Of a stretch of DNA of 64,000 nucleotides, positions 1-64,000 are shown in pieces (the stretch's first letter is position 1; each line of letters starts with the position of its first letter). The DNA is taken from contig NZ_KI519455.1 in NCBI RefSeq assembly GCF_000482545.1, positions 1,301,247 through 1,365,246 of the forward strand, given 5' to 3'. This DNA is from Arthrobacter sp. 35W (GTDB taxonomy: Bacteria; Actinomycetota; Actinomycetes; Actinomycetales; Micrococcaceae). The translations under genes were made by a program, and so were the position numbers. The notes below the pieces were generated by a model, which worked only from the letters and a program-made list of their open reading frames with translations, ran no database searches and was not told where the DNA came from.

Positions 1-948
1 GGATGTCTGGGAAAACAGGTCAGACAACGGTGTTGAGCTCCCCGTTATGTCCAACGGCGCCTCTTTGAGGGCTACGTCCTGGGCGGTCGCGGCAAGAAGA
101 TAGAGCACGCCCGCGAGGATGGGAGTCCACGTGATGGCCCGTGGAACGCTGACGAAGGGTTTCTGCGCCTCGCCTCCCAGCGTGGTTGGGCTTTCGAAGC
201 CGACAAAGGCGCTGATGGCCACGACGATTCCGATCGATAACAAATCAAAATCTCCGTTCCAGGCAAACACGCTGCCGAGGCCCACCGTCGGCGGGTTGAC
301 GGCGAAGTAGACGATCATCAGGACGGCGAGGATTCCAATTGAAATGGATTCCATCAGCAGCGTGGACCACGCGGATACCCGGATCCCCCTGATCATGAGG
401 AAACAGGCGGCACCCGCGGCAGCAAGAATGACGAGGACCGTGAAAATCCTGGGATCCGCGAAGGCGACGCCCAGATTGATCAACAGCTGAACGACATAGG
501 TGCCAACCGCCAGCAGACTGGCCATGGCCACCAGGCCGTACCCAAAGATGGCCGACCAGCCGGCGGTAATTGCTGTCCGTTGGCCAAGTCCCTTGGCTGT
601 GTAGCTGTAGAGGCCGCTGACGGCCGCCATGCGCTTGGCCATCGGTCGCAGGCAGAAGGAAACAAGGATCACGACCGCCATGGCTGCGCCGAATGTCAGC
701 GCAAGGTTCGGCCTGGCGGATCCCAAGACAAGTCCCGGAAAGATCAGGGCCGGAATGACGGACATGGCACCGGCGGGCGCCACGTTGGCTACTGCCTGCG
801 CGACGACCGGCAAGAAGGAAAGCTTCCGGCGGCGAAGGCCCTCCACCGGAGAGTGGGGGGTGATGAAGCGATCACCGTGGGCAGACACTGCGTACCAACT
901 TTCCCTCCGGTGGGCAGGCTCGCCTTGCTTATGAGTGACGCAAGTCAT
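1..948 (-). CDS. APC-family amino-acid permease, 3' end cut by window edge
   Basis: The minus-strand frame is open from 948 to the window edge (316 codons, no stop). The translation has the N-terminal APC signature LSFLPVVAQAVANVAPAGAM followed by alternating hydrophobic segments, including ITAGWSAIFGYGLVAMASLL and a later ISAFVGFESPTTLGGEAQKP helix-break motif typical of amino-acid/polyamine permeases. The role is therefore proton-coupled uptake of an amino acid or amine across the membrane; the substrate cannot be told. The start is uncertain: ATG at 948 gives a long polar leader with no clear ribosome site, and GTG at 888 is the main alternative. It diverges from the amine oxidase and shares its 570-bp control region, so a link to amine uptake is an inference. 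Confidence 0.85.
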   Translation of the reverse strand, partial: MTCVTHKQGEPAHRRESWYAVSAHGDRFITPHSPVEGLRRRKLSFLPVVAQAVANVAPAGAMSVIPALIFPGLVLGSARPNLALTFGAAMAVVILVSFCLRPMAKRMAAVSGLYSYTAKGLGQRTAITAGWSAIFGYGLVAMASLLAVGTYVVQLLINLGVAFADPRIFTVLVILAAAGAACFLMIRGIRVSAWSTLLMESISIGILAVLMIVYFAVNPPTVGLGSVFAWNGDFDLLSIGIVVAISAFVGFESPTTLGGEAQKPFVSVPRAITWTPILAGVLYLLAATAQDVALKEAPLDITGSSTPLSDLFSQTS

Positions 949-1000
949 CGACCCGAAGTGCCAAACATTAGCATTCCCGCGGCCGGCGGCGGCATCCGTG

Positions 1001-1029
1001 AACATGTTTCCGAATGTTTCCAACATGTT
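1001..1029. promoter_or_regulatory. Tandem AACATGTT palindromes, probable operator
   Basis: Two identical self-complementary octamers AACATGTT lie at 1001-1008 and 1022-1029. Their centres are 21 bp apart, two helical turns, so both present the same DNA face. A direct repeat TGTTTCC (1005-1011 and 1015-1021) runs through them. The site lies just upstream of the permease start on the minus strand and about 490 bp upstream of the amine oxidase. It fits a cooperative binding site for a regulator of one or both genes. The regulator is unknown. Confidence 0.5.
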
Positions 1030-1100
1030 AACTGCAATGGGAAAATACGGCGCCGAATTTCTCACGGAAATTTTCAAGAAGCGCTCGCCTAAATGAATTC

Positions 1101-1196
1101 GCTGACGTAATTTGGTTACATGAAAGGGATGCATGTGATCGGCATCACGTCAGCAGAACTCGGGGACGAGCCCTGCTGACCCTCTAGAAATAGAGG
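1101..1196 (+). ncRNA. Candidate structured leader RNA upstream of amine oxidase
   Basis: Two hairpins lie end to end. The first pairs GTCAGCAG (1149-1156) with CTGCTGAC (1173-1180), has a 2x2 internal loop, then CTCG (1159-1162) with CGAG (1167-1170) around a GGGA loop. The second pairs CCTCTA (1181-1186) with TAGAGG (1191-1196) around GAAA. Both loops fit GNRA only when read on the plus strand. An upstream GCTGACGT (1101-1108) can instead pair with ACGTCAGC (1147-1154), enclosing a GTGAT/ATCAC hairpin (1135-1148), and this competes with the first hairpin for 1149-1154. The layout resembles an attenuator or riboswitch, but there is no U-tract and I match no known class. Three alternating GCTGAC/GTCAGC copies could instead be DNA binding sites. 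Confidence 0.4.
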
Positions 1197-1518
1197 ATGT
1201 TGAGGTTGCGGACGATCCCCCTGGGACCCACACCCGGGGTTGCCAAGGGGATTTCCAGCGAATTTTCATATGCACCAAAATTGAGCAGTTCCGACAAAGA
1301 TGAGAATTCCTGGAAATCCAAAGCCCCTTTGTCTTATTGGTCCCGCAACAGCAATGCCGCCCGCCGGACCGAGCACGAGATCCCAGGCTGGGCGTGTGTA
1401 GTGCAGCAACCCTTCTGCCTACTCCGTGGCGCCGCGATCCGCTTCTTCAAAGCCGGTTTCCGGAACACTTCGGCTGCCAGGCCAAAGTCACCCCGAATAA
1501 AGAACTAAGGAGTAAACC

Positions 1519-3456
1519 ATGACGATCAATACTGAAACCCACACCGTGGTAGGGACAGCACACCCCCTGGATCCGCTCTCCCGCGCCGAGATCTCCCGGG
1601 CGGCCGCGATCCTTAAGGACGGCCCGGCCGCGGCGGAGTCCTTCCGCTTCATCAGCGTGGAGCTGCGCGAGCCCGAGAAGGAGTTGCTGCGCACCGGTGC
1701 CGCGACGGCGCGTGAAGCAGACGCCGTGCTGGTCAACCGTGCCGAGGGACGCGCCTATGAGGCCGTCGTCGATCTTGATGCGGGCCTCGTGTCGAAGTGG
1801 ACGCAACTGGCCGCGAACGTCCACCCGCCCTTTATGCTGGACGAGTTTGCCGAGGGTGAAGCGACCTGCCGGCAGAACCCCGAGGTCCAGGCGGCCCTGG
1901 CCAAGCGGGGCATCACGGATATGGACCTGGTCTGTTTCGAACCGTGGTCCGTGGGCTACTTCGGTGAAGACAACGAGGGCCGGCGCCTGATGCGCGCCCT
2001 GGTCTTTGTCCGTGACGAGGCCGACGACAGCCCGTACGCGCACCCGATCGAGAACTTCATCGTCATCGTGGACCTGAACTCCGGGGAGGTCGTCAAGGTC
2101 GAGGACGACCAGGCGATCCCGGTTCCCAGCGCTAGCGGCAACTACCTGCCCAAGTACGTTGGAGAGGCCCGGACCGATCTGAAGCCGATCTCCATCACCC
2201 AGCCCGAAGGGGCGTCCTTCACGGTCACCGGCAACCACGTCCAGTGGGCCGACTGGTCCTTCCGTGTCGGCTTCACCCCCCGCGAGGGCCTGGTCCTGCA
2301 CCAGCTGCGCTTCCGCAACAAGGACACCGAGCGTCCCGTGATCAACCGGGCCTCCCTGTCGGAAATGGTCGTCCCGTACGGAGACACCGCCCCGGTCCAG
2401 GCGAAGAAGAACGCCTTCGACTCCGGTGAGTACAACATCGGCAACATGGCCAACTCCCTGACCCTGGGCTGCGACTGCACCGGGGAGATCAAGTACTTCG
2501 ACGGCATCACCACCGACAGCCACGGCAACCCGATGACCATCGAAAACGCGATCTGCATGCACGAGGAGGACGACAGCATCCTGTGGAAGCACTTCGACTT
2601 CCGCGAGGGCACCACCGAGACCCGCCGCAGCCGCAAGCTCGTGATCTCCTTCATCGCCACCGTCGCGAACTACGAGTACGCCTTCTACTGGCACCTGTTC
2701 CTGGACGGCAGCATCGAGTTCCTGGTCAAGGCCACCGGCATCCTCTCCACCGCCGGCCAGAAGCCCGGTGAGAAGAGCCCGTACGGGCAGACCCTGAACA
2801 ACGACGGCCTCTACGCCCCGATCCACCAGCACATGTTCAACGTCCGCATGGACTTTGAAATCGACGGCCCGCGCAACGCCGTCTATGAAGTGGACATGGA
2901 AATCCCCGAACACAACCCGACCCACACCGCCTTCATGGCCGTGGACCGGCTGCTGGAAACCGAACAGGCCGCCATCCGCAAGACCGACTCCTCCAAGCAC
3001 CGCTTCTGGAAGATCGCCAACCGCGACAGCCGCAACATCGTGGACGAACCCGTCGCCTACCGGCTGATCCCCACCGATGGCATCCAGCTGGCCGCCGGAG
3101 ACGAGTCCTACGTGAGCAAGCGGGCACAGTTCGCCCGCAACAACCTCTGGGTCACCGCCTACGACCGCAGCGAACGCTTCGCTGCCGGCGAGTTCCCCAA
3201 CCAGGCCACCGGCGCCGATGACGGACTGCACATCTGGACCCAGAAGGACCGCAACATCGTCGATCAGGACCTCGTGGTCTGGTACACGTTCGGCATGCAC
3301 CACGTCGTGCGTCTGGAGGACTGGCCCATCATGCCCCGCCAGAACATCGGCTTCATGCTCGAGCCCCACGGCTTCTTCGACCAGAACCCGACCCTGAACC
3401 TCCCGGCCAGGATCGAAGCCACCACCACCACCGACACCTGCTGCACCAACAACTGA
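1519..3456 (+). CDS. Copper/topaquinone primary-amine oxidase (tyramine oxidase type)
   Basis: The 645-residue product oxidises primary amines such as tyramine or phenylethylamine to the aldehyde, releasing ammonia and hydrogen peroxide. It shows the full bacterial CuAO layout. Tyr385 in VANYEYAFYW is the expected topaquinone precursor, Asp301 in FDSGEY is the expected catalytic base, and the copper ligands are His436 and His438 (HQH) and His595 in YTFGMHH. The N2/N3 domains precede the catalytic beta-sandwich. There is no signal peptide, so it is probably cytosolic like the Arthrobacter globiformis enzyme. The C-terminal tail ends in a Thr-rich run with a Cys pair, which is unusual. AAGGAG sits 6 nt before the ATG. 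The APC permease downstream suggests an amine uptake and oxidation pair. The exact amine preference is inferred only. Confidence 0.95.
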   Translation: MTINTETHTVVGTAHPLDPLSRAEISRAAAILKDGPAAAESFRFISVELREPEKELLRTGAATAREADAVLVNRAEGRAYEAVVDLDAGLVSKWTQLAANVHPPFMLDEFAEGEATCRQNPEVQAALAKRGITDMDLVCFEPWSVGYFGEDNEGRRLMRALVFVRDEADDSPYAHPIENFIVIVDLNSGEVVKVEDDQAIPVPSASGNYLPKYVGEARTDLKPISITQPEGASFTVTGNHVQWADWSFRVGFTPREGLVLHQLRFRNKDTERPVINRASLSEMVVPYGDTAPVQAKKNAFDSGEYNIGNMANSLTLGCDCTGEIKYFDGITTDSHGNPMTIENAICMHEEDDSILWKHFDFREGTTETRRSRKLVISFIATVANYEYAFYWHLFLDGSIEFLVKATGILSTAGQKPGEKSPYGQTLNNDGLYAPIHQHMFNVRMDFEIDGPRNAVYEVDMEIPEHNPTHTAFMAVDRLLETEQAAIRKTDSSKHRFWKIANRDSRNIVDEPVAYRLIPTDGIQLAAGDESYVSKRAQFARNNLWVTAYDRSERFAAGEFPNQATGADDGLHIWTQKDRNIVDQDLVVWYTFGMHHVVRLEDWPIMPRQNIGFMLEPHGFFDQNPTLNLPARIEATTTTDTCCTNN

Positions 3457-3467
3457 CAGTCCTTGGC

Positions 3468-3516
3468 TGAGGTCACGGGAGCGCCACTGCTCGCTCACGG
3501 CGCTCCCGTGACCTCA
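3468..3516. terminator. 18-bp perfect hairpin after amine oxidase
   Basis: The arms at 3468-3485 and 3499-3516 (5' arm TGAGGTCACGGGAGCGCC) are exact complements over 18 bp with a 13-nt loop. It begins 11 nt after the stop codon. There is no T-tract, so it may end transcription inefficiently or act as an RNA 3' stabiliser. It sits in a 301-bp gap in which I see no other gene. Confidence 0.65.
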
Positions 3517-3757
3517 TCGTGAGGTGCAAGTCTGCCCTCGGGGCCATCTGCCTCGACCGGTTCAACAAATGCCCGCGTGGACCAAGACAGCGGCGGGCGG
3601 CCCAGGCATGACTTTGGCATCTGCAAACCAGGAAACCCAATTGCACCTCCCTGCGTGCTTGGACGTTCACTTCGGGGTTCCGGCTCATACTCGCCGGCCG
3701 CCAGCGGCCTTGGCGCAGTAGAGATCACACGACGTTCAGTTCATCAAAGGAGATGTT

Positions 3758-5245
3758 ATGAGTGAAAAAAATTCGGATGGCGCCGATCACCTGAAAAGGT
3801 CGATCGACTGGAAGCAGGGCATGGCCATTGCATTGGGGGTGCCCATGCTGATTCTGCCATCATTGGGCTATCTTCCGATGTATGTTTCCGCCGCAGCAAT
3901 CGTTGTCTGGGGGCTGTCTGTCCTTCAAGGGTTTATGCAGAACGCTGCCTATGCTGAAATGGCCACCACCTTTCCCAAGGCCTCTGGTCTGCCGGGTTTC
4001 GCGCAGCATGTATTCCAGACCGAAAACTACCGGGGCAAGTATGACAAGAGCAAGCTGCTGGGCGGCTTCACCGCCTGGAGCTACTGGTTTGGTTGGAATC
4101 CGATCCTGGCGATCTTCGCCATCACGGCCGGCAGCTACCTGCATGGGCTGTTTCCGGTGCTGGGCGAGGCATTTACCGAGTATCAGCTAGCGCTAATCTC
4201 AGGTCTGGTGATTTTCGGCGGATTGTTCGTGGTCAACTGGTTCGGCCTCAAGGATGGCGCCAAACTGGGTTACATCCTGGCTGCCATATCTCTGATACCG
4301 CTGGTCATCCTGGCCGTGGCGCCGTTTGCCACCGGACACGTAGACCTGGTCAACATCACCGGCAACTGGTGGCCGACCGACTGGGCCTGGGATCTGCACC
4401 ATATCCTGATGCTCTTTGGCATCTTTGGGATTGCCCAGTGGAGTGCCTGCGCCTGGGAAACGGCGGCCATCTACGGCCCTGAATACAAGAACCCGTCCAA
4501 GGATGTCCCCAAGGCTCTGCTTGCCTGCGGCATCATCTGCTTCCTCCTGTACGCACTGCTGCAAGCTGCAGTGATCGGCGTGCTTGGTGTTGAGGGCGTA
4601 CAGGCCCAGGCCGTGTCGCCCCTGATTCCAGTCGCCCAGGCTGTCTTTGGCCAAGCCGGTTCAATCATCACCATCATCATGTTGATCGCCGCCATGGTCC
4701 TCATCATCCAGACGGCTTACCTTGGTGCTTCCCGCGCCATGCACTCCATGGCGACGGAAGGCAACCTTCCCCGCGTTTTCGGTAAAACCAACCGCCAGGG
4801 AACCCCCTTTGTTGCCATGCTGGTGATCGGTGCCTTCAACCTGGTGTTGATTTCCATGGGAAACGCCGCGGCAATTCTTGCAGCCTCGGCGATCGGTTAC
4901 ACCTGTGCCAACGGCATCAGCCTGTTTGCCTATGTCAAGGCCAAGAACCACCCGGCCTTTGCTGCTCTGGAAAGGCCCTTCAAAGCCCCCAGGGGCTGGA
5001 AAAGGGTCGCCATGGCTTTTGGCCTGTTCAACGTGCCGCTGTGCCTGATCGGCGTTGTCTACCTGAACAGCCTGGAGATCGGCTGGACCTCCACCTGGGT
5101 TGGCTTCCTCGTCTTGGCACTCTACCTACCCATCTGGCTGTATTCCCAGCGTGAATCACGGCGTGCCGGCGCCAAAGCAGCCGCTGCCCACTCGTCAGGC
5201 CACGTTGTCGAAGATCGGGAAAAGCTTCTGGATCCCACTCGGTAA
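3758..5245 (+). CDS. APC-superfamily amine/amino-acid permease
   Basis: This 495-residue membrane protein has about 12 hydrophobic segments and APC features: GMAIALGVPMLILPSLGYL near the N terminus and the conserved ACAWETAAIYGPEYKNPSKD stretch before a central helix. It would import an amine or amino acid by ion coupling. Its position after the copper amine oxidase suggests tyramine, phenylethylamine or a related amine, but this is inferred from context. AAAGGAG at 3746-3752 supports the ATG at 3758. Codon use is less GC-extreme than in the oxidase, with AAA, AAT and TTT codons near the start, so the pair may have different histories. A 17-bp hairpin follows the gene. Confidence 0.88.
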   Translation: MSEKNSDGADHLKRSIDWKQGMAIALGVPMLILPSLGYLPMYVSAAAIVVWGLSVLQGFMQNAAYAEMATTFPKASGLPGFAQHVFQTENYRGKYDKSKLLGGFTAWSYWFGWNPILAIFAITAGSYLHGLFPVLGEAFTEYQLALISGLVIFGGLFVVNWFGLKDGAKLGYILAAISLIPLVILAVAPFATGHVDLVNITGNWWPTDWAWDLHHILMLFGIFGIAQWSACAWETAAIYGPEYKNPSKDVPKALLACGIICFLLYALLQAAVIGVLGVEGVQAQAVSPLIPVAQAVFGQAGSIITIIMLIAAMVLIIQTAYLGASRAMHSMATEGNLPRVFGKTNRQGTPFVAMLVIGAFNLVLISMGNAAAILAASAIGYTCANGISLFAYVKAKNHPAFAALERPFKAPRGWKRVAMAFGLFNVPLCLIGVVYLNSLEIGWTSTWVGFLVLALYLPIWLYSQRESRRAGAKAAAAHSSGHVVEDREKLLDPTR

Positions 5246-5264
5246 CGTCTGGTCGCCACCAGTT

Positions 5265-5302
5265 GGTCCCCGGTGCTGCTGTTCACAGCAGCACCGGGGA
5301 CC
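5265..5302. terminator. 17-bp perfect hairpin after permease
   Basis: Arms 5265-5281 and 5286-5302 are exact complements (GGTCCCCGGTGCTGCTG and its reverse complement) with a TTCA tetraloop, 19 nt after the permease stop. No T-run follows. The short loop and GC-rich stem make it a strong RNA hairpin, probably a terminator insulating the downstream gene. Confidence 0.7.
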
Positions 5303-5345
5303 ATTCCCACACCCACCCCAAAACCCACCAGGGAGCGTGACAGGC

Positions 5346-6005
5346 GTGTTCAACATCCCCGCAATAACCTGGGCCCTCACGGCCGTGCTGCTGCTCGGCA
5401 CAGGCCACCACGCCCTGGCGGCAGCACGGTCCCGCCACCTCACCGACACCGTCAACAACAGCCTCCACGCCCTCATGAACGCCCTGATGGCCGCCATGCT
5501 GTGGAACCTCGCCGCCTCCACCACCCTGGCCCAGGTCATCCTCCTGGCCGGCGCCGCCCTGTGGTTCATCATCCAGGCCGTCGCCCGCCCCGAATTCACC
5601 ATCCTGTGCGCCGGCAGCCAGGGCCGGCTCAAATGCGGCTACCACGCCCTCACCATGGCCGGCGCCGCCCTCATGGTCGCCATGATGGCCCACCTGGGCA
5701 CCCCCGGGGCCGGCGCCCCGGCCGGCGGGGCACCCATGGCCCACACCCACCACGCCATGGCCGCCGCACCCCCCACCACGGGCGGAGGTGCCGCACCCCT
5801 GGCCGGGTCCCCGGCCCTGGCCATCGCACTGACGGTCCTCTTCGGCGCCGCAGCACTGCTGTTCGCCATCCTGCTCCTGCGGCCCCGGGCGCCGAAAACC
5901 ACCGGGCATGCGGGAGCCCGGAAGCGCTCCGTCCGCGCAGGCCATGCACTGGAGGCCCTGGGCGCCGCGGCCATGGCCGCCATGTTCGCCACCATGGCCA
6001 CCTGA
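5346..6005 (+). CDS. DUF5134-like small membrane protein
   Basis: The 219-residue product has several transmembrane segments and a His/Met-rich hydrophilic middle (around MAHTHHAMAAAP) that could bind a metal such as copper; that is a guess from composition. It resembles actinobacterial DUF5134 proteins, which have no established function. GTG at 5346 is chosen because GGGAG at 5331-5335 lies 10 nt upstream. GTG at 5337 is in frame but too close to that site. It lies between two strong hairpins and is probably monocistronic. A role linked to copper supply for the amine oxidase is possible but unsupported beyond proximity. Confidence 0.7.
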   Translation: MFNIPAITWALTAVLLLGTGHHALAAARSRHLTDTVNNSLHALMNALMAAMLWNLAASTTLAQVILLAGAALWFIIQAVARPEFTILCAGSQGRLKCGYHALTMAGAALMVAMMAHLGTPGAGAPAGGAPMAHTHHAMAAAPPTTGGGAAPLAGSPALAIALTVLFGAAALLFAILLLRPRAPKTTGHAGARKRSVRAGHALEALGAAAMAAMFATMAT

Positions 6006-6054
6006 ACCCACCGGGCCCACCCCCTGCACGGGAACCGGAAAGCCTTCCACACAC

Positions 6055-6104
6055 AAACCGCGTCCGCCCCCACCCCTTTGACAGGGCGGGAACGGACGCG
6101 GTTT
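6055..6104. terminator. Bidirectional terminator between convergent genes
   Basis: AAACCGCGTCCG (6055-6066) pairs with CGGACGCGGTTT (6093-6104), with a C-rich/G-rich inner loop. The plus-strand 3' arm ends in TTTT, and the A-run before the 5' arm gives the same on the minus strand. It lies between the DUF5134 gene and the minus-strand HAD gene, as expected for a shared terminator. Confidence 0.8.
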
Positions 6105-6129
6105 TCGTTGGGCCGCGGGGTGGGCGGTG

Positions 6130-6810
6130 CTAGAGGCGGATGGAAATGGTCCTGGCTCCGGTGGCGTCCGTTTCCACCGTGGCCTGGACGGAGCTGTAGT
6201 CGTCGATGCGCAATACGCCCTCGGGCAGCGGGCCGGTGTTCGCACCGACAGCCACCGTGCGGATGCCCGCAGCCAGGGCTGCCGCGATCCCGGCAGGAGC
6301 GTCCTCGAAGACCAGGGCGTCCGCAGGATCCACACTCAGCAGTTCGGCCGCCAGCAGATACCCCTCTGGATGCGGTTTGCCGCGGGTGATCAGGTCGGCC
6401 GTGACGGCTGTCGCGGGCATGGCCAGCCCGGCGGCGTCCATTCGGAGGTCCGCCAGGACCCGGTCGGCCGACGTCACCAGGGCAACGGCGTCGCCGGGAA
6501 GGCTGCGCAGAAGATCGCCGGCCCCGGGCAGTGGCATGATCCCCTCTGTCCGGGCACGTTCCATGGCCCCGAGTTCGGCCGCAAGGGCCAGGACGTCGGC
6601 GCCTGCCGGGGCGAACCGGCGGACTGTGTCAAGCGCCTGGACGCCATGGGACGTACGTAGGATTTCGGCATAGTCCAGGTCGTAACGGAGCGCGAACTCG
6701 CTCCAGACCTGTTCCACGACGGGTGTGGAATCGACAAGTGTGCCGTCCATGTCGAAGAAGACAGCACGGCAGATATGCGTGCGGGGAACAGCGTATGCAG
6801 AGGTGTCCAT
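6130..6810 (-). CDS. HAD-superfamily sugar-phosphatase-like hydrolase
   Basis: The 226-residue protein has the HAD motifs in order: FFDMDGTLVDST (nucleophile and acid/base Asp), VTSADR (motif II), the GKPHPEGYL lysine loop and VFEDAPAGIAAA (motif III). A helical C1-type cap lies between motifs I and II. It matches the family of small sugar-phosphate phosphatases (hexitol-, 2-deoxyglucose- or glycerol-phosphate). The substrate cannot be set. The ATG at 6810 follows a CATGAT box by six nt, suggesting a leaderless transcript. It is convergent with the DUF5134 gene across a terminator. Confidence 0.85.
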   Translation of the reverse strand: MDTSAYAVPRTHICRAVFFDMDGTLVDSTPVVEQVWSEFALRYDLDYAEILRTSHGVQALDTVRRFAPAGADVLALAAELGAMERARTEGIMPLPGAGDLLRSLPGDAVALVTSADRVLADLRMDAAGLAMPATAVTADLITRGKPHPEGYLLAAELLSVDPADALVFEDAPAGIAAALAAGIRTVAVGANTGPLPEGVLRIDDYSSVQATVETDATGARTISIRL

Positions 6811-6932
6811 GCATCCATCATGGCCTGATGCGCCAATGGGCCGGCGAGTGTGACGACGCTCCGCCCCCAACTATGGGGGCGGAGCGTCCTGGGGGCCGCC
6901 GCCATCCGGCTGTCCGCGTTGGGCGGCGCGCC

Positions 6933-7322
6933 TTAGCTCTTGGGGCGGCGTGCGGCCTCGCGGGTCTTGGCCAGCTGGGCCTCGGTGCGGGCCTTGGCGA
7001 GGGAAGCGCGGGCCTCCACCAGCCAGGCCGGCTTGGCTTCCAGCAGTGCGGTGATCTCCGCCGAGGTCAGAGCCTCGGTGATGCCGGCACGGGTCAGGCC
7101 GGCGATGGAGACGTTCAGCTTCTGGGCGACAACGGGGCGCGGGTGCGGTCCGTTGCGGCGCAGCTCCTCCAGCCAGGCCGGGGGGTTTTCGGTCAGAGTC
7201 TTGAACTCTTCGCGGGAGATCGCCTTCTCCTGGAACTCCGCGGGGGCGGCCGGAAGGTAGATGCCCAGCTTCTTGGCGGCGGTGGCGGACTTCATGGTTT
7301 GTGCGAAAGGTTCGGTGCTCAT
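6933..7322 (-). CDS. DUF5997 family protein
   Basis: The 129-residue soluble, Lys/Ala-rich protein begins with MKSATAAKKLGIYLPAAPAEF and contains WLEELRRNGPHPRPVVAQKL, as I recall for actinobacterial DUF5997 proteins. The segment VVAQKLNVSIAGLTRAGIT reads like a helix-turn-helix, so DNA or protein binding is possible. No function is established. It diverges, with a 42-bp gap, from a LysR-type effector domain that has no DNA-binding domain. The ATG lies six nt after TACCCT (minus strand, 7329-7334), which suggests a leaderless start. Confidence 0.75.
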   Translation of the reverse strand: MSTEPFAQTMKSATAAKKLGIYLPAAPAEFQEKAISREEFKTLTENPPAWLEELRRNGPHPRPVVAQKLNVSIAGLTRAGITEALTSAEITALLEAKPAWLVEARASLAKARTEAQLAKTREAARRPKS

Positions 7323-7328
7323 ACTTCA

Positions 7329-7358
7329 AGGGTACCGGCAGGGTGGGTGCGCTAGGGT
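7329..7358. promoter_or_regulatory. Divergent leaderless -10 boxes
   Basis: On the minus strand TACCCT (7329-7334) precedes the DUF5997 ATG by six nt. On the plus strand TAGGGT (7353-7358) precedes the GTG of the LysR-type effector gene by six nt. Both fit the TAnnnT -10 motif with transcription starting at the first codon. The whole divergent control region is only 42 bp. Confidence 0.55.
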
Positions 7359-7364
7359 TGTGAG

Positions 7365-8192
7365 GTGTCAGAACCCCGTGTGCTCAAGATTTCCTTTGTC
7401 CCCGGCGTCACCCCCGGCAAGTGGATGCGCCGCTGGGAGGAACGCATGCGTTCGGTGCCGCTCGAGGTGGTCAAGGTGGACGAGCCCGGGCAGCTGGACG
7501 CCCTGCGCGCGCTCGAGGTGGATCTGGCGTTTGTGCGCCTGCCCGTGGACAAATCCGGGCTGAATGTGATCCCGCTGTACACCGAGGTCCCCGTGGTGGT
7601 GGCACCCAAGGACCATGAAATCGCCGTCTTCGACGAGGTCCCCGTGGTGGAACTGGCCGCCGAGTACCTGCTCCAGGACCCGGAGCTGTTCCCCGAGTGG
7701 CGCGACATCTCGGATGAAATCCGCGAAGGGACCCGCAAGCCGCTGCCGCCGATGGCCACTGTGGAGGAAGCGTTGGATCTGGTGGCGGCCGGATTGGGCA
7801 TTCTGATCCTGCCGATGTCGGTGGCACGGCACTACAACCGCAAGGACCTGCGCTACCGCCCGGTGACTGGTGTGGCCGAATCCCAGGTGGGGGTTGCCTG
7901 GCTGCGGCCCGACGGCCCCATGGCCGACGGCGACGGTGATCCGGTCATCGAGGAGTTCATCGGCGTGGTCCGCGGCCGCAGCGCCCAGAGCTCGCGCCAG
8001 CCCTCCATCCAGGCCAAGCAGGATGCGGCCCCGAAGAAGGGCCGCGCCCCCAAGGCGCCCGCCACCGGTGGTGGCAAGGGTGCCGCCAAGGGAGGGCGTC
8101 CGACGTCGGGCCGTCCCGGTGGTGCCAAGGGCCGCGGCGGCGCCCCCAAGGGCAAGGGCGGGAAGGGCTCCGGGGGCAAGGGCCGCCGCTAG
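7365..8192 (+). CDS. LysR-type substrate-binding domain protein lacking an HTH, with basic tail
   Basis: The 275-residue protein starts directly with the LysR effector fold (KISFVPGVTPGKWMRRWEER) and shows the PBP2 alternation ending near residue 205 (GDPVIEEFIGVVRG). The N-terminal winged HTH of LysR regulators is absent, and no coding sequence for one lies upstream in frame. From about residue 215 there is a disordered Lys/Gly/Arg-rich tail (APKKGRAPKAPATGGGKGAA and similar repeats), which could bind nucleic acid. It may sense a small molecule and act with the divergent DUF5997 protein; this is inferred. GTG is chosen because it follows TAGGGT by six nt. It ends 13 bp from the convergent DoxX gene. 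Confidence 0.8.
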   Translation: MSEPRVLKISFVPGVTPGKWMRRWEERMRSVPLEVVKVDEPGQLDALRALEVDLAFVRLPVDKSGLNVIPLYTEVPVVVAPKDHEIAVFDEVPVVELAAEYLLQDPELFPEWRDISDEIREGTRKPLPPMATVEEALDLVAAGLGILILPMSVARHYNRKDLRYRPVTGVAESQVGVAWLRPDGPMADGDGDPVIEEFIGVVRGRSAQSSRQPSIQAKQDAAPKKGRAPKAPATGGGKGAAKGGRPTSGRPGGAKGRGGAPKGKGGKGSGGKGRR

Positions 8193-8205
8193 TCCCTATG
8201 CCCCG

Positions 8206-8664
8206 TTAGTTCTTTACCCTTCTGGCGTGTGCGGGCGCGTACGTCTTCGCCAGCCGGGCCAGAGCGACGGCGGCCACCAGCAGGCCGACATCGCGCAGTG
8301 CCACATCGAAGAAGCCCGGGTAGCTGAGCAGGTTGATGATGATCCCCGCCAGCCACAGGGCCACCACATAGGCGGCGATGCGGGGGCTCAGGGCGACCAT
8401 CACGCCCGCGCCCACCTCCACGACGCCGATGACCAGCATCATGGTGTGGGCGCTGAAGGGTGACACACTGACCATCCAGGGGGCCAGGTAGGCCTCCCAG
8501 TTGGTGAGGACGTTGAAGAATTTGTCCAGCCCAAAGATGAGCGGGATGAGGATGAATCCGACCCACAACATCAGGTACGCGCCGTACGCCGGCTCCACCC
8601 GGGCCCGGTGCAGGGCCTGGCTGGCGAAGTGCGGCGCCGAAGCTGGTGCAGCATTGGCGGACAT
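8206..8664 (-). CDS. DoxX-family membrane protein
   Basis: The 152-residue protein has about four transmembrane helices and the DoxX-like pattern LMLWVGFILIPLIFGLDKFF and VIGVVEVGAGVMV. DoxX-like proteins are small inner-membrane proteins linked in some bacteria to quinone or thiol redox balance; the role here is unknown. GGAGG lies just before the ATG. An 8-bp inverted repeat sits in its promoter region, and the MarR gene lies upstream on the same strand. Confidence 0.82.
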   Translation of the reverse strand: MSANAAPASAPHFASQALHRARVEPAYGAYLMLWVGFILIPLIFGLDKFFNVLTNWEAYLAPWMVSVSPFSAHTMMLVIGVVEVGAGVMVALSPRIAAYVVALWLAGIIINLLSYPGFFDVALRDVGLLVAAVALARLAKTYAPAHARRVKN

Positions 8665-8676
8665 GGTGGCCTCCTT

Positions 8677-8701
8677 CTAAAAACGTAGATTATGTTTTTA
8701 G
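8677..8701. promoter_or_regulatory. CTAAAAAC inverted repeat, probable MarR operator
   Basis: CTAAAAAC (8677-8684) and GTTTTTAG (8694-8701) are perfect 8-bp arms with a 9-nt AT-rich spacer, in the 60-bp gap before the DoxX gene. Arm length, spacing and AT content suit a MarR dimer, and a MarR gene lies next to it. Confidence 0.6.
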
Positions 8702-8724
8702 AATCCGCCCGCGCTGGTTCGATG

Positions 8725-9201
8725 TCAAGGGGCTGGCGCCGGCGGGATGTCGGCACGTGCGGCCGCCGTCGCCGCCAGCATGTCGGTGAGAAAGCGCTGC
8801 GCCAGCTCCAGCTCCGCCTCGGTGTAGCCCTCCATGGCGGCGCCCAGATGGCTTGCCAGCGGGGCAAACAGCGTGCGGCCCACGGCGCGCGCGTGGTCCG
8901 TCATGGCCAGGTGGACCTGCCGGCGGTCCGTTCCGCTGCGCTCGCGGGTCACGTGTCCCGCCCGGTCCAGACGGTCCACGAGCGCCGTCGTCGCCGGCGA
9001 ACTGAGGTTCAGGGCCTCGCCCAGCCGCCCCGGTGTAACTGCCGCATGGCCGAAGCCGGCCTGCACCAGGAAGGCCAGGGCGTTCATGTCAGTGCGGTGC
9101 AGTCCGTGCGTGCTGCTGATCTGCTCCACATAGCGGTCCGTCTCCACGGTGAATTCCCGCAGCAGTGCCAGGAGTGCGGCATGTGGCATCTGTGCTGTCA
9201 T
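8725..9201 (-). CDS. MarR-family transcriptional regulator
   Basis: The 158-residue protein has the MarR winged helix. The recognition region is PGRLGEALNLSSPATTALVD and the wing contains RSGTDRRQVHLAMTD. It probably binds an aromatic or hydrophobic ligand and represses neighbouring genes. It diverges from the MMPL exporter (87 bp apart) and lies upstream of doxX on the same strand, with a palindrome before doxX. Control of both a membrane redox protein and an exporter fits MarR stress regulators. That link is inferred. Confidence 0.87.
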   Translation of the reverse strand: MTAQMPHAALLALLREFTVETDRYVEQISSTHGLHRTDMNALAFLVQAGFGHAAVTPGRLGEALNLSSPATTALVDRLDRAGHVTRERSGTDRRQVHLAMTDHARAVGRTLFAPLASHLGAAMEGYTEAELELAQRFLTDMLAATAAARADIPPAPAP

Positions 9202-9288
9202 GGGATCAATCTTCCGCTATTTGGTCCGTTCGGGCATCAATTTTATCTCCGCACTGGAATATCTCCATGATCGAAGTATTATGGGGCC

Positions 9289-11526
9289 ATGGAGACCAAG
9301 GACTGGATGCCCCAACGCTGGCTTCGCATCATGCTGCCTACCCTGCTGATCCTTCTCTGGCTGGCGGTGGCCGGTCTGGGTGGGCCAACCTTCGGCAAGA
9401 TCTCCTCCGTCTCCAGCAACGACCAAGCCAGCTTCCTGCCGGCCAGTGCCGAATCGACGCTGGCGCGCCAATGGCAGCAGAAGTTCCTTGACTCCAAGAG
9501 CATTCCGGCCATCGTGCTGCTGGTCTCCGAGTCGAAGATCGACGACGCCGGGCTCGGGGCCTATGCGTCCCTGGCCGGCACGCTGGGGGCCGTCCCCGGC
9601 GTGGAAGCCCCCGTGCCGCCGGCTCCCAGCAGCATTGCCGGACCCATCCCCTCCGAAGACCGCAAGGCCGTGGAGTTCATCGTGCCGATCTCCGACACGG
9701 GGAACGTGAAGACGGTGGTCGCGGACCTGCGGGAGGCTGTGGCAGCCAACCTGCCTCCGGGCGCCACCGCCTACGTCACGGGCCCCGCGGGGCTGACGGC
9801 GGATCTCGTCAATGCCTTTGGCGGCATTGACGGCATCCTGCTGCTGGTGGCCCTCGTGGCGGTGTTTGTGATCCTGCTGGTGGTCTACCGCTCCGTGGTG
9901 CTCCCCGTGCTGGTGCTCCTGACCTCCGTCTTTGCCCTCTGCGCCTCCATTCTGGTTGTATATGCCCTGGCGAGCATGGATTGGATCACGCTCAGCGGCC
10001 AGAGCCAGGGCATCCTGAGCATCCTGGTGATTGGCGCGGCCACCGACTACTCACTGCTGCTGGTGGCCCGGTACCGGGAGGCCCTGCACGCCGTGGATTC
10101 AAAATGGGCCGCTCTGGGGCGGGCGCTGCGCGGCGCCTGGGAGCCGATTGCCGCCTCGGGGGCCACGGTGATCATCGCCCTGCTGTGCCTGCTGGTTTCG
10201 GACCTGAACTCGAACCGCAGTCTGGGGCCGATCGCCGCCATCGGCATCGCGTTCTCGCTGCTCTCCGCCCTGACGTTCCTGCCGGCCCTGCTGGTGCTTT
10301 TCGGCCGCGGCGCCTTCTGGCCTTTCCGCCCCAAAGTGGTCAAACTGCACCGCCACAGTTCCTCTGGTGACGCCGGCGCCCCTGCCGGTCTGGCGGGCAT
10401 CACTGGACTGTGGCGCCGGGTGGGCCTGCTGATTGCCGCCCGGCCGCGCACCACCTGGATTGCCACCCTGATCCTCCTGGCTGCCGCCAGCACCGGCGTG
10501 CTCCAGCTGCAGGCCAACGGCGTCTCGCAGACCCAGATCATCCTGGCGCCGAGCAACGCCGTCGACGGCCAGAAGGCGTTGGGTGAGCATTTCGACGCCG
10601 GCAGCGGCAGCCCGGTGGTGGTCATCGCCACCGAGGACCGGGCCGCAGCGGTGCGGGAGGCTGTCGCCGCCCAGCCGGGCGTCTCCGACGTCGCCCTCTA
10701 CTCGGGGAGCGGCCGTCCGGTTCCCGGGGCGCCCGCCGTCGTGGAGGATGGGCGCGTGCTGATCAACGCCACGCTGGTGGAGCCGGCTGACTCGCAGGCC
10801 GCCGAACAGGTGGTGCGGGAGCTGCGGGCGGCACTGCCCGCCGTGGATGCGGACGTGCTGGTGGGTGGCGTGACGGCCATTGCGCTGGACACCAATGAGA
10901 CTGCCCAGCGGGACCTGTGGAAGATTGTGCCGCTGGTGCTGGTGGTCATTCTGCTGGTGTTGATGGTGCTGCTGCGCTCGGTGGTGGCCCCACTGGTCCT
11001 GATGGGATCGGTGGTGCTCTCGTACACGGCGGCCATGGGCGTCTCGGCGCTGGTGTTCAACCACGTATTCGGCTTCCCGGGGGCCGATGCCACGGTGCCG
11101 CTGTTTGGCTTCGTGTTCCTGGTGGCGTTGGGCGTGGACTACAACATCTTCCTGATGACGCGCGTGCGGGAGGAATCGGCGCTGATCGGCACCCGGCCGG
11201 GCGTGCTCCGGGGGCTGGGAGTGACAGGCGGCGTGATCACCTCCGCCGGTGTGGTGCTGGCGGCAACCTTCGCTGCACTCGGTGTCATTCCGCTGCTGTT
11301 CCTGGCCCAGCTGGCCTTCATTGTGGCGTTCGGCGTGCTGCTGGACACCGTGGTGGTGCGCTCGCTGCTGGTGCCGGCGCTCGTCTACGACCTCGGCAAG
11401 GTGGTGTGGTGGCCGTCCCGGCTGTGGCGCGACGGGTCTTCTTCGGGCTCCGCCCACGGGGTTTCGGCAGGCTCAACCACCGTGGCGGCCGAGCCCGCAA
11501 GGACGGGCCCAGCCGCGCGCAGGTGA
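9289..11526 (+). CDS. MMPL/RND-family membrane transporter
   Basis: The 745-residue protein has two repeats, each one helix, a large extracytoplasmic loop and five helices. The second-to-last helices of each half carry MMPL motifs (GAATDYSLLLVARYREAL and ALGVDYNIFLMTRVREE), with the Asp-Tyr pair taken to carry the proton relay. Such proteins export lipids, siderophores or drugs. The divergent MarR gene suggests drug or toxic-compound efflux. TATTAT (9277-9282) lies six nt before the ATG, indicating a leaderless mRNA. Its stop codon abuts the stop of the convergent Dps gene with no gap. Confidence 0.9.
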   Translation: METKDWMPQRWLRIMLPTLLILLWLAVAGLGGPTFGKISSVSSNDQASFLPASAESTLARQWQQKFLDSKSIPAIVLLVSESKIDDAGLGAYASLAGTLGAVPGVEAPVPPAPSSIAGPIPSEDRKAVEFIVPISDTGNVKTVVADLREAVAANLPPGATAYVTGPAGLTADLVNAFGGIDGILLLVALVAVFVILLVVYRSVVLPVLVLLTSVFALCASILVVYALASMDWITLSGQSQGILSILVIGAATDYSLLLVARYREALHAVDSKWAALGRALRGAWEPIAASGATVIIALLCLLVSDLNSNRSLGPIAAIGIAFSLLSALTFLPALLVLFGRGAFWPFRPKVVKLHRHSSSGDAGAPAGLAGITGLWRRVGLLIAARPRTTWIATLILLAAASTGVLQLQANGVSQTQIILAPSNAVDGQKALGEHFDAGSGSPVVVIATEDRAAAVREAVAAQPGVSDVALYSGSGRPVPGAPAVVEDGRVLINATLVEPADSQAAEQVVRELRAALPAVDADVLVGGVTAIALDTNETAQRDLWKIVPLVLVVILLVLMVLLRSVVAPLVLMGSVVLSYTAAMGVSALVFNHVFGFPGADATVPLFGFVFLVALGVDYNIFLMTRVREESALIGTRPGVLRGLGVTGGVITSAGVVLAATFAALGVIPLLFLAQLAFIVAFGVLLDTVVVRSLLVPALVYDLGKVVWWPSRLWRDGSSSGSAHGVSAGSTTVAAEPARTGPAARR

Positions 11527-11976
11527 TCAGGCCTTTTGGTTCTCCGCACCGATCATCCAGGCGAACTGCTCGAGCTTTTCAATGAACGCGTGCAGCAGAT
11601 CCGCGGTGGTGGGATCCTCCTCATCCACGGCGTCGTGGACATCGCGCATGGTGGCCACGGCCTCCTTCAGCCGCACGACCACCAGATCCACGGCGTCCTT
11701 GGTGTTGACCAGGCCGTCCGGGAACTGTGTCAGCGTGGTCTTGGACGTGACGGTGCTGCTGCGGCCGTCCGGGACGGCCTCCAGGGCGCGCATGCGCTCG
11801 GCGGTGACGTCGGAGAACTCGCGGACGGCGTCCACCACCTCATCCAACTGAAGGTGCAGATCGCGGAAGTTGGGCCCAACAATGTTCCAATGCGCCTGCT
11901 TGCCCTGCAGATGGAGCTCGATCAAATCAACAAGCACTGCCTGCAGGTTGGCTGTCAGCGTGGGTGATGCCTTCAT
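11527..11976 (-). CDS. dps: Dps-family DNA-binding ferritin
   Basis: The 149-residue protein is a Dps: LHLQGKQAHWNIVGPNFRDL gives His29 and His41, followed by Asp56 and Glu60 in FSDVTAERM. These have the spacing of the inter-subunit ferroxidase site. It would form a dodecamer that oxidises iron with peroxide and protects DNA in stress. The N-terminal tail is short and nearly uncharged, so direct DNA binding may be weak. GGAGG precedes the ATG. It lies 41 bp downstream of the RelA/SpoT-like gene on the same strand, so the two may be co-transcribed. Confidence 0.93.
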   Translation of the reverse strand: MKASPTLTANLQAVLVDLIELHLQGKQAHWNIVGPNFRDLHLQLDEVVDAVREFSDVTAERMRALEAVPDGRSSTVTSKTTLTQFPDGLVNTKDAVDLVVVRLKEAVATMRDVHDAVDEEDPTTADLLHAFIEKLEQFAWMIGAENQKA

Positions 11977-12017
11977 GGTGTCCTCCGAGCGTTGTGATCC
12001 GTGCCAGTTCCCTTGGT

Positions 12018-13136
12018 CTAGGAACCGGCCTGTTTCTGGTTCGCTTCGCGGTACCGGCGCATCTGCTGGTATCGGCGCTGCAAACTCTCCCGCCGCGGCT
12101 TGCTGTCTTCCGACGCAGCCTCGGCGGTGAGGTCTATGTGCGACTGTCCGTAGTTCCAGAGCAGGAGGTCGTCCAGCAGCCGGTCCGGGCCCGGCGAGTA
12201 CCTGTGGTCCAGAGCCTTGCGCACGTCGCTGATGGCGGAGGATTGGAGCAGTTCCGCCAATTGGATGGTCTTGGTCAACCCATGCGCCGCCAGCAGCTCC
12301 GCCGCCCAGCCCCAGTCGTCGTCGGACTTCCTGTCCACATGGGGGAGCAGGGTCTGCCAGATCTCCTTGATCCGGTTCGGCGTCAGCGCCTCGGCGCCCT
12401 CGCCGTCCGCGTCCCAGAAGTTGGTGACGGTTTCGTAGCGCTCGTGCAGCTCGGAGAAGGCAGATTCCACCGTTTCCAGCATGGCCGCCGTCGCGGTGAA
12501 TTGGCGGTCGAAGTAGGGGCTCCAGGCGCGGCGGTCCTGGGACTTGAAGCGGATGTCGTGCTCGATCTCGCTCCAGGCATGGGCAAAGATGGTGCGGATC
12601 TGGCATTCGAAGAAGTAGCTGCCATTGGGCTTGGTGGCCGGATCCAGCACCTCCTGGTACTCCTTGACGACGTCGTTCTGGATGCTGCGCAGAATCAGAT
12701 GCCGGCTGGAATAGCCGTAGGTGCCGGACTCGATGGAGCCGATGTCCTTTTCCCTGTCGCCGCGGCAGTCGAAGATGCTGCGCTGGCGCTTGATCAGGTT
12801 GGCTGCGACGGCGTTCTCGCCGGGGAGGGTGGTGATGACCCGCACGCCCACCATGTCCGTCAGGTTCCGCAGCGGGTCCGGGAACTGCAGGGCCGGCGCG
12901 GCGCCGGGAAGCTGTTCCACCATGCGGGAGGCCTTTTCGCGGAAGGATTCCACCGTCTTGGTGCGGCTGGTGACGAAGAGCGGCTGCGTTTCCGCATCGG
13001 CAAAGATGTCCCGGATCCGGCGTTCCATTTCCGCCGTGACCCGCTCCAGGGCAGGGCGGACGCGCTCGTACTCGGCCACGCTTGCGGCCACAACCGGCCG
13101 CAAAGAATCGTCGAGTCGGTCCCAGTGAAGGCTCAT
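12018..13136 (-). CDS. RelA/SpoT-domain protein
   Basis: The 372-residue protein contains a (p)ppGpp synthetase-like domain: an arginine-rich entry around TSRTKTVESFREKA, LTDMVGVRVITTLPGENA, TYGYSSRHLI and the FECQIRTIFAHAWSEIEHD signature. No HD hydrolase, TGS or ACT domain is present. It is longer than single-domain small alarmone synthetases (about 200-250 residues) because of a C-terminal helical region of about 150 residues of unknown role. It may make alarmones or be a specialised nucleotide transferase. TAGGCT (minus strand, 13143-13148) lies six nt before the ATG, suggesting a leaderless mRNA. Confidence 0.85.
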   Translation of the reverse strand: MSLHWDRLDDSLRPVVAASVAEYERVRPALERVTAEMERRIRDIFADAETQPLFVTSRTKTVESFREKASRMVEQLPGAAPALQFPDPLRNLTDMVGVRVITTLPGENAVAANLIKRQRSIFDCRGDREKDIGSIESGTYGYSSRHLILRSIQNDVVKEYQEVLDPATKPNGSYFFECQIRTIFAHAWSEIEHDIRFKSQDRRAWSPYFDRQFTATAAMLETVESAFSELHERYETVTNFWDADGEGAEALTPNRIKEIWQTLLPHVDRKSDDDWGWAAELLAAHGLTKTIQLAELLQSSAISDVRKALDHRYSPGPDRLLDDLLLWNYGQSHIDLTAEAASEDSKPRRESLQRRYQQMRRYREANQKQAGS

Positions 13137-13208
13137 GGTCCGAGCCTAGACGGAGCCACTGACGTTCGTCGAGCGGACCACGCCAGCCCCGCCCCCTCAA
13201 CCCAAGTA

Positions 13209-13259
13209 GGTGACAGTTATCGCACACTCCGGGCAGGATTTTGTGGGATAACTGTCACC
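13209..13259. repeat. 13-bp inverted repeat between ROK and RelA/SpoT-like genes
   Basis: GGTGACAGTTATC (13209-13221) is mirrored exactly at 13247-13259, with a 25-nt loop. Imperfect flanking CCCAA/TTGGG extends the stem. It lies 9 bp after the ROK gene stop on the minus strand and could end that transcript or be a dispersed hairpin repeat. It has no T-tract. Confidence 0.5.
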
Positions 13260-13268
13260 CAGTTGGGG

Positions 13269-14429
13269 CTAGAAGAGGTCGGGGGCGGCGAGGAGGTCCC
13301 GGAAGACGAGTTCGCCGGCGCCGGCCAGGATCAGGTCCGAGCCCATGGGGGCGCTTTGGATGCGCAGCTCCGTGGGGCTGACGGTGAAGGACTCCGCGGT
13401 CAGCGTCTGGATCTCCTCCTCGCTGAGCGAGGCAAACATGGCGCCGATGAAGCCGCCGAGCAGCACCTGGGAGGGGTTGAAGATGTTCACCAAGGTCCGC
13501 AGCGCCAGGGCCACCCACTCCATCTGGCGCAGCGCCTCCTCGTGCAGCGCCGTGTTCCTGGTGTCCGCGAGGGCAAGCTCCAGGGCCCGCGCGTCGTGGC
13601 TTTCAAGACCGGCCCGGCGCAGCAGCCGCACGGCCTGGACCTCGGTTTCCAGGCAGCCGCGGGCCCCGCAGGCGCAGCGGTGGCCCAGCGGCGCAACGGG
13701 GATATGCCCCAGCTCCGTGGCATAGCCGGTGGCGCCGTTGAGCAGGTGGCCGCCGGTGACGACGCCGCCGCCGATGCCGGAGGAGCCGCCGTAGACATAG
13801 ACGACGTCGTCCCCGCCCAGGCCGCCGCCAAAGGTGGTGGCAGCGGTGATGCCCAGCGTCGCATCGTTGCCCACCCAGGTGGGCAGCCCAGTGGCTTCGG
13901 CCACCAGGGTGCCCAGCGGAGCATCGCGCCAGCCCAGGTTTGCCGCATGGCCCACAATGCCGCGTTCCTTGCCCACCTGGCCGGGGACGCCAATGCCGAT
14001 GCCCACGAGCCGGAAACCGTCGGGAGCCTGGGCGCGCAGCTCCGCCAGCAGCGAGGCGATGATGCCGCTGGCCTCCTCGGGGGTCGGGACGCTGTCCAGC
14101 TCGCGGTGTGCCGCCGGTCCGGTGCGCTGCCCCAGGCCCAGCAGGCAGGCCTCGATGCGGTTGGCCTCGATGCTGACGGCCATCGCCGCCACATCATCGG
14201 AGGCGGTGATGTGCGACACCGGGCGGCCGGGGCCCACCGCCTTGTGTCCGGCGGACTCCCGGATCAGCCCCAACTTGTCCAGCTCGGCGGCCAGCATGCC
14301 CACCGTGGCGCGGGAGAGCCCGGTGGCTGCCGCCAGCTCAAACCGGGTGGCCGGACCATGGCTGTGCACATGGCCCAGCACCGCGCTCAAATTCTGCCGC
14401 CTGATGCGGTCGTTGGCTGATCCCTGCAT
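13269..14429 (-). CDS. ROK-family transcriptional regulator
   Basis: The 386-residue protein has an N-terminal winged HTH (FELAAATGLSRATVGMLAAE) and a ROK sugar-kinase fold with the zinc motif CACGARGCLETE. GGSSGIGGGVV and ELGHIPVAPLGHRC are further ROK signatures. It probably represses sugar-use genes and responds to a sugar. The gene diverges, about 100 bp apart, from the alpha/beta hydrolase and PfkB-kinase run, which is its likely target. ATG at 14429 is chosen over a TTG six bases upstream. Confidence 0.88.
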   Translation of the reverse strand: MQGSANDRIRRQNLSAVLGHVHSHGPATRFELAAATGLSRATVGMLAAELDKLGLIRESAGHKAVGPGRPVSHITASDDVAAMAVSIEANRIEACLLGLGQRTGPAAHRELDSVPTPEEASGIIASLLAELRAQAPDGFRLVGIGIGVPGQVGKERGIVGHAANLGWRDAPLGTLVAEATGLPTWVGNDATLGITAATTFGGGLGGDDVVYVYGGSSGIGGGVVTGGHLLNGATGYATELGHIPVAPLGHRCACGARGCLETEVQAVRLLRRAGLESHDARALELALADTRNTALHEEALRQMEWVALALRTLVNIFNPSQVLLGGFIGAMFASLSEEEIQTLTAESFTVSPTELRIQSAPMGSDLILAGAGELVFRDLLAAPDLF

Positions 14430-14530
14430 GCTCAAGAAAATCCTGCTCCGTTTCGGTAGTCACGATGAATATACCCGCCCCTTCAATAGGTGGGTCGTCC
14501 CATCTACACTCTGGGTGGCACACTCGATCC

Positions 14531-15322
14531 ATGACCGTCCCGAACACGCCCGCACCCCAGTCCTACGCCTACGGACGCCATGCCGACCAGTGGGCGCAGC
14601 TGCACCTGCCCGCGGAGGCCACGCACCGGGGCGTGGTGGTGGTCATCCACGGGGGATATTGGCGTTCGACGTACGGCGCCGAGCTGGGCGATCCACTGGC
14701 CCGGGATCTGGCCGCCCACGGCATCGCTGCCTGGAATCTGGAGTACCGCCGGGCGGGAAACGGCGGCGGCTGGCCGGAGACCTTCCAGGACGTGGCAGAC
14801 GGCATCGACGCCCTGGCCTCAGCGGCGGCGGAGCACGGCCTGGATCTGGAGCATGTGGTGGCGCTGGGCCATTCGGCGGGCGGACATCTGGCGGTCTGGG
14901 CGGCGGGACGGGCGCAGCTGCCGGACGGCGCCCCGGGTGCCCATCCCGCGGTGGAGCTGTCCGGCGTCGTGAGCCAGTCGGGACTGCTGGACCTGGCCGA
15001 GGCCGCCCGGCTGGGCCTGAGCAACCACGCCGTGGCCAATCTGCTGGGTGCCGCACGGGACGTGGAACCGGGCCGCTACGCGCTTGCGGATCCGATGGCC
15101 GCCGTCCCGCTGTCCGTCCCCGTCTACGCCGTCCAGGCCGAGCACGACGACGACGTTCCGCCCACCCAATCGCGGGTCTACGTGGACGCCGCCCGGGCGG
15201 CCGGCGCCGAGGCCCATCTGGTGATGGTGCCGGGGGACCACTACGGGCTGATCGATGTGCGTCATCGGGCGTACCGCAGCTGCCGGGATCTGGTTGCCGG
15301 GCTGCTGCCGGCCGTAGGCTGA
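14531..15322 (+). CDS. Alpha/beta hydrolase, kynurenine-formamidase-like
   Basis: The 263-residue protein has an HGGYW oxyanion motif at residues 40-44 and the nucleophile Ser115 in GHSAGGH. The acid and base are probably in AEHDDDVPP and the GDHYGL histidine near the C terminus. HGGYW is typical of arylformamidases and related small-ester hydrolases. The substrate is unknown. The ATG at 14531 is preferred over an upstream in-frame ATG that would add 22 low-quality residues; TACACT at 14505-14510 is a plausible -10. The next gene starts 4 bp after the stop. Confidence 0.83.
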   Translation: MTVPNTPAPQSYAYGRHADQWAQLHLPAEATHRGVVVVIHGGYWRSTYGAELGDPLARDLAAHGIAAWNLEYRRAGNGGGWPETFQDVADGIDALASAAAEHGLDLEHVVALGHSAGGHLAVWAAGRAQLPDGAPGAHPAVELSGVVSQSGLLDLAEAARLGLSNHAVANLLGAARDVEPGRYALADPMAAVPLSVPVYAVQAEHDDDVPPTQSRVYVDAARAAGAEAHLVMVPGDHYGLIDVRHRAYRSCRDLVAGLLPAVG

Positions 15323-15326
15323 GAGC

Positions 15327-16373
15327 ATGTTGACTGTCATTGGCGAGGCCCTGATTGATGAGGTGGTGCACCCGGGTGCGCAGCCCGTTCCCCACGTGGG
15401 CGGCAGCCCCCTGAACGTGGCCGTCGGCCTCGCGCGGCTGGGCCATCCGGTGCAGTTCCTGGGCCGCTACGGGCAGGATGCCTATGGGGTGCTGGTCTCC
15501 TCGCATCTGCATGACAACCACGTGCTGGTGCCGCTGGCCCCGGATGCCAAGCCCACCTCGGTGGCCCGTGCCGTGCTCGACGGCGACGGCGCCGCCAGCT
15601 ACGAGTTCGCCCTGGACTGGGAGCTTCCGGCGCTCGCCGCCGACGCTGGTGCAGCCTCCGGCACGGCCGGCGCAGCCGGCAGTGCAACAGCCGCACGGCC
15701 GCATTTCATGCTGGCCTCCAGCACCCTTGTGCACACGGGATCCATCGCCGCCATGCTGGCACCGGGTGCCGACCAGGTGCTCGCCGCCGTCCGGGCGGCC
15801 CATCCGCACGCCACCATCTCCTACGATCCCAATGCCCGCCCGAGCATCATCACGGACGTGGACTACGCCCGGGAGCAGGCCGAGAAATTCGTCCGGCTGG
15901 CCGATGTGGTCAAGGCTTCCGATGAGGACCTCGCCTGGCTGTACCCGGGAGTGGACCCGCTGGATTCCGCCCGGCGCTGGCTGGACATCAATGGCGCACC
16001 CTCCGCCGGCTCCTCCCGCCCCGGCACCGTCCGGGACACGGGCCGCGCCGGCGGACCCGCCGTCGTCGTCGTCACCCGGGGCAGCGGCGGTCCCTGGGCC
16101 GTCTGCGCGGCGGGGGAGGTGCAGTGCCAGGTGCCGGCCACCGAGGTGGTGGACACCGTGGGGGCGGGGGATTCCTTCATGGCCGCGCTGCTGTCTGCGG
16201 TGGTGGACCGGGAGCTGGACGGTGCCCAGCGCCGCGAGGAGCTGCGCGCCATCAGTGCCGAAGAACTTGGCACCGTGCTGCGGTACGCCGCCCGCGCCGC
16301 CGCCATCACCGTCTCCCGCGCCGGGGCCAACCCGCCCTCGCGCACCGAACTGCACACCGCACCCACGTCATAG
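15327..16373 (+). CDS. PfkB-family carbohydrate kinase (fructokinase-like)
   Basis: The 348-residue kinase begins MLTVIGEALIDEVV and has GGSPLNVAVGLARLG for sugar binding and DTVGAGDSFMAALL, the PfkB anion hole with catalytic Asp. It phosphorylates a sugar or nucleoside with ATP; fructose is the common substrate of this branch, but this is inferred. TAGGCT (15315-15320), which includes the stop codon of the upstream gene, lies six nt before the ATG, so it may also have its own leaderless transcript. The linker around residues 105-130 is Ala/Gly-rich and may be flexible. Confidence 0.88.
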   Translation: MLTVIGEALIDEVVHPGAQPVPHVGGSPLNVAVGLARLGHPVQFLGRYGQDAYGVLVSSHLHDNHVLVPLAPDAKPTSVARAVLDGDGAASYEFALDWELPALAADAGAASGTAGAAGSATAARPHFMLASSTLVHTGSIAAMLAPGADQVLAAVRAAHPHATISYDPNARPSIITDVDYAREQAEKFVRLADVVKASDEDLAWLYPGVDPLDSARRWLDINGAPSAGSSRPGTVRDTGRAGGPAVVVVTRGSGGPWAVCAAGEVQCQVPATEVVDTVGAGDSFMAALLSAVVDRELDGAQRREELRAISAEELGTVLRYAARAAAITVSRAGANPPSRTELHTAPTS

Positions 16374-16416
16374 GCGCGCCCGCCGCCGGGCACGCCGCGA
16401 GCAGCCAGGAGCAGCC

Positions 16417-16941
16417 ATGGCCAGCGATCCGTTCGACATCGGCCCCGCGGTGCCCGCATTTGAGCTCGCCAGCACCTCCTTCGCGCCAGGGGGCACGCTG
16501 CCGCAGGCGCAGCTGGGGTCCGGTGCCGGCGGCCGGGACCTTTCCCCGCAGTTGTCCTGGCACGGGCAGCCGGCCGCCACGCGCAGCTTCGCCGTGACCA
16601 TGTTCGACCCCGACGCCCCGGGACCGCACGGCTTTTGGCACTGGGCGGTCGCCAACATCCCCGCCTCCATGGGGTCGCTGCCGGAGGGTGCGGCAACGGC
16701 CGGCTCCTGGCCGGGGCTGCCGGCGGACGCCGTCGTGCTGAAGAACGACGGCGGCTTCCGCGGCTACATGGGCGCGGCACCGCCGCGGGGGCACGGCCGG
16801 CACCGCTACCTGGTGGTGGTCCACGCCGTCGATGTTGAGGATCTGGGAGTCCCGGCGGATGCCACGCCCGCGGCCCTCGCCGCCGCGCTGAACGCCCACA
16901 CCCTGGCCCGCGGCCGGCTGGTGGGCGTCTACGAGCGGTAG
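16417..16941 (+). CDS. YbhB/YbcL (PEBP, Raf-kinase-inhibitor-like) protein
   Basis: The 174-residue protein has the bacterial PEBP signatures DLSPQLSWHGQP, MFDPDAPGPHGFWHWAVANI and the later PPRGHGRHRYLVVVHAVD. Together they form the anion-binding pocket (Asp, His, His). The biochemical role of bacterial members is not settled. The ATG at 16417 is preceded by CAGGAG. The gene starts 43 bp after the PfkB kinase, so it is probably in the same transcript. Confidence 0.9.
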   Translation: MASDPFDIGPAVPAFELASTSFAPGGTLPQAQLGSGAGGRDLSPQLSWHGQPAATRSFAVTMFDPDAPGPHGFWHWAVANIPASMGSLPEGAATAGSWPGLPADAVVLKNDGGFRGYMGAAPPRGHGRHRYLVVVHAVDVEDLGVPADATPAALAAALNAHTLARGRLVGVYER

Positions 16942-16963
16942 CCGGCACGCGATAGCCTTGGGT

Positions 16964-17776
16964 ATGCGCCTCATTGCCAGTGACATCGACGGAACCATCC
17001 TGGGCCACGACGGGACCATCAGCCCCCGCACCGTGGCCGCCTTCGCCGCCGCCGCACGCGCCGGGGTGGACATCGTCTTCGTCACGGGCCGCCCGCCGCG
17101 CTGGCTCGAGCCGCTGCGCCGCCAGATCGGCCACACTGGCACGGTGATCTGCTCCAACGGCGCCGTGGTCTACGATCTGGCCACCGAAAGCGTCGTCTCC
17201 TCCCACCTTCTGCCCTGGGAAACCGTGGCCGGCGCCCGCAAGATCATCCGCTCCCTGGTGCCGGAGTCGCACTTCGCCGCCGAGAGCCTGGACGGCTTCC
17301 ACCTGGAGCCGGGCTTCCTGAGGCCCGGCGGGGCCCCTGCCCTGGACGGCATCGTCCCGGCCCCGCTGGAGGAGACGGTCAAGGACGGTGCGGGGATCGT
17401 GAAGTTCCTGGCCATTGCCCACACCGGCACCGCCGATGCCTTCCTGGCCGCCGTCCGGCCGGGGCTGGAGGGGCTGCTCTCTGTCACGCACTCCGCTCCG
17501 GACATGGCCCTGCTGGAAATGGGTCCGTTCGGCGTCAACAAGGCCGTGACCCTGGCGGAGTACGCGGCCTCCCGCGGCATTGACGCGGCGGATGTGGTGG
17601 CCTTCGGCGACATGCCCAACGACATCGAGATGCTGCGCTGGGCCGGTTCGGGCTATGCCATGGCGTCCGGCCACGCCGAGGCGCGCTCCGCCACGGATCT
17701 GCAGGCGCCGCACTTTGACGACGACGGCGTTGCCCAGGTGATCGAAGAACGGCTGGCCGCGCTCCGGGGCAGCTAG
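16964..17776 (+). CDS. Cof-type HAD hydrolase
   Basis: The 270-residue protein has Cof-subfamily motifs: IASDIDGTILGHDG, VFVTGRPPRW, GVNKAVTLAEY with the motif III lysine, and VAFGDMPNDIEMLRWAG. The large C2-type cap lies in the middle. These enzymes dephosphorylate flavin mononucleotide, sugar phosphates or pyridoxal phosphate; the substrate is unknown. The ATG is preferred over a TTG six bases upstream. TAGCCT (16953-16958) lies five nt before it. Confidence 0.88.
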   Translation: MRLIASDIDGTILGHDGTISPRTVAAFAAAARAGVDIVFVTGRPPRWLEPLRRQIGHTGTVICSNGAVVYDLATESVVSSHLLPWETVAGARKIIRSLVPESHFAAESLDGFHLEPGFLRPGGAPALDGIVPAPLEETVKDGAGIVKFLAIAHTGTADAFLAAVRPGLEGLLSVTHSAPDMALLEMGPFGVNKAVTLAEYAASRGIDAADVVAFGDMPNDIEMLRWAGSGYAMASGHAEARSATDLQAPHFDDDGVAQVIEERLAALRGS

Positions 17777-17813
17777 ACGCCCGCGCGCCACGCCGATCCA
17801 GTACCGTGGAGCC

Positions 17814-18581
17814 GTGACGCAGCTGCCGTACCTCGACTCACCGGTGCCACTGGCCTTTGCCCACCGGGGGTTCTCCCGCACCGGGCTGGAAAACTCGCTG
17901 CCGGCCTTTGCCGCCGCGGCCCAGCTGGGCTTCACGCATGTGGAAACCGACGTCCACACCACCTCCGACGGCGTGGTGGTCATCTTCCATGACTCCACCC
18001 TGGACCGGGTGAGTACAGGAGCGGGGCGGATCAACGAGCTGCCCGCCGCCGTCGTCGGCCGGGCCCTGATCGGCGGCACCGAACCCATTCCCACGCTGGC
18101 CGCCCTGGTGGAGGCGTTCCCGGACCTGCGCTTCAATCTGGACGTCAAGGACGAGGCCTCCGTGGCACCGCTGGCGGCCCTGATCGAGGAGCACGGGCTG
18201 CACGACCGCGTCTGCGTGGCCTCCTTCTCCGACAAGCGCCGCCGGGCCGTGCTGAAACGGCTCACCCGGCGCACAGCGAGCTCCGCCGGCGTGCGGACCA
18301 TCGCTCTCTTCACGTTCCTGGGCTGGCTGCCGGATCCGCTGCTGCGCCGCCTCCTGCGGGGAACGGACGTGTTGCAGATCCCCGTCCGCATGTACGGCCT
18401 GGCACTGGTCACGGCACGCTCCGTGGCCCGGGCGCACCGGCTCGGTTTGACGATGCATGTGTGGACCATCGACGATCCGGCACAGATGCACGAACTCTTT
18501 GATCTGGGCGTGGACGGCATCATGACGGACCGGGCGGATCTGCTGGCCGACGTCATGCAGCTACGCGGCTATTGGCCCTGA
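17814..18581 (+). CDS. Glycerophosphodiester phosphodiesterase
   Basis: The 255-residue GDPD has FAHRGFSRTGLENSLPAF with the catalytic His, ETDVHTTSDGVVVIFHDSTL with the metal-binding Glu/Asp and second His, and FNLDVKDEA. The C-terminal WTIDDPAQMHELFDLGVDGI is the usual closing strand. It hydrolyses glycerophosphodiesters to glycerol-3-phosphate and an alcohol. It has no signal peptide, so it is probably cytosolic like UgpQ. The GTG follows TACCGT (17802-17807) by six nt. Confidence 0.92.
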   Translation: MTQLPYLDSPVPLAFAHRGFSRTGLENSLPAFAAAAQLGFTHVETDVHTTSDGVVVIFHDSTLDRVSTGAGRINELPAAVVGRALIGGTEPIPTLAALVEAFPDLRFNLDVKDEASVAPLAALIEEHGLHDRVCVASFSDKRRRAVLKRLTRRTASSAGVRTIALFTFLGWLPDPLLRRLLRGTDVLQIPVRMYGLALVTARSVARAHRLGLTMHVWTIDDPAQMHELFDLGVDGIMTDRADLLADVMQLRGYWP

Positions 18582-18605
18582 GCCGCCAACTGGCAGGATG
18601 GAGCC

Positions 18606-19715
18606 ATGCGAATTCTGATTGCTCCGGACAAGTTCAAGGGCACGCTGACGGCTGTCGAGGCGGCCGCGGCCATGGCCGAAGGCGCGCTGCGTGTGTACCC
18701 CGAGGCCGTGGTGACGGCCTTCCCCATCGCCGACGGCGGCGAGGGCACCCTGGAGGCGGCCGTTGCCGCCGGCTATGAGGAGCGGATCAACGCCGTTGTT
18801 GGCCCCATCCTCAAGCCCGTGGGCGCCGCCTGGGCCATCAAGGGCACGACGGCGGTGGTGGAGACGGCGCAGGCCAGCGGCTATCTGCTGTGCGAGCCGA
18901 CCAGTGAGAACTCCCTGCGCGCGCACTCCTATGGCTCCGGCCAGCTCATCCAGGCCGCACTGAACGCCGGCGCCACCGAAATCATGGTGGGCCTGGGCGG
19001 CTCGGCCATGACCGACGGCGGCACCGGCGCCCTGCGTGCGCTGGGCCTGAAGCTGCTCGACGCCGAGGGCAATCTGGTGCCCCTGGGCGGCGGATCGCTG
19101 GTGGATGTGGTGTCCATCGACGCCTCCGAGCTGGACCCGCGCCTCGCCGGGGTGGCCATCCGACTGGCCGTGGACGTGGACAACCCGCTGTACGGGCCCA
19201 ACGGCGCCGCCCACATCTTCGGACCGCAGAAGGGCGCGACCGACGCCGATGTTGCGCAGTTGGATGCCGGCCTGAAGAACCTGGCCGCCGTGGTGCAGGC
19301 GGCCACGGGCGTGGACATCGACGTCCCCGGCGCCGGTGCTGCCGGCGGCTTCCCGTCCATCTTCCTGGCCTATGCCAAGGCCCGCATTGAGCGTGGCTTC
19401 GATCTGGTGGCCGAGCTGACGGACCTTCACGGCGCCCTTGCGGCTGCGGATCTCGTCATCACCGGCGAGGGGTCCATGGACTCCCAGTCGCTCTCCGGCA
19501 AGGCCCCCATCGGTGTCGCCGACGCCGCGCACGCCCTCGGGCTGCCCGTCGTCGTCGTCGCCGGGCGCATCGCCGTCAGCGAGGCGGAGCTGGCCGCCCA
19601 CGGCGTGGTGTCTGCCGTCAGTGCTGCCGACGTCGCGCGCTCCCCAGAGGCCGCCATGGCCGAGGCCGCCAGGTACGTCACGATGGCCACCTCCGAGGCC
19701 CTCAACGGCATCTGA
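18606..19715 (+). CDS. Glycerate kinase (GarK/GlxK family)
   Basis: The 369-residue kinase has the family signatures IAPDKFKGTLTAVEAA, FPIADGGEGTLEA, VGLGGSAMTDGGTGALRALG and VITGEGSMDSQSLSGKAPIG. It phosphorylates D-glycerate, feeding glyoxylate or sugar-acid breakdown into glycolysis. It follows the GDPD gene by 24 bp, so it is probably co-transcribed, though CAGGAT six nt before the ATG could drive it alone. A 20-bp perfect hairpin follows it. Confidence 0.92.
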   Translation: MRILIAPDKFKGTLTAVEAAAAMAEGALRVYPEAVVTAFPIADGGEGTLEAAVAAGYEERINAVVGPILKPVGAAWAIKGTTAVVETAQASGYLLCEPTSENSLRAHSYGSGQLIQAALNAGATEIMVGLGGSAMTDGGTGALRALGLKLLDAEGNLVPLGGGSLVDVVSIDASELDPRLAGVAIRLAVDVDNPLYGPNGAAHIFGPQKGATDADVAQLDAGLKNLAAVVQAATGVDIDVPGAGAAGGFPSIFLAYAKARIERGFDLVAELTDLHGALAAADLVITGEGSMDSQSLSGKAPIGVADAAHALGLPVVVVAGRIAVSEAELAAHGVVSAVSAADVARSPEAAMAEAARYVTMATSEALNGI

Positions 19716-19722
19716 TCCGCGT

Positions 19723-19779
19723 TGAGATGGACGTTCTTTTCACTTAGACGCGTTCTAAATGAAAAGAACGTCCATCTCA
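19723..19779. terminator. 20-bp perfect hairpin
   Basis: TGAGATGGACGTTCTTTTCA (19723-19742) is mirrored exactly at 19760-19779. The 17-nt inner part can add TTAGA/TCTAA pairs, so the stem is nearly continuous. It begins 8 bp after the glycerate kinase stop and is probably a terminator. Its length and perfection also fit a small dispersed inverted-repeat element. Confidence 0.65.
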
Positions 19780-19816
19780 GCGTGCAGGATTTCCCTCCGC
19801 ACGAAGGAGCAGTCGC

Positions 19817-20584
19817 ATGATCTACGAACTCAACCACTTTGGCATCTTGGTCGAAGACATCGAAGCGTCCCTGGACTTCTACCAGAAGCTGGATGCCAAG
19901 ATCGTCTTCGACCACACCATTGACGGTCTACAGGTCCGGATTGTCTACCTCCAGCTCGCCGGCGGCATGATCGAACTCATTTTCGTTCCCGTCCCCAGCG
20001 AGGCGACCAGGTTTGGCATCGACCATCTGGCGTTCATGACGGACGACCTGGAAGGCGACTACGAGCGTCTGGTCAGGGCCGGCTGCTCGGGCGACCAAGC
20101 CCCGAAGAAGGCCGGCACCGGAAACGGGACGCTGGCGTTCCTGCGGCGTCCCGATGGTGCCCGGTTGGAACTCCTGGAACGGGACGTCGATTTCCGCGTC
20201 CCCGATGCCGGGACGGGCCTCGTCACGAGGTTTGACCACTATGCGTACCGGGTGGATGACCTTGCGGAAGCCCACGAATTCTTCACCAAGACCATCGGCA
20301 TGGCGGCGCTTGAGGACATGTCGACGGCGGAGGGGTCCTTTTACAACATCGGCTACGACGTCCTCAGCCTGCGGACCTCGGCGGAGGAGCCCGATGCCTT
20401 TGAGCACTTTGGGCTTCGCGTCGACGACGTCGACAGGGCACTGGCGACGCTCGCCGAACGGGGCGTACAGCCCATCGCGCCGGCCGCGGAGACACCATCC
20501 GGCCACGGCCGGAACGCATTCCTCGCCGACCCCGACGGCGTCCGGATTGAACTGCTCGAGCGGCCCGAATCCAGCCACCCCTAG
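19817..20584 (+). CDS. Two-domain VOC (glyoxalase/extradiol-fold) protein
   Basis: The 255-residue protein is two vicinal-oxygen-chelate domains in tandem. Domain 1 runs from NHFGILVEDIEASLDFYQKL to RLELLERDV. Domain 2 runs from FDHYAYRVDDLAEAHEF to VRIELLERPE. Each keeps the His and Glu positions used as metal ligands. Possible activities are lyase, epimerase or aromatic-ring dioxygenase. A link to the aromatic genes just downstream is possible but not shown. GAAGGAGC precedes the ATG. Confidence 0.82.
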   Translation: MIYELNHFGILVEDIEASLDFYQKLDAKIVFDHTIDGLQVRIVYLQLAGGMIELIFVPVPSEATRFGIDHLAFMTDDLEGDYERLVRAGCSGDQAPKKAGTGNGTLAFLRRPDGARLELLERDVDFRVPDAGTGLVTRFDHYAYRVDDLAEAHEFFTKTIGMAALEDMSTAEGSFYNIGYDVLSLRTSAEEPDAFEHFGLRVDDVDRALATLAERGVQPIAPAAETPSGHGRNAFLADPDGVRIELLERPESSHP

Positions 20585-20595
20585 CAATCGGGCCG

Positions 20596-20623
20596 CGATG
20601 GCCCCACGAAGGAGGCGCCATCG
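20596..20623. terminator. Possible terminator between convergent genes
   Basis: CGATGGC (20596-20602) pairs with GCCATCG (20617-20623), 14-nt loop, shortly after the VOC gene and facing the convergent MarR gene. The stem is only 7 bp, and the loop contains AAGGAGG, so this is a weak call. Confidence 0.3.
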
Positions 20624-20692
20624 ACGGAAATGGCACTGTTTCGCCCACGGCAAATGCAGCAAGAGCGCAGAGTGGCGGCGACGGTCTGAGGT

Positions 20693-21169
20693 TTAGCCAA
20701 TTCCGGCACCCCACAACGCTTTTCGGAGGAGCGCCTGGAGAGTCGCAGCTTCGTCCTGTTCGAGGGCATCCAGTGCCACGGACTCGGCCCGAAGTGCCGC
20801 TTGCCGGGCAGTTGCGAAAAGTCGGGACCCCTCGGCAGTCGTCGTAACCGTCTTGGCCCGCCGGTCCTGCTGGCCGGGAACCCGGGTCACGAGTCCGCGT
20901 TTTTCAAGTTCATCGATGAGGGCGACAATCTGGCTGGGATCCAGACTCAGGAACTCTGCCATCTCGCGCTGGGTGGGCTCCAACCCGCTGTGGGCAAGAG
21001 CCAGCACCGAGTATGAGCGTTCCTTGAGGTCGAATTCGGCCAGGGCCCGGTTGTTCACAATCGAACTGGCAGCGTGCAGCTTGGCCAGCAGGAAACCTAT
21101 GTCCCGGCTGATTGAAGCGGCGACGAGCTTCCCCACCGCCTCGGTCAGCTGCTCACCATGGTTTTCCAT
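20693..21169 (-). CDS. MarR-family regulator, CouR-like
   Basis: The 158-residue protein has a MarR winged HTH (TQREMAEFLSLDPSQIVALI and the wing GQQDRRAKTVTTT). It diverges from SDR-amidohydrolase-MaoC genes that match the coumaroyl-CoA side-chain pathway. In Rhodococcus jostii the equivalent regulator, CouR, is released from DNA by p-coumaroyl-CoA. By context this protein probably senses an aromatic CoA thioester. An AT-rich dyad in the 132-bp divergent gap is its likely operator. The exact ligand is inferred. Confidence 0.82.
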   Translation of the reverse strand: MENHGEQLTEAVGKLVAASISRDIGFLLAKLHAASSIVNNRALAEFDLKERSYSVLALAHSGLEPTQREMAEFLSLDPSQIVALIDELEKRGLVTRVPGQQDRRAKTVTTTAEGSRLFATARQAALRAESVALDALEQDEAATLQALLRKALWGAGIG

Positions 21170-21196
21170 GCGTCATCCCATTTCAAAATAGTTGCC

Positions 21197-21233
21197 AGAA
21201 TATATCATTGACAATTACAACAATCTATATTCT
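21197..21233. promoter_or_regulatory. AT-rich dyad over a TTGACA box, MarR operator
   Basis: AGAATATA (21197-21204) and TATATTCT (21226-21233) are exact complements, and ATTG/CAAT (21207-21210, 21221-21224) continue the dyad with one extra base on one side. A consensus -35 box TTGACA (21208-21213) lies in its centre. A bound MarR dimer would block the promoter of the SDR operon. Confidence 0.6.
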
Positions 21234-21301
21234 CATGAATACAGAACAGCATCCCATGCCGGACGGCGGGATGTACAAGTTCAGCTAGCAAAGGAGCAGC
21301 C

Positions 21302-22237
21302 ATGAGCCTGTCAGGAAAAGTAGCAATCGTTACCGGGAGCGGCCGGGGCCTCGGCCTGGCCTACGCTCGGGAACTCGCCCGCCAGGGCGCCGCCGTCGTG
21401 ATCAACGACGTCGACGCCGAGGTGGCCGCTGACGCGGTCCGAACCATTGAGGCCGACGGCGGCCGCGCCGTCGCAGTAGTCGCCCCGGTGGGCAGCGCCG
21501 AATCCGCCCAGCAACTGGTGCGGACAGCCGTGGAGGTCTTCGGCCGGCTGGACATTCTGGTCACCAACGCCGGTATCCTGCGGGACAAGTCCCTGTTGAA
21601 GATGACGGATGAGGACTTCGACCTGGTCATCAACGTCCACCTCCGCGGCACCTTTACCTGTGCCCGCGAAGTGTTCGCGTACTTCAAGGAGAGCGGCATC
21701 GCCGGGCGCATCATCACGATCGGCTCGCCCACCGGGCAGCGCGGCAACTTCGGCCAGAGCAACTACGCTGCGGCCAAGGCCGGAATTGTCGGCATGGTGC
21801 GCACCTGGGCCCTGGAAATGAAGAAGGCCGGCGTCACTGCCAACGCCGTCATCCCTGTGGCCGCCACCGCCATGACCAAGACTGTCCCCTACTTCCAGAA
21901 GGCCGTTGAAGCGGACGAGCGCGGCGAGGCCATGCCGGCATTCTTCCGGCATGAGCTGGGCTTCGGCACCGCTGGCGACGTCGCAGGGCTCATCGCCTTC
22001 CTCGCCTCCGACGCCGCCGCCGGGATCACCGGCCAGGCCATCGGCGCCGGCGGGGACCGCCTGCAGCTCTGGACCCATCCCGAGGCCGCCGCCACTGAAT
22101 ACCGCGAGGGTGGCTGGTGCTATGCGGACCTCGTGGAGAACTTCGGCCAGCTCTTCGGTGACAAGCTCCAAAGCGTCGGCGAGGAATTCCTCCCGCTGCC
22201 CGAAGACCTCAAGCCCGAACCGGCAGAGGTCCGCTGA
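21302..22237 (+). CDS. SDR 3-hydroxyacyl-CoA dehydrogenase, CouN-like
   Basis: The 311-residue SDR has TGSGRGLGLA for NAD binding, NAG at 89-91, Ser142, Tyr155 and Lys159. It is longer than a minimal SDR because of a C-terminal extension of about 50 residues after the Rossmann fold, as in (3R)-hydroxyacyl-CoA dehydrogenases of the MFE-2 type. In the CouN/CouO/CouM route it would oxidise the 3-hydroxyacyl-CoA from an aromatic enoyl-CoA to the 3-keto thioester. GGAGC precedes the ATG, and it is followed 1 bp later by the amidohydrolase GTG. The substrate is inferred from its neighbours. Confidence 0.82.
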   Translation: MSLSGKVAIVTGSGRGLGLAYARELARQGAAVVINDVDAEVAADAVRTIEADGGRAVAVVAPVGSAESAQQLVRTAVEVFGRLDILVTNAGILRDKSLLKMTDEDFDLVINVHLRGTFTCAREVFAYFKESGIAGRIITIGSPTGQRGNFGQSNYAAAKAGIVGMVRTWALEMKKAGVTANAVIPVAATAMTKTVPYFQKAVEADERGEAMPAFFRHELGFGTAGDVAGLIAFLASDAAAGITGQAIGAGGDRLQLWTHPEAAATEYREGGWCYADLVENFGQLFGDKLQSVGEEFLPLPEDLKPEPAEVR

Positions 22238-22238
22238 C

Positions 22239-23135
22239 GTGGCCGCCCCCCAGCGCTACGAACTTGGCATCGACGCCGCGACGATCGATGCGATCGACAT
22301 GCACGTCCACCTCGAAGTAGACGGCCACGGCCACGAATCTCTGCCGCCGGCCCTGACCGAGGCCTCCGCGAAGTACTTCAAGGCCGAGGACCGCACCCCG
22401 TCGCTGGACCGCATCGCCGAGGTCTACCGGGAACTGAACATGGCCGCCGTCGTGTTCACCGTGGACGCCCGGACCCAGCTCAAGCACGAGCCGAACAGCA
22501 TCGAGGACCTCATCGCCGGGGCGGCCCGGAACAACGACGTGCTGATCCCGTTCGGCAGCGTCGACCCCCGGACCGGTACGGACGCCATCGCCGATGCCAG
22601 GCGTCAGGCCGTGCAGCTGGGCGCGCGCGGGTTCAAATTCCACCCGTCCCTGCAGGGCTTCGACCCGTCCAGCGAGCAGTTCTACCCGCTCTGGGAAGCC
22701 CTCCAAGAACTGGGCCTGCCGGCCATCTTCCACACCGGGCAGAACGGCATGGGCGCCGGCCTGCCCGGCGGGTACGGCATCAAACTGGCGTACTCCAACC
22801 CGCTGCTGCTGGACGCCGTCGCGGCGGACTTCCCCGGGCTGCAGATCATCATGGCCCACCCCTCGGTGCCGTGGCAGGACGAGGCCAACTCCATCGCCAC
22901 CCACAAGTCCAACGTGTTCATCGACCTCTCCGGCTGGTCCCCGAAGTACTTCCCGGAGTCCCTCGTGAAGATGTCCAACTCGGCGCTGCAGGACAAGGTG
23001 CTCTTCGGCACCGACTTCCCGCTCATCACGCCGCAGAAGTGGCTGGCCGCCTTCGCGGACCTCCCGCTCAAGGACGAAGTCCGGCCCAAGATCCTCAAGG
23101 GCAATGCCGTCCGGCTGCTCGGACTGGACCGCTAG
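22239..23135 (+). CDS. Amidohydrolase, CouO-like aryl-3-ketoacyl-CoA hydrolase
   Basis: The 298-residue metal-dependent hydrolase has the HxH motif in IDAIDMHVHLEVDG, a later His in IIMAHPSVPW and Asp in FGTDFPLITP, as in the ACMSD/amidohydrolase-2 family. In p-hydroxycinnamate breakdown by Rhodococcus the equivalent enzyme hydrolyses 4-hydroxyphenyl-3-ketoacyl-CoA to 4-hydroxybenzoate and acetyl-CoA. The gene order SDR, amidohydrolase, MaoC supports the same role here. The GTG at 22239 is 1 bp after the SDR stop, showing translational coupling; frames upstream of it lie inside the SDR gene. Confidence 0.8.
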   Translation: MAAPQRYELGIDAATIDAIDMHVHLEVDGHGHESLPPALTEASAKYFKAEDRTPSLDRIAEVYRELNMAAVVFTVDARTQLKHEPNSIEDLIAGAARNNDVLIPFGSVDPRTGTDAIADARRQAVQLGARGFKFHPSLQGFDPSSEQFYPLWEALQELGLPAIFHTGQNGMGAGLPGGYGIKLAYSNPLLLDAVAADFPGLQIIMAHPSVPWQDEANSIATHKSNVFIDLSGWSPKYFPESLVKMSNSALQDKVLFGTDFPLITPQKWLAAFADLPLKDEVRPKILKGNAVRLLGLDR

Positions 23136-23218
23136 GAGGGCTCCGAGCACATCTCGACACCTATGGGGCACCCACCGCTCCGCCTGCCCACAGCAGAACA
23201 CCAACTCAGGAGACAAAG

Positions 23219-23674
23219 ATGCCCAACCTCGTCGTCGATTTCGACAAACTGCTGACCCTCGCCGGCACCGATCTCGGACTCACGGAATATCGTGAAATAA
23301 CCCAGGAACAGATCAACAAGTTTGCCGATGCCACCGGCGACGACCAGTGGATCCACGTTGACCCGGAACGTGCCAAGGACGGCCCGTTCGGTGCACCGAT
23401 CGCCCACGGCTTCCTCACCCTCTCGCTCATCATCCCGTTCTGGAGCGAACTGTTCGACGTCGATGGCGTCGCCACCAAGGTGAATTACGGGCTCGACAAG
23501 GTCCGCTTCACTTCCCCGGTCAAGGTCGGCTCCCGCATCCGCATGCAGTCCACCATCGCCGAAGTCACCGAGGTCAAGGGTGGCGCCCAAATTAAGGTGG
23601 CCAACACCATCGAGATCGAGGGGCAGGAACGCCCTGCCGTCGTCGCCGAATTCCTCGCCCGTTTCTACAAGTAA
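23219..23674 (+). CDS. MaoC-family enoyl-CoA hydratase, CouM-like
   Basis: The 151-residue hot-dog protein has FADATGDDQWIHVDPERA. Asp41 and His46 fit the (R)-specific hydratase dyad, and GAPIAHGFLTLSL is the conserved central helix. It would hydrate an aromatic enoyl-CoA such as coumaroyl-CoA to the 3-hydroxyacyl-CoA used by the SDR. AGGAG lies 6-10 nt before the ATG. The 83-bp gap after the amidohydrolase has no clear promoter, so the three genes form one operon. A ligase and vinyl-arene import gene, expected for a full pathway, are not in this operon. Confidence 0.85.
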   Translation: MPNLVVDFDKLLTLAGTDLGLTEYREITQEQINKFADATGDDQWIHVDPERAKDGPFGAPIAHGFLTLSLIIPFWSELFDVDGVATKVNYGLDKVRFTSPVKVGSRIRMQSTIAEVTEVKGGAQIKVANTIEIEGQERPAVVAEFLARFYK

Positions 23675-23744
23675 TGGAAAGCGCGGCGGTAGGCCGAGGC
23701 CGAAACTGGACTCGGCCTGCCCTTCGAAGAAGGAATTGAAGAAT

Positions 23745-24503
23745 ATGGACCTTGGACTTGAAGGACGTGTTGCTCTCGTTACTGGTGCTGGCAGCGGAAT
23801 AGGTCGCGCGGTGGCCGTCGGGCTCGCTCGTGAGGGTGCGGATGTCATTGTCGTAGACATCGACCCAGCGCGCTCGGACGATACCGCGCAAGCGATCGAG
23901 GAGGCGGGAGGAACTGCTCGCGCGATTGCCTGTGACACAACGAGCGAAGAGCAGGTCATGGCGTGCGCCCGCGAGGCTGCGGAATGGCGCGGGCCGGTCA
24001 CAGCATTGTGTCTTGCGGCGGGTATCGGAGCGAGCGGCTCCATTGAGGATATGGACCTCACAACGTGGCGCAAGGTCATGTCGGTCAACCTGGACGGGCA
24101 TTTTCTCACCCTCAAACACTTTGTCCGGCCCATGGTGGATGCTGGCGGAGGGTCGATTGTGACGATCGGATCGACCGGTGCACTCATTTCGCGGCATCCA
24201 GATTCGGCGGCAGTCTACGGCGCTTCCAAGGCAGGTTTGGTCCAGTTCACTCGCCACGTCGCGGCGCGTTATGGCAGCCAAGGTGTGCGCGCCAACTGCG
24301 TCCATCCCGGATCGACGATGACGAATTTCGGTGACAGCATATTGGGAGTGAAGGCGATGGGGCATCAGCCGGTCACCGCACCGCTCGGGCGCCGCGCAGA
24401 TCCAGACGAGATCGCTGGCCCCGTCATTTTCTTGCTCTCCGGAAGGGCATCCTTCATTACCGGGCAGGCCATCGCCGTCGATGGTGGTCTTACAGCAGTC
24501 TGA
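23745..24503 (+). CDS. SDR-family oxidoreductase
   Basis: The 252-residue SDR has VTGAGSGIGRA, Ser143, Tyr158 and Lys162 (YGASK) and the C-terminal GQAIAVDGG motif. It would oxidise or reduce a secondary alcohol or ketone with NAD(P)H; the substrate is unknown. AGAAGGAA precedes the ATG. Its codons are visibly less GC-biased than those of the MaoC gene 70 bp upstream, so the edge of the accessory island may lie here. It may be read with the operon before it or belong to the island after it. Confidence 0.8.
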   Translation: MDLGLEGRVALVTGAGSGIGRAVAVGLAREGADVIVVDIDPARSDDTAQAIEEAGGTARAIACDTTSEEQVMACAREAAEWRGPVTALCLAAGIGASGSIEDMDLTTWRKVMSVNLDGHFLTLKHFVRPMVDAGGGSIVTIGSTGALISRHPDSAAVYGASKAGLVQFTRHVAARYGSQGVRANCVHPGSTMTNFGDSILGVKAMGHQPVTAPLGRRADPDEIAGPVIFLLSGRASFITGQAIAVDGGLTAV

Positions 24504-24510
24504 GCCGGAA

Positions 24511-24583
24511 TAGACCTGTGACAGCTGCAACCGGAGGCCAGCGCGCTCAGGGGTTGGGAAGAGCAACCCAAGAGGCGGGTCTA
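24511..24583. terminator. Nested inverted repeats after SDR gene
   Basis: TAGACC (24511-24516) pairs with GGTCTA (24578-24583), enclosing GGGTTG (24551-24556) paired with CAACCC (24564-24569). It lies just after the SDR stop and faces the convergent PaaX gene, so a shared terminator is likely. The rest of the 212-bp gap shows nothing else. Confidence 0.4.
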
Positions 24584-24715
24584 TCCTGGCAGAACTGGGC
24601 TGGAAACGTTCGTGCGCACCCGTGAATCAGCGTATGAGCGGCGGTGGATAAGCGCGCCGAACCTGCCGTCATCCATCGCCACGGTCTCGGCGAACTCCAC
24701 CGTCAGTTGGTGTGT

Positions 24716-25735
24716 TCATTCGTTCAATGCCGCCACTGGCGGCTCTTCCTCGTCCCACCCAGCGTTGGCCCATTCGTCGAAGTGGACGCAATTCCGGCAG
24801 GTGCGGACGCACTGGTCGCTCTCCTCAAAATTTGCTGTGGTGTGAGTGTGTACGAAGCCGGCGAGCTCCATGGACAGTTCTCCCACGACCTGTCGAACCC
24901 GCAGCGCCGCCAGCGCCGCCAGGCCGTCATACGACGACCTGAACAGTTCCCGTACACGCGCCCTTGGCCACGCTCCTGGCAGCACTTCATTGGGCAGGCC
25001 GGGATCGAGCTTGAGGAAGCGGCGATAGCTATCCGTCATGAGTGTCCGGACCCTAAAGGCGTCCTTGGGGGAAATCAGGCCGCCCTCCAGCACCTCGGGC
25101 ACCCATGACCATTCACGGAGAAAATGATCATAGTTCTCCCGCAGTTCATCGAGCTTCCACGCAGAGCTGATTCCGGCGCGGCCAGCCGTCTGATGTTCCA
25201 CGGAGGTAAACACGGAACCGTCATCCACCTCCAGTTCTTCCAAGACCGAAGCGGCACTCTCGATCTGCTCAAGTGGGGAGGCCCAGACGCCGTCGTACAC
25301 CGGGGCGAAACCCAGCATCTTGAGGCGCATCCGCACGCGGTTGCGGGTTTCCCGCCGGCTTTCCGGCAACGAAAACATGCATAGGGTCCATTGGCCAGAC
25401 CAGGGACGCTCTGCCCCGAACGCCATAATTGCAGAACCAACGTCCACCGCGTCGCGGGCCACCGGGTCGGCGAGGCGGTAATACGTACGCCGTCCTTGCT
25501 TCCTTGACGTCGTGACGCCTCGGCGCGTAAGGCGCCTAAGGGAGGCCCGCGCACTCGGCACACTCACGTCAAGATCCTCCAGCAGGCGGATCAGGGCCGA
25601 GGAGGGCAGGAACTCCGGCCGTGCAAGCCAGAAGTCCCCCAAGATTGTCACGATCAGATGCTGGGGATTCCGTCCCGACTGCCACCTGGGGAATCCGGGG
25701 GACTGGCCGGCAGGCTCGTCTGTGGACAATTGCAT
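24716..25735 (-). CDS. PaaX-family regulator with C-terminal cysteine cluster
   Basis: The 339-residue protein has the PaaX layout: an N-terminal winged HTH (ALIRLLEDLDVSVPSARASL, then RRLTRRGVTTSRKQGRRTYY) and the PaaX effector domain (WTLCMFSLPESRRETRNRVR, FAPVYDGVWASP). PaaX proteins repress aromatic-acid genes and release DNA on binding an acyl-CoA such as phenylacetyl-CoA. After the family C terminus this protein adds about 35 residues with Cys309, Cys313 and Cys316 (CVRTCRNC) and nearby His residues. The second PaaX of the window lacks these. The ATG is preferred over a TTG six bases upstream, with GGAG 9 nt before it. It diverges from the ABC importer operon, its likely target. Confidence 0.85.
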   Translation of the reverse strand: MQLSTDEPAGQSPGFPRWQSGRNPQHLIVTILGDFWLARPEFLPSSALIRLLEDLDVSVPSARASLRRLTRRGVTTSRKQGRRTYYRLADPVARDAVDVGSAIMAFGAERPWSGQWTLCMFSLPESRRETRNRVRMRLKMLGFAPVYDGVWASPLEQIESAASVLEELEVDDGSVFTSVEHQTAGRAGISSAWKLDELRENYDHFLREWSWVPEVLEGGLISPKDAFRVRTLMTDSYRRFLKLDPGLPNEVLPGAWPRARVRELFRSSYDGLAALAALRVRQVVGELSMELAGFVHTHTTANFEESDQCVRTCRNCVHFDEWANAGWDEEEPPVAALNE

Positions 25736-26113
25736 GGTCAAGTACTCCAGCGTCTGTGATGAGTGGGGGCAGGCACTGCCTTGTTTCAGTCGAGTGTAGC
25801 TTGAAAGAAATACAAATTTATGAGCGATCTATGCAGAAATGCATTACTAAAAGAAGCGGCCCCTTCCCCCGTCGCCCGCCAATGGACGTAGTCGTCGCCC
25901 CATGGCCCTTCGCGGTTCAGCTATTTGTAGGCGTTTGCTGGCAAGGAAGCCTTCGTGCGAGCCGGCTCCAGAGGATCAGGCCTCTATGGAGGGGGTGACG
26001 CGGGGCACTTGACGTGATTTACGCAACATGCGACAGTTAGCTAAGCGATCGTCTCAAATGAGTCGACATGGGTGTGACTCCGGTCGCCAGGAAGCCAATC
26101 ACGAAGGAGTGAA
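25736..26113. promoter_or_regulatory. Divergent control region of PaaX gene and ABC importer
   Basis: This gap of nearly 380 bp has no convincing gene. TTGACG (26009-26014), 17 bp, then TGC-GACAGT (26029-26037) is a plausible extended -10 promoter for the importer operon. A small dyad ATGCA-GAAA-TGCAT (25831-25844) in an AT-rich stretch may bind PaaX. GAAGGAG lies just before the ATG at 26114. Confidence 0.45.
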
Positions 26114-27655
26114 ATGAGAGCTCGCATGTTGCTCGGCGGCGCAGCAGGGATCACGGCAGTATTGCTGGCCGGTTGCAGCGCTTCGCCAGTGGACTCCGCG
26201 TCCCCCGATGCTCAGGTAAATCGCGATGCCACCATCAAAGTCGGCGTCACCAACCTGCAGTCATCGTGGGACGTGGCCAAGACCGCCGGATCGCTGGAAG
26301 TCCCGATCCAGAAGATGGTCTATGACGGACTCACGGGCCTGGATGAAAAGAACAACGTCATTCCGTCCCTTGCTGAATCCTGGAGCACTCCCGACGGCGG
26401 CAAGACTTACGACTTTGCACTTCGCGCAGGTGTCACGTTCAGCAACGGTGACGCCTTCGATGCGACCAGTGCCAAAGCAACCATCGACCACTACCTCACG
26501 GCTCCAGGCTCGACGGTTGCTGGCCAATTGTCCAACGTCCAGGAGGTGGACATTGTCAGCCCCACTCAGCTCCGGTTCGTCCAGAAGCAAGTGGATGTTT
26601 CGCTCCCTGCCGTCCTGAGCGACCGTGCCGGCATCATGATGGATGCCAAGGTTATTGGCGCCGGCGACTTTACGAAGCCGGTGGGCACCGGCCCGTTCAC
26701 GCTCGAGAGCGCCCAGCCGGGCGTGTCCATCACCCTCTCCGCACAGCCGAAATACTGGATGCCCGACGCGGTGCGCGTCGCCGGCGTCACGATCACCCAG
26801 ATCCAGGACCCGGTTGCCATGGCGAACGCGATCCGATCAGGCAGCGTTGACATGGGCATTGTTGGTGCGGCGCAGGCCGTGGATCTTAAGTCCGCTGCTG
26901 ACATCCTCAGCACCTACCCCATCAAGGGGCGGCAGCTCAGCGGCATCACCTGGAACCCGGACCTGTACAAGCCCCTTGCCGACCAGCGGGTCCGCGACGC
27001 CCTGAATATGGCGATCGACCGTGAGGGCATCGTCAAGGGCGTGTTCCTTGGCCAGGGCGAGGCCGCTTCCCAGTTCCGCCTCGACGGCCTGCCCGGATTC
27101 AGCAGCACGGCGAAGCCGATTTCCTATGACCCTGAGAAGGCCAAGAAGCTCCTCGCCGAGGCAGGCTACGCGGACGGACTGTCCTTTACCTTCGTTGCTC
27201 CGGTGAAATTTGCCAAGGAAGCAGAGGCGATCCAGGCCAACTGGGCCACGATCGGCGTCAAGATCCAAGTCGTCAACCCTCCGGGCTCAGGACCCGCCGA
27301 AGCCCTGTGGTACAAGCCCAGCGCCGCCGCCGGGCTCTGGTCATTCGACGGGAAAAACGACCTGTCCAACGCCTACCAGCAGATGCTGCTTCCGACCGCA
27401 GCCTACAACCCGGGCAAGGTTGTTGACCCGAAGGTCACCGACCTGATCCAGCAGTCGGCGGGCACCGCGGATCCGGCCGCACGTGCGAAGGTTTTTGACC
27501 AGCTCGCCGAGATCACCTCGACATCGACCCAGGCGAACACGCCCGTCGCATGGGTCTACCAAGTAGTGGCCTACTCCAAATCCCTGGTGGGCGTGAAGCC
27601 GTGGGCGAGCGGATTCCCCATTCTCACCGGTGTGGGCGTAGCAGCGAGTAAGTAA
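26114..27655 (+). CDS. ABC transporter substrate-binding lipoprotein (peptide/nickel family 5)
   Basis: The 513-residue lipoprotein has a short signal peptide ending in the lipobox LLAGC (Cys21). The mature part has the family 5 pattern, including KMVYDGLTGLDEKNNVIPSL, GKTYDFALRAGVTFSNGDAF and a late RVRDALNMAIDREGIV. This family binds oligopeptides, but also opines, glutathione and other organic solutes. The divergent PaaX gene and CoA-linked enzymes downstream suggest an aromatic or acidic organic solute rather than peptides. It leads a five-gene importer operon that runs on into the dehydratase and CoA-transferase genes. Confidence 0.9.
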   Translation: MRARMLLGGAAGITAVLLAGCSASPVDSASPDAQVNRDATIKVGVTNLQSSWDVAKTAGSLEVPIQKMVYDGLTGLDEKNNVIPSLAESWSTPDGGKTYDFALRAGVTFSNGDAFDATSAKATIDHYLTAPGSTVAGQLSNVQEVDIVSPTQLRFVQKQVDVSLPAVLSDRAGIMMDAKVIGAGDFTKPVGTGPFTLESAQPGVSITLSAQPKYWMPDAVRVAGVTITQIQDPVAMANAIRSGSVDMGIVGAAQAVDLKSAADILSTYPIKGRQLSGITWNPDLYKPLADQRVRDALNMAIDREGIVKGVFLGQGEAASQFRLDGLPGFSSTAKPISYDPEKAKKLLAEAGYADGLSFTFVAPVKFAKEAEAIQANWATIGVKIQVVNPPGSGPAEALWYKPSAAAGLWSFDGKNDLSNAYQQMLLPTAAYNPGKVVDPKVTDLIQQSAGTADPAARAKVFDQLAEITSTSTQANTPVAWVYQVVAYSKSLVGVKPWASGFPILTGVGVAASK

Positions 27656-27772
27656 CGGCAGCCGGCCCGGGGAAGCACATTCGAAACGCGTGTTCCGAGC
27701 GGTCCCGGGCCGACAAACCGCATCCATGAAGAGAGATTGCCGTGATCAAGATCGAGAAGTGGTGCTGACGCC

Positions 27773-28807
27773 ATGACGCCGACAACAGACCTATCCGTAA
27801 GCCCGGCCCTACGGGAGCCGAAAAAGCAGCCAACACCTGCCAAGCGCCGCATACCCGTTGCGGGCCTGCTGCGCAGCCTGGGTTCCCGCCTCCTGCGGTC
27901 GTTGCTCCTGTTTGGCGCTGTCACGCTTACCGTGTTCGGATTGTCTGCCCTTATCCCGGGCGACCCGGCCGTTTCCCTCGCCGGAGAAGGCGCGACGCCG
28001 GAATCGATCGCGGCCATCCGTGAGCAGCTGGGGCTCAGCAAGCCCTGGTTCGAACAGTATTTCTCTTGGATGAACGGAGTGGTTCACGGCGATCTCGGAA
28101 CCTCGTTCTTTTACCACACGCCGGTCTCCGGGCTTTTGATGGGCAGACTCCCCGTGACCCTGTCCCTCGCGCTCTTCGCCATCATCGCCGCTGTCCTCTT
28201 CGGCATCCTTGCCGGAATGTTGGCGGCCACCCGGCGCGGCAGGCTCGCTGATAAGATCACCACCGTTTTGTCGACGGTGGGGATCGCAACGCCAAACTTC
28301 TGGGTCGGAATGATCCTGCTGATCCTCTTCTCCCTGAACTGGCGCGTATTTCCGGCGGTCGGCTACACGCCGATCACCACCAACGCCGTTGCATGGTTTA
28401 TGCATCTGGTCCTTCCGGGTGTGGCGCTGGCTGCGGCCGCCGGCGCCGAGCTGCAGCGCCAGACTCGGAGCAGCGTCTCGGAAATCCTCTCGCAGGACTA
28501 CATCCGCACGGCCAGAGCGCAAGGCCTGACCCGGCGGAGGGTCCTCTGGCAGAGGGCACTGAAGAACGGCGCGCCTCCGTTGGCCACCGTGGTTGGTCTT
28601 CAGGCGGCAGTCCTCCTCGGCGGAAGCGTGGTGGTGGAGAAAGTATTCAGCATCCCGGGCCTCGGAACGTTGGCCATCGATTCGGTCACGCTGAAGGACC
28701 TGCCCGTTCTCCAGGGCGTGGTACTCCTCAACGCCTGCTTCGTGATCATCATCAACTTTGCGACGGACATCATATACACCGTCCTCAACCCAAAGGTGCG
28801 TGTCTAG
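27773..28807 (+). CDS. ABC transporter permease (DppB type)
   Basis: The 344-residue protein has a long N-terminal tail, six transmembrane helices and the BPD motif around EILSQDYIRTARAQGLTRRR, which contacts the ATPases. It contains LSALIPGDPAVSLAGEGATP and LGLSKPWFEQYFSWMNGVVH, typical of DppB/OppB permeases. It forms the membrane channel with the next gene. The start is 117 bp after the binding protein. The stop overlaps the next GTG by one base. Confidence 0.9.
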   Translation: MTPTTDLSVSPALREPKKQPTPAKRRIPVAGLLRSLGSRLLRSLLLFGAVTLTVFGLSALIPGDPAVSLAGEGATPESIAAIREQLGLSKPWFEQYFSWMNGVVHGDLGTSFFYHTPVSGLLMGRLPVTLSLALFAIIAAVLFGILAGMLAATRRGRLADKITTVLSTVGIATPNFWVGMILLILFSLNWRVFPAVGYTPITTNAVAWFMHLVLPGVALAAAAGAELQRQTRSSVSEILSQDYIRTARAQGLTRRRVLWQRALKNGAPPLATVVGLQAAVLLGGSVVVEKVFSIPGLGTLAIDSVTLKDLPVLQGVVLLNACFVIIINFATDIIYTVLNPKVRV

Positions 28808-29691
28808 TGAGCGTCATGGCGCAAAGTGCAGTGCGGAAGTCGCCGCGCCGCGTGAACCCCAACCGCTTCTCAGCCCGCCTGAAGAAGCAGCCGATCGCGA
28901 TGGCCGGCCTGGTGGCCCTGTGCATCCTGGCCACGGTCGCCCTCATCGCCCCGTGGGTCACTCCGTACGATCCCTACGCCCCGGACCTCAACGCGGTGCT
29001 GCTTCCCCCCGGATCGCCAGGGCATCTGTTCGGAACCGATGAACTGGGCCGCGACGTGGCCAGCCGCCTCCTCATAGGTGGGCGGGTGTCCTTGATCGCA
29101 GCACTCCAAGGCACCGGTATTGCCTTGGTCGTTGGCGTGCCGCTGGGTCTGGTGGCCGGTTTCTTTGGCGCCTGGATCGATAAAGTCATCATGTTTTTCA
29201 CCGACGCCGTCATGAGCTTCCCGGCCCTGTTGCTCGCCATGGCGATTGCGGGAATCCTCGGCCCAAACCTGACGAACGCGATGGTGGCCATCGGCCTCAG
29301 CACCGCACCAAGGGCCATCCGGTTGGTGCGCGGATCGGTGCTCAGCATCCGCGAAGAGACCTACATTGAAGCCGCGCGGAGCATCGGCACTCCGTCATAT
29401 CAGATTGTTTTCCGCCACATCATGCCCAATGTCCTGGCACCACTGGTGGTCTTCGCCGCCATCCTCGCCGGCACTGTCATGTTGATCGAAGCCGGACTGA
29501 GCTTCATCGGTCTGGGAGTCCAGCCTCCGGAGGCAAGCTGGGGTGCGATGCTGGGCAGCGCCTTCAATTACATTTCCCAGTCGCCTTGGTTGGCGGTCTT
29601 CCCCGGTGTCTGCATCGCGATTAGCGTTCTGGCACTGAATGTCCTGGGCGATGGTGTCCGGGATTCGATTGGAAAGAAGGTACGTCGATGA
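28807..29691 (+). CDS. ABC transporter permease (DppC type)
   Basis: The 294-residue permease has LFGTDELGRDVASRLLIGGR, the DppC/OppC hallmark, and the cytoplasmic EAARSIGTPSYQIVFRHIMP loop that docks on the ATPases. The GTG at 28807 overlaps the dppB-type stop (TAGTG); ATG at 28816 is an alternative nine bases later. Its stop overlaps the next ATG as ATGA. Together the five genes form a complete Dpp/Opp importer. Confidence 0.9.
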   Translation: MSVMAQSAVRKSPRRVNPNRFSARLKKQPIAMAGLVALCILATVALIAPWVTPYDPYAPDLNAVLLPPGSPGHLFGTDELGRDVASRLLIGGRVSLIAALQGTGIALVVGVPLGLVAGFFGAWIDKVIMFFTDAVMSFPALLLAMAIAGILGPNLTNAMVAIGLSTAPRAIRLVRGSVLSIREETYIEAARSIGTPSYQIVFRHIMPNVLAPLVVFAAILAGTVMLIEAGLSFIGLGVQPPEASWGAMLGSAFNYISQSPWLAVFPGVCIAISVLALNVLGDGVRDSIGKKVRR

Positions 29692-30686
29692 CCGACGCAA
29701 AGGACGCGCTGCTGAGCGTCGAGAACCTCCGGCTTGAAATCGACTTCAACGGCGCATGGACGCCCGTGGTTGACAACGTCTCCTTCTCGGTCCGGCCCGG
29801 GGAGACCCTGGGCCTCGTCGGTGAATCCGGCTCCGGGAAAAGCGTATCGGCCATGTCGCTCATGGGATTTCTGGGGCGGCAGCGTGGCCAGCGCGTTTCC
29901 GGCACGGCGATGTTCCAGGGGAGGGATCTCCTCCGCCTCACCGACCGCCAACTGGAAAGCATGCGCGGGAACGACATCGCAATGGTGTTCCAGGAACCCA
30001 TGACCAGCCTCGACCCTGCTTTCAAAGTGGGCCACCAGATTGCGGCCGGCATCCGCGTCCACCAGGATGTGACTGCTGCGCAGGCCAAGGAACTGGCCAT
30101 CGAGGCCATGGACAAGGTGCGGATCCCCAACGCACGCGTCCGGGCTGAAAGCTACCCGCATGAATTCTCCGGCGGCATGCGCCAGCGCGTCTTGATCGCC
30201 ATGGCCATAGCAAACAACCCGTCGATGCTCATTGCCGACGAGCCCACCACAGCCCTCGACGTCAGCGTTCAGGCGCAAATCCTGGCCCTTCTGACCGAGA
30301 TGAAGGAGGACCTGGGGCTTGCGATGATCTTCATTACCCACAACATGGGCGTGGTTGCCGATGTCTGTGATCGCCTGGCCGTGATGTATGCAGGGCAGAT
30401 CGTCGAAGAAGGGGATGTCTTCGAGACTTTTGCGGCCCCCCAGCACCCCTACACCAACCGCCTGTTGGCAGCCATGCCGAGCATCACCAGCCGGCGAGGG
30501 AGCCTCGAATGGATCCCGGGGTCTCCGCCACGGCCCACGGATTTCGTTACCGGGTGCAGGTTTGCACCGCGCTGCCGGCACCGCCTCGAGTCGTGCGAAC
30601 TGCCGACAACCCTGCTGGAGATCTCACCGGGGCGTTCGAATCGTTGTTTGCGGGGAAATACCTGGATGCAGGAGAACGAATCATGA
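29688..30686 (+). CDS. ABC transporter ATP-binding protein (DppD type)
   Basis: The 332-residue ATPase has the Walker [11 protein letters not shown], signature [17 protein letters not shown], Walker [15 protein letters not shown] and an H-loop in [14 protein letters not shown]. The C-terminal Opp/Dpp extension with [16 protein letters not shown] carries the cysteines that bind an Fe-S cluster in some relatives. It powers import with the next gene. It overlaps both neighbours by four bases. Confidence 0.92.
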
Positions 30687-31816
30687 GCACGGACAAAATA
30701 GTGTTGCAGGCCGAAGACCTCAAGGTCTCCTTCCCGGTCCGCCGGGCCGGCCACTCCACCACAGTGCAGGCGGTCCGCGGGGTGGACATTAGACTTCGCG
30801 CCGGTGAGACGCTCGGCCTGGTGGGGGAGTCGGGCTCCGGAAAATCGACGCTGGCACGCGCCCTGATGCGGCTCATCCCGTCAGAAGGGACCGTGAAGTT
30901 CGATGGCCTGGACGTCTCGCACCTGAAGTCCGGCGCATTCCGCAAGGAGCGCAAGCGGATCCAGATGGTGTTCCAGGACCCCTATTCATCGCTCAACCCT
31001 TCGCTGACGGTGGGGGCGAGCATCGCCGAACCGCTGAAGGTCCACACGAAGTTGAGCAGCGCGGAGCGTGCCCAACGGATCAGTGAGGTGCTCACCCTGG
31101 TGGGCCTGAACGCCGATTACGCAGACCGCTACCCGGACGAGTTCTCCGGAGGCCAACGGCAGAGAATAGCCATCGCCCGGGCGATTGTGCTCAATCCCGA
31201 GGTGTTGGTGTGCGACGAAGCAGTCAGCGCCCTAGACGTATCGACCCAGAACCAGGTCATCAACCTGCTGGAGGAACTCCGGGACAAGATCGGTTTGTCC
31301 TACCTGTTCATCTCGCACGATCTGGCAGTCGTTCGCCACATTTCGGACTACGTCGCTGTCATGTACCTCGGCGAGATCGTGGAGGAAGGACCGGTGGATC
31401 GAATCTTTGAAGCCGCTGCTCACCCCTATACGCAGGTCCTGCTGAACGCTGTTCCCGTACCGGATCCCGTGGCGCAGCGGGCGACGACGAAGCTCCTCCT
31501 GCGAGGCGACATTCCCGATCCCACAAACCCGCCCAGCGGATGTGCCTTCCACCAGCGGTGCCCGTTCGCCATGGCCATCTGCGCACAGACGGCGCCGCCG
31601 AAGGTGGAGATCCCCGGCGGCGGCGCCGCCAAGTGCCACCTGCATACCAGCGGGCCGGTCCTGGCCGGCCGGCCGATCAATTCCTTGACGGAGGCCGAGA
31701 TAACAGCTGAAACTGCCACCGGGAAAGATGGTTCGGCGGGGGAATCCCTGGCAGCAGCCAGTATGCCCGCGCCCAGCCGCGTGACGGTGCCGGGCCGCCC
31801 GGAGTCGTCGCTGTGA
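30683..31816 (+). CDS. ABC transporter ATP-binding protein (DppF type)
   Basis: The 377-residue ATPase has [34 protein letters not shown] and VLVCDEAVSALDVSTQNQV, plus the C-terminal SGCAFHQRCPFAMAICAQ cysteine motif. It is longer than typical DppF proteins: about 50 extra residues at the C terminus are low-complexity (Thr/Ala/Ser-rich). GGAG is 8 nt before the ATG, which overlaps the upstream stop. The downstream gene overlaps by GTGA, so import and CoA chemistry are translationally coupled. Confidence 0.92.
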   Translation: MSTDKIVLQAEDLKVSFPVRRAGHSTTVQAVRGVDIRLRAGETLGLVGESGSGKSTLARALMRLIPSEGTVKFDGLDVSHLKSGAFRKERKRIQMVFQDPYSSLNPSLTVGASIAEPLKVHTKLSSAERAQRISEVLTLVGLNADYADRYPDEFSGGQRQRIAIARAIVLNPEVLVCDEAVSALDVSTQNQVINLLEELRDKIGLSYLFISHDLAVVRHISDYVAVMYLGEIVEEGPVDRIFEAAAHPYTQVLLNAVPVPDPVAQRATTKLLLRGDIPDPTNPPSGCAFHQRCPFAMAICAQTAPPKVEIPGGGAAKCHLHTSGPVLAGRPINSLTEAEITAETATGKDGSAGESLAAASMPAPSRVTVPGRPESSL

Positions 31817-33114
31817 CCGGCCTGCAGTCGGTTCCCCTCGCCGAGGCGAAGGCCGCCCCGGCATGGAAGGGTGCGCGCAGCAAGAAGCGACTCGCGTCCT
31901 CGGCCGAGGCCACGGCCCTGAACCGGGCGTACACCGCCCGGATGTGGCAGGACATCGCCAACGGTGAGTCGTTTGTCTTCGGCTACGGTCCCATGGAGCT
32001 GTTCAATGCGATGGACCTCTATCTGGTGCTGCCCGTCCAATATGGATCGGTCATGGCAGCCAAGCAGCTTTTTGAGCACTACCAGGGAGCCATCGATGAC
32101 CGGGGCTACTTCCGGTCCCTCGCCAACTACGAGAGCCTGCCGCTGGGCTACTGCTTCAATCCTGATCCTGAGACCGCACCCTACGGCGGACTGCCCAAGC
32201 CTTCTGCCATCGTGGGCGGCTACATGACCGAGCCGGCTATCTACGAGCTGTACGCGCGGGAATTCGGCTCGCCCATTTACCTGATGGATGACCCGCACCG
32301 CCAAGCTTCGGTTCCTCCGCGGTGGTGGGAGGGCCGCGACTGGCGCAATGAGGACATGATCAACTTCAACGTGCGCGAGTTTGAAGGCTGCGTCCGGTTC
32401 CTCGAGTCGGTCACGGGCAAGCCCTACAGCGAGACGCGCCTGCGTGAATACCTCCGGCGCGCCGACGAGATGGCCGAGTACTACTGGAAAATCACGGACC
32501 TTGCCTACAAATCGGCTGGCCCGGCGCCGTTCACCGCATCCGAGGCCTATACGGAGGTGGGCATCTTCGAGACCCACTTCGGACACGAGTGGGCACTGGA
32601 CCACGTCAAGGGCATGTACCGGGAGGTCAAGGATAAGGTCGAGAATCGCGAGGCAGCCGTCGAGGGAGAGCGGATTCGTCTCCTCTGGGGCGGAACCCCG
32701 CTCTGGTTCAACCTGGGTTTCTACAACGCCTGGGAGGAAAGCCACGGCGCGATTTTCGTCGAAACGATGTACCTTCCCCGGGCGCAGCGCATGATGCAGC
32801 CGGACCGCAGCAATGCCCTCCGCGCGGCATACCTGCGCCGCCACATGAAGTACACCGGCCCGAGCCCAAAGTCAGCGGCAGAGCTCGTGGTGGCCCAATC
32901 GCGCGATTACCGCATCGACGGCGTCGTGCTCCCCGCCAGGGGCGCTACCCGCGAAAGTTCAGCGAGTTCGCGATTCATGGCCGAGGCCCTCCGCCGTGAG
33001 GGCATCCCCGCCCTGTTCTTGGACTACTCGCCGTTCGACAATGCGGCCTGGGACGAGGAAGCGATGCGCGCCCAGGTCACCGAATTCATTGAGCAGATCG
33101 AGGGGTCCCGATGA
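31813..33114 (+). CDS. 2-hydroxyacyl-CoA dehydratase-like subunit A, cysteine-poor
   Basis: The 433-residue protein matches the HgdA/FldB/BcrC fold: SFVFGYGPMELFNAMDL for the first Rossmann unit, the ESLPLGYC segment, and the late IDGVVLPARGATRESS and REGIPALFLDYSPFD strand pair. Classical members hold a [4Fe-4S] cluster on three cysteines. Here Cys114 fits one of them, but the middle cysteine position reads GGYMTEPA and the last reads ARGATRE. Cys193 is not at a recalled ligand site. A standard oxygen-sensitive radical dehydratase is therefore doubtful. It could reduce, dehydrate or only bind an acyl-CoA. GTGA couples it to the ABC ATPase gene. Confidence 0.75.
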   Translation: MTGLQSVPLAEAKAAPAWKGARSKKRLASSAEATALNRAYTARMWQDIANGESFVFGYGPMELFNAMDLYLVLPVQYGSVMAAKQLFEHYQGAIDDRGYFRSLANYESLPLGYCFNPDPETAPYGGLPKPSAIVGGYMTEPAIYELYAREFGSPIYLMDDPHRQASVPPRWWEGRDWRNEDMINFNVREFEGCVRFLESVTGKPYSETRLREYLRRADEMAEYYWKITDLAYKSAGPAPFTASEAYTEVGIFETHFGHEWALDHVKGMYREVKDKVENREAAVEGERIRLLWGGTPLWFNLGFYNAWEESHGAIFVETMYLPRAQRMMQPDRSNALRAAYLRRHMKYTGPSPKSAAELVVAQSRDYRIDGVVLPARGATRESSASSRFMAEALRREGIPALFLDYSPFDNAAWDEEAMRAQVTEFIEQIEGSR

Positions 33115-33155
33115 AAAAGGCCGTTGCCCTCCCAGAATTGGAGCTGATTCCGTGA
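33111..33155 (+). CDS. 14-codon mini-ORF bridging the dehydratase-like subunits
   Basis: ATG at 33111 overlaps the subunit A stop (ATGA). The frame MKKAVALPELELIP ends in TGA at 33153-33155, which overlaps the subunit B start as GTGA. AGGGG lies about 6 nt before its ATG. It would let ribosomes re-start twice and keep the two subunits in a fixed ratio. The peptide itself may have no role. Confidence 0.4.
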   Translation: MKKAVALPELELIP

Positions 33156-34336
33156 CTGTCCTCAGTCTTTTCCGGCAGGTCGTGGAGAACCGGTTTGATC
33201 CGGACGCGCTCGATTCACTGGTCTCTTTCGGGGGCCGTCCGGTGATCGGCTTCCTTGACACCGGCTTCCCCGAAGAGCTGGCCATCGCGGCCGGCTTCCA
33301 GCCCATGCTGCTGACCGGCGACCCCCGGTCGGGCACTGGCACCGCCGATCCCTACCTTGACCTCTCGGCCCCGGACCGCGTGCGCCACCTCATCGAGGCG
33401 ATGGTCACCGGCCGCTACGACTCCGTCGATGTGCTCTGCGTGACAGGTGGCGACCGCTGGCTGGCGAACACGCACGGGTTCCTTGAGGCTTACCGGCAGA
33501 TCTCCGCCACCCCGGACTTTGGCGACGTGTACTACCTCGAGCGTGTGCGCGGCACCTACCGGGAGCACCGAGACTACAACCTGCACCTCCAGCGGGAGTT
33601 CCGGTCCTATCTCCAGGACCGCTCAGGCGCTGCGATCGACGACGACGCCCTCGCGGCTGCGATCACACTCACCAACGAGACCCGGTCGCTGCTGCGTGCG
33701 GTCTCCGCGCTTCGCAAGCAGGACGCCCCCCGGATCTCCGGCACGGACGCGCACACCATCACCGTGGCGTCGATGCTCATGCCGAAGCCGGACTTCAACG
33801 ATGCGCTCCGGCAGTTCCTGGCCAGCGAGGTGCCCACGGCCGCGGCGCAGTCCCCGGGCTTGAAGCGGGTCTTCCTGTCTGGCAGCTCGCTGGACCACGG
33901 AAGGCTCCACGAAATCGTGGAGGCGCTGCCTGCCGTCGTGGTGGGCGAGGACACCGAGTTCGGCGACCGCTACGCCCAGGCGCCGGTGGACCCGTCCATC
34001 GATCCGATGGAGGCGATCGCGGACCGCTACACCTTCAAATTCCCTGAGCCGTGGGCCTTTGGGGTGAAGCGGAGGGTCGGATTCAGGACCGATGCTGCAG
34101 TTGCCGCACGCGCCGACTGCGAGGTCTTCCTGCACTTGGCGAACGACACGTCGGTCGGGTGGGACTTCCCCGACCAACGGCGGGCACTCCAGGAACGGGG
34201 CATCCCCGTTCTTGCCCTGGCCGATCAGGACTATGCGTTCGCCGACGCGCAGGCCATCTCCGAAAAGGTCGCGGAGTTCCTCTCCCGGCTCCACGGAGAA
34301 CACAACACCATGAGGAAGGCAGAGGCAGAGGCATGA
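33152..34336 (+). CDS. 2-hydroxyacyl-CoA dehydratase-like subunit B, cysteine-poor
   Basis: The 394-residue protein is the HgdB/FldC-type partner of subunit A: PVIGFLDTGFPEELAIAAGF near the N terminus, a central helical region, then RVFLSGSSLDHGRLHEIVEA and the ERGIPVLALADQDY strand. It has only two cysteines. Cys96 lies four residues before the position where the family usually has a Cys-Asp pair (here GGD), and Cys323 (ARADCEVF) is off the usual position. The late family cysteine is replaced in ANDTSVGWDFP. No ATP-dependent activator gene is in the window. GTG is chosen because of GGAG 8 nt upstream and the GTGA overlap with the mini-ORF. Confidence 0.72.
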   Translation: MTVLSLFRQVVENRFDPDALDSLVSFGGRPVIGFLDTGFPEELAIAAGFQPMLLTGDPRSGTGTADPYLDLSAPDRVRHLIEAMVTGRYDSVDVLCVTGGDRWLANTHGFLEAYRQISATPDFGDVYYLERVRGTYREHRDYNLHLQREFRSYLQDRSGAAIDDDALAAAITLTNETRSLLRAVSALRKQDAPRISGTDAHTITVASMLMPKPDFNDALRQFLASEVPTAAAQSPGLKRVFLSGSSLDHGRLHEIVEALPAVVVGEDTEFGDRYAQAPVDPSIDPMEAIADRYTFKFPEPWAFGVKRRVGFRTDAAVAARADCEVFLHLANDTSVGWDFPDQRRALQERGIPVLALADQDYAFADAQAISEKVAEFLSRLHGEHNTMRKAEAEA

Positions 34337-35571
34337 ATAAGGGACTTCTGAGCGGAGCCCGGGCTCTTGATTTGACGGATGAGACTGGTTTCATCTGCGG
34401 CAAGGTTCTTGGCGAGCTTGGCATTGATGTGGTCAAGGTTGAGCGGCCCGGAGGTGACGCCTCCCGGTTGATCCCGCCGTTCCACCAGGATGTGCCCGGG
34501 GTGGAGCGCAGTCTTTATTGGAAGGCGTTCAACACCGGCAAGCGCGGCATCACGCTCGACATCGAGAACCCCAAGGGGGCGGAAGTTTTCCGCGAGCTGG
34601 TGAGCCGGGTCGACTTTGTCATTGAGTCCTTCGAACCCGGCTACCTCCAGCGGATAGGCCTCGGCTACGAAGCACTCCGCGCCATCAATCCGAAGATCGT
34701 GATTGTCTCCATCACACCCTTCGGCCAGAAGGGTCCCTACAGTCACTACAGGAGCTCTGAACTGATCGCGATCGCAATGAGCGGGGTCCTGAACAACACC
34801 GGAGACCCCGACCGGCCCCCGGTGAAGGAATCGCTGGACTCGGGCCTCTTCCACGCTGGGGTCTCGGGAGCGTTGGGGGGCGTGATGGCGTATTACCATT
34901 CGATGATCGCCGGCGAGGGGCAGCAGGTCGATGTCTCCGTCCAGGAGGTGGCCGCCAGCCGTCTGACGTCCTCGATTCTGGCCTGGGACCTTGAACGGGT
35001 ATCCCTGGCTCGTGATGGCCACAAGTCGCAGATGGGCCCGACCTCGACCGACTGGTTCTGGGCATGCAAGGACGGCCACCTGTTCTGGCACATGCTCGGC
35101 GGGGCGTTCGGCGCCCCCGCGAACCAGGCGCTCTCGGACTGGATGGACGAGTACCTTGACGAGAATCCGCTGCGCGAGGTCCGGGACTGGATGAAGTTCG
35201 ACAAGGCCGGCATTGCGCAGGAGCAGTGGAACCGCTTCGCTTCCGCGATCGGACCATTCTTCCTGAGATTCACCAAGGACGAGATCCGTGAACAGAACCT
35301 GAAGCGTGGCACGAACGCCACCGTGGCCAACGACCCCCACGATCTGCTCGAGAGCGAGCAGCTGCGCGGACGCGGCTACTGGACCCACCTGGACGACCCG
35401 GTGCTCGGCGACCTGAAGTTCCCGAAATACTTCTTCCAGTCCCGCGACACCGAGAACTTTAGCCTCACGGCGGCCCCCCAGCTTGGGGCGGACAACGAGG
35501 AAATCTACCGGAACGAACTCGGCCTGACGTCCGAGCAGATCGATGAACTAAGGAATGCACATGCCATCTGA
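34333..35571 (+). CDS. CaiB/BaiF class III CoA-transferase
   Basis: The 412-residue protein has the class III order: GARALDLTDETGFICGKVLG, GIDVVKVERPGGD, FNTGKRGITLDIENP, GPYSHYRSSELIAIAMSG and the SLDSGLFHAG region where the catalytic Asp is expected. It moves CoA between acids without ATP. With a second transferase directly after it, it may form a heteromer or act on a different acid. ATGA overlap with subunit B supports one polycistron. The substrate is unknown, though pairing with a dehydratase-like enzyme is also seen in phenyllactate and hydroxyglutarate fermentations. Confidence 0.87.
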   Translation: MNKGLLSGARALDLTDETGFICGKVLGELGIDVVKVERPGGDASRLIPPFHQDVPGVERSLYWKAFNTGKRGITLDIENPKGAEVFRELVSRVDFVIESFEPGYLQRIGLGYEALRAINPKIVIVSITPFGQKGPYSHYRSSELIAIAMSGVLNNTGDPDRPPVKESLDSGLFHAGVSGALGGVMAYYHSMIAGEGQQVDVSVQEVAASRLTSSILAWDLERVSLARDGHKSQMGPTSTDWFWACKDGHLFWHMLGGAFGAPANQALSDWMDEYLDENPLREVRDWMKFDKAGIAQEQWNRFASAIGPFFLRFTKDEIREQNLKRGTNATVANDPHDLLESEQLRGRGYWTHLDDPVLGDLKFPKYFFQSRDTENFSLTAAPQLGADNEEIYRNELGLTSEQIDELRNAHAI

Positions 35572-36811
35572 ACCCACTTCTCAGGCACCGTCGGCCATGG
35601 GAGCGCTTGCTGGAGTCAAGGTGCTCGACTTCGGCTGGGCGATCGTGGGATCGCTGACTGGCAAGTTCCTGGCCGATCACGGGGCCGAGGTGATCCGCGT
35701 TGAGTCCGCCTCCCGCCCTGACATGACCCGTGTGGACCGCCGCTACTCGAAATCTTCACAATCCAGCCTCGATGACAAGCCGTGGTTCGCGCACTTCAAC
35801 ACCTCCAAGCACAGCCTGTCGCTGGACCTGAAGAACCCCCGCTCGCGTGAGCTGCTCGACCGCCTGATCGCCTGGGCCGACGTCGTGAACGAGAACTTCA
35901 CTCCGGGAACTTTGCAACGGCTCGGACTGGACTATGACTACATGAAGACCATAAACCCGGACATCATCTTCATCAGCGGCAGCCTCTTCGGCCAGACCGG
36001 CCCGCTCGCGGAGGAGTGGGGCATCGACGGCACCGGTGCGGCCATTTCGGGACGCCTCAACCTGACCGGCTGGCCGGACCGCGTGCCCGTCACCCCGAGC
36101 TCGGGCATCTATGGCGACTACGTTGTGCCGCTGATGAACGCCACGGCGGTGGTCGCGGCGCTGGCGCACCGTGAGAAGACGGGGTTGGGCCAGTATATGG
36201 AAGCGAGCATGTTCGAAGTCACGGCACAGGAGATCACACCCGCCGTGCTCGACTGGCAGTCCAACGGCCGCCTCGCGGGGCGCACCGGCAACCGCGTGTC
36301 GAACGCGTCCCCACACGGCGTGTTCCCTTGCGCCGGCGATGACCGTTGGTGTGCGATCGCTGTGTTCTCAGACCAGGACTGGAACGATTTCGTGGCCGCC
36401 ATCGGCGGCCCGGACTGGGCCGCAGACAGCCGGTTCGCCACATTCGAGGCCCGGAAGGCAAACGAGGACGAGCTCGAGCGCCTTGTTGCGGAATGGACCT
36501 CCCCCCGCGACCCCCACGAGGTGATGGCGTACCTGCAGGAGCGCGGTGTCCGCGCCGCCGCTGTCCAAGGCCCGGCAGACATTATCGACAACGACCCGCA
36601 ACTGCGGGAGCGGGGATTCCTGCAGACCGTCGAACATTCGGTCCTGGGGCCATTCGGCCACCAGATGCCCCCGTTCAGGCTCAGCGCGACGCCGGCCCAG
36701 CTGCGCCCGGCCCCGAACATGGGCGAGCACAACGAGTACATCTGCACCGAACTGCTCGGCATGTCCGACCCCGAGTACATCGAGCTGCTGCTTGAGGACG
36801 TGTTCCGCTGA
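35561..36811 (+). CDS. CaiB/BaiF class III CoA-transferase
   Basis: The 416-residue protein follows the same fold: GVKVLDFGWAIVGSLTGKFL, GAEVIRVESASRPD, FNTSKHSLSLDLKNPRSREL, GQTGPLAEEWGIDGTGAAI and IYGDYVVPLMNA with the catalytic Asp. The second ATG (35561) is chosen since AAGGA lies 6 nt upstream; an ATG two codons earlier is too close. The overlap of 11 bp with the previous gene implies coupling. The two transferases differ widely in sequence and are not a recent duplication. Confidence 0.88.
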   Translation: MPSEPTSQAPSAMGALAGVKVLDFGWAIVGSLTGKFLADHGAEVIRVESASRPDMTRVDRRYSKSSQSSLDDKPWFAHFNTSKHSLSLDLKNPRSRELLDRLIAWADVVNENFTPGTLQRLGLDYDYMKTINPDIIFISGSLFGQTGPLAEEWGIDGTGAAISGRLNLTGWPDRVPVTPSSGIYGDYVVPLMNATAVVAALAHREKTGLGQYMEASMFEVTAQEITPAVLDWQSNGRLAGRTGNRVSNASPHGVFPCAGDDRWCAIAVFSDQDWNDFVAAIGGPDWAADSRFATFEARKANEDELERLVAEWTSPRDPHEVMAYLQERGVRAAAVQGPADIIDNDPQLRERGFLQTVEHSVLGPFGHQMPPFRLSATPAQLRPAPNMGEHNEYICTELLGMSDPEYIELLLEDVFR

Positions 36812-36851
36812 CGCGGAGCCCACAAATTTCGTTGATGAAGGGAAACAAGAC

Positions 36852-37658
36852 ATGGATCGTCTAACTGGCAAAACCAGTATCGTGACCGGCGCCGGGGAGG
36901 GCATCGGGCGCGCAATCGCCCGGATGTTCGCACGCGAAGGAGCTCAAGTTGTCGTCGCCAACCGCAACGAGGCGAATGGCAAAGAGACCGTCGAACTCAT
37001 CAAGGACGAGGGCGGTGAAGCCACCTTCATCCGCACGGATGTCACCGACACCGATGATGTGAAGCGGCTGGTCGAACAGACCGTGGCCGTCTATGGCAAG
37101 CTCGACGTGCTCTGCAACAACCACGGTGTCTATGGCCTGGACACACGCGAGATCAGTGACCTGCCCGAAGAGGACTGGGACCTGATGATGGACACCAACG
37201 CCAAGGGCGTATTCCTCACCACCAAGTACGCCGTCCCGGCGATGCGCGAGGCAGGTGGAGGCTCCATTATCAACATCTCCTCGATTGCGGCCCTCGCCAA
37301 GTCCGCGCAGCCGGCCTATGCAGCTTCCAAGGGAGCGGTGAATGCCTTCACCAAGGGCGTCGCCACGCAGGTGGCCGAGTTCAATATCCGTGCGAATGTG
37401 ATCTCGCCGAGCTCCATCGAGACCGACCGCCGCACGGAGGTGGCCGACTCCGCCAAGTACAAAAACGATTTCCAGGCCCATACCTCCGAGGACGAAGCGG
37501 CCGGGCACGTTGAGATCATCAACCGCGTGCTGCCCGGCTTCGGCGAGCCGGATGACATCGCCTACGCCGCGGTGTACCTCGCGTCGGACGAGTCCTCCTA
37601 TGTCACCGCCACCGTCATCCCCGTCGACGGCGGCACCACCCGGACCCGCACGGACTAG
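36852..37658 (+). CDS. SDR-family oxidoreductase
   Basis: The 268-residue SDR has VTGAGEGIGRA, Ser143/144, Tyr156 and Lys160 (YAASK) and a C-terminal PVDGGTTRTRTD. NNHG replaces the usual NNAG after strand 4, a minor variation. It is probably NAD(H)-linked and acts on a CoA-bound or free alcohol from the island pathway. It is very similar in layout to the next gene, suggesting consecutive steps or a duplicated reaction. It follows the CoA-transferase by 40 bp. Confidence 0.85.
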   Translation: MDRLTGKTSIVTGAGEGIGRAIARMFAREGAQVVVANRNEANGKETVELIKDEGGEATFIRTDVTDTDDVKRLVEQTVAVYGKLDVLCNNHGVYGLDTREISDLPEEDWDLMMDTNAKGVFLTTKYAVPAMREAGGGSIINISSIAALAKSAQPAYAASKGAVNAFTKGVATQVAEFNIRANVISPSSIETDRRTEVADSAKYKNDFQAHTSEDEAAGHVEIINRVLPGFGEPDDIAYAAVYLASDESSYVTATVIPVDGGTTRTRTD

Positions 37659-37713
37659 TGCGGCGGCAGGTTTGTCCAAGTTTGTGCAGCAACAGAGCTA
37701 AGTGAGGGATTGA

Positions 37714-38493
37714 ATGAACAGGCTCCAGGGAAAAGTCAGCATCATCACCGGCGCCGGCAGCGGCATTGGTCGTGGCATCGCGCAGAAATTCGCCGAGGAG
37801 GGCTCCGCCGTCGTCGTCGCGGATGCGTCGCCCGCCGGCGGGGAAGAGACCGTCGAACTCATCCGGGAAGCCGGCGGCACTGCCAACTTCCAGCAGGTGG
37901 ACGTCACCAATGCCGAGGATGTGGAGCGCCTCGCCCAGGACACGATCGGGCGCTACGGGGAGATTTCGGTGTTGGTGAACAATGCCGGCATCTCCGCAGG
38001 GGACACCCTGCGGATCCACGAGGTCACCGAGGAGGTCTGGGACCGCATCATGAATGTGAACCTCAAGGGCGTCTTCTTCTGCTGCAAGTACGTGCTCCCG
38101 GCCATGCTGGAGCGCGGCGGCGGCTCGATCGTCAACATCGCCTCGGCGGCGGCGCTTGGAATGGGCCCCCGCGCTGCATACGCGGCGTCCAAGGGCGGCG
38201 TGGCTTCGCTGACCCGCAGCATCGCCTTCCAATACGGCGAATACAACATCCGTGCCAACGCCATCTGCCCCGGCCCAGTGGATACCCCCATGAGCCGTGC
38301 AGCGCGCGCAAATGGCACTTACAAGCAGGCGCCGATCGTCGACCTCGCGATTGACCGCAGGGGCCAGCCCGAGGATATCGCCTACGCTGCCCTGTACCTG
38401 GCATCGGATGAGTCAAAGTACGTCACCTCGGACATGATCCTCGTCGACGGCGGCGCCATGCGCCTCCGCGCCGAGCAGTTCCGCAACAACTGA
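37714..38493 (+). CDS. SDR-family oxidoreductase
   Basis: The 259-residue SDR has ITGAGSGIGRG, NNAGISAG, Ser144, Tyr156 and Lys160. Its end SDMILVDGGAMRLRAEQ resembles the preceding SDR, so the two probably arose by duplication and then diverged. It is 55 bp after its neighbour and carries AAGUG-like spacing with GAGGG before the ATG. The substrate is unknown; an acyl-CoA alcohol or cyclic alcohol is the best guess from context. Confidence 0.87.
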   Translation: MNRLQGKVSIITGAGSGIGRGIAQKFAEEGSAVVVADASPAGGEETVELIREAGGTANFQQVDVTNAEDVERLAQDTIGRYGEISVLVNNAGISAGDTLRIHEVTEEVWDRIMNVNLKGVFFCCKYVLPAMLERGGGSIVNIASAAALGMGPRAAYAASKGGVASLTRSIAFQYGEYNIRANAICPGPVDTPMSRAARANGTYKQAPIVDLAIDRRGQPEDIAYAALYLASDESKYVTSDMILVDGGAMRLRAEQFRNN

Positions 38494-38524
38494 ATCCCCT
38501 ACCAAGAATTGAGCAAGGAAAATC

Positions 38525-38824
38525 ATGTCCACCATCAGCATCACCCCCGGACAGCGGCTGTACAGCGCCGTTTCGACGGCAGAGATCATCGTTGTCAAGG
38601 CCGCGTCAGTTGAGCTTGCCTGCACGGGCGAGTCCATGCTCGCTGCCCGGCCAGAGTCAACAACCTCGGCAGAGTCCGATGTTGCTGTCCAGCTCGGCAA
38701 ACGATACTCCGACGAGGAGAGCGGTTTGCTGGTGTTGTGCACCAAGGGAGGTCCCGGTCCGTTGACGGCCGACGGGCGCGTGATGAACGAACTCCAGACC
38801 GCGGCCCTTCCCTCCTCGGACTGA
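38525..38824 (+). CDS. Small conserved-looking protein of unknown function next to CoA ligase
   Basis: The 99-residue soluble protein has two cysteines, in ELACTGESM and LLVLCTKGG. The pattern LYSAVSTAEIIVVKA, then YSDEESGLLVLCTKGGPGPL, then TAALPSSD resembles small proteins I recall next to CoA ligases in actinobacteria, some with an extra cysteine near SAV. That recollection is not checked. It may be a zinc-ribbon-like or chaperone-type partner for the ligase, whose ATG is 5 bp after its stop. AGCAAGGAA precedes the ATG. Confidence 0.65.
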   Translation: MSTISITPGQRLYSAVSTAEIIVVKAASVELACTGESMLAARPESTTSAESDVAVQLGKRYSDEESGLLVLCTKGGPGPLTADGRVMNELQTAALPSSD

Positions 38825-38829
38825 CGACC

Positions 38830-40335
38830 ATGAACATTTCCGTCCTTCTCTCCATCGTTGCCGAAACCGTGCCCGACCGGGTGGCCGTGCGGGATGTCAA
38901 CACCCAGCTGAGGTACGGCCAGCTGAACCGTGCCTCGTCGGCCCTGGGGGCGCAGCTTAAGGCCTCGGGCTTCGAGAACGTGTCCATGATCGATACCAAC
39001 TCGGCAGCCTTCCCGCTGCTGTTCTTCGCGGCAGCCAAGGCGGGCATTCCGTTCGTCCCCTTGAACTACCGTCTCGCCGACGAGCAGTTGCGCCGCCAGG
39101 TGGAACGCCTTGACAACACGCTGGTGGTGACGGATCCGGTCGGCGCGGCGCGTCTGGCGGGGCTCACCAATGCGACGATCCGCCTGCGCAGCGAGCTCCT
39201 GAAGTCCGCGCTGGAGCCCGCCACCGACGTCGTCGTCGACAGTGATGATGACCAGAGCGGCACGGCCGCAGCCTGGCTCTTCACGAGCGGCACCACAGGG
39301 GAGCCTAAAATCGTGGTTCTCAAACACGATAGCCTGGCTTCGTACGTGCTCGGCACCGTGGATGCCGTCTCGGCCAGCGAAGCTGAAGCCGTTCTCGTCA
39401 GCGTCCCGCCGTACCATATCGCCGGCATGGCATCTGTGCTTACCTCGATGTTCGCTGGCCGCAAGATGGTCTACCTCGAGTCCTTCGACGCGGATACCTG
39501 GGTTGATGCCGCGGCCTGTGATGGCGTCACCCAGGCGATGGTGGTTCCAACGATGCTCCAGCGCATTCTCTCCGTTCTTGCGCAGCGGGGCGAGGCCCTT
39601 CCCCAGCTGCGCAACCTCTCCTACGGAGGAGGACGCATGCCGATCGAGCTGATCGAGGCTGCGATGGCGCAAATACCGCACGTCGGATTCACCAATGCCT
39701 ATGGGCTCACCGAGACCAGCTCCACCATCACCTTGCTTGGTCCGGACGACCACCGTGCCGCGCTGGCGAGCAGCGATCCCGCTGTGCGGGCCAGGCTCGG
39801 CTCGGTGGGCCGTCCGATTCCGGGCCTCGAACTTGAGGTCCGCGACGCCGAAGGAGCTCCAGCGGGTACCCGCGTCCAAGGCGAGATTTGGGTGCGCGGC
39901 CCCCAGATCTCCGGCGAATACAAGGGTAAGGGCTCGCAGCTGCAGGACGGATGGTTCTGCACCCGCGACGAAGGCTGGCTCGACGAGGAGGGCTACCTGT
40001 TCCTGCTGGGACGGGTCGACGACGTGATCGTTAGGGGAGGGGAGAACATCTCGCCCGGAGAGATCGAGGATGTGCTCCGCACCGACCCCGGTGTTGCCGA
40101 CGTCGCCGTCGTCGCCGACCCGGACGATACCTGGGGGGAGGTTCCCGTAGCGGTGATCGTCACGGCGGAGGGGGCCACGCCCGATCACGAGGCGCTCAAG
40201 ACCCTGGTACGCAGCAAGCTCCGCTCTTCGCGGGTGCCCGCACGCATTATCGAAGTGGACCAGCTGCCTTACAGCGAGATCGGCAAACTGCTGAGGATCT
40301 CCGTACGGGAATTGCTGCGGGAGCCTACGTCCTGA
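38830..40335 (+). CDS. AMP-forming acyl-CoA ligase
   Basis: The 501-residue ANL enzyme has the P-loop LFTSGTTGEPKIV, YGLTETSSTITL, the hinge GRVDDVIVRGGENISPGEIE and the terminal IGKLLR with the catalytic Lys. It activates a carboxylic acid to the CoA thioester via the adenylate. With the MFS transporter and the ABC importer it would give entry to the CoA pathway of the island. The acid is unknown; a cyclic or aromatic acid is likely given the PaaX regulators. The ATG is 5 bp after the small gene, so they are coupled. Confidence 0.9.
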   Translation: MNISVLLSIVAETVPDRVAVRDVNTQLRYGQLNRASSALGAQLKASGFENVSMIDTNSAAFPLLFFAAAKAGIPFVPLNYRLADEQLRRQVERLDNTLVVTDPVGAARLAGLTNATIRLRSELLKSALEPATDVVVDSDDDQSGTAAAWLFTSGTTGEPKIVVLKHDSLASYVLGTVDAVSASEAEAVLVSVPPYHIAGMASVLTSMFAGRKMVYLESFDADTWVDAAACDGVTQAMVVPTMLQRILSVLAQRGEALPQLRNLSYGGGRMPIELIEAAMAQIPHVGFTNAYGLTETSSTITLLGPDDHRAALASSDPAVRARLGSVGRPIPGLELEVRDAEGAPAGTRVQGEIWVRGPQISGEYKGKGSQLQDGWFCTRDEGWLDEEGYLFLLGRVDDVIVRGGENISPGEIEDVLRTDPGVADVAVVADPDDTWGEVPVAVIVTAEGATPDHEALKTLVRSKLRSSRVPARIIEVDQLPYSEIGKLLRISVRELLREPTS

Positions 40336-40446
40336 GAATCACACAAGCACAGGATGCACAGGGGCGCACTGCTTTTTGGGCAGGTGTGAGCGCCAATGAA
40401 GGCACCCTGGGGCGTTGTCCGGTTCCTCGGCAATGAGGGACCGGAC

Positions 40447-41640
40447 ATGATTCCAGAAAATGCGGCCGGGCCCGCACGGATTTGGACGCGGCAATTCGTC
40501 TTGGCGAGCGCCGTGTCCTTTTTCGCGGGCCTGGTTTTTTACCTATCGCTGACGATGATGTCCGTCTATGCCGTCGAACGGTTTCGGGCGAGCGACGCAA
40601 CGGCGGGGTTCGCAGCCAGCTCCTTCATCCTCAGCGCGGTGGGTGCCAGGTTCGGCAGTGGGCCCCTGATCAGCGCCTTCGGGCGGCGTCGCATTGTGCT
40701 CACCGGCGTGGTCATCTACGTCGTGGTGTCGGCGCTGTATCTCGCCGCGGACGATATTGCCCTGCTGATCTCGCTGCGCTTCGTCCATGGGTTCGCCTTT
40801 GGCGCGGTGACGACCACCATTACGTCCGGTGTGATGACAATTTTGCCCGTGAACCGGCGGGGAGAGGGGGTCGGGTACTACGGGATATCGTCGACATTGG
40901 GCACCGCTGTCGGTCCAATGCTCGCCGTCCTCCTTGTCGGCGCCTGGGGTTTCGACGCGCTCTTCATAGGTTGCGTGGCCTCGTCCAGCGCAGCATTCTT
41001 CGCTGCGCTCTTCCTGCGCCTTCCGGAAGGAAGAGCTGTGCGCGGCAAGCGACCCGGGCCGCGTCGGGCGAAGCTGACTGACGTCTTCGACGTGGCGGTG
41101 CTGCCCGTCGCTGCCGTCGTCGGCTTGGCGGGAATCGCCTACGCAGGGGTTCTCGCCTATCTCGCCCCCTACGCGCAGCAATTAGGGGCTGGTTGGAGCG
41201 TCGGCGTGTTCTACGTCGTGTACTCCATCGTCGTCCTTGCCGGGCGCTTGACGCTGGGTCGGGTGCAGGATGCCCGTGGCGACAACGCGATCATGTACCC
41301 GGTGCTCGCGGTGTTTGCGCTCGGCTTGGTCTTGCTTGGCTGCGCCAGATCCGGGCCGATGGTCGTGCTGAGCGCTATTTTTGTCGGCTTTGGTTTCGGC
41401 ATGCTCATGCCGACCATGCAGGTCATCGCCGTCAACCTCGTACCGTCGGCCCGCATCAACACCGCGGTGGCCACCGTCTACATCCTCCTCGACGCGGGCA
41501 CGGGACTGGCGCCGCTTCTGCTCGGGTTCTTGATTCTGGTGGCCGGGTACTCGGGCATGTACCTGATCTTGGCAGGTGTGCTGCTGCTCGCGCTGTTGCT
41601 CTATGCCCTCGTGCATGGACGTCACCGCGGTCGATGCTGA
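40447..41640 (+). CDS. MFS transporter
   Basis: The 397-residue protein has 12 predicted helices and the MFS loop 2-3 pattern GPLISAFGRRRIVLTG. It most resembles sugar- or drug-type MFS exporters and importers with GVMTILPVNRRGEGVGYYGI in helix 5. The ATG at 40447 is preferred over one 51 bp upstream since GAGGG lies 7 nt before it. It is 111 bp after the ligase on the same strand. The substrate is unknown; import of the acid or export of a by-product are both possible. Confidence 0.85.
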   Translation: MIPENAAGPARIWTRQFVLASAVSFFAGLVFYLSLTMMSVYAVERFRASDATAGFAASSFILSAVGARFGSGPLISAFGRRRIVLTGVVIYVVVSALYLAADDIALLISLRFVHGFAFGAVTTTITSGVMTILPVNRRGEGVGYYGISSTLGTAVGPMLAVLLVGAWGFDALFIGCVASSSAAFFAALFLRLPEGRAVRGKRPGPRRAKLTDVFDVAVLPVAAVVGLAGIAYAGVLAYLAPYAQQLGAGWSVGVFYVVYSIVVLAGRLTLGRVQDARGDNAIMYPVLAVFALGLVLLGCARSGPMVVLSAIFVGFGFGMLMPTMQVIAVNLVPSARINTAVATVYILLDAGTGLAPLLLGFLILVAGYSGMYLILAGVLLLALLLYALVHGRHRGRC

Positions 41641-41650
41641 TGCATTTCCA

Positions 41651-41672
41651 GGGAACCAGCATGTGGTTTCCC
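41651..41672. terminator. Possible terminator between convergent MFS and hydrolase genes
   Basis: GGGAACCA (41651-41658) pairs with TGGTTTCCC (41664-41672) with one bulged T and a GCATG loop, 10 bp after the MFS stop. There is no T-tract. A weak but well-placed call. Confidence 0.35.
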
Positions 41673-41736
41673 GGCAAGAGCCTGCGCGGGAGGGCCGGGG
41701 TCCGGCAGGCGCTGGATGCGCCGCCTGGGCACGCAG

Positions 41737-42588
41737 CTACACGGCAGTAAGGGCCAAAAGCCGGTCTGCGACCCAGGCCGCAGCGTCCGTGTGCACATTG
41801 TGGCCGCTCTTGGGGGCGATTTCGACAGTGGCGTGGGGGGCGTACCGCAGGAATTCGCGGGTCATTTCATCAGTGACGAGCCTTGAGCGCTCGCCCCGGA
41901 TCAGTGTGATGGGTAGGTCAAGTGAAGCCAAAGCGCTCCATACCTCAGGCTTTTCAGCGCCCCGCAGGCGGGCGGAGCCGCGGAATTTTGGATCCCACCG
42001 CCATTCCATCAGACCGTCGCTGCGCTCCCGCACGTTCATGGAGACTCCACGGATCAGGGACTTCCGGTCCCGGTGCGGGACCCTCACATGTACGGCGTCC
42101 ACCAGTTCGTCGAAGGTTCCAACCTGGCGCACCTCAGGGTCCCCCGCCGACCCGCCAAGTCCGTGGGGCGTCGCATCCAGCAGCACCAGCCGATCCACCG
42201 GCACCCCGTGGCGGGCAGCGAGGACAACGGACACCATCGCACCCAGCGAGTGTCCCACCAGCGTGAAGTCCTGCTGTACGTCAAGGCGGACTGCTTGTGC
42301 AATGAGCCCAGCCATGTTGGAAATGGTGTAGCCATCCGGTGCAAGACGCGGGGAACGCCCGTGGCCCGGAAGATCATATGCGACTGCAGGTTTGCCGAGC
42401 CGAAGCAGGACGCCGTTCCAGGTGTGGGCGTTCAAGGAAGCGCCATGCAGAAAAACGAAGCGGGGGTCGGTTCCCCAGTGAAGGGCGCTGAGACTGTCCG
42501 CGTTCCCGGGCTGGGGCCGCCTTTCAACCGCGGGCATGGCGAGCCCCAGTGCATGCGCGTGATCGGTGACATGGGAGATTTCATTCAT
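41737..42588 (-). CDS. Alpha/beta hydrolase
   Basis: The 283-residue protein has FLHGASLNAHTWNGVLLRLG for the oxyanion hole, the nucleophile motif VGHSLGAMVS and the catalytic His in SGHNVHTDA. Size and motifs fit the family of carbon-carbon bond hydrolases, esterases and lactonases in aromatic breakdown. It is the only catalytic gene of the island on the minus strand and diverges from the crotonase, sharing a 176-bp AT-rich control region. The substrate is unknown. Confidence 0.85.
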   Translation of the reverse strand: MNEISHVTDHAHALGLAMPAVERRPQPGNADSLSALHWGTDPRFVFLHGASLNAHTWNGVLLRLGKPAVAYDLPGHGRSPRLAPDGYTISNMAGLIAQAVRLDVQQDFTLVGHSLGAMVSVVLAARHGVPVDRLVLLDATPHGLGGSAGDPEVRQVGTFDELVDAVHVRVPHRDRKSLIRGVSMNVRERSDGLMEWRWDPKFRGSARLRGAEKPEVWSALASLDLPITLIRGERSRLVTDEMTREFLRYAPHATVEIAPKSGHNVHTDAAAWVADRLLALTAV

Positions 42589-42728
42589 GAACCAACCGCC
42601 TGAGTTCTCGTGCCATGTCCGCCATTGATGGAAGACAATTATCTATTCGAGAGTATCAATGTTCGTCAAGTACATACGGTGTATTGCCCGTTTGGCCCTC
42701 AATGGTCGAGTGCCACCAAGAATAAACC

Positions 42729-42757
42729 TAGACACTTTGCCAAACGAACCATATTAT
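42729..42757 (+). promoter_or_regulatory. Leaderless promoter of the crotonase operon
   Basis: TAGACA (42729-42734), a 17-bp spacer and TATTAT (42752-42757) form a near-consensus sigma-70 promoter on the plus strand. The ATG at 42765 is seven nt after the -10 box, and no ribosome-binding site is present, so translation is probably leaderless. The rest of the gap (42589-42728) is AT-rich with a small dyad TACA-TACGG-TGTA that could bind a regulator. Confidence 0.65.
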
Positions 42758-42764
42758 TTATGTC

Positions 42765-43757
42765 ATGGATGTGTCTGAGGTTCCCGTGCTCGATCTTCGA
42801 ACTCTGTTGTGCCACGACGCCGTGGGAGAGCTGCGGAACATCGGACCCATTGTTGAAATCCGCTCTGGCCCGGACGCAGAGACGACGGAACCTGTGGCAG
42901 TCAGGGAACTCGAGGCGCTGAGGCACTTGCCGCTGATCACCATGATGGTTGAACCGGATCCCTCGCTCCCAAAATCGTCTCTCCACGAATCCATGGACCT
43001 TCTGGTGCCGGCGGAATTGCGCGGACAGGTCATTGCACGGGTGATGGAGAATCCCCAGGCAGCCATGGTCCTGGCCCGGCTGCTTCGGGCAACTGAGTTC
43101 CTGCCCGTACTGAACGCCATAGAGTTGGAGTCCTTTGCGTATGCAACTCTTCAGTCAGGATCCGAGTTTTCCCGGTGGCTGTCCACGCGGGCTGTGCGCC
43201 AGCAGGCGCCGCCAAGCAGGGCGCCGCTTGCCGTCACGGACGCTGGCGCAAACGTTACGTTGACACTGAACCGGCCGGAGTCTGCCAATGCCCTCAATGC
43301 CGTGCTGCGGGCCGAGTTGGTCTCGTCACTGTCAGCATTGGCTCTGACAGACTCTGCGATCGAACTCGCAGGCAGGGGGCCGCACTTTTGCGCCGGCGGC
43401 GATCTTCGGGAGTTTGGCTTGGCGGAGAATCCCGCCATGGCGCATATGACCCGCATGCGGCAGAACCTGCCGGCAGCCATGGCGCGTGTGTCCACCAGGC
43501 TTACTGCCCGGGTGCATGGATCCTGCGTAGGAGCGGGGATGGAGATGGCTTCGTTTGCCGGGCGGGTCGTGGCGGCACCCGGTACGACGTGGCGCTTGCC
43601 GGAAGTGTCCATGGGTTTGCTGCCAGGCTGCGGCGGCACTGTGAGCATTCCGCGGCGGATAGGCCGCCAGCGCACTCTGCTGCTCGCGCTCGCTGACCTG
43701 AAAATTGGGGTCCACACCGCGCTCAGCTGGGGGTTGATCGATGCGGTGGATGGATGA
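42765..43757 (+). CDS. Enoyl-CoA hydratase/isomerase (crotonase) with apparently permuted halves
   Basis: The 330-residue protein has a crotonase core from about residue 155: LNRPESANALNAVLRAELVS, GRGPHFCAGGDLREFG (first oxyanion loop) and SCVGAGMEMASFAGRVVAAP (second oxyanion loop). It ends at SWGLIDAVDG, where normal crotonases still have the C-terminal helices. A segment like those helices (ENPQAAMVLARLLRATEFLP, NAIELESFAYATLQSGSEF) is instead found near residues 93-135, before the core. The order therefore looks permuted. It could hydrate an enoyl-CoA or hydrolyse or cleave a ring thioester. ATGA couples it to the next gene. Confidence 0.82.
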   Translation: MDVSEVPVLDLRTLLCHDAVGELRNIGPIVEIRSGPDAETTEPVAVRELEALRHLPLITMMVEPDPSLPKSSLHESMDLLVPAELRGQVIARVMENPQAAMVLARLLRATEFLPVLNAIELESFAYATLQSGSEFSRWLSTRAVRQQAPPSRAPLAVTDAGANVTLTLNRPESANALNAVLRAELVSSLSALALTDSAIELAGRGPHFCAGGDLREFGLAENPAMAHMTRMRQNLPAAMARVSTRLTARVHGSCVGAGMEMASFAGRVVAAPGTTWRLPEVSMGLLPGCGGTVSIPRRIGRQRTLLLALADLKIGVHTALSWGLIDAVDG

Positions 43758-45001
43758 ACCCCAGACCGAGCGTTCCGGCAGCCAGCCCAGCCGACCTCCT
43801 GCACCGCGTCGGCTGGGACGAATTGGCCGATGGCTGCCTTGAATCGCTGGAGAACCGTGACCAACTGCACCTGACAGCAGCGGACCGCTGGGCCCGGAGC
43901 GGCGCCCAGCGGCTCACGGCATTTCAGGGGCGCCCGCCCGGTGACGTCGCAGGACGGATGTCAGCAGCCGCGTTGGCGTTGGAGACGATTACCAAACACC
44001 ACGCGCGCACCATAGCACTGGATGGAGCAGGGTTGCTCGGCGAACGTGCAGCTCTATCCGACGGCAGGTACCAACCCCATCCGGGGCGTACACTCCGCGG
44101 CGCGGGCTTGATGCTGAGAACCATCGACGGCTGGATCGCGGCGAACCTTCCCCGCGACTGCGACCGGATGATGATTCCAGCGCTGACCGACGGGGACGTG
44201 GCGGAAGGGGACATCACGGGTCTTTCGCACTGGACGAAGACCCGGCGGATCGAGCCTGTTTTGGAGCGCGCCCGGCTCCTTGGCGTGGCCCTGGCCGAAG
44301 TCTCCAGACCAAGCCGGGCCCCGAACCTTCCCGTGGCGCCGTGGAGCACATCGAATTTGTTGCGACGTGCGCCACGACCTTTCGCCGAGACCACGGTCCT
44401 TGACCTGTCGGGCCTGTGGGCGGGCCCGCTGGCAGCGTCCCTCCTCGGCGAAGCGGGTGCCAGCGTGGTGAGGCTCGACAGCGAATCCCGCCCGGCGCCG
44501 AACCCTCCACCGGATGAAGAATTCGACCGGCTGCTGAACGGGCGGAAGGAAAATCTCCGGATCGACTTCGACGATCGGGAACTGCTGCATGCAACTGTGG
44601 CCCAGGCCGACGTCGTCATCATGTCTTCGCGCCGGAGGGCGATCGAAAATCTGGGGCTCCGTCCCAGGGCCGGCCAACTGTGGCTGTCCATTACCGCGCA
44701 CGGCAACCAGGGAACTGCTGCCGAACGCATCGGCTTCGGCGACGACGCCGCCGCGTCGGCCGGCGCAGTCTTCTGGCACGAGGGGAAGCCGAATTATTGC
44801 GGGGACGCCTTGGCAGATCCGATTACCGGACTGCTGGCTTCCGTCGCGTGCGCAGGGCTCCTGGCGCGAGGGGTCAGCGGCCAAATCGAGATCTCCCTGG
44901 CGGGCGCTTCCCGATGGGCAATCGCCGATGTGGCCGATTCACCGGCCGCCGGAACCGAGCCGGCGTCGCCGCCCCGCGCCCGCAACAGGGCGTGGCCGTG
45001 A
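43754..45001 (+). CDS. Class III CoA-transferase with halves in swapped order
   Basis: The 415-residue protein has the CoA-binding start motif TVLDLSGLWAGPLAASLLGE, ASVVRLDSESRP and a GDALADPITGLLAS catalytic region only from about residue 215. Before it, residues 110-195 carry the part that normally comes later (GLMLRTIDGWIAANLPRDCD and the following helix). In the other two transferases of the island the order is the reverse. It is therefore a circularly permuted CaiB-type protein by motif order. The substrate is unknown. It overlaps the crotonase by four bases and the amidohydrolase by four. Confidence 0.82.
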   Translation: MNPRPSVPAASPADLLHRVGWDELADGCLESLENRDQLHLTAADRWARSGAQRLTAFQGRPPGDVAGRMSAAALALETITKHHARTIALDGAGLLGERAALSDGRYQPHPGRTLRGAGLMLRTIDGWIAANLPRDCDRMMIPALTDGDVAEGDITGLSHWTKTRRIEPVLERARLLGVALAEVSRPSRAPNLPVAPWSTSNLLRRAPRPFAETTVLDLSGLWAGPLAASLLGEAGASVVRLDSESRPAPNPPPDEEFDRLLNGRKENLRIDFDDRELLHATVAQADVVIMSSRRRAIENLGLRPRAGQLWLSITAHGNQGTAAERIGFGDDAAASAGAVFWHEGKPNYCGDALADPITGLLASVACAGLLARGVSGQIEISLAGASRWAIADVADSPAAGTEPASPPRARNRAWP

Positions 45002-46380
45002 CGTCCATAGCCATTGTGAATGCCAGCGTCGGGCTCCATGACGACCAAACCGTGCTCATAGACCGCGGTGTCGTAGTGGGCATCTTCGATGGCCACATTC
45101 TTCCGAAGGCAACCACAACGATCGACGCGCTAGGGGGAGCGGTCCTTCCCGGACTATGGGACCATCACGTCCACCTCCACGCTTCGGCTGCGAGGAAGCG
45201 TTCCGTAGACGTCAGTGGTGTTCGCGACATCCGGGATTTCGCTGAGGTCCTGTTAAAGGCAGCGGGCGAGGTACGCCCCGGCGAATGGGTGCGCGTTGTT
45301 GGCTACAACGATGGAAAGTTGGGGGAGCTAGAATCCCGGCGCCTCCACGAACTGGTCCCGACTGAGATTCCGATGCGTGTCCAACATCGGGGAGGCCACC
45401 AGTGGGTGCTCAACCCCGCCGGGGCAAGGGTGCTGGCCGAAGCTGCGGGACGCGAGGTCCCGGCGGACGGCGTCTTGTGGGAGGACGACACATTGCTGCA
45501 CCTGTTGGCAGGATCCCGTCCTTCGGCCGCGGAGTTGAAGGCGGAGGTGCGACACTTGGTCCAACAGGGATGCGTAGGCGCAACGGACATGACCGCCACT
45601 ACCGGCTCCGAGGCAGCAGAGGCCCTTCTGTGCGCAGCGCAAGACGTTCTCAATTTGCAGTTGTTTGGTTCCCCGGATCCTGAGGGCTGGCGCAGCAAGG
45701 CTCCAGCGTGGCTGAACGGGGCCAAGATTGTCATCTCTGACCACAAGTTGCCTCCACCCGAAGGCCTGCAGAACCAGATCCTGGCCAGTCGTCCTCTACC
45801 CGTTGCCGTGCATGCCGTGACTGCCTCTGCCCTCGCCCTCGCGGCGTGGGCATTTAGCGGAGAAGTGCGCGTCGGGGACAGAATCGAGCACGCATTCTTG
45901 GCGTCAAGCGGACTGATCGGAGAATTGGCGCAGCGTGGACTTTTCATCGGCGCCCATCCAGGTTTCATTTGGTCACAAGGGGACCGCCTCCTGCAGCAAC
46001 TTGAAGAAGACGAAATTCCCGACTACCAGAAATTACGGACCTGGCATCGGGCTGGGACGCGTCTGCTGGGCGGCACTGACATGCCATTCGCCACGGAGAA
46101 CCTGTGGCGTGCGATGCAAAGCGCCGTCGATCGGCGCACTTCCGGCGGCCGGCTCATCAACGCCCAAGAGGCCCTGTCCCCGGAGGAGGCTTTCGCCATG
46201 TTCACAAAGGACGGGCTCCATGGCCGCGCCAAGGCCCCGGTGCTCGGCCTTGGCGATGTCGCGGACCTCTGCGTGATCGACAGGCCATGGCGTCAGGCGA
46301 GAAAGGACCTCGCTACGGTCCGGGCGAAGGCTACGATCCACTCCGGCGTCATACGCTGGCGGTCCAGCGGTTGGGACTAA
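44998..46380 (+). CDS. YtcJ-like amidohydrolase (amidohydrolase family 3)
   Basis: The 460-residue protein has the metal site LPGLWDHHVHLHASAARKRS, a mid-protein H in IEHAF and GGTDMPFATENLWRA with the catalytic Asp. The N- and C-terminal beta-strands form the usual composite sandwich. Such enzymes hydrolyse C-N or C-O bonds in cyclic amides, lactones or carbamates. It overlaps the CoA-transferase as GTGA. Its 3' end overlaps the convergent PaaX gene by 32 bp. A ring-opening step of the island pathway is an inference. Confidence 0.83.
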   Translation: MTSIAIVNASVGLHDDQTVLIDRGVVVGIFDGHILPKATTTIDALGGAVLPGLWDHHVHLHASAARKRSVDVSGVRDIRDFAEVLLKAAGEVRPGEWVRVVGYNDGKLGELESRRLHELVPTEIPMRVQHRGGHQWVLNPAGARVLAEAAGREVPADGVLWEDDTLLHLLAGSRPSAAELKAEVRHLVQQGCVGATDMTATTGSEAAEALLCAAQDVLNLQLFGSPDPEGWRSKAPAWLNGAKIVISDHKLPPPEGLQNQILASRPLPVAVHAVTASALALAAWAFSGEVRVGDRIEHAFLASSGLIGELAQRGLFIGAHPGFIWSQGDRLLQQLEEDEIPDYQKLRTWHRAGTRLLGGTDMPFATENLWRAMQSAVDRRTSGGRLINAQEALSPEEAFAMFTKDGLHGRAKAPVLGLGDVADLCVIDRPWRQARKDLATVRAKATIHSGVIRWRSSGWD

Positions 46381-47305
46381 TCTGTCCGAGTTCGCTGAAG
46401 GGAGTGGCCGTGATCTTTCCCATTCGCTCCGCGAGTTCAGGGTCATAGCGGTGCAGCACCTGCCTGACCCTGATCGAGGCAACCGCTGCCATCTCATCGA
46501 AGGCCCGAACAAACGCCTTCCTTGCCTCAATCCGGGGCCAGCCATCAGGCATCATATCCATCGGCAGTTCGGGATCAAGACGCACTACCCTGCGGAAGCT
46601 GACCAACAGTTCCGTCCGTTGCCGAAGCGCCGAAACAGGATTCAGGTCCCCACGCATAGCAAGTTCGTAGAGGAGGTCCGACCGGTCCTTGAGTTCGGCG
46701 TATCGGTGGCCCACCGGCTCCAAATTCCAAGCGTCCAAAGGTTTTCGGCCCGCAATGACCATGCCGGTGTCGGGCATGGTGAAGACCGCAGCATTGTCGA
46801 CGCCGAGGGCTCGTATCTCCCCCAAAATTCCATCTGCGCGGCGACCAGGTGCTATCCACATCGCATCGTAAAACGGGGCGAAACCCTCAAACCGCAGCCG
46901 TGTCCGAAAAGTAGTGCGAATTTCGCGGTGCTCTTCGGGTATGGAAAACGCCACGATGGTCCAATGGCCATCCCAAGTATCAGAAGCGCCGAAGGACAAC
47001 ACTCGGCGGGTACCGGACTCAACGCGAGCAACTGTCTGGTCGCTAATACGGTATGAGGTATTGCGTCCGGACTTGCTCAGTTCCAGGAGTCCGTCTTTTG
47101 TCATACGGCTTAGGGTTGCCCTAGCATTTGCGGAGCCGATGCCGAAACCATCCATCAATTCCACCAGCGCCCCAGAAGGCAAGTAGGAATCTTGGTTCCG
47201 CCACACAAATCCAAACATCGTGACCATAAGATCACGCGCAGTATGGGCAGAATCTGCGTCATCCAACTTGGAGGGCGCGTTCTGGACGGAACCCGGAATC
47301 ACCAT
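46349..47305 (-). CDS. PaaX-family regulator
   Basis: The 318-residue protein has a winged HTH near LVELMDGFGIGSANARATLS and the PaaX core WTIVAFSIPEEHREIRTTFR and FAPFYDAMWIAP. It is distantly related to the other PaaX (24716-25735) and lacks that protein's cysteine tail. It closes the island on the right and is convergent with the amidohydrolase, sharing 32 bp of coding DNA. TAATGT lies seven nt before its ATG and GGGAGG a little further up, so the start mode is unclear. It probably controls the crotonase-transferase-amidohydrolase operon. Its ligand is unknown. Confidence 0.85.
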   Translation of the reverse strand: MVIPGSVQNAPSKLDDADSAHTARDLMVTMFGFVWRNQDSYLPSGALVELMDGFGIGSANARATLSRMTKDGLLELSKSGRNTSYRISDQTVARVESGTRRVLSFGASDTWDGHWTIVAFSIPEEHREIRTTFRTRLRFEGFAPFYDAMWIAPGRRADGILGEIRALGVDNAAVFTMPDTGMVIAGRKPLDAWNLEPVGHRYAELKDRSDLLYELAMRGDLNPVSALRQRTELLVSFRRVVRLDPELPMDMMPDGWPRIEARKAFVRAFDEMAAVASIRVRQVLHRYDPELAERMGKITATPFSELGQISPNRWTASV

Positions 47306-47496
47306 GCTCTACACATTACCTCCCTACGACTGTCGAGTCTGTCACGAAACGTTGGACGCCTCATGGGCCCGCATACGGAAACGTCGCTCTGCACTGGGCG
47401 CTGCTGTTGCCAAGAACTGCGACGGCACTGCCCCCGCAGTTGATGGCTGGACAGGCCTCGGGATAAGAACGCTGCCAACGGCATTCAATGGAGAGC

Positions 47497-48978
47497 CTAG
47501 ACCTCGTACGGGTCGGCGATGCCGATGTACTGGGTGGTGGTGTACTCCGCGATGCCCTCGGCGCCGCCCTCGCGGCCCAGGCCGGAGTGCTTGACGCCGC
47601 CAAAGGGCGCCGCGGCGTTGGAGATGACGCCGGCGTTGAAGCCCACCATGCCAAACTCCAGCTTCTCGCTCATGCGCAGGAGCCTGGAGAAGTCGCGGCT
47701 GTACAGGTAGGAAGCCAGGCCGTATTCGGTGGCATTGGCGATGCGGGCGGCGTCGTCCTCGTCGGTGAAGGTGGTGACAGGGGCGACGGGCCCGAAGATC
47801 TCCTGGCCAAGGATGTCGGCGTCGTTGGGCACATTGGCCAGCACCGTGGGCTGGTAGAACCAGCCCGGACCCTCCACCGGTGCGCCGCCGGCCAGCACCG
47901 TGGCGCCGGCGTCGACGGCGGCGGTGACCAGCGTGTGGATGCCGGCCCGGGCCTTCTCGTCGATCATCGGACCCACCTGGGCGCCGGCCTCGGTGCCGCG
48001 GCCGGTGGCCAGGGCGCCCATCTTCACGGCAAATTTCGCGGTGAATTCGGCCGCGATGGACTCCTGCACCAGGAAGCGGTTGGCCGCGGTGCAGGCCTCG
48101 CCCATGTTGCGCATCTTGGCGGCCATGGCGCCGTCGACGGCCTTGTCCAGGTCCGCGTCGGCAAAGACGATGAACGGGGCGTTGCCGCCGAGCTCCATGG
48201 AGGTGCGCAGCACGTTGTCCGTGGCATCCTTCATCAGGCGCTTGCCCACCTCGGTGGAGCCGGTGAAGGAGACCTTGCGCAGCCGGGAATCGGCCAGGAT
48301 CGGAGCGGAAATGGCGGCGGCGCTGGAGCCGGAGACCACGTTGAGCACGCCGGCGGGCAGCCCGGCCTCCATCATGGTCGCGGCGAAGAGCTGGGAGGTC
48401 AGCGGGGTCAGCTTGGCGGGCTTGAGCACCATGGTGCAGCCGGCGGCAATGGCCGGGCCCACCTTGCGCGTGGCCATCGCCAGCGGGAAGTTCCAAGGTG
48501 TGATCAGCAGGCACGGGCCCACCGGCTTGCGCTGGACCAGGATCTTGTTCTTGCCCTCGGGGCTGGTCAGGTACCGGCCGTAGTCGCGGACGGTCTCCTC
48601 CGAGTACCAGCGCAGGAACTCGGCGCCGTAGGCCACCTCGCCGCGGGCCTCGGCCAGCGGCTTGCCCATTTCCAGCGTCATCAGCAGGGCGAAGTCCTCG
48701 GCCCGGGCGGTCACCAGCTCGAAGGCCTTGCGTAGGATTTCGGCCCGCACCCGTGGGGCCGTGCGGGCCCAGCCGGCCTGTGCGGCGGCCGCGGAATCCA
48801 GGGCGGCCAGCGCGTCCTCGCTGCCGCCGTCGGCGATGGAGAGCAGCACCTCGCCCGTGGCGGGGTCGTGGACCTCCATGGTCCGGCCGCTAGCGGCATC
48901 GCGCCACTGCCCGTTGATCAGCAGTCCGGTGGGGACGGAGGCCAGCAACGCTGCTTCGCGCTCGGGGGAAATGGTCAT
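47497..48978 (-). CDS. gabD: NAD(P)-dependent succinate-semialdehyde dehydrogenase
   Basis: The 493-residue aldehyde dehydrogenase has the Rossmann motif FTGSTEVGKRL, the general base Glu in SMELGGNAPF and the nucleophile Cys in MGEACTAANRF. It oxidises succinic semialdehyde, one product of the HpaI aldolase encoded just upstream, to succinate. AGGAG precedes the ATG. As the last gene of the homoprotocatechuate operon it links the pathway to the TCA cycle. Assignment to succinic semialdehyde rests on position and overall similarity. Confidence 0.88.
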   Translation of the reverse strand: MTISPEREAALLASVPTGLLINGQWRDAASGRTMEVHDPATGEVLLSIADGGSEDALAALDSAAAAQAGWARTAPRVRAEILRKAFELVTARAEDFALLMTLEMGKPLAEARGEVAYGAEFLRWYSEETVRDYGRYLTSPEGKNKILVQRKPVGPCLLITPWNFPLAMATRKVGPAIAAGCTMVLKPAKLTPLTSQLFAATMMEAGLPAGVLNVVSGSSAAAISAPILADSRLRKVSFTGSTEVGKRLMKDATDNVLRTSMELGGNAPFIVFADADLDKAVDGAMAAKMRNMGEACTAANRFLVQESIAAEFTAKFAVKMGALATGRGTEAGAQVGPMIDEKARAGIHTLVTAAVDAGATVLAGGAPVEGPGWFYQPTVLANVPNDADILGQEIFGPVAPVTTFTDEDDAARIANATEYGLASYLYSRDFSRLLRMSEKLEFGMVGFNAGVISNAAAPFGGVKHSGLGREGGAEGIAEYTTTQYIGIADPYEV

Positions 48979-49019
48979 GAATGTACTCCTTGTGATGTGG
49001 GGCTCCGAGCGGCCGGGGA

Positions 49020-49835
49020 CTAATAGCTGGCGGGGGTGCCGGGGCGGGTGGATGGAACGGGAAGGTAGGTGGCGGCCAGGGCTTCGCTGCCGCGGGCCAG
49101 CAGTGCGACGTCGGCCCCCACCAGGATGAAATCGACGCCGGCATCGAGATAGCGGCGCGCGGTGGCCTCGGCGAAGGCATTGACGCCCACGGGTTTTCCG
49201 GCCGCCTTGACCGCACAGATGGTCCGCTCGACGGCGGCGACGACGTCGGGGTGGTCCTGCTGACCGAGCAGCCCCATCGAGGCGGCCAGGTCCGAGGGGC
49301 CGACGAAGACGGCGTCGATGCCCGCCGTGCCGGCGATGGCCGCGGCGTTCGCCACGGCCTCCACCGATTCGATCTGCACCATCACGGTGATGGTCTCCGA
49401 GGCCCGCGCCAGGTAGTCCGGGATGCGGTTCCACCGGGCGGAGCGGGCCAGGGCCGAGCCCACGCCGCGGACCCCGAGCGGCGGGTAGTGCGCCGCGGCC
49501 ACGGCGGCAGCGGCGTCGGAGGCCGTGTGGACCATGGGGATGAGCAGCGACTGCACGCCCAGGTCCAGGTACTGCTTGATCAGCACGGCGTCGTTCACCG
49601 GCGGACGGACGACGGCGGTGGCCGGGTAGCCACGGACGGCCTGCAGCTGGGCCAGGATGGACTCGAGCCCGTTGGGGCTGTGTTCGGCGTCGATCAGCAG
49701 CCAGTCCAGGCCCGCGCCGGCGCAGATCTCGGCCACCAGCGGGCTCGCGGAGCAGACCCACATGCCGGCCAGCGGCCGGTCCGCCGCGGCCAGGGCGTCC
49801 TTGAACGAGGGGTCCGGATCTACTCGAAACGGCAT
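49020..49835 (-). CDS. hpaI: 4-hydroxy-2-oxoheptane-1,7-dioate aldolase (HpaI)
   Basis: The 271-residue class II aldolase has LLIDAEHSPN (base His), AVVRPPVND (Arg), VQIESVEA (metal Glu) and VFVGPSDLAASMG (metal Asp). It cleaves 4-hydroxy-2-oxoheptanedioate to pyruvate and succinic semialdehyde. The ATG at 49835 overlaps the end of hpaH by 16 bp, showing coupling. It is followed by the succinate-semialdehyde dehydrogenase, which takes its product. Confidence 0.92.
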   Translation of the reverse strand: MPFRVDPDPSFKDALAAADRPLAGMWVCSASPLVAEICAGAGLDWLLIDAEHSPNGLESILAQLQAVRGYPATAVVRPPVNDAVLIKQYLDLGVQSLLIPMVHTASDAAAAVAAAHYPPLGVRGVGSALARSARWNRIPDYLARASETITVMVQIESVEAVANAAAIAGTAGIDAVFVGPSDLAASMGLLGQQDHPDVVAAVERTICAVKAAGKPVGVNAFAEATARRYLDAGVDFILVGADVALLARGSEALAATYLPVPSTRPGTPASY

Positions 49836-50605
49836 GTGATGGTCCCCAGCTTTCCGTAGTCGGCAAACACCGTGTCCCCGGGATTGACCCACATGGGCCG
49901 GGTGAAGGAGCCTGCCAGGATGATCTCCCCGGCCTTGAGGATGTCCCCGTGCGGGGCGATCTTGTTGGCCAGCCAGTGGACGCCGGCGGCGGGGTGGTTC
50001 AGCACCCCGGCCGCTACTCCGGTTTCCTCCACCACCTGGTTCTTGTAGAGGATGGCGGCCACCCAGCGCAGGTCGATGTCATCGGGGCGGACGGGGTTGC
50101 CGCCCACCACCATGGCGCCCATCGCGGCGTTGTCCGCAATGGTGTCCACGATGGTGCGGCCCTCCATCTCGATCCGCGAATCCAGGATCTCCAGCGCGGG
50201 CGTGACGTATTCGGTGGCTCGCAGGACGTCGAAGAGCGTGGCGCCGGGTCCGGCGATGTCCTCCTTGAGCAGGAAGGCCAGCTCCACCTCGACCCGCGGA
50301 TGAGTGTACCGATCCCACTGGAGCGTGGCGCCGTTCTCCAGAATCATGTCCTCGAAGATGAGCCCGTAGTCCGGCTCCGTGATGCCCGTGGCATACTGCA
50401 TCGCCTTGGACGTCAGCCCGATCTTGCGCCCCGCCAGCCGCCGCCCCTCCGCCTCGCAGCGCTGCCGCCAGAGGTTCTGCACGCGGTAGGAATCCTCCAC
50501 CGTCATCTCCGGATACCGCGCCGTGAGCCGCTTCACCGGCGTCCGGGTCTGACCCGCCTCCACCAGCTCGTCGGCAATGCTTTCAATGGTCTTCGGGTCC
50601 AGCAT
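49820..50605 (-). CDS. hpaH: 2-oxo-hept-3-ene-1,7-dioate hydratase (HpaH)
   Basis: The 261-residue hydratase matches the MhpD/HpaH family: [35 protein letters not shown] with metal-binding Glu residues and [10 protein letters not shown]. It adds water to 2-oxo-hept-3-ene-1,7-dioate, giving the substrate of HpaI. It is 60 bp after hpaD and overlaps hpaI. There is an AGGAGG site close before the ATG. Confidence 0.92.
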
Positions 50606-50665
50606 CGTTGTCCTCCTGTAAGTCCTTTGCCGTGAGCCGGTGCGGCGATGGCGGGTATGCGGGTC

Positions 50666-51739
50666 TTAGAGCTGGTTGCCCATCTTGAAGCCGCGCTCCT
50701 CGCCCGGCTCGCGGGTGTAGGAGAAGCCGTCGGCGCCCACGGTCACTGCCATCTCGGACGATTCGGTGCGCTTGATGACGGGCTGGGGGTTGCCGTCCAG
50801 GTCCAGGACCAGGGAGGCCTCGGTGTACCAGGACGGGACAACGGGGTTGCCCCACCAGTCACGGCGCTGGTTGTCGTGCACGTCCCAGGTGATGATGGGG
50901 TTGTCCGGGTCGCCGGTGTAGTAGTCCTGGGTGTAGATCTCCACGCGGTGGTTGTCCGGGTCCAGGATGTACAGGTAGAACGCGTTGGAGACGCCGTGGC
51001 GGCCGGGGCCGCGCTCGATCCGGTCGGAGATGCGCAGGGCGCCCATCTTGTCGCAGATCTGGATGATGTTGTGCTTCTCGTGCGTGGCAAAGGCGACGTG
51101 GTGCATGCGGGGTCCGTCGCCGCCGGTCAGGGCGGTGTCGTGCACGGTCTGCTTGCGGTGCATCCAGGCGGCGTAGGTGACGCCGTCGGAGTCCTTGATG
51201 TCCTCCGAGACGCGGAAGCCCAGGTCCTCCAGGTACTTCCGGCCCTTGGGCACGTCGGGGGTGACCTGGTTGAAGTGGTCCAGGCGGACCAGCTCGCCGG
51301 CGTTGTAGAGGTCGTAGCGCTGGGTCAGGCGCTCCACGTGCTCGGTCTCGTAGAAGAATTCGTAGGGGAAGCCCAGCGGGTCCTCCACGCGCACGGCATC
51401 GCCGATGCCCTTGACGAAGCCGTCCTTGCGGCGCTCGGTGCGGCAGCCCAGCTCCTTGTAGTAGGCCTCGGCGGCGTCCACCTCGGCCGGGGATTTCACG
51501 CGAAACGCGGCGACGGCGACGGCGGCCACGGGGCCCTTGCGCAGCACCAGGTTGTGGTGGATGAACTCCTCCAGGGAGCGCAGGTAGATGGTGTCCCCGT
51601 CCTCCTCGGTGACATGCAGGCCGAGGACATCCACGTAGAACTCGCGGGAATTGGACAGGTCGGTGACCACCAGCTCCATGTAGGCGCAGCGGACGATGTC
51701 CGGTGCCGGAACGGTGGGGGTGGGGATGAAGTTGGTCAT
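50666..51739 (-). CDS. hpaD: Homoprotocatechuate 2,3-dioxygenase (MndD type)
   Basis: The 357-residue extradiol dioxygenase has metal ligands at His155 (LDHF), His214 (RMHH) and Glu267 (RVEIYT), the same numbers as in the Arthrobacter globiformis Mn enzyme. It opens the ring of 3,4-dihydroxyphenylacetate next to the diol, giving 5-carboxymethyl-2-hydroxymuconate semialdehyde. Whether Mn(II) or Fe(II) is bound cannot be read from the sequence. The ATG at 51739 is chosen because of GGAG upstream; an ATG six codons before it is less likely. It is in the middle of the hpa operon. Confidence 0.95.
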   Translation of the reverse strand: MTNFIPTPTVPAPDIVRCAYMELVVTDLSNSREFYVDVLGLHVTEEDGDTIYLRSLEEFIHHNLVLRKGPVAAVAVAAFRVKSPAEVDAAEAYYKELGCRTERRKDGFVKGIGDAVRVEDPLGFPYEFFYETEHVERLTQRYDLYNAGELVRLDHFNQVTPDVPKGRKYLEDLGFRVSEDIKDSDGVTYAAWMHRKQTVHDTALTGGDGPRMHHVAFATHEKHNIIQICDKMGALRISDRIERGPGRHGVSNAFYLYILDPDNHRVEIYTQDYYTGDPDNPIITWDVHDNQRRDWWGNPVVPSWYTEASLVLDLDGNPQPVIKRTESSEMAVTVGADGFSYTREPGEERGFKMGNQL

Positions 51740-51774
51740 GGTGGGGTTCTCCTTCAACGGTGAAGTGATGTCAG

Positions 51775-53280
51775 CTAGCGGGTGGCGGAGGCGCCGAATT
51801 TGGGGGTGTGCACGGTGCCCAGGGTGATGTGGACGGCCTGCTGGTCGGTGTAGAAATCGATGGAGCGGTAGCCGCCCTCGTGGCCCAGCCCGGAGGCCTT
51901 GACGCCGCCGAAGGGCGTGCGCAGGTCGCGGACGTTGTGGCTGTTCAGCCAGACCATGCCGGCCTCGACGTCCTGGGCGAAGTTGTGCGCGCGGGTCAGG
52001 TCCTGGGTCCAGATGTAGGCGGCCAGGCCGTACTTGACGCCGTTGGCCAGGGCCAGCGCCTCCTCATCGGAGTCGAAGGGGGTGATCGCGACGACGGGGC
52101 CGAAGATCTCCTCCTGGAAGATCCGCGCGTCGGGCTTCACATCGGCAAACACGGTGGGGGCGACGTAGTTGCCGGTCTCCAGCCCCTCCGGGCGCCCGCC
52201 GCCGGCCAGCAGCCGGCCCTCGGACTTGCCGATCTCCACGTAGGACATCACCTTGTCGTAGTGCTCCGGGTGGACCAGCGCACCCACCTCGGTGGCCGGG
52301 TCGTGGGGATCGCCGACAATGATGTTCTTCGCCCGGGCGGCGTACTTCTCGCAGAATTCGTCGTAGATGCCGCGCTCCACCAGGATCCGGGAGCCCGCGG
52401 TGCAGCGCTCGCCGTTGAGCGAGAAAACGCCGAACAGGGCCGAGTCGATGGCGGCGTCCAGATCGGCGTCGGCGAACACGACGCAGGGGCTCTTGCCGCC
52501 GAGCTCCATGGACAGGCCCTTGAGGTTGGCCGCGGCGTTGCGGAAGATGGTCTGCCCCGTGGTGGTCTCGCCGGTGAAGGAGATCAGCGGCACGTCGGGG
52601 TGCTTGACCAGGGCGTCGCCGGCCTCCTCACCCAGGCCGTTGACCAGGTTGAAGACGCCGTCGGGCAGGCCGGCCTCCTTGAAGATGGTGGCCCAGAGGG
52701 AGGCCGAGAGCGGGGTGAACTCGGCGGGCTTGAGCACCACGGTGTTGCCGGTAGCCAGCGCCGGGGCCAGCTTCCAGGATTCCAGCATGAACGGAGTGTT
52801 CCACGGCGTGATCAGGCCGGCGACGCCGATCGGCTTGCGGTTGACGTAGTTGATCTGCGCGCCGGGGACCTTCATGGCGTCGTCGAACTGGGCCACGATC
52901 AGGTCCGCGAAGAAGCGGAAGTTCTCCGCCGCGCGCAGCGCCTGGCCGCGGGCCTGGGTGATCGGCAGGCCGGAATCGAAGGTCTCCAGCTCGGCCAGCC
53001 GCGCCTCCTGGGCCTCGACGGCGTCGGCGATCCTGTTCAGCACGCGGGCCCGTTCGCGCGGCTTCATCCGCGGCCAGGGGCCCTTGGTGAAGGCCTCGCG
53101 GGCGGCGGCCACGGCGAGGTCGATGTCCTCTTTCTGGCCGGCGGCCGCGGTGGCATAGGTGGTGTTGGAGACCGGATCCAGCACGTCGAAGGTTTTGCCG
53201 CTGACGGAATCGACAAACTTGCCGTTGATGTAGTGCTGGATCCGGGTGGGGAGGTTTTCGGGAATGTAATGCTCAGCCAT
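51775..53280 (-). CDS. hpaE: 5-carboxymethyl-2-hydroxymuconate semialdehyde dehydrogenase (HpaE)
   Basis: The 501-residue aldehyde dehydrogenase has PWNTPFMLESWKLAPAL, SFTGETTTGQ, SMELGGKSPCVVF with the general base Glu, and NGERCTAGSRI with the nucleophile Cys. It oxidises the ring-cleavage aldehyde with NAD to 5-carboxymethyl-2-hydroxymuconate. AAAGGAC lies about 7 nt before the ATG. It is directly upstream of hpaD, 35 bp apart, in pathway order. Confidence 0.92.
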   Translation of the reverse strand: MAEHYIPENLPTRIQHYINGKFVDSVSGKTFDVLDPVSNTTYATAAAGQKEDIDLAVAAAREAFTKGPWPRMKPRERARVLNRIADAVEAQEARLAELETFDSGLPITQARGQALRAAENFRFFADLIVAQFDDAMKVPGAQINYVNRKPIGVAGLITPWNTPFMLESWKLAPALATGNTVVLKPAEFTPLSASLWATIFKEAGLPDGVFNLVNGLGEEAGDALVKHPDVPLISFTGETTTGQTIFRNAAANLKGLSMELGGKSPCVVFADADLDAAIDSALFGVFSLNGERCTAGSRILVERGIYDEFCEKYAARAKNIIVGDPHDPATEVGALVHPEHYDKVMSYVEIGKSEGRLLAGGGRPEGLETGNYVAPTVFADVKPDARIFQEEIFGPVVAITPFDSDEEALALANGVKYGLAAYIWTQDLTRAHNFAQDVEAGMVWLNSHNVRDLRTPFGGVKASGLGHEGGYRSIDFYTDQQAVHITLGTVHTPKFGASATR

Positions 53281-53327
53281 GGAAGAAGTCCTTTGCATCG
53301 AAAGCGGAAGGGAATCGTGGGAGGGGT

Positions 53328-54014
53328 CTAGTTGAGTCCGGCCAGGGAGGCCGGGGCGTCGTGGCGGCTGTGCGCCAGATAGGCCTCGAGGGTGGCGGCG
53401 CGGTGGGCACGGGCGGCGCGTTCTACGTCGTCGGCCGGGGCGTGGTTTTCCAGCAGGACCAGCAGCGCCTCGTGTTCGGCCACCGATTCCCTGGCCCGGC
53501 CGGGCACATAGGAGAAGGTGGAGGAGCGCAGGGCCTTGAGCCGGTTCCAGCCGCGGTGCACCAGGTCCAGGATGTGCGGGTTGGGGCAGCTTTCGAAGAG
53601 CACGCTGTGGAACGCCGCGTTGAGTTCGGTGAACCGGACGGGGTCGAAGTCCACCAGGCACTCGCGCATCCGGGTGTTGATGGCCCGGGCCCGCTCGATG
53701 TCTGCCGCGCCGATCAACGGGGCAGCCAGCGCCGTCGCGGCGCCCTCCACAATGCTCAACGTCTGCATGGTGTAGAGGTACTCGGTGGGGTCGATGCCTG
53801 CCACTGTGGCGCCCACATTGCGCTCGAAGGTGACAAAGCTTTCGGCCTCCAGCCGGCGGATGGCCTCGCGGACCGGCACCACGCTGAAGCCCAGGTCATC
53901 GGCCAGTTTGGCCAGCACCAGGCGGTAGCCGGGGGAGTAGTCCCCGTTGAGGATCTTGTCCTTGATGGCCGCGTAGGCCTGCTCGGACTTGCTGGCGGCG
54001 CCTTGGATGCTCAT
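53328..54014 (-). CDS. GntR-family regulator with FCD domain
   Basis: The 228-residue protein has an N-terminal GntR winged HTH (AYAAIKDKILNGDYSPGYRL, VPVREAIRRLEAESFV) and a C-terminal FCD helical domain with the metal-site pattern around FTELNAAFHSVLFESCPN and SVAEHEALLVLLE. FCD regulators bind organic acids. It overlaps the fusion gene upstream by four bases, so it is expressed with the operon it probably controls. The palindrome ATCGTATACGAT at the operon promoter fits the FCD operator form and may give autoregulation. Confidence 0.9.
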   Translation of the reverse strand: MSIQGAASKSEQAYAAIKDKILNGDYSPGYRLVLAKLADDLGFSVVPVREAIRRLEAESFVTFERNVGATVAGIDPTEYLYTMQTLSIVEGAATALAAPLIGAADIERARAINTRMRECLVDFDPVRFTELNAAFHSVLFESCPNPHILDLVHRGWNRLKALRSSTFSYVPGRARESVAEHEALLVLLENHAPADDVERAARAHRAATLEAYLAHSRHDAPASLAGLN

Positions 54015-55567
54015 GGCCGGGCCTCTTCCGCAGGGTCGTTTGCGTAGTCGGGCAGCGGGTGGATGGTGGCCCACTCCCTGTACTTCTCGGCCCAGGCGGC
54101 GTTCATCGGGTAGAGCCCGTCCACGCTGTGCCCGGCGGCCACCATCTCGGCGATGTACGTTTCCTCATGCTCCTGGGCGATGGAATCGTTGGCCAGCTCG
54201 TCCGCCATGGCCGGCGGGATCACGAGGATGCCGTCGGCGTCGGCCACGATGATGTCCCCGGGTTGGACGGTGGTGCCGCCGCAGGCGATGGTCAGGTCCA
54301 CGTCCCAGGGGATGTGGCGCCGGCCCAGCACGGCGGGGTGGGCGTTGGCGAAGTAGGTGGGCATCTCCAGGCCGGCGACGGCGGTGAGGTCGCGGACGCC
54401 GCCGTCGGTGATGATCGCCGCCGCACCCTTGACCTGGGCGCGCAGGGCGAGGATATCGCCCACGGTGCCGGTTCCCTTTTCGCCGCGGGCCTCCATCACC
54501 AGGATCTCGCCCTCGTTCAGCGAGTCGATGGCGCGCTTTTGGGCGTTGAAGCCGCCGCCGCGGGTCTTGAACAGGTCCTCGCGGTTGGGCACATAGCGCA
54601 GGGTGCGGGCCAGGCCCACCACGGAGCGGTCCGGGCGGGTGGACTGCAGGCCGTCGATGCTGACGTTGTCCAGGCCGCGCTTGCGCAGCTGGGCGCTGAG
54701 CGTGGCGGTGGCGACGCCGGCCAGCCTGGCCTTCAGGGCAGGGTCCAGGGTGCCGTCGGCCGTCAGCCACTGCGCCTGCGGCGCTGCCGGGGCCAAGACG
54801 CCGTTGTTCAGTGCACCTGCGGCGCGCGCAACCTCCTCGGAACCGTAGGCATCCACGACGTCGGCCTCGGTGGAGCGGGGGACGTTGCCGAACTCCGCCA
54901 TCTCGATGGTGCCCTGCGTGACGGTGGTCCGCAGCCGTCCGGTGGCCAGGCCCGCGGCCGGGGAATCCACCTCGACCTCGACAACGTCGCCGGGGACGGC
55001 CACGGAGGATCCGGCCGGGGTGCCGGTGAGGATGACGTCGCCGGGTTCCAGGGTCATCAGCTGGGACAGGTCCGCAATGATCTGGGCGAACGGAAAGATC
55101 AGGCCACCGGTGGTGTCGTCCTGGACCAGCGAGCCATTGATCCAGGTCCGCACGCGCAGGGCATCCGGGGCCACCTGGGCGGCCGGGATCAGGGCCGGGC
55201 CCAGGGGGGTGAAGCCGTCGCCGCCCTTGGACCGGACGTTTGAGCCCTTGTCCGCGTACTTGAGGTCGTAGACGCCCAAGTCATTGCTGGCGGTCACGAA
55301 GCCCACATAGCTCCAGGCATCCTCCGGGCTGACCCGGCGGGCGGCGGTGCCGATCACCAGGGCCACCTCGCCCTCGAAGGCCAGCAGCTCGCAGCCGGCC
55401 GGCCGTTCCACGGTTCCACCGCTCAGGCTCAAGGAGGAGGAGGGCTTGAGGAAGTAGGAGGGCAGAGCGGGCGTGCGGCCGCGCTGGTCGGCCCGGCTCC
55501 AGTAGGCCACGTGGACGGCCAGGACCTTGCCGGCGGCGCCGATGGTGCCTTCATCAACCTGTTGCAT
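54011..55567 (-). CDS. FAH-domain/RraA-domain fusion, HpaG-like isomerase/decarboxylase
   Basis: The 518-residue protein joins two families. Residues 20-235 are a fumarylacetoacetate-hydrolase domain: ELLAFEGEVALVIGTAARRV, GFVTASNDLGVYDLKYADKG and PGDVILTGTPAGS. Residues 265-490 are an RraA-like domain: KRGLDNVSIDGL, GTVGDILALRAQVKGAAAII and TDGGVRDL with the Arg-Asp of the metal pocket. FAH proteins of this pathway isomerise 5-carboxymethyl-2-hydroxymuconate and decarboxylate the product. RraA relatives act as aldolases or oxaloacetate decarboxylases. No separate hpaF is present, so one protein may do both steps; this is inferred. ATG at 55567 has AGGAGA upstream. Confidence 0.85.
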   Translation of the reverse strand: MQQVDEGTIGAAGKVLAVHVAYWSRADQRGRTPALPSYFLKPSSSLSLSGGTVERPAGCELLAFEGEVALVIGTAARRVSPEDAWSYVGFVTASNDLGVYDLKYADKGSNVRSKGGDGFTPLGPALIPAAQVAPDALRVRTWINGSLVQDDTTGGLIFPFAQIIADLSQLMTLEPGDVILTGTPAGSSVAVPGDVVEVEVDSPAAGLATGRLRTTVTQGTIEMAEFGNVPRSTEADVVDAYGSEEVARAAGALNNGVLAPAAPQAQWLTADGTLDPALKARLAGVATATLSAQLRKRGLDNVSIDGLQSTRPDRSVVGLARTLRYVPNREDLFKTRGGGFNAQKRAIDSLNEGEILVMEARGEKGTGTVGDILALRAQVKGAAAIITDGGVRDLTAVAGLEMPTYFANAHPAVLGRRHIPWDVDLTIACGGTTVQPGDIIVADADGILVIPPAMADELANDSIAQEHEETYIAEMVAAGHSVDGLYPMNAAWAEKYREWATIHPLPDYANDPAEEARP

Positions 55568-55592
55568 GCGTCTCTCCTGAATCACGTACGAA

Positions 55593-55604
55593 ATCGTATA
55601 CGAT
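55593..55604. promoter_or_regulatory. FCD-type operator palindrome at the hpa promoter
   Basis: ATCGTATACGAT is a perfect 12-bp palindrome, 26 bp before the first gene of the homoprotocatechuate operon. It fits the GT-N(2-3)-AC form bound by FCD-class GntR proteins, and such a gene is second in this operon. It lies in the 64-bp gap (55568-55631) with no other feature. Confidence 0.7.
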
Positions 55605-55631
55605 CAGTATGTGAGCTGACGCACTGGGGTG

Positions 55632-57071
55632 TCAAGGGGTCCCCGGCCGGGCCCAACCCGGGGTGCTCCGCCGTCGGAAGATCGCGGCAAAAGCTATGAG
55701 CACGACGGCGGCGCCCAGACCCAGCCGCGCCACCAGCTGACCGTACGGCTCGGCGCCGGTGAAGTACATCATGGCCAGCACCGGGGCGATGGCGGTGAAC
55801 TCATAGCGCCGGCCCAGCACCACGAACGGCAGGAGCAGCAGGGCATACCAGGGGTAGCTGGGTGAGACGATCAGCAGCGTCCCGCCAACCATCAGCACCT
55901 GCCCGTCCCAAGGCCGGGCGGCGTCGGTGGTCCGCCAAACGTACAGGGCCAGGCAGAGCAGCAGCACCACTGCCGCCGGTGCCGCCCAGCTGGTGGGGAG
56001 CACCAGTTTCAGCAGCGTGAACCGCGGGCTGTCAGCGCCGTCGTACCCCTCCGACTTGAGATACGTCGGCAGATAGCCCAGCACGGCCCAGCCACTGGCC
56101 AGGACGTACGGAACATACGACACGGCAAAGGTGGCCACGGCCGCAGCCACAAAGCGGACGGGCCGGCGGTGCAGCAGGGCCGGGGCGCTGATCACTGGGA
56201 TCAGTTTGGTGGCCACCGCGGCACCGAACGCCATCCCGGACACGAGCACCCGGCCTTGGACCAGCAGCAGTGCCGCGGCCAGCGCCAGAGCCGCTCCCAG
56301 GGCGTCCACATGGGCGCCGTTGATGGCTTCAAGGGCCACCAGCGGAGACCATGCCCACCACACTGCCTGGTGTGCCGGCCGCCCGGTGCGGCGCAGGAAC
56401 GCCAGCAGTGCCACAGTGACGGCCAGACTCAGCAGCAGCCCGGCCAACTGGAAGGCGATGAACCCCACGTCGGCACCGGAGAGCAGACGGACGGCCAGGA
56501 AGTAGAGCTCCGCCACGGCCGGGTAGACCGTGGGCACGGTGGGCCTGTTGATGGCCGTGCACAGGGTGCCGCCGCCGCGCATGTTGGTGGTGGCCTCGGT
56601 GCCGGTAGGGAAGGGATTGGTGTTGCAGGTGCCGTCCGCCCCCGCATCCTGGAACAGCCACGCCGGCCGCAGCTGCCGCAGCGCCTCGTCCGCCGGAACG
56701 TGGGCGTAGGGGGAAATGCCTGCCTTCTGCACGATGCCGTCCCATGCATAGCGGGCGGAGTCGTTGCTGGTTGCGGGAGGAGCCGAGATGGCCGCGGTTC
56801 CCAGCAGCAGCGAGCCCAGCAGTACGACGGCGGCCGCATGCCGGGCAGGAATCCTCCGCGCCGCCAGCGCCGCGGGGAGGAAGAGGGCCCAGGCGGCAAG
56901 TGTTCCGATGGGGGAGATCCACTCCGCCGACGGATCGTTGGAGACCATCCACCAGATGACACCCGCCAGCACTGCCACAAGGGCCAGCGCCGACACCGTG
57001 GCTGCGCCACCCCCGTGCTCCGGCCCGGGCAGCCTGCGTCGATGCGCGGGGTCTGGTGTTGAATCGCTCAC
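55632..57071 (-). CDS. GT-C glycosyltransferase, polyprenol-phosphate-mannose-dependent type
   Basis: The 479-residue integral membrane protein has about 12 helices and GT87/GT-C traits: DSARYAWDGIVQKAGISPYA in the first periplasmic loop with an acidic Asp, YPAVAELYFLAVRLLSG and a late WYALLLLPFVVLGRRYEF. Actinobacterial members add mannose or a similar sugar from a lipid carrier to envelope glycans. The GTG at 57071 has AGGA upstream; longer versions would start in sequence without a hydrophobic lead. It diverges from the molybdoenzyme gene. Confidence 0.82.
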   Translation of the reverse strand: MSDSTPDPAHRRRLPGPEHGGGAATVSALALVAVLAGVIWWMVSNDPSAEWISPIGTLAAWALFLPAALAARRIPARHAAAVVLLGSLLLGTAAISAPPATSNDSARYAWDGIVQKAGISPYAHVPADEALRQLRPAWLFQDAGADGTCNTNPFPTGTEATTNMRGGGTLCTAINRPTVPTVYPAVAELYFLAVRLLSGADVGFIAFQLAGLLLSLAVTVALLAFLRRTGRPAHQAVWWAWSPLVALEAINGAHVDALGAALALAAALLLVQGRVLVSGMAFGAAVATKLIPVISAPALLHRRPVRFVAAAVATFAVSYVPYVLASGWAVLGYLPTYLKSEGYDGADSPRFTLLKLVLPTSWAAPAAVVLLLCLALYVWRTTDAARPWDGQVLMVGGTLLIVSPSYPWYALLLLPFVVLGRRYEFTAIAPVLAMMYFTGAEPYGQLVARLGLGAAVVLIAFAAIFRRRSTPGWARPGTP

Positions 57072-57183
57072 CCCTTGATCCTGCACCAGAAGACCGGCCC
57101 TGGGGGCGGAAAATCCTGGATGGTTCACCTTTCGTAAGGTCTGGCCCGGGACTGCGCGCACGCCCAGGTGGTCTGATCTGGGT

Positions 57184-58419
57184 ATGGACAGATTGACCAT
57201 TCTTCTCCAACAGCAGATGGACTCGGTGAGTGAGCGTTTCGCCTCGCCACTGCGCAGCAAACGGTTGACGGTGGTGCTGGGCCGCTGGCTCGCCCTTGCC
57301 TTCACGGTGTGCTTCGCCACGGGGCTGTTCAGCCACCTTTTGCAGGATCCGCCCGGGTGGATGCTGTTCCTTACGCGCCCCGAATGGCTGTATGGAGCCA
57401 CGCAGGGCATCCACGTCACCACCGGGATTGCGTCCATCCCGCTCCTGGCAGCCAAGCTGTGGTCCGTGTTCCCCGAACTGCTGCGCTGGCCGCCGTTGAA
57501 ATCCGTGGTGCACGGCTTGGAGCGGGCCTCGATCGCACTCTTTGTGGCCGCCTCCCTGGTGGAGGTAGCCATCGGACTGCTCAACACCTTCCAGTGGTAT
57601 CCGTGGACCTTTGGTTTCAAAGATGTCCACTATTGGCTGGCCTGGGTCGTCATTGGCTCGTTGGCGCTGCACATTGCCGTCAAACTGCCCCTGATCGCGG
57701 CGCATTGGAGCCGCAGGCAGGAAGCTGCCACCGCGGGCACCGCCAACGCGGGCACGGCCGCCCCGGGCGAAACGGCAGTGGACGGCGCAACGGTTTCGGC
57801 TGCCGTGCAGTCTCCACTGGGGCGTGGCTGGAGCCGCCGGGGCTTCCTGGCCGCGCTCGCCGCCGGCACTGGCGTCGTCGTGCTGACCATGGCCGGGCAG
57901 TCCTTCAACTGGCTGGCAGGCCTGAACCTCTTCGCCCCCCGCCGCATGGACACCGGTCCGCAGGGTGTGCCTGTCAATAGGACGGCAGCCCAGGCCGGTG
58001 TGGCGCAGGCCGCGATGGACCCGGACTGGGTGCTGACAGTGGCCTCGGGAGCGGTGCAGAAGACGTTCACGCTGGCGCAGCTGGCCGCATTGCCCCAGTT
58101 CAGCTATGGGCTGCCCATCGCCTGTGTGGAGGGGTGGAGCCAGGGCGCCCAGTGGCGCGGTGTCCGGATCCGGGACCTGATGGCCACGGTGGGTGCACCG
58201 GCGGACGCCGAACTGCAGATTTCCAGCCTGGAGAAGGGCGGCGTCTACGGCCGATCCTTCATGCCGGCCGCGTACAGCCAAGACGATCAAACACTGCTGG
58301 CGCTGGAACTCAACGGGGCGCCGTTGGACCTTGACCACGGCTTTCCGGCACGGATCATCGCGCCCGGCCGCCCGGGCGTGCTGCAGACCAAATGGGTGCA
58401 CAAAGTGGAGGTCATCTGA
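57184..58419 (+). CDS. Membrane molybdoenzyme: four-helix cytochrome b-like part, internal twin-arginine helix, sulfite-oxidase-type domain
   Basis: The 411-residue protein starts with about four helices carrying paired histidines (GIHVTTG, VHYWLAW, LALHIAVK), possibly heme ligands. A linker then leads to WSRRGFLAAL (Arg218-Arg219), a twin-arginine signal in front of a fifth helix. The remaining part is a sulfite-oxidase-type molybdopterin domain with Mo-ligand Cys314 in PIACVEGWS. The layout fuses MsrQ-like and MsrP-like parts. Sec would insert helices 1-4, and Tat would move the folded domain out, as known for actinobacterial Rieske proteins. The substrate is unknown. TGATG overlap couples it to the next gene. 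Confidence 0.82.
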   Translation: MDRLTILLQQQMDSVSERFASPLRSKRLTVVLGRWLALAFTVCFATGLFSHLLQDPPGWMLFLTRPEWLYGATQGIHVTTGIASIPLLAAKLWSVFPELLRWPPLKSVVHGLERASIALFVAASLVEVAIGLLNTFQWYPWTFGFKDVHYWLAWVVIGSLALHIAVKLPLIAAHWSRRQEAATAGTANAGTAAPGETAVDGATVSAAVQSPLGRGWSRRGFLAALAAGTGVVVLTMAGQSFNWLAGLNLFAPRRMDTGPQGVPVNRTAAQAGVAQAAMDPDWVLTVASGAVQKTFTLAQLAALPQFSYGLPIACVEGWSQGAQWRGVRIRDLMATVGAPADAELQISSLEKGGVYGRSFMPAAYSQDDQTLLALELNGAPLDLDHGFPARIIAPGRPGVLQTKWVHKVEVI

Positions 58420-58940
58420 TGCGATTGCCAGTGATGCTCCCGCCGGCGACGGCGGAGCGTGGAACCATGTGGTGGGTGCGGGCGGCCCTGGGGGCCTCGG
58501 GCACGGCCGCCCTTGGCTATGCGGTGTTTGGGTTCCTGGTCCACGTGCCCCTCGTCCAATTGCTAGGCCTGGCGGCCTGGCTTGCCGCGGCGCTGGTGGT
58601 CCACGACGGCGTGCTGGTGCCGTTGACAACGCTGGCCGGTGGCGGATTGTCGCGGCTGACGTACGGCCTGCGCCCCCTCCAGCAATGGATTGTGCGTGCA
58701 TCGCTCCTGATCGGGGCGCTGATGACCCTGGTGGCGGCACCACTGATCCGGGCCCAGCAGGTGCTCCAGCCGGACGGCCCGGAGAGCGGGCCCAACGACA
58801 CCGTCCTGCAGGGAGGCTATGCGCAGGCCCTGGGCATTTTTTGGCTCGTTCTGGTGGTGGCGGCCGCTGTGGCCGTGGCCGCCGTGGCCGCCGTCGGGCT
58901 CTACGCCCGGCGTTCCAGCGTCAGAAAAACCCGGCCCTGA
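58419..58940 (+). CDS. Hypothetical membrane protein
   Basis: The 173-residue protein has about four transmembrane segments and a short polar loop around QPDGPESGPNDTV. I recognise no family. Its ATG overlaps the molybdoenzyme stop as TGATG, so it is made with that protein and may be its membrane partner. Its last 40 bases overlap the 3' end of the convergent methyltransferase gene. An in-frame ATG 27 bases upstream lies inside the previous gene and is not favoured. Confidence 0.7.
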   Translation: MRLPVMLPPATAERGTMWWVRAALGASGTAALGYAVFGFLVHVPLVQLLGLAAWLAAALVVHDGVLVPLTTLAGGGLSRLTYGLRPLQQWIVRASLLIGALMTLVAAPLIRAQQVLQPDGPESGPNDTVLQGGYAQALGIFWLVLVVAAAVAVAAVAAVGLYARRSSVRKTRP

Positions 58941-59614
58941 ACCCTGCGCGTGGCGACGGCGGCAAGATCCGCCCGGGCTGCGTGGGCAGCCAGGGCCGCT
59001 GCACCTGCACGGGCCCAGGGAAAGGCGTCGCTGCGGTGTCCGGAGGAATCCTCCAGGACGGCCAGGTAGGCCACATCGAGGAAGTCGGGTGTTTCGGCCT
59101 CCGCAAGCAAACGTCCGCCCGGTGCCAGCAGTGACGCGACACGCTCCAGCAACACCCGGATGTTGCCACCGATGCCGATGTTGCCGTCCAGCAGAAGTGC
59201 GGAGCCCCAGCCGCCCTCGTGCGGGAGCGGATCAAAGATGGAGCCGTGGATGGCCGTGCCGCCACGGCCGACGGCCAGCCGCACGGCAGGTGCGCTCGTG
59301 TCGACGCCCAGCGAAGCCAATCCCAGGTCCCGGGCCGCGGCCAGCATCCGGCCTGGGCCGCAGCCCACATCAAGAACCGGCCCACGCAGGGTGCCCAGGA
59401 GCCCGCGCTCAACGGCGGTGGCCGGGGCGGAGAAGCCGAGCATGTTGAAATGGACGGGCCCGATGTCGTCAGGCCCGACGGCATCCGGCCGCAGCGTCAG
59501 GCGCCCCAGACCGTGGGACAGGCTGCCGGCGTATGGCTCGTGCCTGCCTTGGCCAAACAAGGCAACTGTGCCGTCTGCCCGGACTGTGCCGGATGGGGCC
59601 GTCTGGATGCTCAC
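58901..59614 (-). CDS. Class I SAM-dependent methyltransferase
   Basis: The 237-residue protein has the SAM motif VLDVGCGPGRMLAAARDLGL, an acidic turn GVDTSAP, and the helical NIRVLLERVASLLAPGGRLL region. The acceptor is unknown. The GTG start overlaps the stop of the upstream DUF2064 gene? No: on the minus strand DUF2064 (59611-60300) lies upstream and its TGA overlaps this GTG as GTGA, so the two are coupled. The 3' end overlaps the convergent membrane-protein gene by 40 bp. It belongs to a glycan-modification run with the GT2 gene. Confidence 0.85.
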   Translation of the reverse strand: MSIQTAPSGTVRADGTVALFGQGRHEPYAGSLSHGLGRLTLRPDAVGPDDIGPVHFNMLGFSAPATAVERGLLGTLRGPVLDVGCGPGRMLAAARDLGLASLGVDTSAPAVRLAVGRGGTAIHGSIFDPLPHEGGWGSALLLDGNIGIGGNIRVLLERVASLLAPGGRLLAEAETPDFLDVAYLAVLEDSSGHRSDAFPWARAGAAALAAHAARADLAAVATRRVQGRVFLTLERRA

Positions 59615-60300
59615 CGCCGGACCTCCCGCCGTGTGGACGCCGCATCAGACCGGGCCCAGGCAGGCATGCCGCCCGCGGCCAGGGCATCCACCGCGCGGGC
59701 AAACGGCGTCCCGGTGCACTCCCGGGCGGCGGCCAGCGCATCGGCAAAGTGGTCCACATCCGTCAGGATGGGCAGCAGCCCCACGGACAGGCCGGCGGCG
59801 GACAACCTGAGGAACTGGTCGCCTCCGGTCCGCGGGGTGGACATTTCCACGCCGCGGACCAGCCTGCCATCGGGGCTGTGCAGGGCCAGGGCCCAAAAGC
59901 CGCCGTCCGACGCCGGGCCGAGCCAGGCGCCGTGTCGCGGCCCGGGAGAGGACCAGTCCGCCAGCAGCGGAGCCAGCAGGCCCGGGGACAGCTGGGGCGT
60001 ATCCATACCGAGGATCAGCAGCGGGCCGTCCACCAGCGGACAAATGGCTGCCAGCCGTTCATCCAGCCCGCCGGCACTCTGGGCAACCACCTCAAAGCCC
60101 GCGGCATCCCGGCTGTGCGGCACCCCGTCGAACACCAGCAAACGCCTGGCCGCCGGAAGGGACCGCACCGTCCCCAGCGTCTGGCTGAGGCTGGTTTGGG
60201 CCAGGTCTGCGGCCTGCGCCGGAGTGAGCGGCGGGGTGAGGCGGGTCTTGGCTCGGCCCGGAAGGCACTCCTTGGCGATGACGGCGATGGTGAGGTTCAT
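59611..60300 (-). CDS. DUF2064 nucleotidyltransferase-like glycosyltransferase (TIGR04282 type)
   Basis: The 229-residue protein has the GT-A-like start IAVIAKECLPGRAKTRLTPP, ILGMDTPQLSPGLL with the metal-binding Asp and LGPASDGGFWALALHSPD. TIGR04282/DUF2064 proteins are associated with arsenosugar and other nucleotide-sugar genes; the real reaction here is unknown. The ATG at 60300 overlaps the GT2 stop by four bases. With the GT2 and the methyltransferase it forms a three-gene operon. Confidence 0.85.
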   Translation of the reverse strand: MNLTIAVIAKECLPGRAKTRLTPPLTPAQAADLAQTSLSQTLGTVRSLPAARRLLVFDGVPHSRDAAGFEVVAQSAGGLDERLAAICPLVDGPLLILGMDTPQLSPGLLAPLLADWSSPGPRHGAWLGPASDGGFWALALHSPDGRLVRGVEMSTPRTGGDQFLRLSAAGLSVGLLPILTDVDHFADALAAARECTGTPFARAVDALAAGGMPAWARSDAASTRREVRR

Positions 60301-61022
60301 TGTGCTGCCCCGCGTGCCTGGGATCCGGTTCCGGCCGCCGCCCCATCGGACCCTGCCTTCGGCGCCCAGCGGGAGGCGGCGTCCAACTGCGCCCGCATGT
60401 CCTTCACCGCGGTGAGGGTGCCGCGCAGCGTGCCCGTCACCTTGGACTTCCCCACGCGTGGTGCATAGGCCACAGGGATCTCTGCCACGCGCCAGCCGGC
60501 ACGGTGGGCCTTGAGGAACATTTCCAGTGGATAGCCGCTGCGCCGGTCGGTGAGGTCCAGACCCAGCAGTGCGCTGCGCCGGGCCAGCCGGAGCGGGCCA
60601 AGGTCGGTGACGGGGATCCCCGTCAGGCGGCGCAGCCGCCAGCCCAGGACGGTGTTGGCCAGCCGTGCGTGGAGCGGCCAGGCGCCGCGCACGGGGCGCC
60701 TGGCACCGAGCACCAGATCGGCACTCCCGCTGCGGACCAGCTTCAGCATCGGGGCCAGCCCGGCCGGGTCCAGCGACCCATCGCAATCGCAGAAGGCCAC
60801 ATACTCCGCCGTGGCGGCCAGCAGCCCTGCATGGGCAGCCGCGCCAAAGCCGCGCCTCGGTTCAAGGACGACGACGGCGCCCAGGGCGGCCGCCAGCGGG
60901 CCGGAGCCGTCGGTGGATCCGTTGTCCACCACAATCGCGCGGTATCCCGGCGGCAGGGATGCCAGCACCTGGGGCAGCGCCGCACGCTCATTGAGGCAGG
61001 GCAGGACTACATCCACCAGCAT
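60297..61022 (-). CDS. Family 2 glycosyltransferase
   Basis: The 241-residue GT2 has DVVLPCLNERAALPQVLASL, IVVDNGSTDGSG and FCDCDGSLDPAGL with a DxD-type metal motif. The end lacks transmembrane helices, unlike dolichyl-phosphate-mannose synthases with membrane anchors. It would add a sugar to a lipid or glycan. The ATG at 61022 is selected because upstream frames enter a 212-bp gap that separates it from the two-component system. That gap carries only a plus-strand TATGCT box (61223-61228) before the response regulator. Confidence 0.85.
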   Translation of the reverse strand: MLVDVVLPCLNERAALPQVLASLPPGYRAIVVDNGSTDGSGPLAAALGAVVVLEPRRGFGAAAHAGLLAATAEYVAFCDCDGSLDPAGLAPMLKLVRSGSADLVLGARRPVRGAWPLHARLANTVLGWRLRRLTGIPVTDLGPLRLARRSALLGLDLTDRRSGYPLEMFLKAHRAGWRVAEIPVAYAPRVGKSKVTGTLRGTLTAVKDMRAQLDAASRWAPKAGSDGAAAGTGSQARGAAQ

Positions 61023-61234
61023 GGCCGGCGCGCCAGCGGCGTCGCCGGGCGGTGGGCTGCGGCGCTTGGCCGTCCCGGATCCTGGATGCGAATTGCTCGG
61101 CTGTTTCTCCACCCTTCGACGGTAGAATCCCCGGGGGCGCAGCGGCAGGCGGAAATCCTTACGGAACCAGGACGCTTGCCCTGCGGGACCCCGCAACCGG
61201 CCCACGGCGGCGCGCGCGAACCTATGCTGGGAGC

Positions 61235-61975
61235 GTGAACAATGTCCATCCCGACGCTGACGCCGGGGAGATTGGCAACAGGCGCATCCTGCTTGTTGAA
61301 GACGAGGCAACCATCGCCCAGGTGGTGCATGACTATCTGGTGCTGGCAGGCTTCCAAGTGGACCTCGCTGGGGATGGTTTCAGTGCCCTGCATCTGGCCC
61401 AGACGCACAACCCCGACCTGATCATCCTGGACCGCATGCTGCCCGGGCTGGACGGCGTAGAGGTGTGCCGGAGGATCCGCCTGACGCAGACCATGCCCAT
61501 CATCATGCTCACCGCACTGGGCACCGAGGACGACCGCATCCTTGGTCTGGAAATGGGAGCCGACGACTACGTCACCAAACCCTTTTCGCCCCGCGAACTG
61601 GTGCTGCGGGTGAAGTCGGTGCTGCGCCGCAGCATCAAGGAGTACACCCCGGAGCAGCCGGTGGAGCTGGCCGGTTTCTTCCTCAACCCGGCCTCGCGCA
61701 TCGTTCGGTACCGCGGTGGGAACCTCACGCTGACGGCGCGGGAATTCGACCTGCTGGCGTTCTTTCTGCGCCGCCCCAACCAGGTCTTCAGCCGCGACGT
61801 CCTGATCAAGGCCGTCTGGGGCTGGGACTTTGGCGACCTTTCCACCGTGACGGTGCACGTGCGCAGGTTGCGCGAGAAGATCGAGGACAACCCCACCACA
61901 CCCCTGCTGTTGAAAACGGTGTGGGGCGTGGGCTACAGATTCGACGACGGAACGGGGGTGGCCGGCCATGACTAG
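61235..61975 (+). CDS. OmpR/PhoB-type response regulator
   Basis: The 246-residue regulator has a receiver domain with ILLVEDEAT acidic pocket, phospho-acceptor Asp66 in LIILDRMLPGLDG and Lys115 in DYVTKPFSP. The C-terminal winged HTH contains LTAREFDLLAFFLRRPNQVF and TVHVRRLREKIEDNP. It controls transcription when phosphorylated by the next gene's kinase. The GTG is six nt after TATGCT (61223-61228), indicating a leaderless start. It overlaps the kinase gene by eight bases. Confidence 0.92.
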   Translation: MNNVHPDADAGEIGNRRILLVEDEATIAQVVHDYLVLAGFQVDLAGDGFSALHLAQTHNPDLIILDRMLPGLDGVEVCRRIRLTQTMPIIMLTALGTEDDRILGLEMGADDYVTKPFSPRELVLRVKSVLRRSIKEYTPEQPVELAGFFLNPASRIVRYRGGNLTLTAREFDLLAFFLRRPNQVFSRDVLIKAVWGWDFGDLSTVTVHVRRLREKIEDNPTTPLLLKTVWGVGYRFDDGTGVAGHD

Positions 61976-63107
61976 CGGCGATCTGGCCACCATTGCCGCC
62001 GTCGTGCTGGCCTGGGCGCTGGCCATCGGTGCAGTGACGGTGGTGCTGCAGCGCCTGCTCCGCTCGGCGTCGATCGTCGTGCAGATCCTGCTTGTTGTGC
62101 TGGCGACCATGGCCATTCTGGTCGCTGGGGTGGTGAGTGCCTTCAACGCCATGTTCATCACCGCGGAGGACCTCCAAGTGATGTGGTTCATCCTGGCGAT
62201 TGCCTCGGTCCTGGCCGTGGTGGTCGCCGTGCTGCTGGGCCTCGGCCTGGCCAGAAACACGAAGCGGTTGGCAGGCGACGCGGCCAGGATCGGCCGCGGC
62301 GAGAGCCTGGCCCCGCAACGGAAAATGACCTCTGAGCTCTCCGCCCTCGCCGCGGAATTGGCCGCCACCAGCCGCAATCTGGAGGAATCCAGGCAGCGGG
62401 AGCTGGCGGTGGAGAATGCGAGGCGCGAACTGGTGGCCTGGGTGTCCCACGACCTGCGCACTCCGCTGGCCAGCATGCGCGCCATGGCCGAGGCGCTGGA
62501 GGACGGCGTTGCCGAGGACGTGTCCGCCTACCACCAACGCATCATCACCCAGGCAGACCAGATGGCCGTGCTGGTCAATGACCTGTTGGAGTTGTCCAAG
62601 ATCCAGGCCGGCACCATGGTGTTGAAGAGTCAGCAGCTGGACCTTTACGACGTCGTCAGCGACGCGATTGCCGATCTTGCCCCCGTCGCCGCCAGCCGGG
62701 CCATAGCCATCAATGGTGGCGCCGTCGCCCCGACCATGGTGGCGGCCGATGGAGCCTCATTGTCGCGGGCCATCCGCAATGTTGTCCTCAACGGCATCTT
62801 GTACAGCGCACAGGGCAGCACTGTGTCCATTGCTGTGACGTCTACGGCCAGCGAGGCGGTGGTGGAGGTGAGCGATGGCTGCGGCGGCATCCCGGAAGAG
62901 GATCTGCCCCGTATGCTCACTGCGGGCTGGCAGAAGGACTCCGGCCGGACCAAATCTCGCTACAGCGGTGCCGGCATCGGCCTGAGCATGGTCCACGGCA
63001 TCATCCAAGCCCACCACGGCACCCTGGAAGTTGCCAACATCGAGGGCGGCTGCCGGTTCCGTCTGCGGATTCCTGCCGGAGCGGAGAACCTGCGGCCGGT
63101 GGTCTGA
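61968..63107 (+). CDS. Sensor histidine kinase
   Basis: The 379-residue kinase has two transmembrane helices at about 7-60 and 70-94, a short HAMP-like segment, the H-box WVSHDLRTPLASMRAMAE with His161, an N-box NVVLNGILYSAQ and the GAGIGLSMVHGIIQAHHG G-box. The sensor region between the helices is small (about 10 residues), so it may sense a membrane or intramembrane signal. The signal is unknown. It ends 5 bp before the convergent epimerase gene. Confidence 0.92.
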   Translation: MTSGDLATIAAVVLAWALAIGAVTVVLQRLLRSASIVVQILLVVLATMAILVAGVVSAFNAMFITAEDLQVMWFILAIASVLAVVVAVLLGLGLARNTKRLAGDAARIGRGESLAPQRKMTSELSALAAELAATSRNLEESRQRELAVENARRELVAWVSHDLRTPLASMRAMAEALEDGVAEDVSAYHQRIITQADQMAVLVNDLLELSKIQAGTMVLKSQQLDLYDVVSDAIADLAPVAASRAIAINGGAVAPTMVAADGASLSRAIRNVVLNGILYSAQGSTVSIAVTSTASEAVVEVSDGCGGIPEEDLPRMLTAGWQKDSGRTKSRYSGAGIGLSMVHGIIQAHHGTLEVANIEGGCRFRLRIPAGAENLRPVV

Positions 63108-63112
63108 GCCCC

Positions 63113-64000
63113 TTAGTCCACGGCTCCGCGCAGTGGCGCAGTGGCGAATTCACGCATGCCGTCGTCGAAGCTGTGCCGGGGCGCCCAGCCTAGTTCCGCC
63201 TGGATCCGGGCCGAGCTGGCCGTGATGTGGCGGACGTCGCCGAGGCGGAATTCACCGGTGACCACAGGCTCCGGGCCTCCGCTCTGGGCGCTCAGGACCG
63301 CCGCCATGTGTCCAATGGTGTGGACCTCGCCAGCGCCCACGTTGTAGGCGCGGAATCCTCCGGGGTGGAGGGAGCCGCCGGACAGGGCCTCGGCGCTGCG
63401 CAGATTGGCCTGGGCCACATCTGCCACATGGATGAAGCTGCGTCGTTGGCCGCCGTCCTCAAAGACCCGTGGCGCCTCACCACGGGCCAGGGCCGAACGG
63501 AACAGGCTGGCCACACCTGCGTAGGGGGTGTTCCGGGGCATCCCGGGCCCGTAGACGTTGTGGTAGCGCAGCGCAACAGCCATGCCGCCCGTGGAGCGTG
63601 CCCATGCCGATGCCAGATTCTCCTGGGCCAGCTTGGAGGCGGCGTAGACGTTCCGGGGATCCAGCGCCGCGTCTTCGGTGACCAGCGCGGGCAGCAGGAT
63701 CCGGCCGGTGGCCGGGTCCCGTGGATCGAAAATTCCGTTCTGCAGATCCTCCACACGGCGCGGTCCGGGGCGCACCAGCCGGCCGGCCGGGTCAGTGTAG
63801 GCGCCCTCGCCATAGACCACCATGGAGGAGGCCAGCACCAGCCTGTCCGTACCGGCCGCGGCCATGCCCGCCAGCAGCACGGCCGTGCCGAGGTCGTTGT
63901 TGCGGATGTAGTCGGGCGCATCGGAGAAGTCCACGCCCAGCCCCACCTTGGCGCTCTGGTGTACGACGACGTCGATCCCGGCCAGCGCCGCGGCGACGGC
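63113..64000 (-). CDS. NAD-dependent epimerase/dehydratase, 5' end cut by window edge
   Basis: The minus-strand frame is open to the window edge, giving 295 residues without the N terminus. The SDR-extended signatures are VVVHQSAKVGLGVDFSDAPD, a SSMVVYGEG strand end with the catalytic Ser/Thr region, and the YAASK dyad (Tyr and Lys), followed by RYHNVYGPGMPRNTPYAGVA and RSFIHVADVAQANL. It resembles GalE-like sugar-nucleotide epimerases. The Rossmann GxxGxxG is beyond the edge. It probably supplies a sugar nucleotide to the neighbouring glycosyltransferases. Confidence 0.85.
   Translation of the reverse strand, partial: AVAAALAGIDVVVHQSAKVGLGVDFSDAPDYIRNNDLGTAVLLAGMAAAGTDRLVLASSMVVYGEGAYTDPAGRLVRPGPRRVEDLQNGIFDPRDPATGRILLPALVTEDAALDPRNVYAASKLAQENLASAWARSTGGMAVALRYHNVYGPGMPRNTPYAGVASLFRSALARGEAPRVFEDGGQRRSFIHVADVAQANLRSAEALSGGSLHPGGFRAYNVGAGEVHTIGHMAAVLSAQSGGPEPVVTGEFRLGDVRHITASSARIQAELGWAPRHSFDDGMREFATAPLRGAVD

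Follow-up and report, generated by a model that had tools for sequence, protein, structure and literature searches.

A structured leader RNA preceded by a conserved predicted promoter was found upstream of a copper amine oxidase gene in a 64,000-nucleotide stretch of DNA from Arthrobacter sp. 35W, henceforth referred to as the window. On an evenly balanced judgement, positions 1085–1262 contain a promoter and the first part of a structured 5' leader that is common to genes by which soil bacteria use methylated amines, from trimethylamine through dimethylamine to methylamine. That the leader is real, structured and pathway-specific is highly probable. It precedes a gene for a 645-aa copper amine oxidase (1519–3456, plus strand; NCBIfam PRK11504, 904 bits against a cut-off of 651) and one for a 495-aa APC-family permease (3758–5245, plus strand), whose best NCBIfam match, a trimethylamine N-oxide permease, scored 205.6 bits and thus falls below the cut-off of 690. 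The closest solved relatives of the window oxidase are phenylethylamine oxidases; its gene company and the excerpted text of PMC5023230 suggest that it is of the methylamine-oxidase type.

The distribution of the element was determined by DNA and covariance searches. A DNA search with 1080–1260 returned matches in 3 of 23 genomes of the genus, that of strain 35W included, and in 18 of 395 genomes of the family (E up to 0.01), several of the latter being short matches inside other sequence. Covariance model R1, which spans 116 positions, was built from 14 sequences and contains the local helix as its only structure, matched 21 of the 395 family genomes (E up to 0.01) with up to six copies per genome and four in that of strain 35W. 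Two of the 21 genomes, G236 and G151, contributed one weak match each, neither of them before pathway genes. Within the order, R1 matched 2 of 396 genomes (E up to 0.001), namely strain 35W and G511, a member of another family with four copies. Over the fetched loci the model gave 82 matches. Elements at contig ends were observed on short contigs of G017, G076, G116, G308 and G391, where repeated leaders and duplicated genes probably break the assemblies.

The genes that follow the element belong predominantly to a single pathway. With L025 left out as the same as L140, 81 elements were available, one locus being counted twice (L013 and L134). The first recognised gene was an EutQ-like cupin after 32 elements, a copper amine oxidase after 26, a zinc-ribbon-like gene after 5, a BCCT gene after 3 and an APC permease after 1; an unidentified ORF followed one element, no gene followed six and a contig end followed seven. 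The three BCCT genes had carried a DmmBC label arising from a spurious short match. Sixteen of the 81 elements lie at loci that were retrieved through the oxidase protein, which favours oxidases, and the remaining 65 gave cupin 27, oxidase 18, zinc-ribbon-like 5, BCCT 3, APC 1, unidentified 1, none 3 and contig end 7. The zinc-ribbon-like small proteins, recognised by eye, include L119:3985–4263 and relatives.

The cupins lead operons for dimethylamine monooxygenase, for trimethylamine monooxygenase or for amine/betaine transporters of the APC and BCCT kinds. Dimethylamine monooxygenase (Dmm) genes after the cupins encode DmmA-like proteins, a DmmA-like/ferredoxin-type reductase and an HODM-like protein, and the trimethylamine monooxygenase was identified by an NCBIfam equivalog at 731 bits (cut-off 675). 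The four copies in the genome of strain 35W precede the window oxidase and permease, a cupin with trimethylamine monooxygenase, a cupin with dimethylamine monooxygenase genes, and a second oxidase. Tyramine and phenylethylamine, which the sequence-only reading had put forward for in-line probing, are not the leading candidate ligands, the gene company being that of a methylated-amine pathway. Similar methylated-amine clusters, with Tmo, Mao and EutQ-like cupins, are described for Arthrobacter methylotrophs in the excerpted text of PMC5023230; the cupins, to which no function is assigned there, adjoin Tmo and Mao, and two strains each carry two nearly identical Mao copies. The terms riboswitch, promoter, leader, upstream, GntR and transcriptional regulator do not appear in the main text of that paper.

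Over their coding sequences the two oxidase genes of strain 35W (window 1519–3456; the G000:C2 copy, L157:5900–7837) share 99.4% identity. Near-identity starts 20 nt before the start codon, and the leaders, both matched by R1, are 66% alike over 235 nt, a pattern likely to reflect gene conversion confined to the coding region while the leaders evolve separately. Direct repeats GAYGAACAGTTCTGACAAA are present in oxidase leaders (L002 at ~1695–1735, L003 and L070) and could encode very short peptides; short leader peptides were also read by eye in GATGAACAGTTCTGAC repeats that some relatives carry. Genes for transketolase, transaldolase and glucose-6-phosphate dehydrogenase, company that is expected for C1 assimilation, lie near the trimethylamine monooxygenase copy at L158.

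Co-occurrence was examined with the oxidase and with trimethylamine monooxygenase. An oxidase match (E up to 1e-100) was present in 189 of 379 family genomes. Among the matches listed, 11 of the 379 genomes have an oxidase 57–100% identical to that of the window, all 11 carry the element, and the other oxidase matches are at most 49% identical. The element was also detected in five of the other 178 oxidase genomes: G236, with its one weak match, and G076, G116, G268 and G308, some of whose elements at least stand at contig ends beside truncated pathway genes. Element genomes G017, G151, G384, G386 and G391 either have no oxidase match or fall outside the 379-genome sample. Nine oxidases 65–69% identical from other actinobacteria (L014, L015, L017–L019, L021–L023 and L027; Rhodococcus, Mycolicibacterium, Actinomadura and others) had neither the element (E up to 1) nor cupin or Dmm genes in the 4 kb upstream, so the element tracks cupin-Dmm-type company and not the oxidase alone. 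Trimethylamine monooxygenase (E up to 1e-100) was found in 82 of 395 genomes, 14 of them carrying the element (out of 21) and 68 lacking it (out of 374), and is not by itself predictive of the element. At L009 (oxidase 93% identical) the contig starts 65 nt ahead of the cupin, which cuts off the leader, and no match was obtained. In two Cryobacterium loci, L012 and L016, the place of the cupin leader was matched only weakly (E 0.05 and 0.33).

A predicted −35 box, TCGCCT (1085–1090, plus strand), is followed after 17 nt by a predicted −10 box, TAATTT (1108–1113, plus strand), an arrangement that would place the transcription start near 1120. Sixty-eight distinct sequences upstream of a conserved palindrome (1135–1148, see below) were compared. 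In 49 of these, TAnnT[TA] lies 15–22 nt 5' of the palindrome, and in 41 of the 49 one of four hexamers stands exactly 17 nt further upstream (TGGACT 22, TCGCCT 8, TCGACT 8, TAGACT 3; others 8). The −10 hexamers of the 49 are TAGCTT (23), TAGTTT (10), TAGGTT (6), TACTTT (4), TAATTT (2), TAACTT (2) and two others. The promoter was called on this fixed and conserved arrangement and not on a generic score, for which the best value over the 68 sequences was modestly separated from shuffles (6.97 vs 6.32); a generic consensus promoter scan of the window found no promoter. Fifteen of the other 19 sequences form a second promoter class, read by eye as TTGACT-N17-GAAAGT-like with TGAAC-N4-GTTCA-like spacers, as seen at L158:8150–8260, L124, L125 and L170. 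Of the 15 leaders, 14 stand before operons for trimethylamine monooxygenase or BCCT and one before an operon for dimethylamine monooxygenase. In strain 35W a TetR-family gene (L158:7363–7947) adjoins the second-class promoter and is a candidate regulator.

On the plus strand beyond the predicted start lie three hairpins: P2 (1149–1154 with 1175–1180 and 1156–1161 with 1168–1173, loop 1162–1167), P3 (CCTCTA-GAAA-TAGAGG, 1181–1196) and the long hairpin P4 (1206–1262). Covariation was scored over 80 rows, one for every distinct match, in an alignment fitted to P2, and because of this fit a retest was run on 44 leaders aligned with MAFFT without such fitting. These 44 were picked by hand from the 82 matches, the 38 left out being duplicates, weak matches or leaders visibly devoid of P3 or P4, so the tests of P3 and P4 are valid for that choice only. 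A swap test was also used, in which native arm pairs were compared with arms exchanged between leaders less than 80% identical. Calibration with 60 control window pairs gave a mean z of −0.02 (s.d. 1.13); a control pair with z −2.15 overlapped the long-range helix considered below, and the lowest-scoring one (z −3.28) has arms in common with P2 and with P1, a possible additional helix.

P2 was strongly supported. Over the 80 relatives 84.5% of its cells pair, with 86 double-change cells compared to 35.0 ± 5.7 in shuffles (0 of 500 as high); one of five measures was ordinary, in that 190 of 500 shuffles had as many pairs showing a double change. On the unfitted alignment none of 1000 shuffles scored as high, and the swap test gave z −5.9. 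P4 gave a swap z of −5.6 and recurs in separate folds of many relatives. P3 gave z −3.4 and was not significant in a fixed-column test on the unfitted alignment; since the lowest control pair scored −3.3, P3 was considered moderately supported. The fold of 1095–1200 (−40.2 kcal/mol, z −4.31) was equalled by 1 of 200 shuffles and that of 1135–1260 (−61.0, z −4.42) by none of 200, and the mean folding z over the 44 leaders was −1.93, with negative values in 40. The two GNRA-loop hairpins had been noted as visible on the plus strand only; folding energy displayed no strand preference, the plus strand being lower in 23 of the 44 leaders. RNAalifold on the first 15 sequences returned a slightly unfavourable covariation term of +0.15. 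A closing helix between 1127–1138 and 1262–1274, predicted in the fold of 1120–1285, was rejected as window-specific and not conserved (swap z +0.43). Overall, comparison of the relatives points to a conserved structured leader, well supported in P2 and P4 and moderately in P3.

The P2 loop has 6 nt in 64 of the 80 distinct aligned relatives. In these 64 hexaloops position 1 is a purine in 62 (G 38, A 24) and position 4 is G in 59, giving the consensus R-R-A-G-Y-R with conserved closing pairs. Two adjacent hairpins with GNRA loops had been read from the sequence; GGGA (1163–1166) and GAAA (1187–1190) are indeed present here, the first being the window's own variant of the hexaloop. By eye, roughly ten matched leaders are without P2 and some seem to retain P2 alone. 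All four G511 leaders contain a P2-like hairpin (loops GGAGCA, GGAGTA, AGAGCA and GAATCA) and precede cupin-trimethylamine monooxygenase, cupin-Dmm, BCCT and oxidase genes. GTGA-N6-TCAC, the palindrome of the window, is missing from all four, one of which has GTGA-N3-TCAC. Because P2 is kept in G511 where the palindrome is missing, the palindrome was read as a DNA operator and P2 as the more widely kept feature. Of the leader's transcribed parts, P2 is the most persistent.

Recognition of P2 by a trans-acting factor is tentatively preferred, at less than even confidence, as the leader's main action; it was favoured over a ligand pocket because a single hairpin of the P2 kind suits such recognition better. 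Transcription would begin near 1120, with initiation probably gated by the operator at 1135–1148, and the transcribed leader would fold into P2, P3 and P4. A pathway-responsive trans-acting factor would then bind the P2 hexaloop hairpin, and the bound candidate factor may alter elongation, stability or translation of the element operons. More speculatively, the leaders of the Arthrobacter relatives and Cryobacterium might be cis-regulatory RNAs of a new class, by which methylated amines or their C1 product are sensed, directly or via an RNA-binding protein, and the whole pathway from trimethylamine to methylamine is coordinated. Pfam and NCBIfam scans of 24 distinct neighbouring proteins, most of them from the genome of strain 35W and together covering a minority of 358 clustered neighbouring ORFs, revealed no RNA-binding regulator; the regulators among the 24 are of GntR, IclR, TetR and LuxR types.

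The main rival, which we regard as unlikely, is a metabolite riboswitch in which a P1-P2-P3 junction would bind either a methylated amine or formaldehyde or another C1 product, with P4 and the downstream region as output. As in three-way-junction riboswitches, a covariation-backed structure was found in the 5' leaders of several operons of one pathway, and in the predicted fold of the window a possible P1 (1139–1146 with 1196–1203, plus strand) brings P2 and P3 together in a three-way junction. Conservation among the leaders extends to the P3-P4 linker GATGTCGGGTTTGC. Evidence for P1 itself was borderline. Its swap z was −2.5 (−2.6 with tighter arms) and its covariation score was reached by 18 of 500 shuffles, while over the 80 relatives 74.2% of its cells pair with 13 double changes compared to 10.6 in shuffles (106 of 500 as high). 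P1 was not significant on the unfitted MAFFT alignment of the 44 leaders, a set of 11 second-class leaders gave no sign of it (z −0.49), and the leaders that seem to keep P2 alone also speak against the junction.

A riboswitch would further be expected to carry an expression platform, and none was found in the form of a terminator or of Shine-Dalgarno (SD) masking. The absence of a U-run had been remarked on before, and the leader of the window contained no terminator-like site in 950–1530. A ribosome-binding site, AAGGAG in the window (1507–1512, plus strand), was found in 54 leaders; the SD had no consistent pairing partner and was as often unpaired as with shuffled leaders (0.42 vs 0.41, n = 50), and SD masking was rejected as the output. 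No match to a known class had been made by eye, and cmscan bore this out: with 1–6000 of the window (E up to 5) and 1080–1340 (E up to 10), both covering the window's own leader, no Rfam family came above chance or near its cut-off, the matches being to miRNA, lncRNA and other unrelated families far below theirs.

Regulation at the DNA level only was judged improbable. By this explanation the promoter and a GTGA-N6-TCAC operator (TGAAC-N4-GTTCA in the second class) would suffice, and the hairpins would be passengers or mRNA stabilisers. The palindrome at 1135–1148 is probably a DNA operator. As RNA it could form a 4-bp hairpin with a hexaloop; its GTGA and TCAC positions are paired in 309 of 317 cells in the alignment of relatives, and because they are nearly invariant their covariation is uninformative. 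The GUGA/UCAC hairpin was not retained as an RNA element, departures from the invariant form being too few to decide and the swap test giving z +0.5. The motif GTGAYYNRCATCAC, probably a wider operator, has 10 sites in the genome of strain 35W, 3 of them inside elements, compared to none for the reversed control. Some of the sites are without P2, including one at L170 that precedes a second-type cupin, and others precede unrelated-looking, lipoprotein-like and other ORFs as judged by eye.

Such near-invariance and sites without P2 agree with control at the DNA level, as do the TetR, GntR and IclR genes nearby. Operators of the CRP/FNR type are GTGA-N6-TCAC palindromes, with T/A flanks in the CRP consensus. 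The palindrome of the window matches this pattern, and the flanks are, by eye, not conserved among relatives; a Crp-type HTH gene is present in the genome, though such genes also match in 14 of 14 control genomes. Compensatory change in P2 and P4 and the retention of P2 in G511 both argue against this explanation.

An ANTAR target RNA, in which tandem hexaloop hairpins are bound by an ANTAR protein, was considered very improbable. Like the EutV/NasR/AmiR leaders, the element contains a hexaloop hairpin with a conserved G4 (59 of 64), and the best-studied ANTAR case (eut) also concerns the utilisation of a small amine. Of the 21 element genomes 10 were checked and each had ANTAR genes, that of strain 35W encoding two ANTAR proteins, and ANTAR RNAs are known from Arthrobacter according to the excerpted text of PMC8164766. 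ANTAR target loops carry both A1 and G4 in the excerpts of PMC3369931 and PMC8164766, whereas A1 occurs in 24 of the 64 hexaloops here, and the loop rule therefore failed. A second hexaloop with A1 and G4 was not seen by eye in the aligned leaders, and the terminator of such leaders is likewise missing. No ANTAR gene is close to an element in the 10 genomes, the nearest on a shared contig being ~73 kb away (G376).

Weakest of all was the two-state switch of the sequence-only reading, in which pairing of 1101–1108 with 1147–1154 would alternate with pairing of 1149–1156 with 1173–1180, and it was almost wholly discounted. Its description of the letters was accurate: GCTGACGT (1101–1108) is the exact complement of ACGTCAGC (1147–1154), GTCAGCAG (1149–1156) is that of CTGCTGAC (1173–1180), and the two 8-bp pairings share 1149–1154. 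The covariation in homologous leaders that it had proposed to look for was strong for the local helix and weak at best for the long-range one. Over the 80 distinct relatives 63.2% of the long-range cells pair, the outer pairs mostly failing, and 28 double-change cells were counted compared to 22.1 ± 3.7 in shuffles (37 of 500 as high); on three measures 34 to 46 of 500 shuffles were as high, and the swap z over the 44 leaders was −2.1. The 5' arm at 1101–1108 (plus strand) overlaps the predicted promoter, covering part of the spacer and the first base of the −10 box, and for this reason is probably not transcribed. In the second promoter class the sequence of this arm differs while P2 stays. 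On balance the long-range helix was rejected as a conserved element on account of its weak covariation and promoter overlap.

Methylated amines commonly serve as sources of nitrogen and carbon, and in the literature met here it is DNA-binding proteins that regulate how they are used (PMC13390433, in excerpt). As described in that excerpt, TmaR and TmoR of marine Proteobacteria also regulate the whole trimethylamine pathway together; unlike the proposed leader, they are protein regulators that act on promoter DNA, in a different phylum. A literature search by title and abstract, combining the pathway or the genus with riboswitch, found no RNA-level control of a methylated-amine pathway. The shared leader would offer a small target for a new RNA-based sensor or RNA-binding regulator, with a 32-nt hairpin for which natural variants are available and two near-identical oxidase genes that stand under different leaders.
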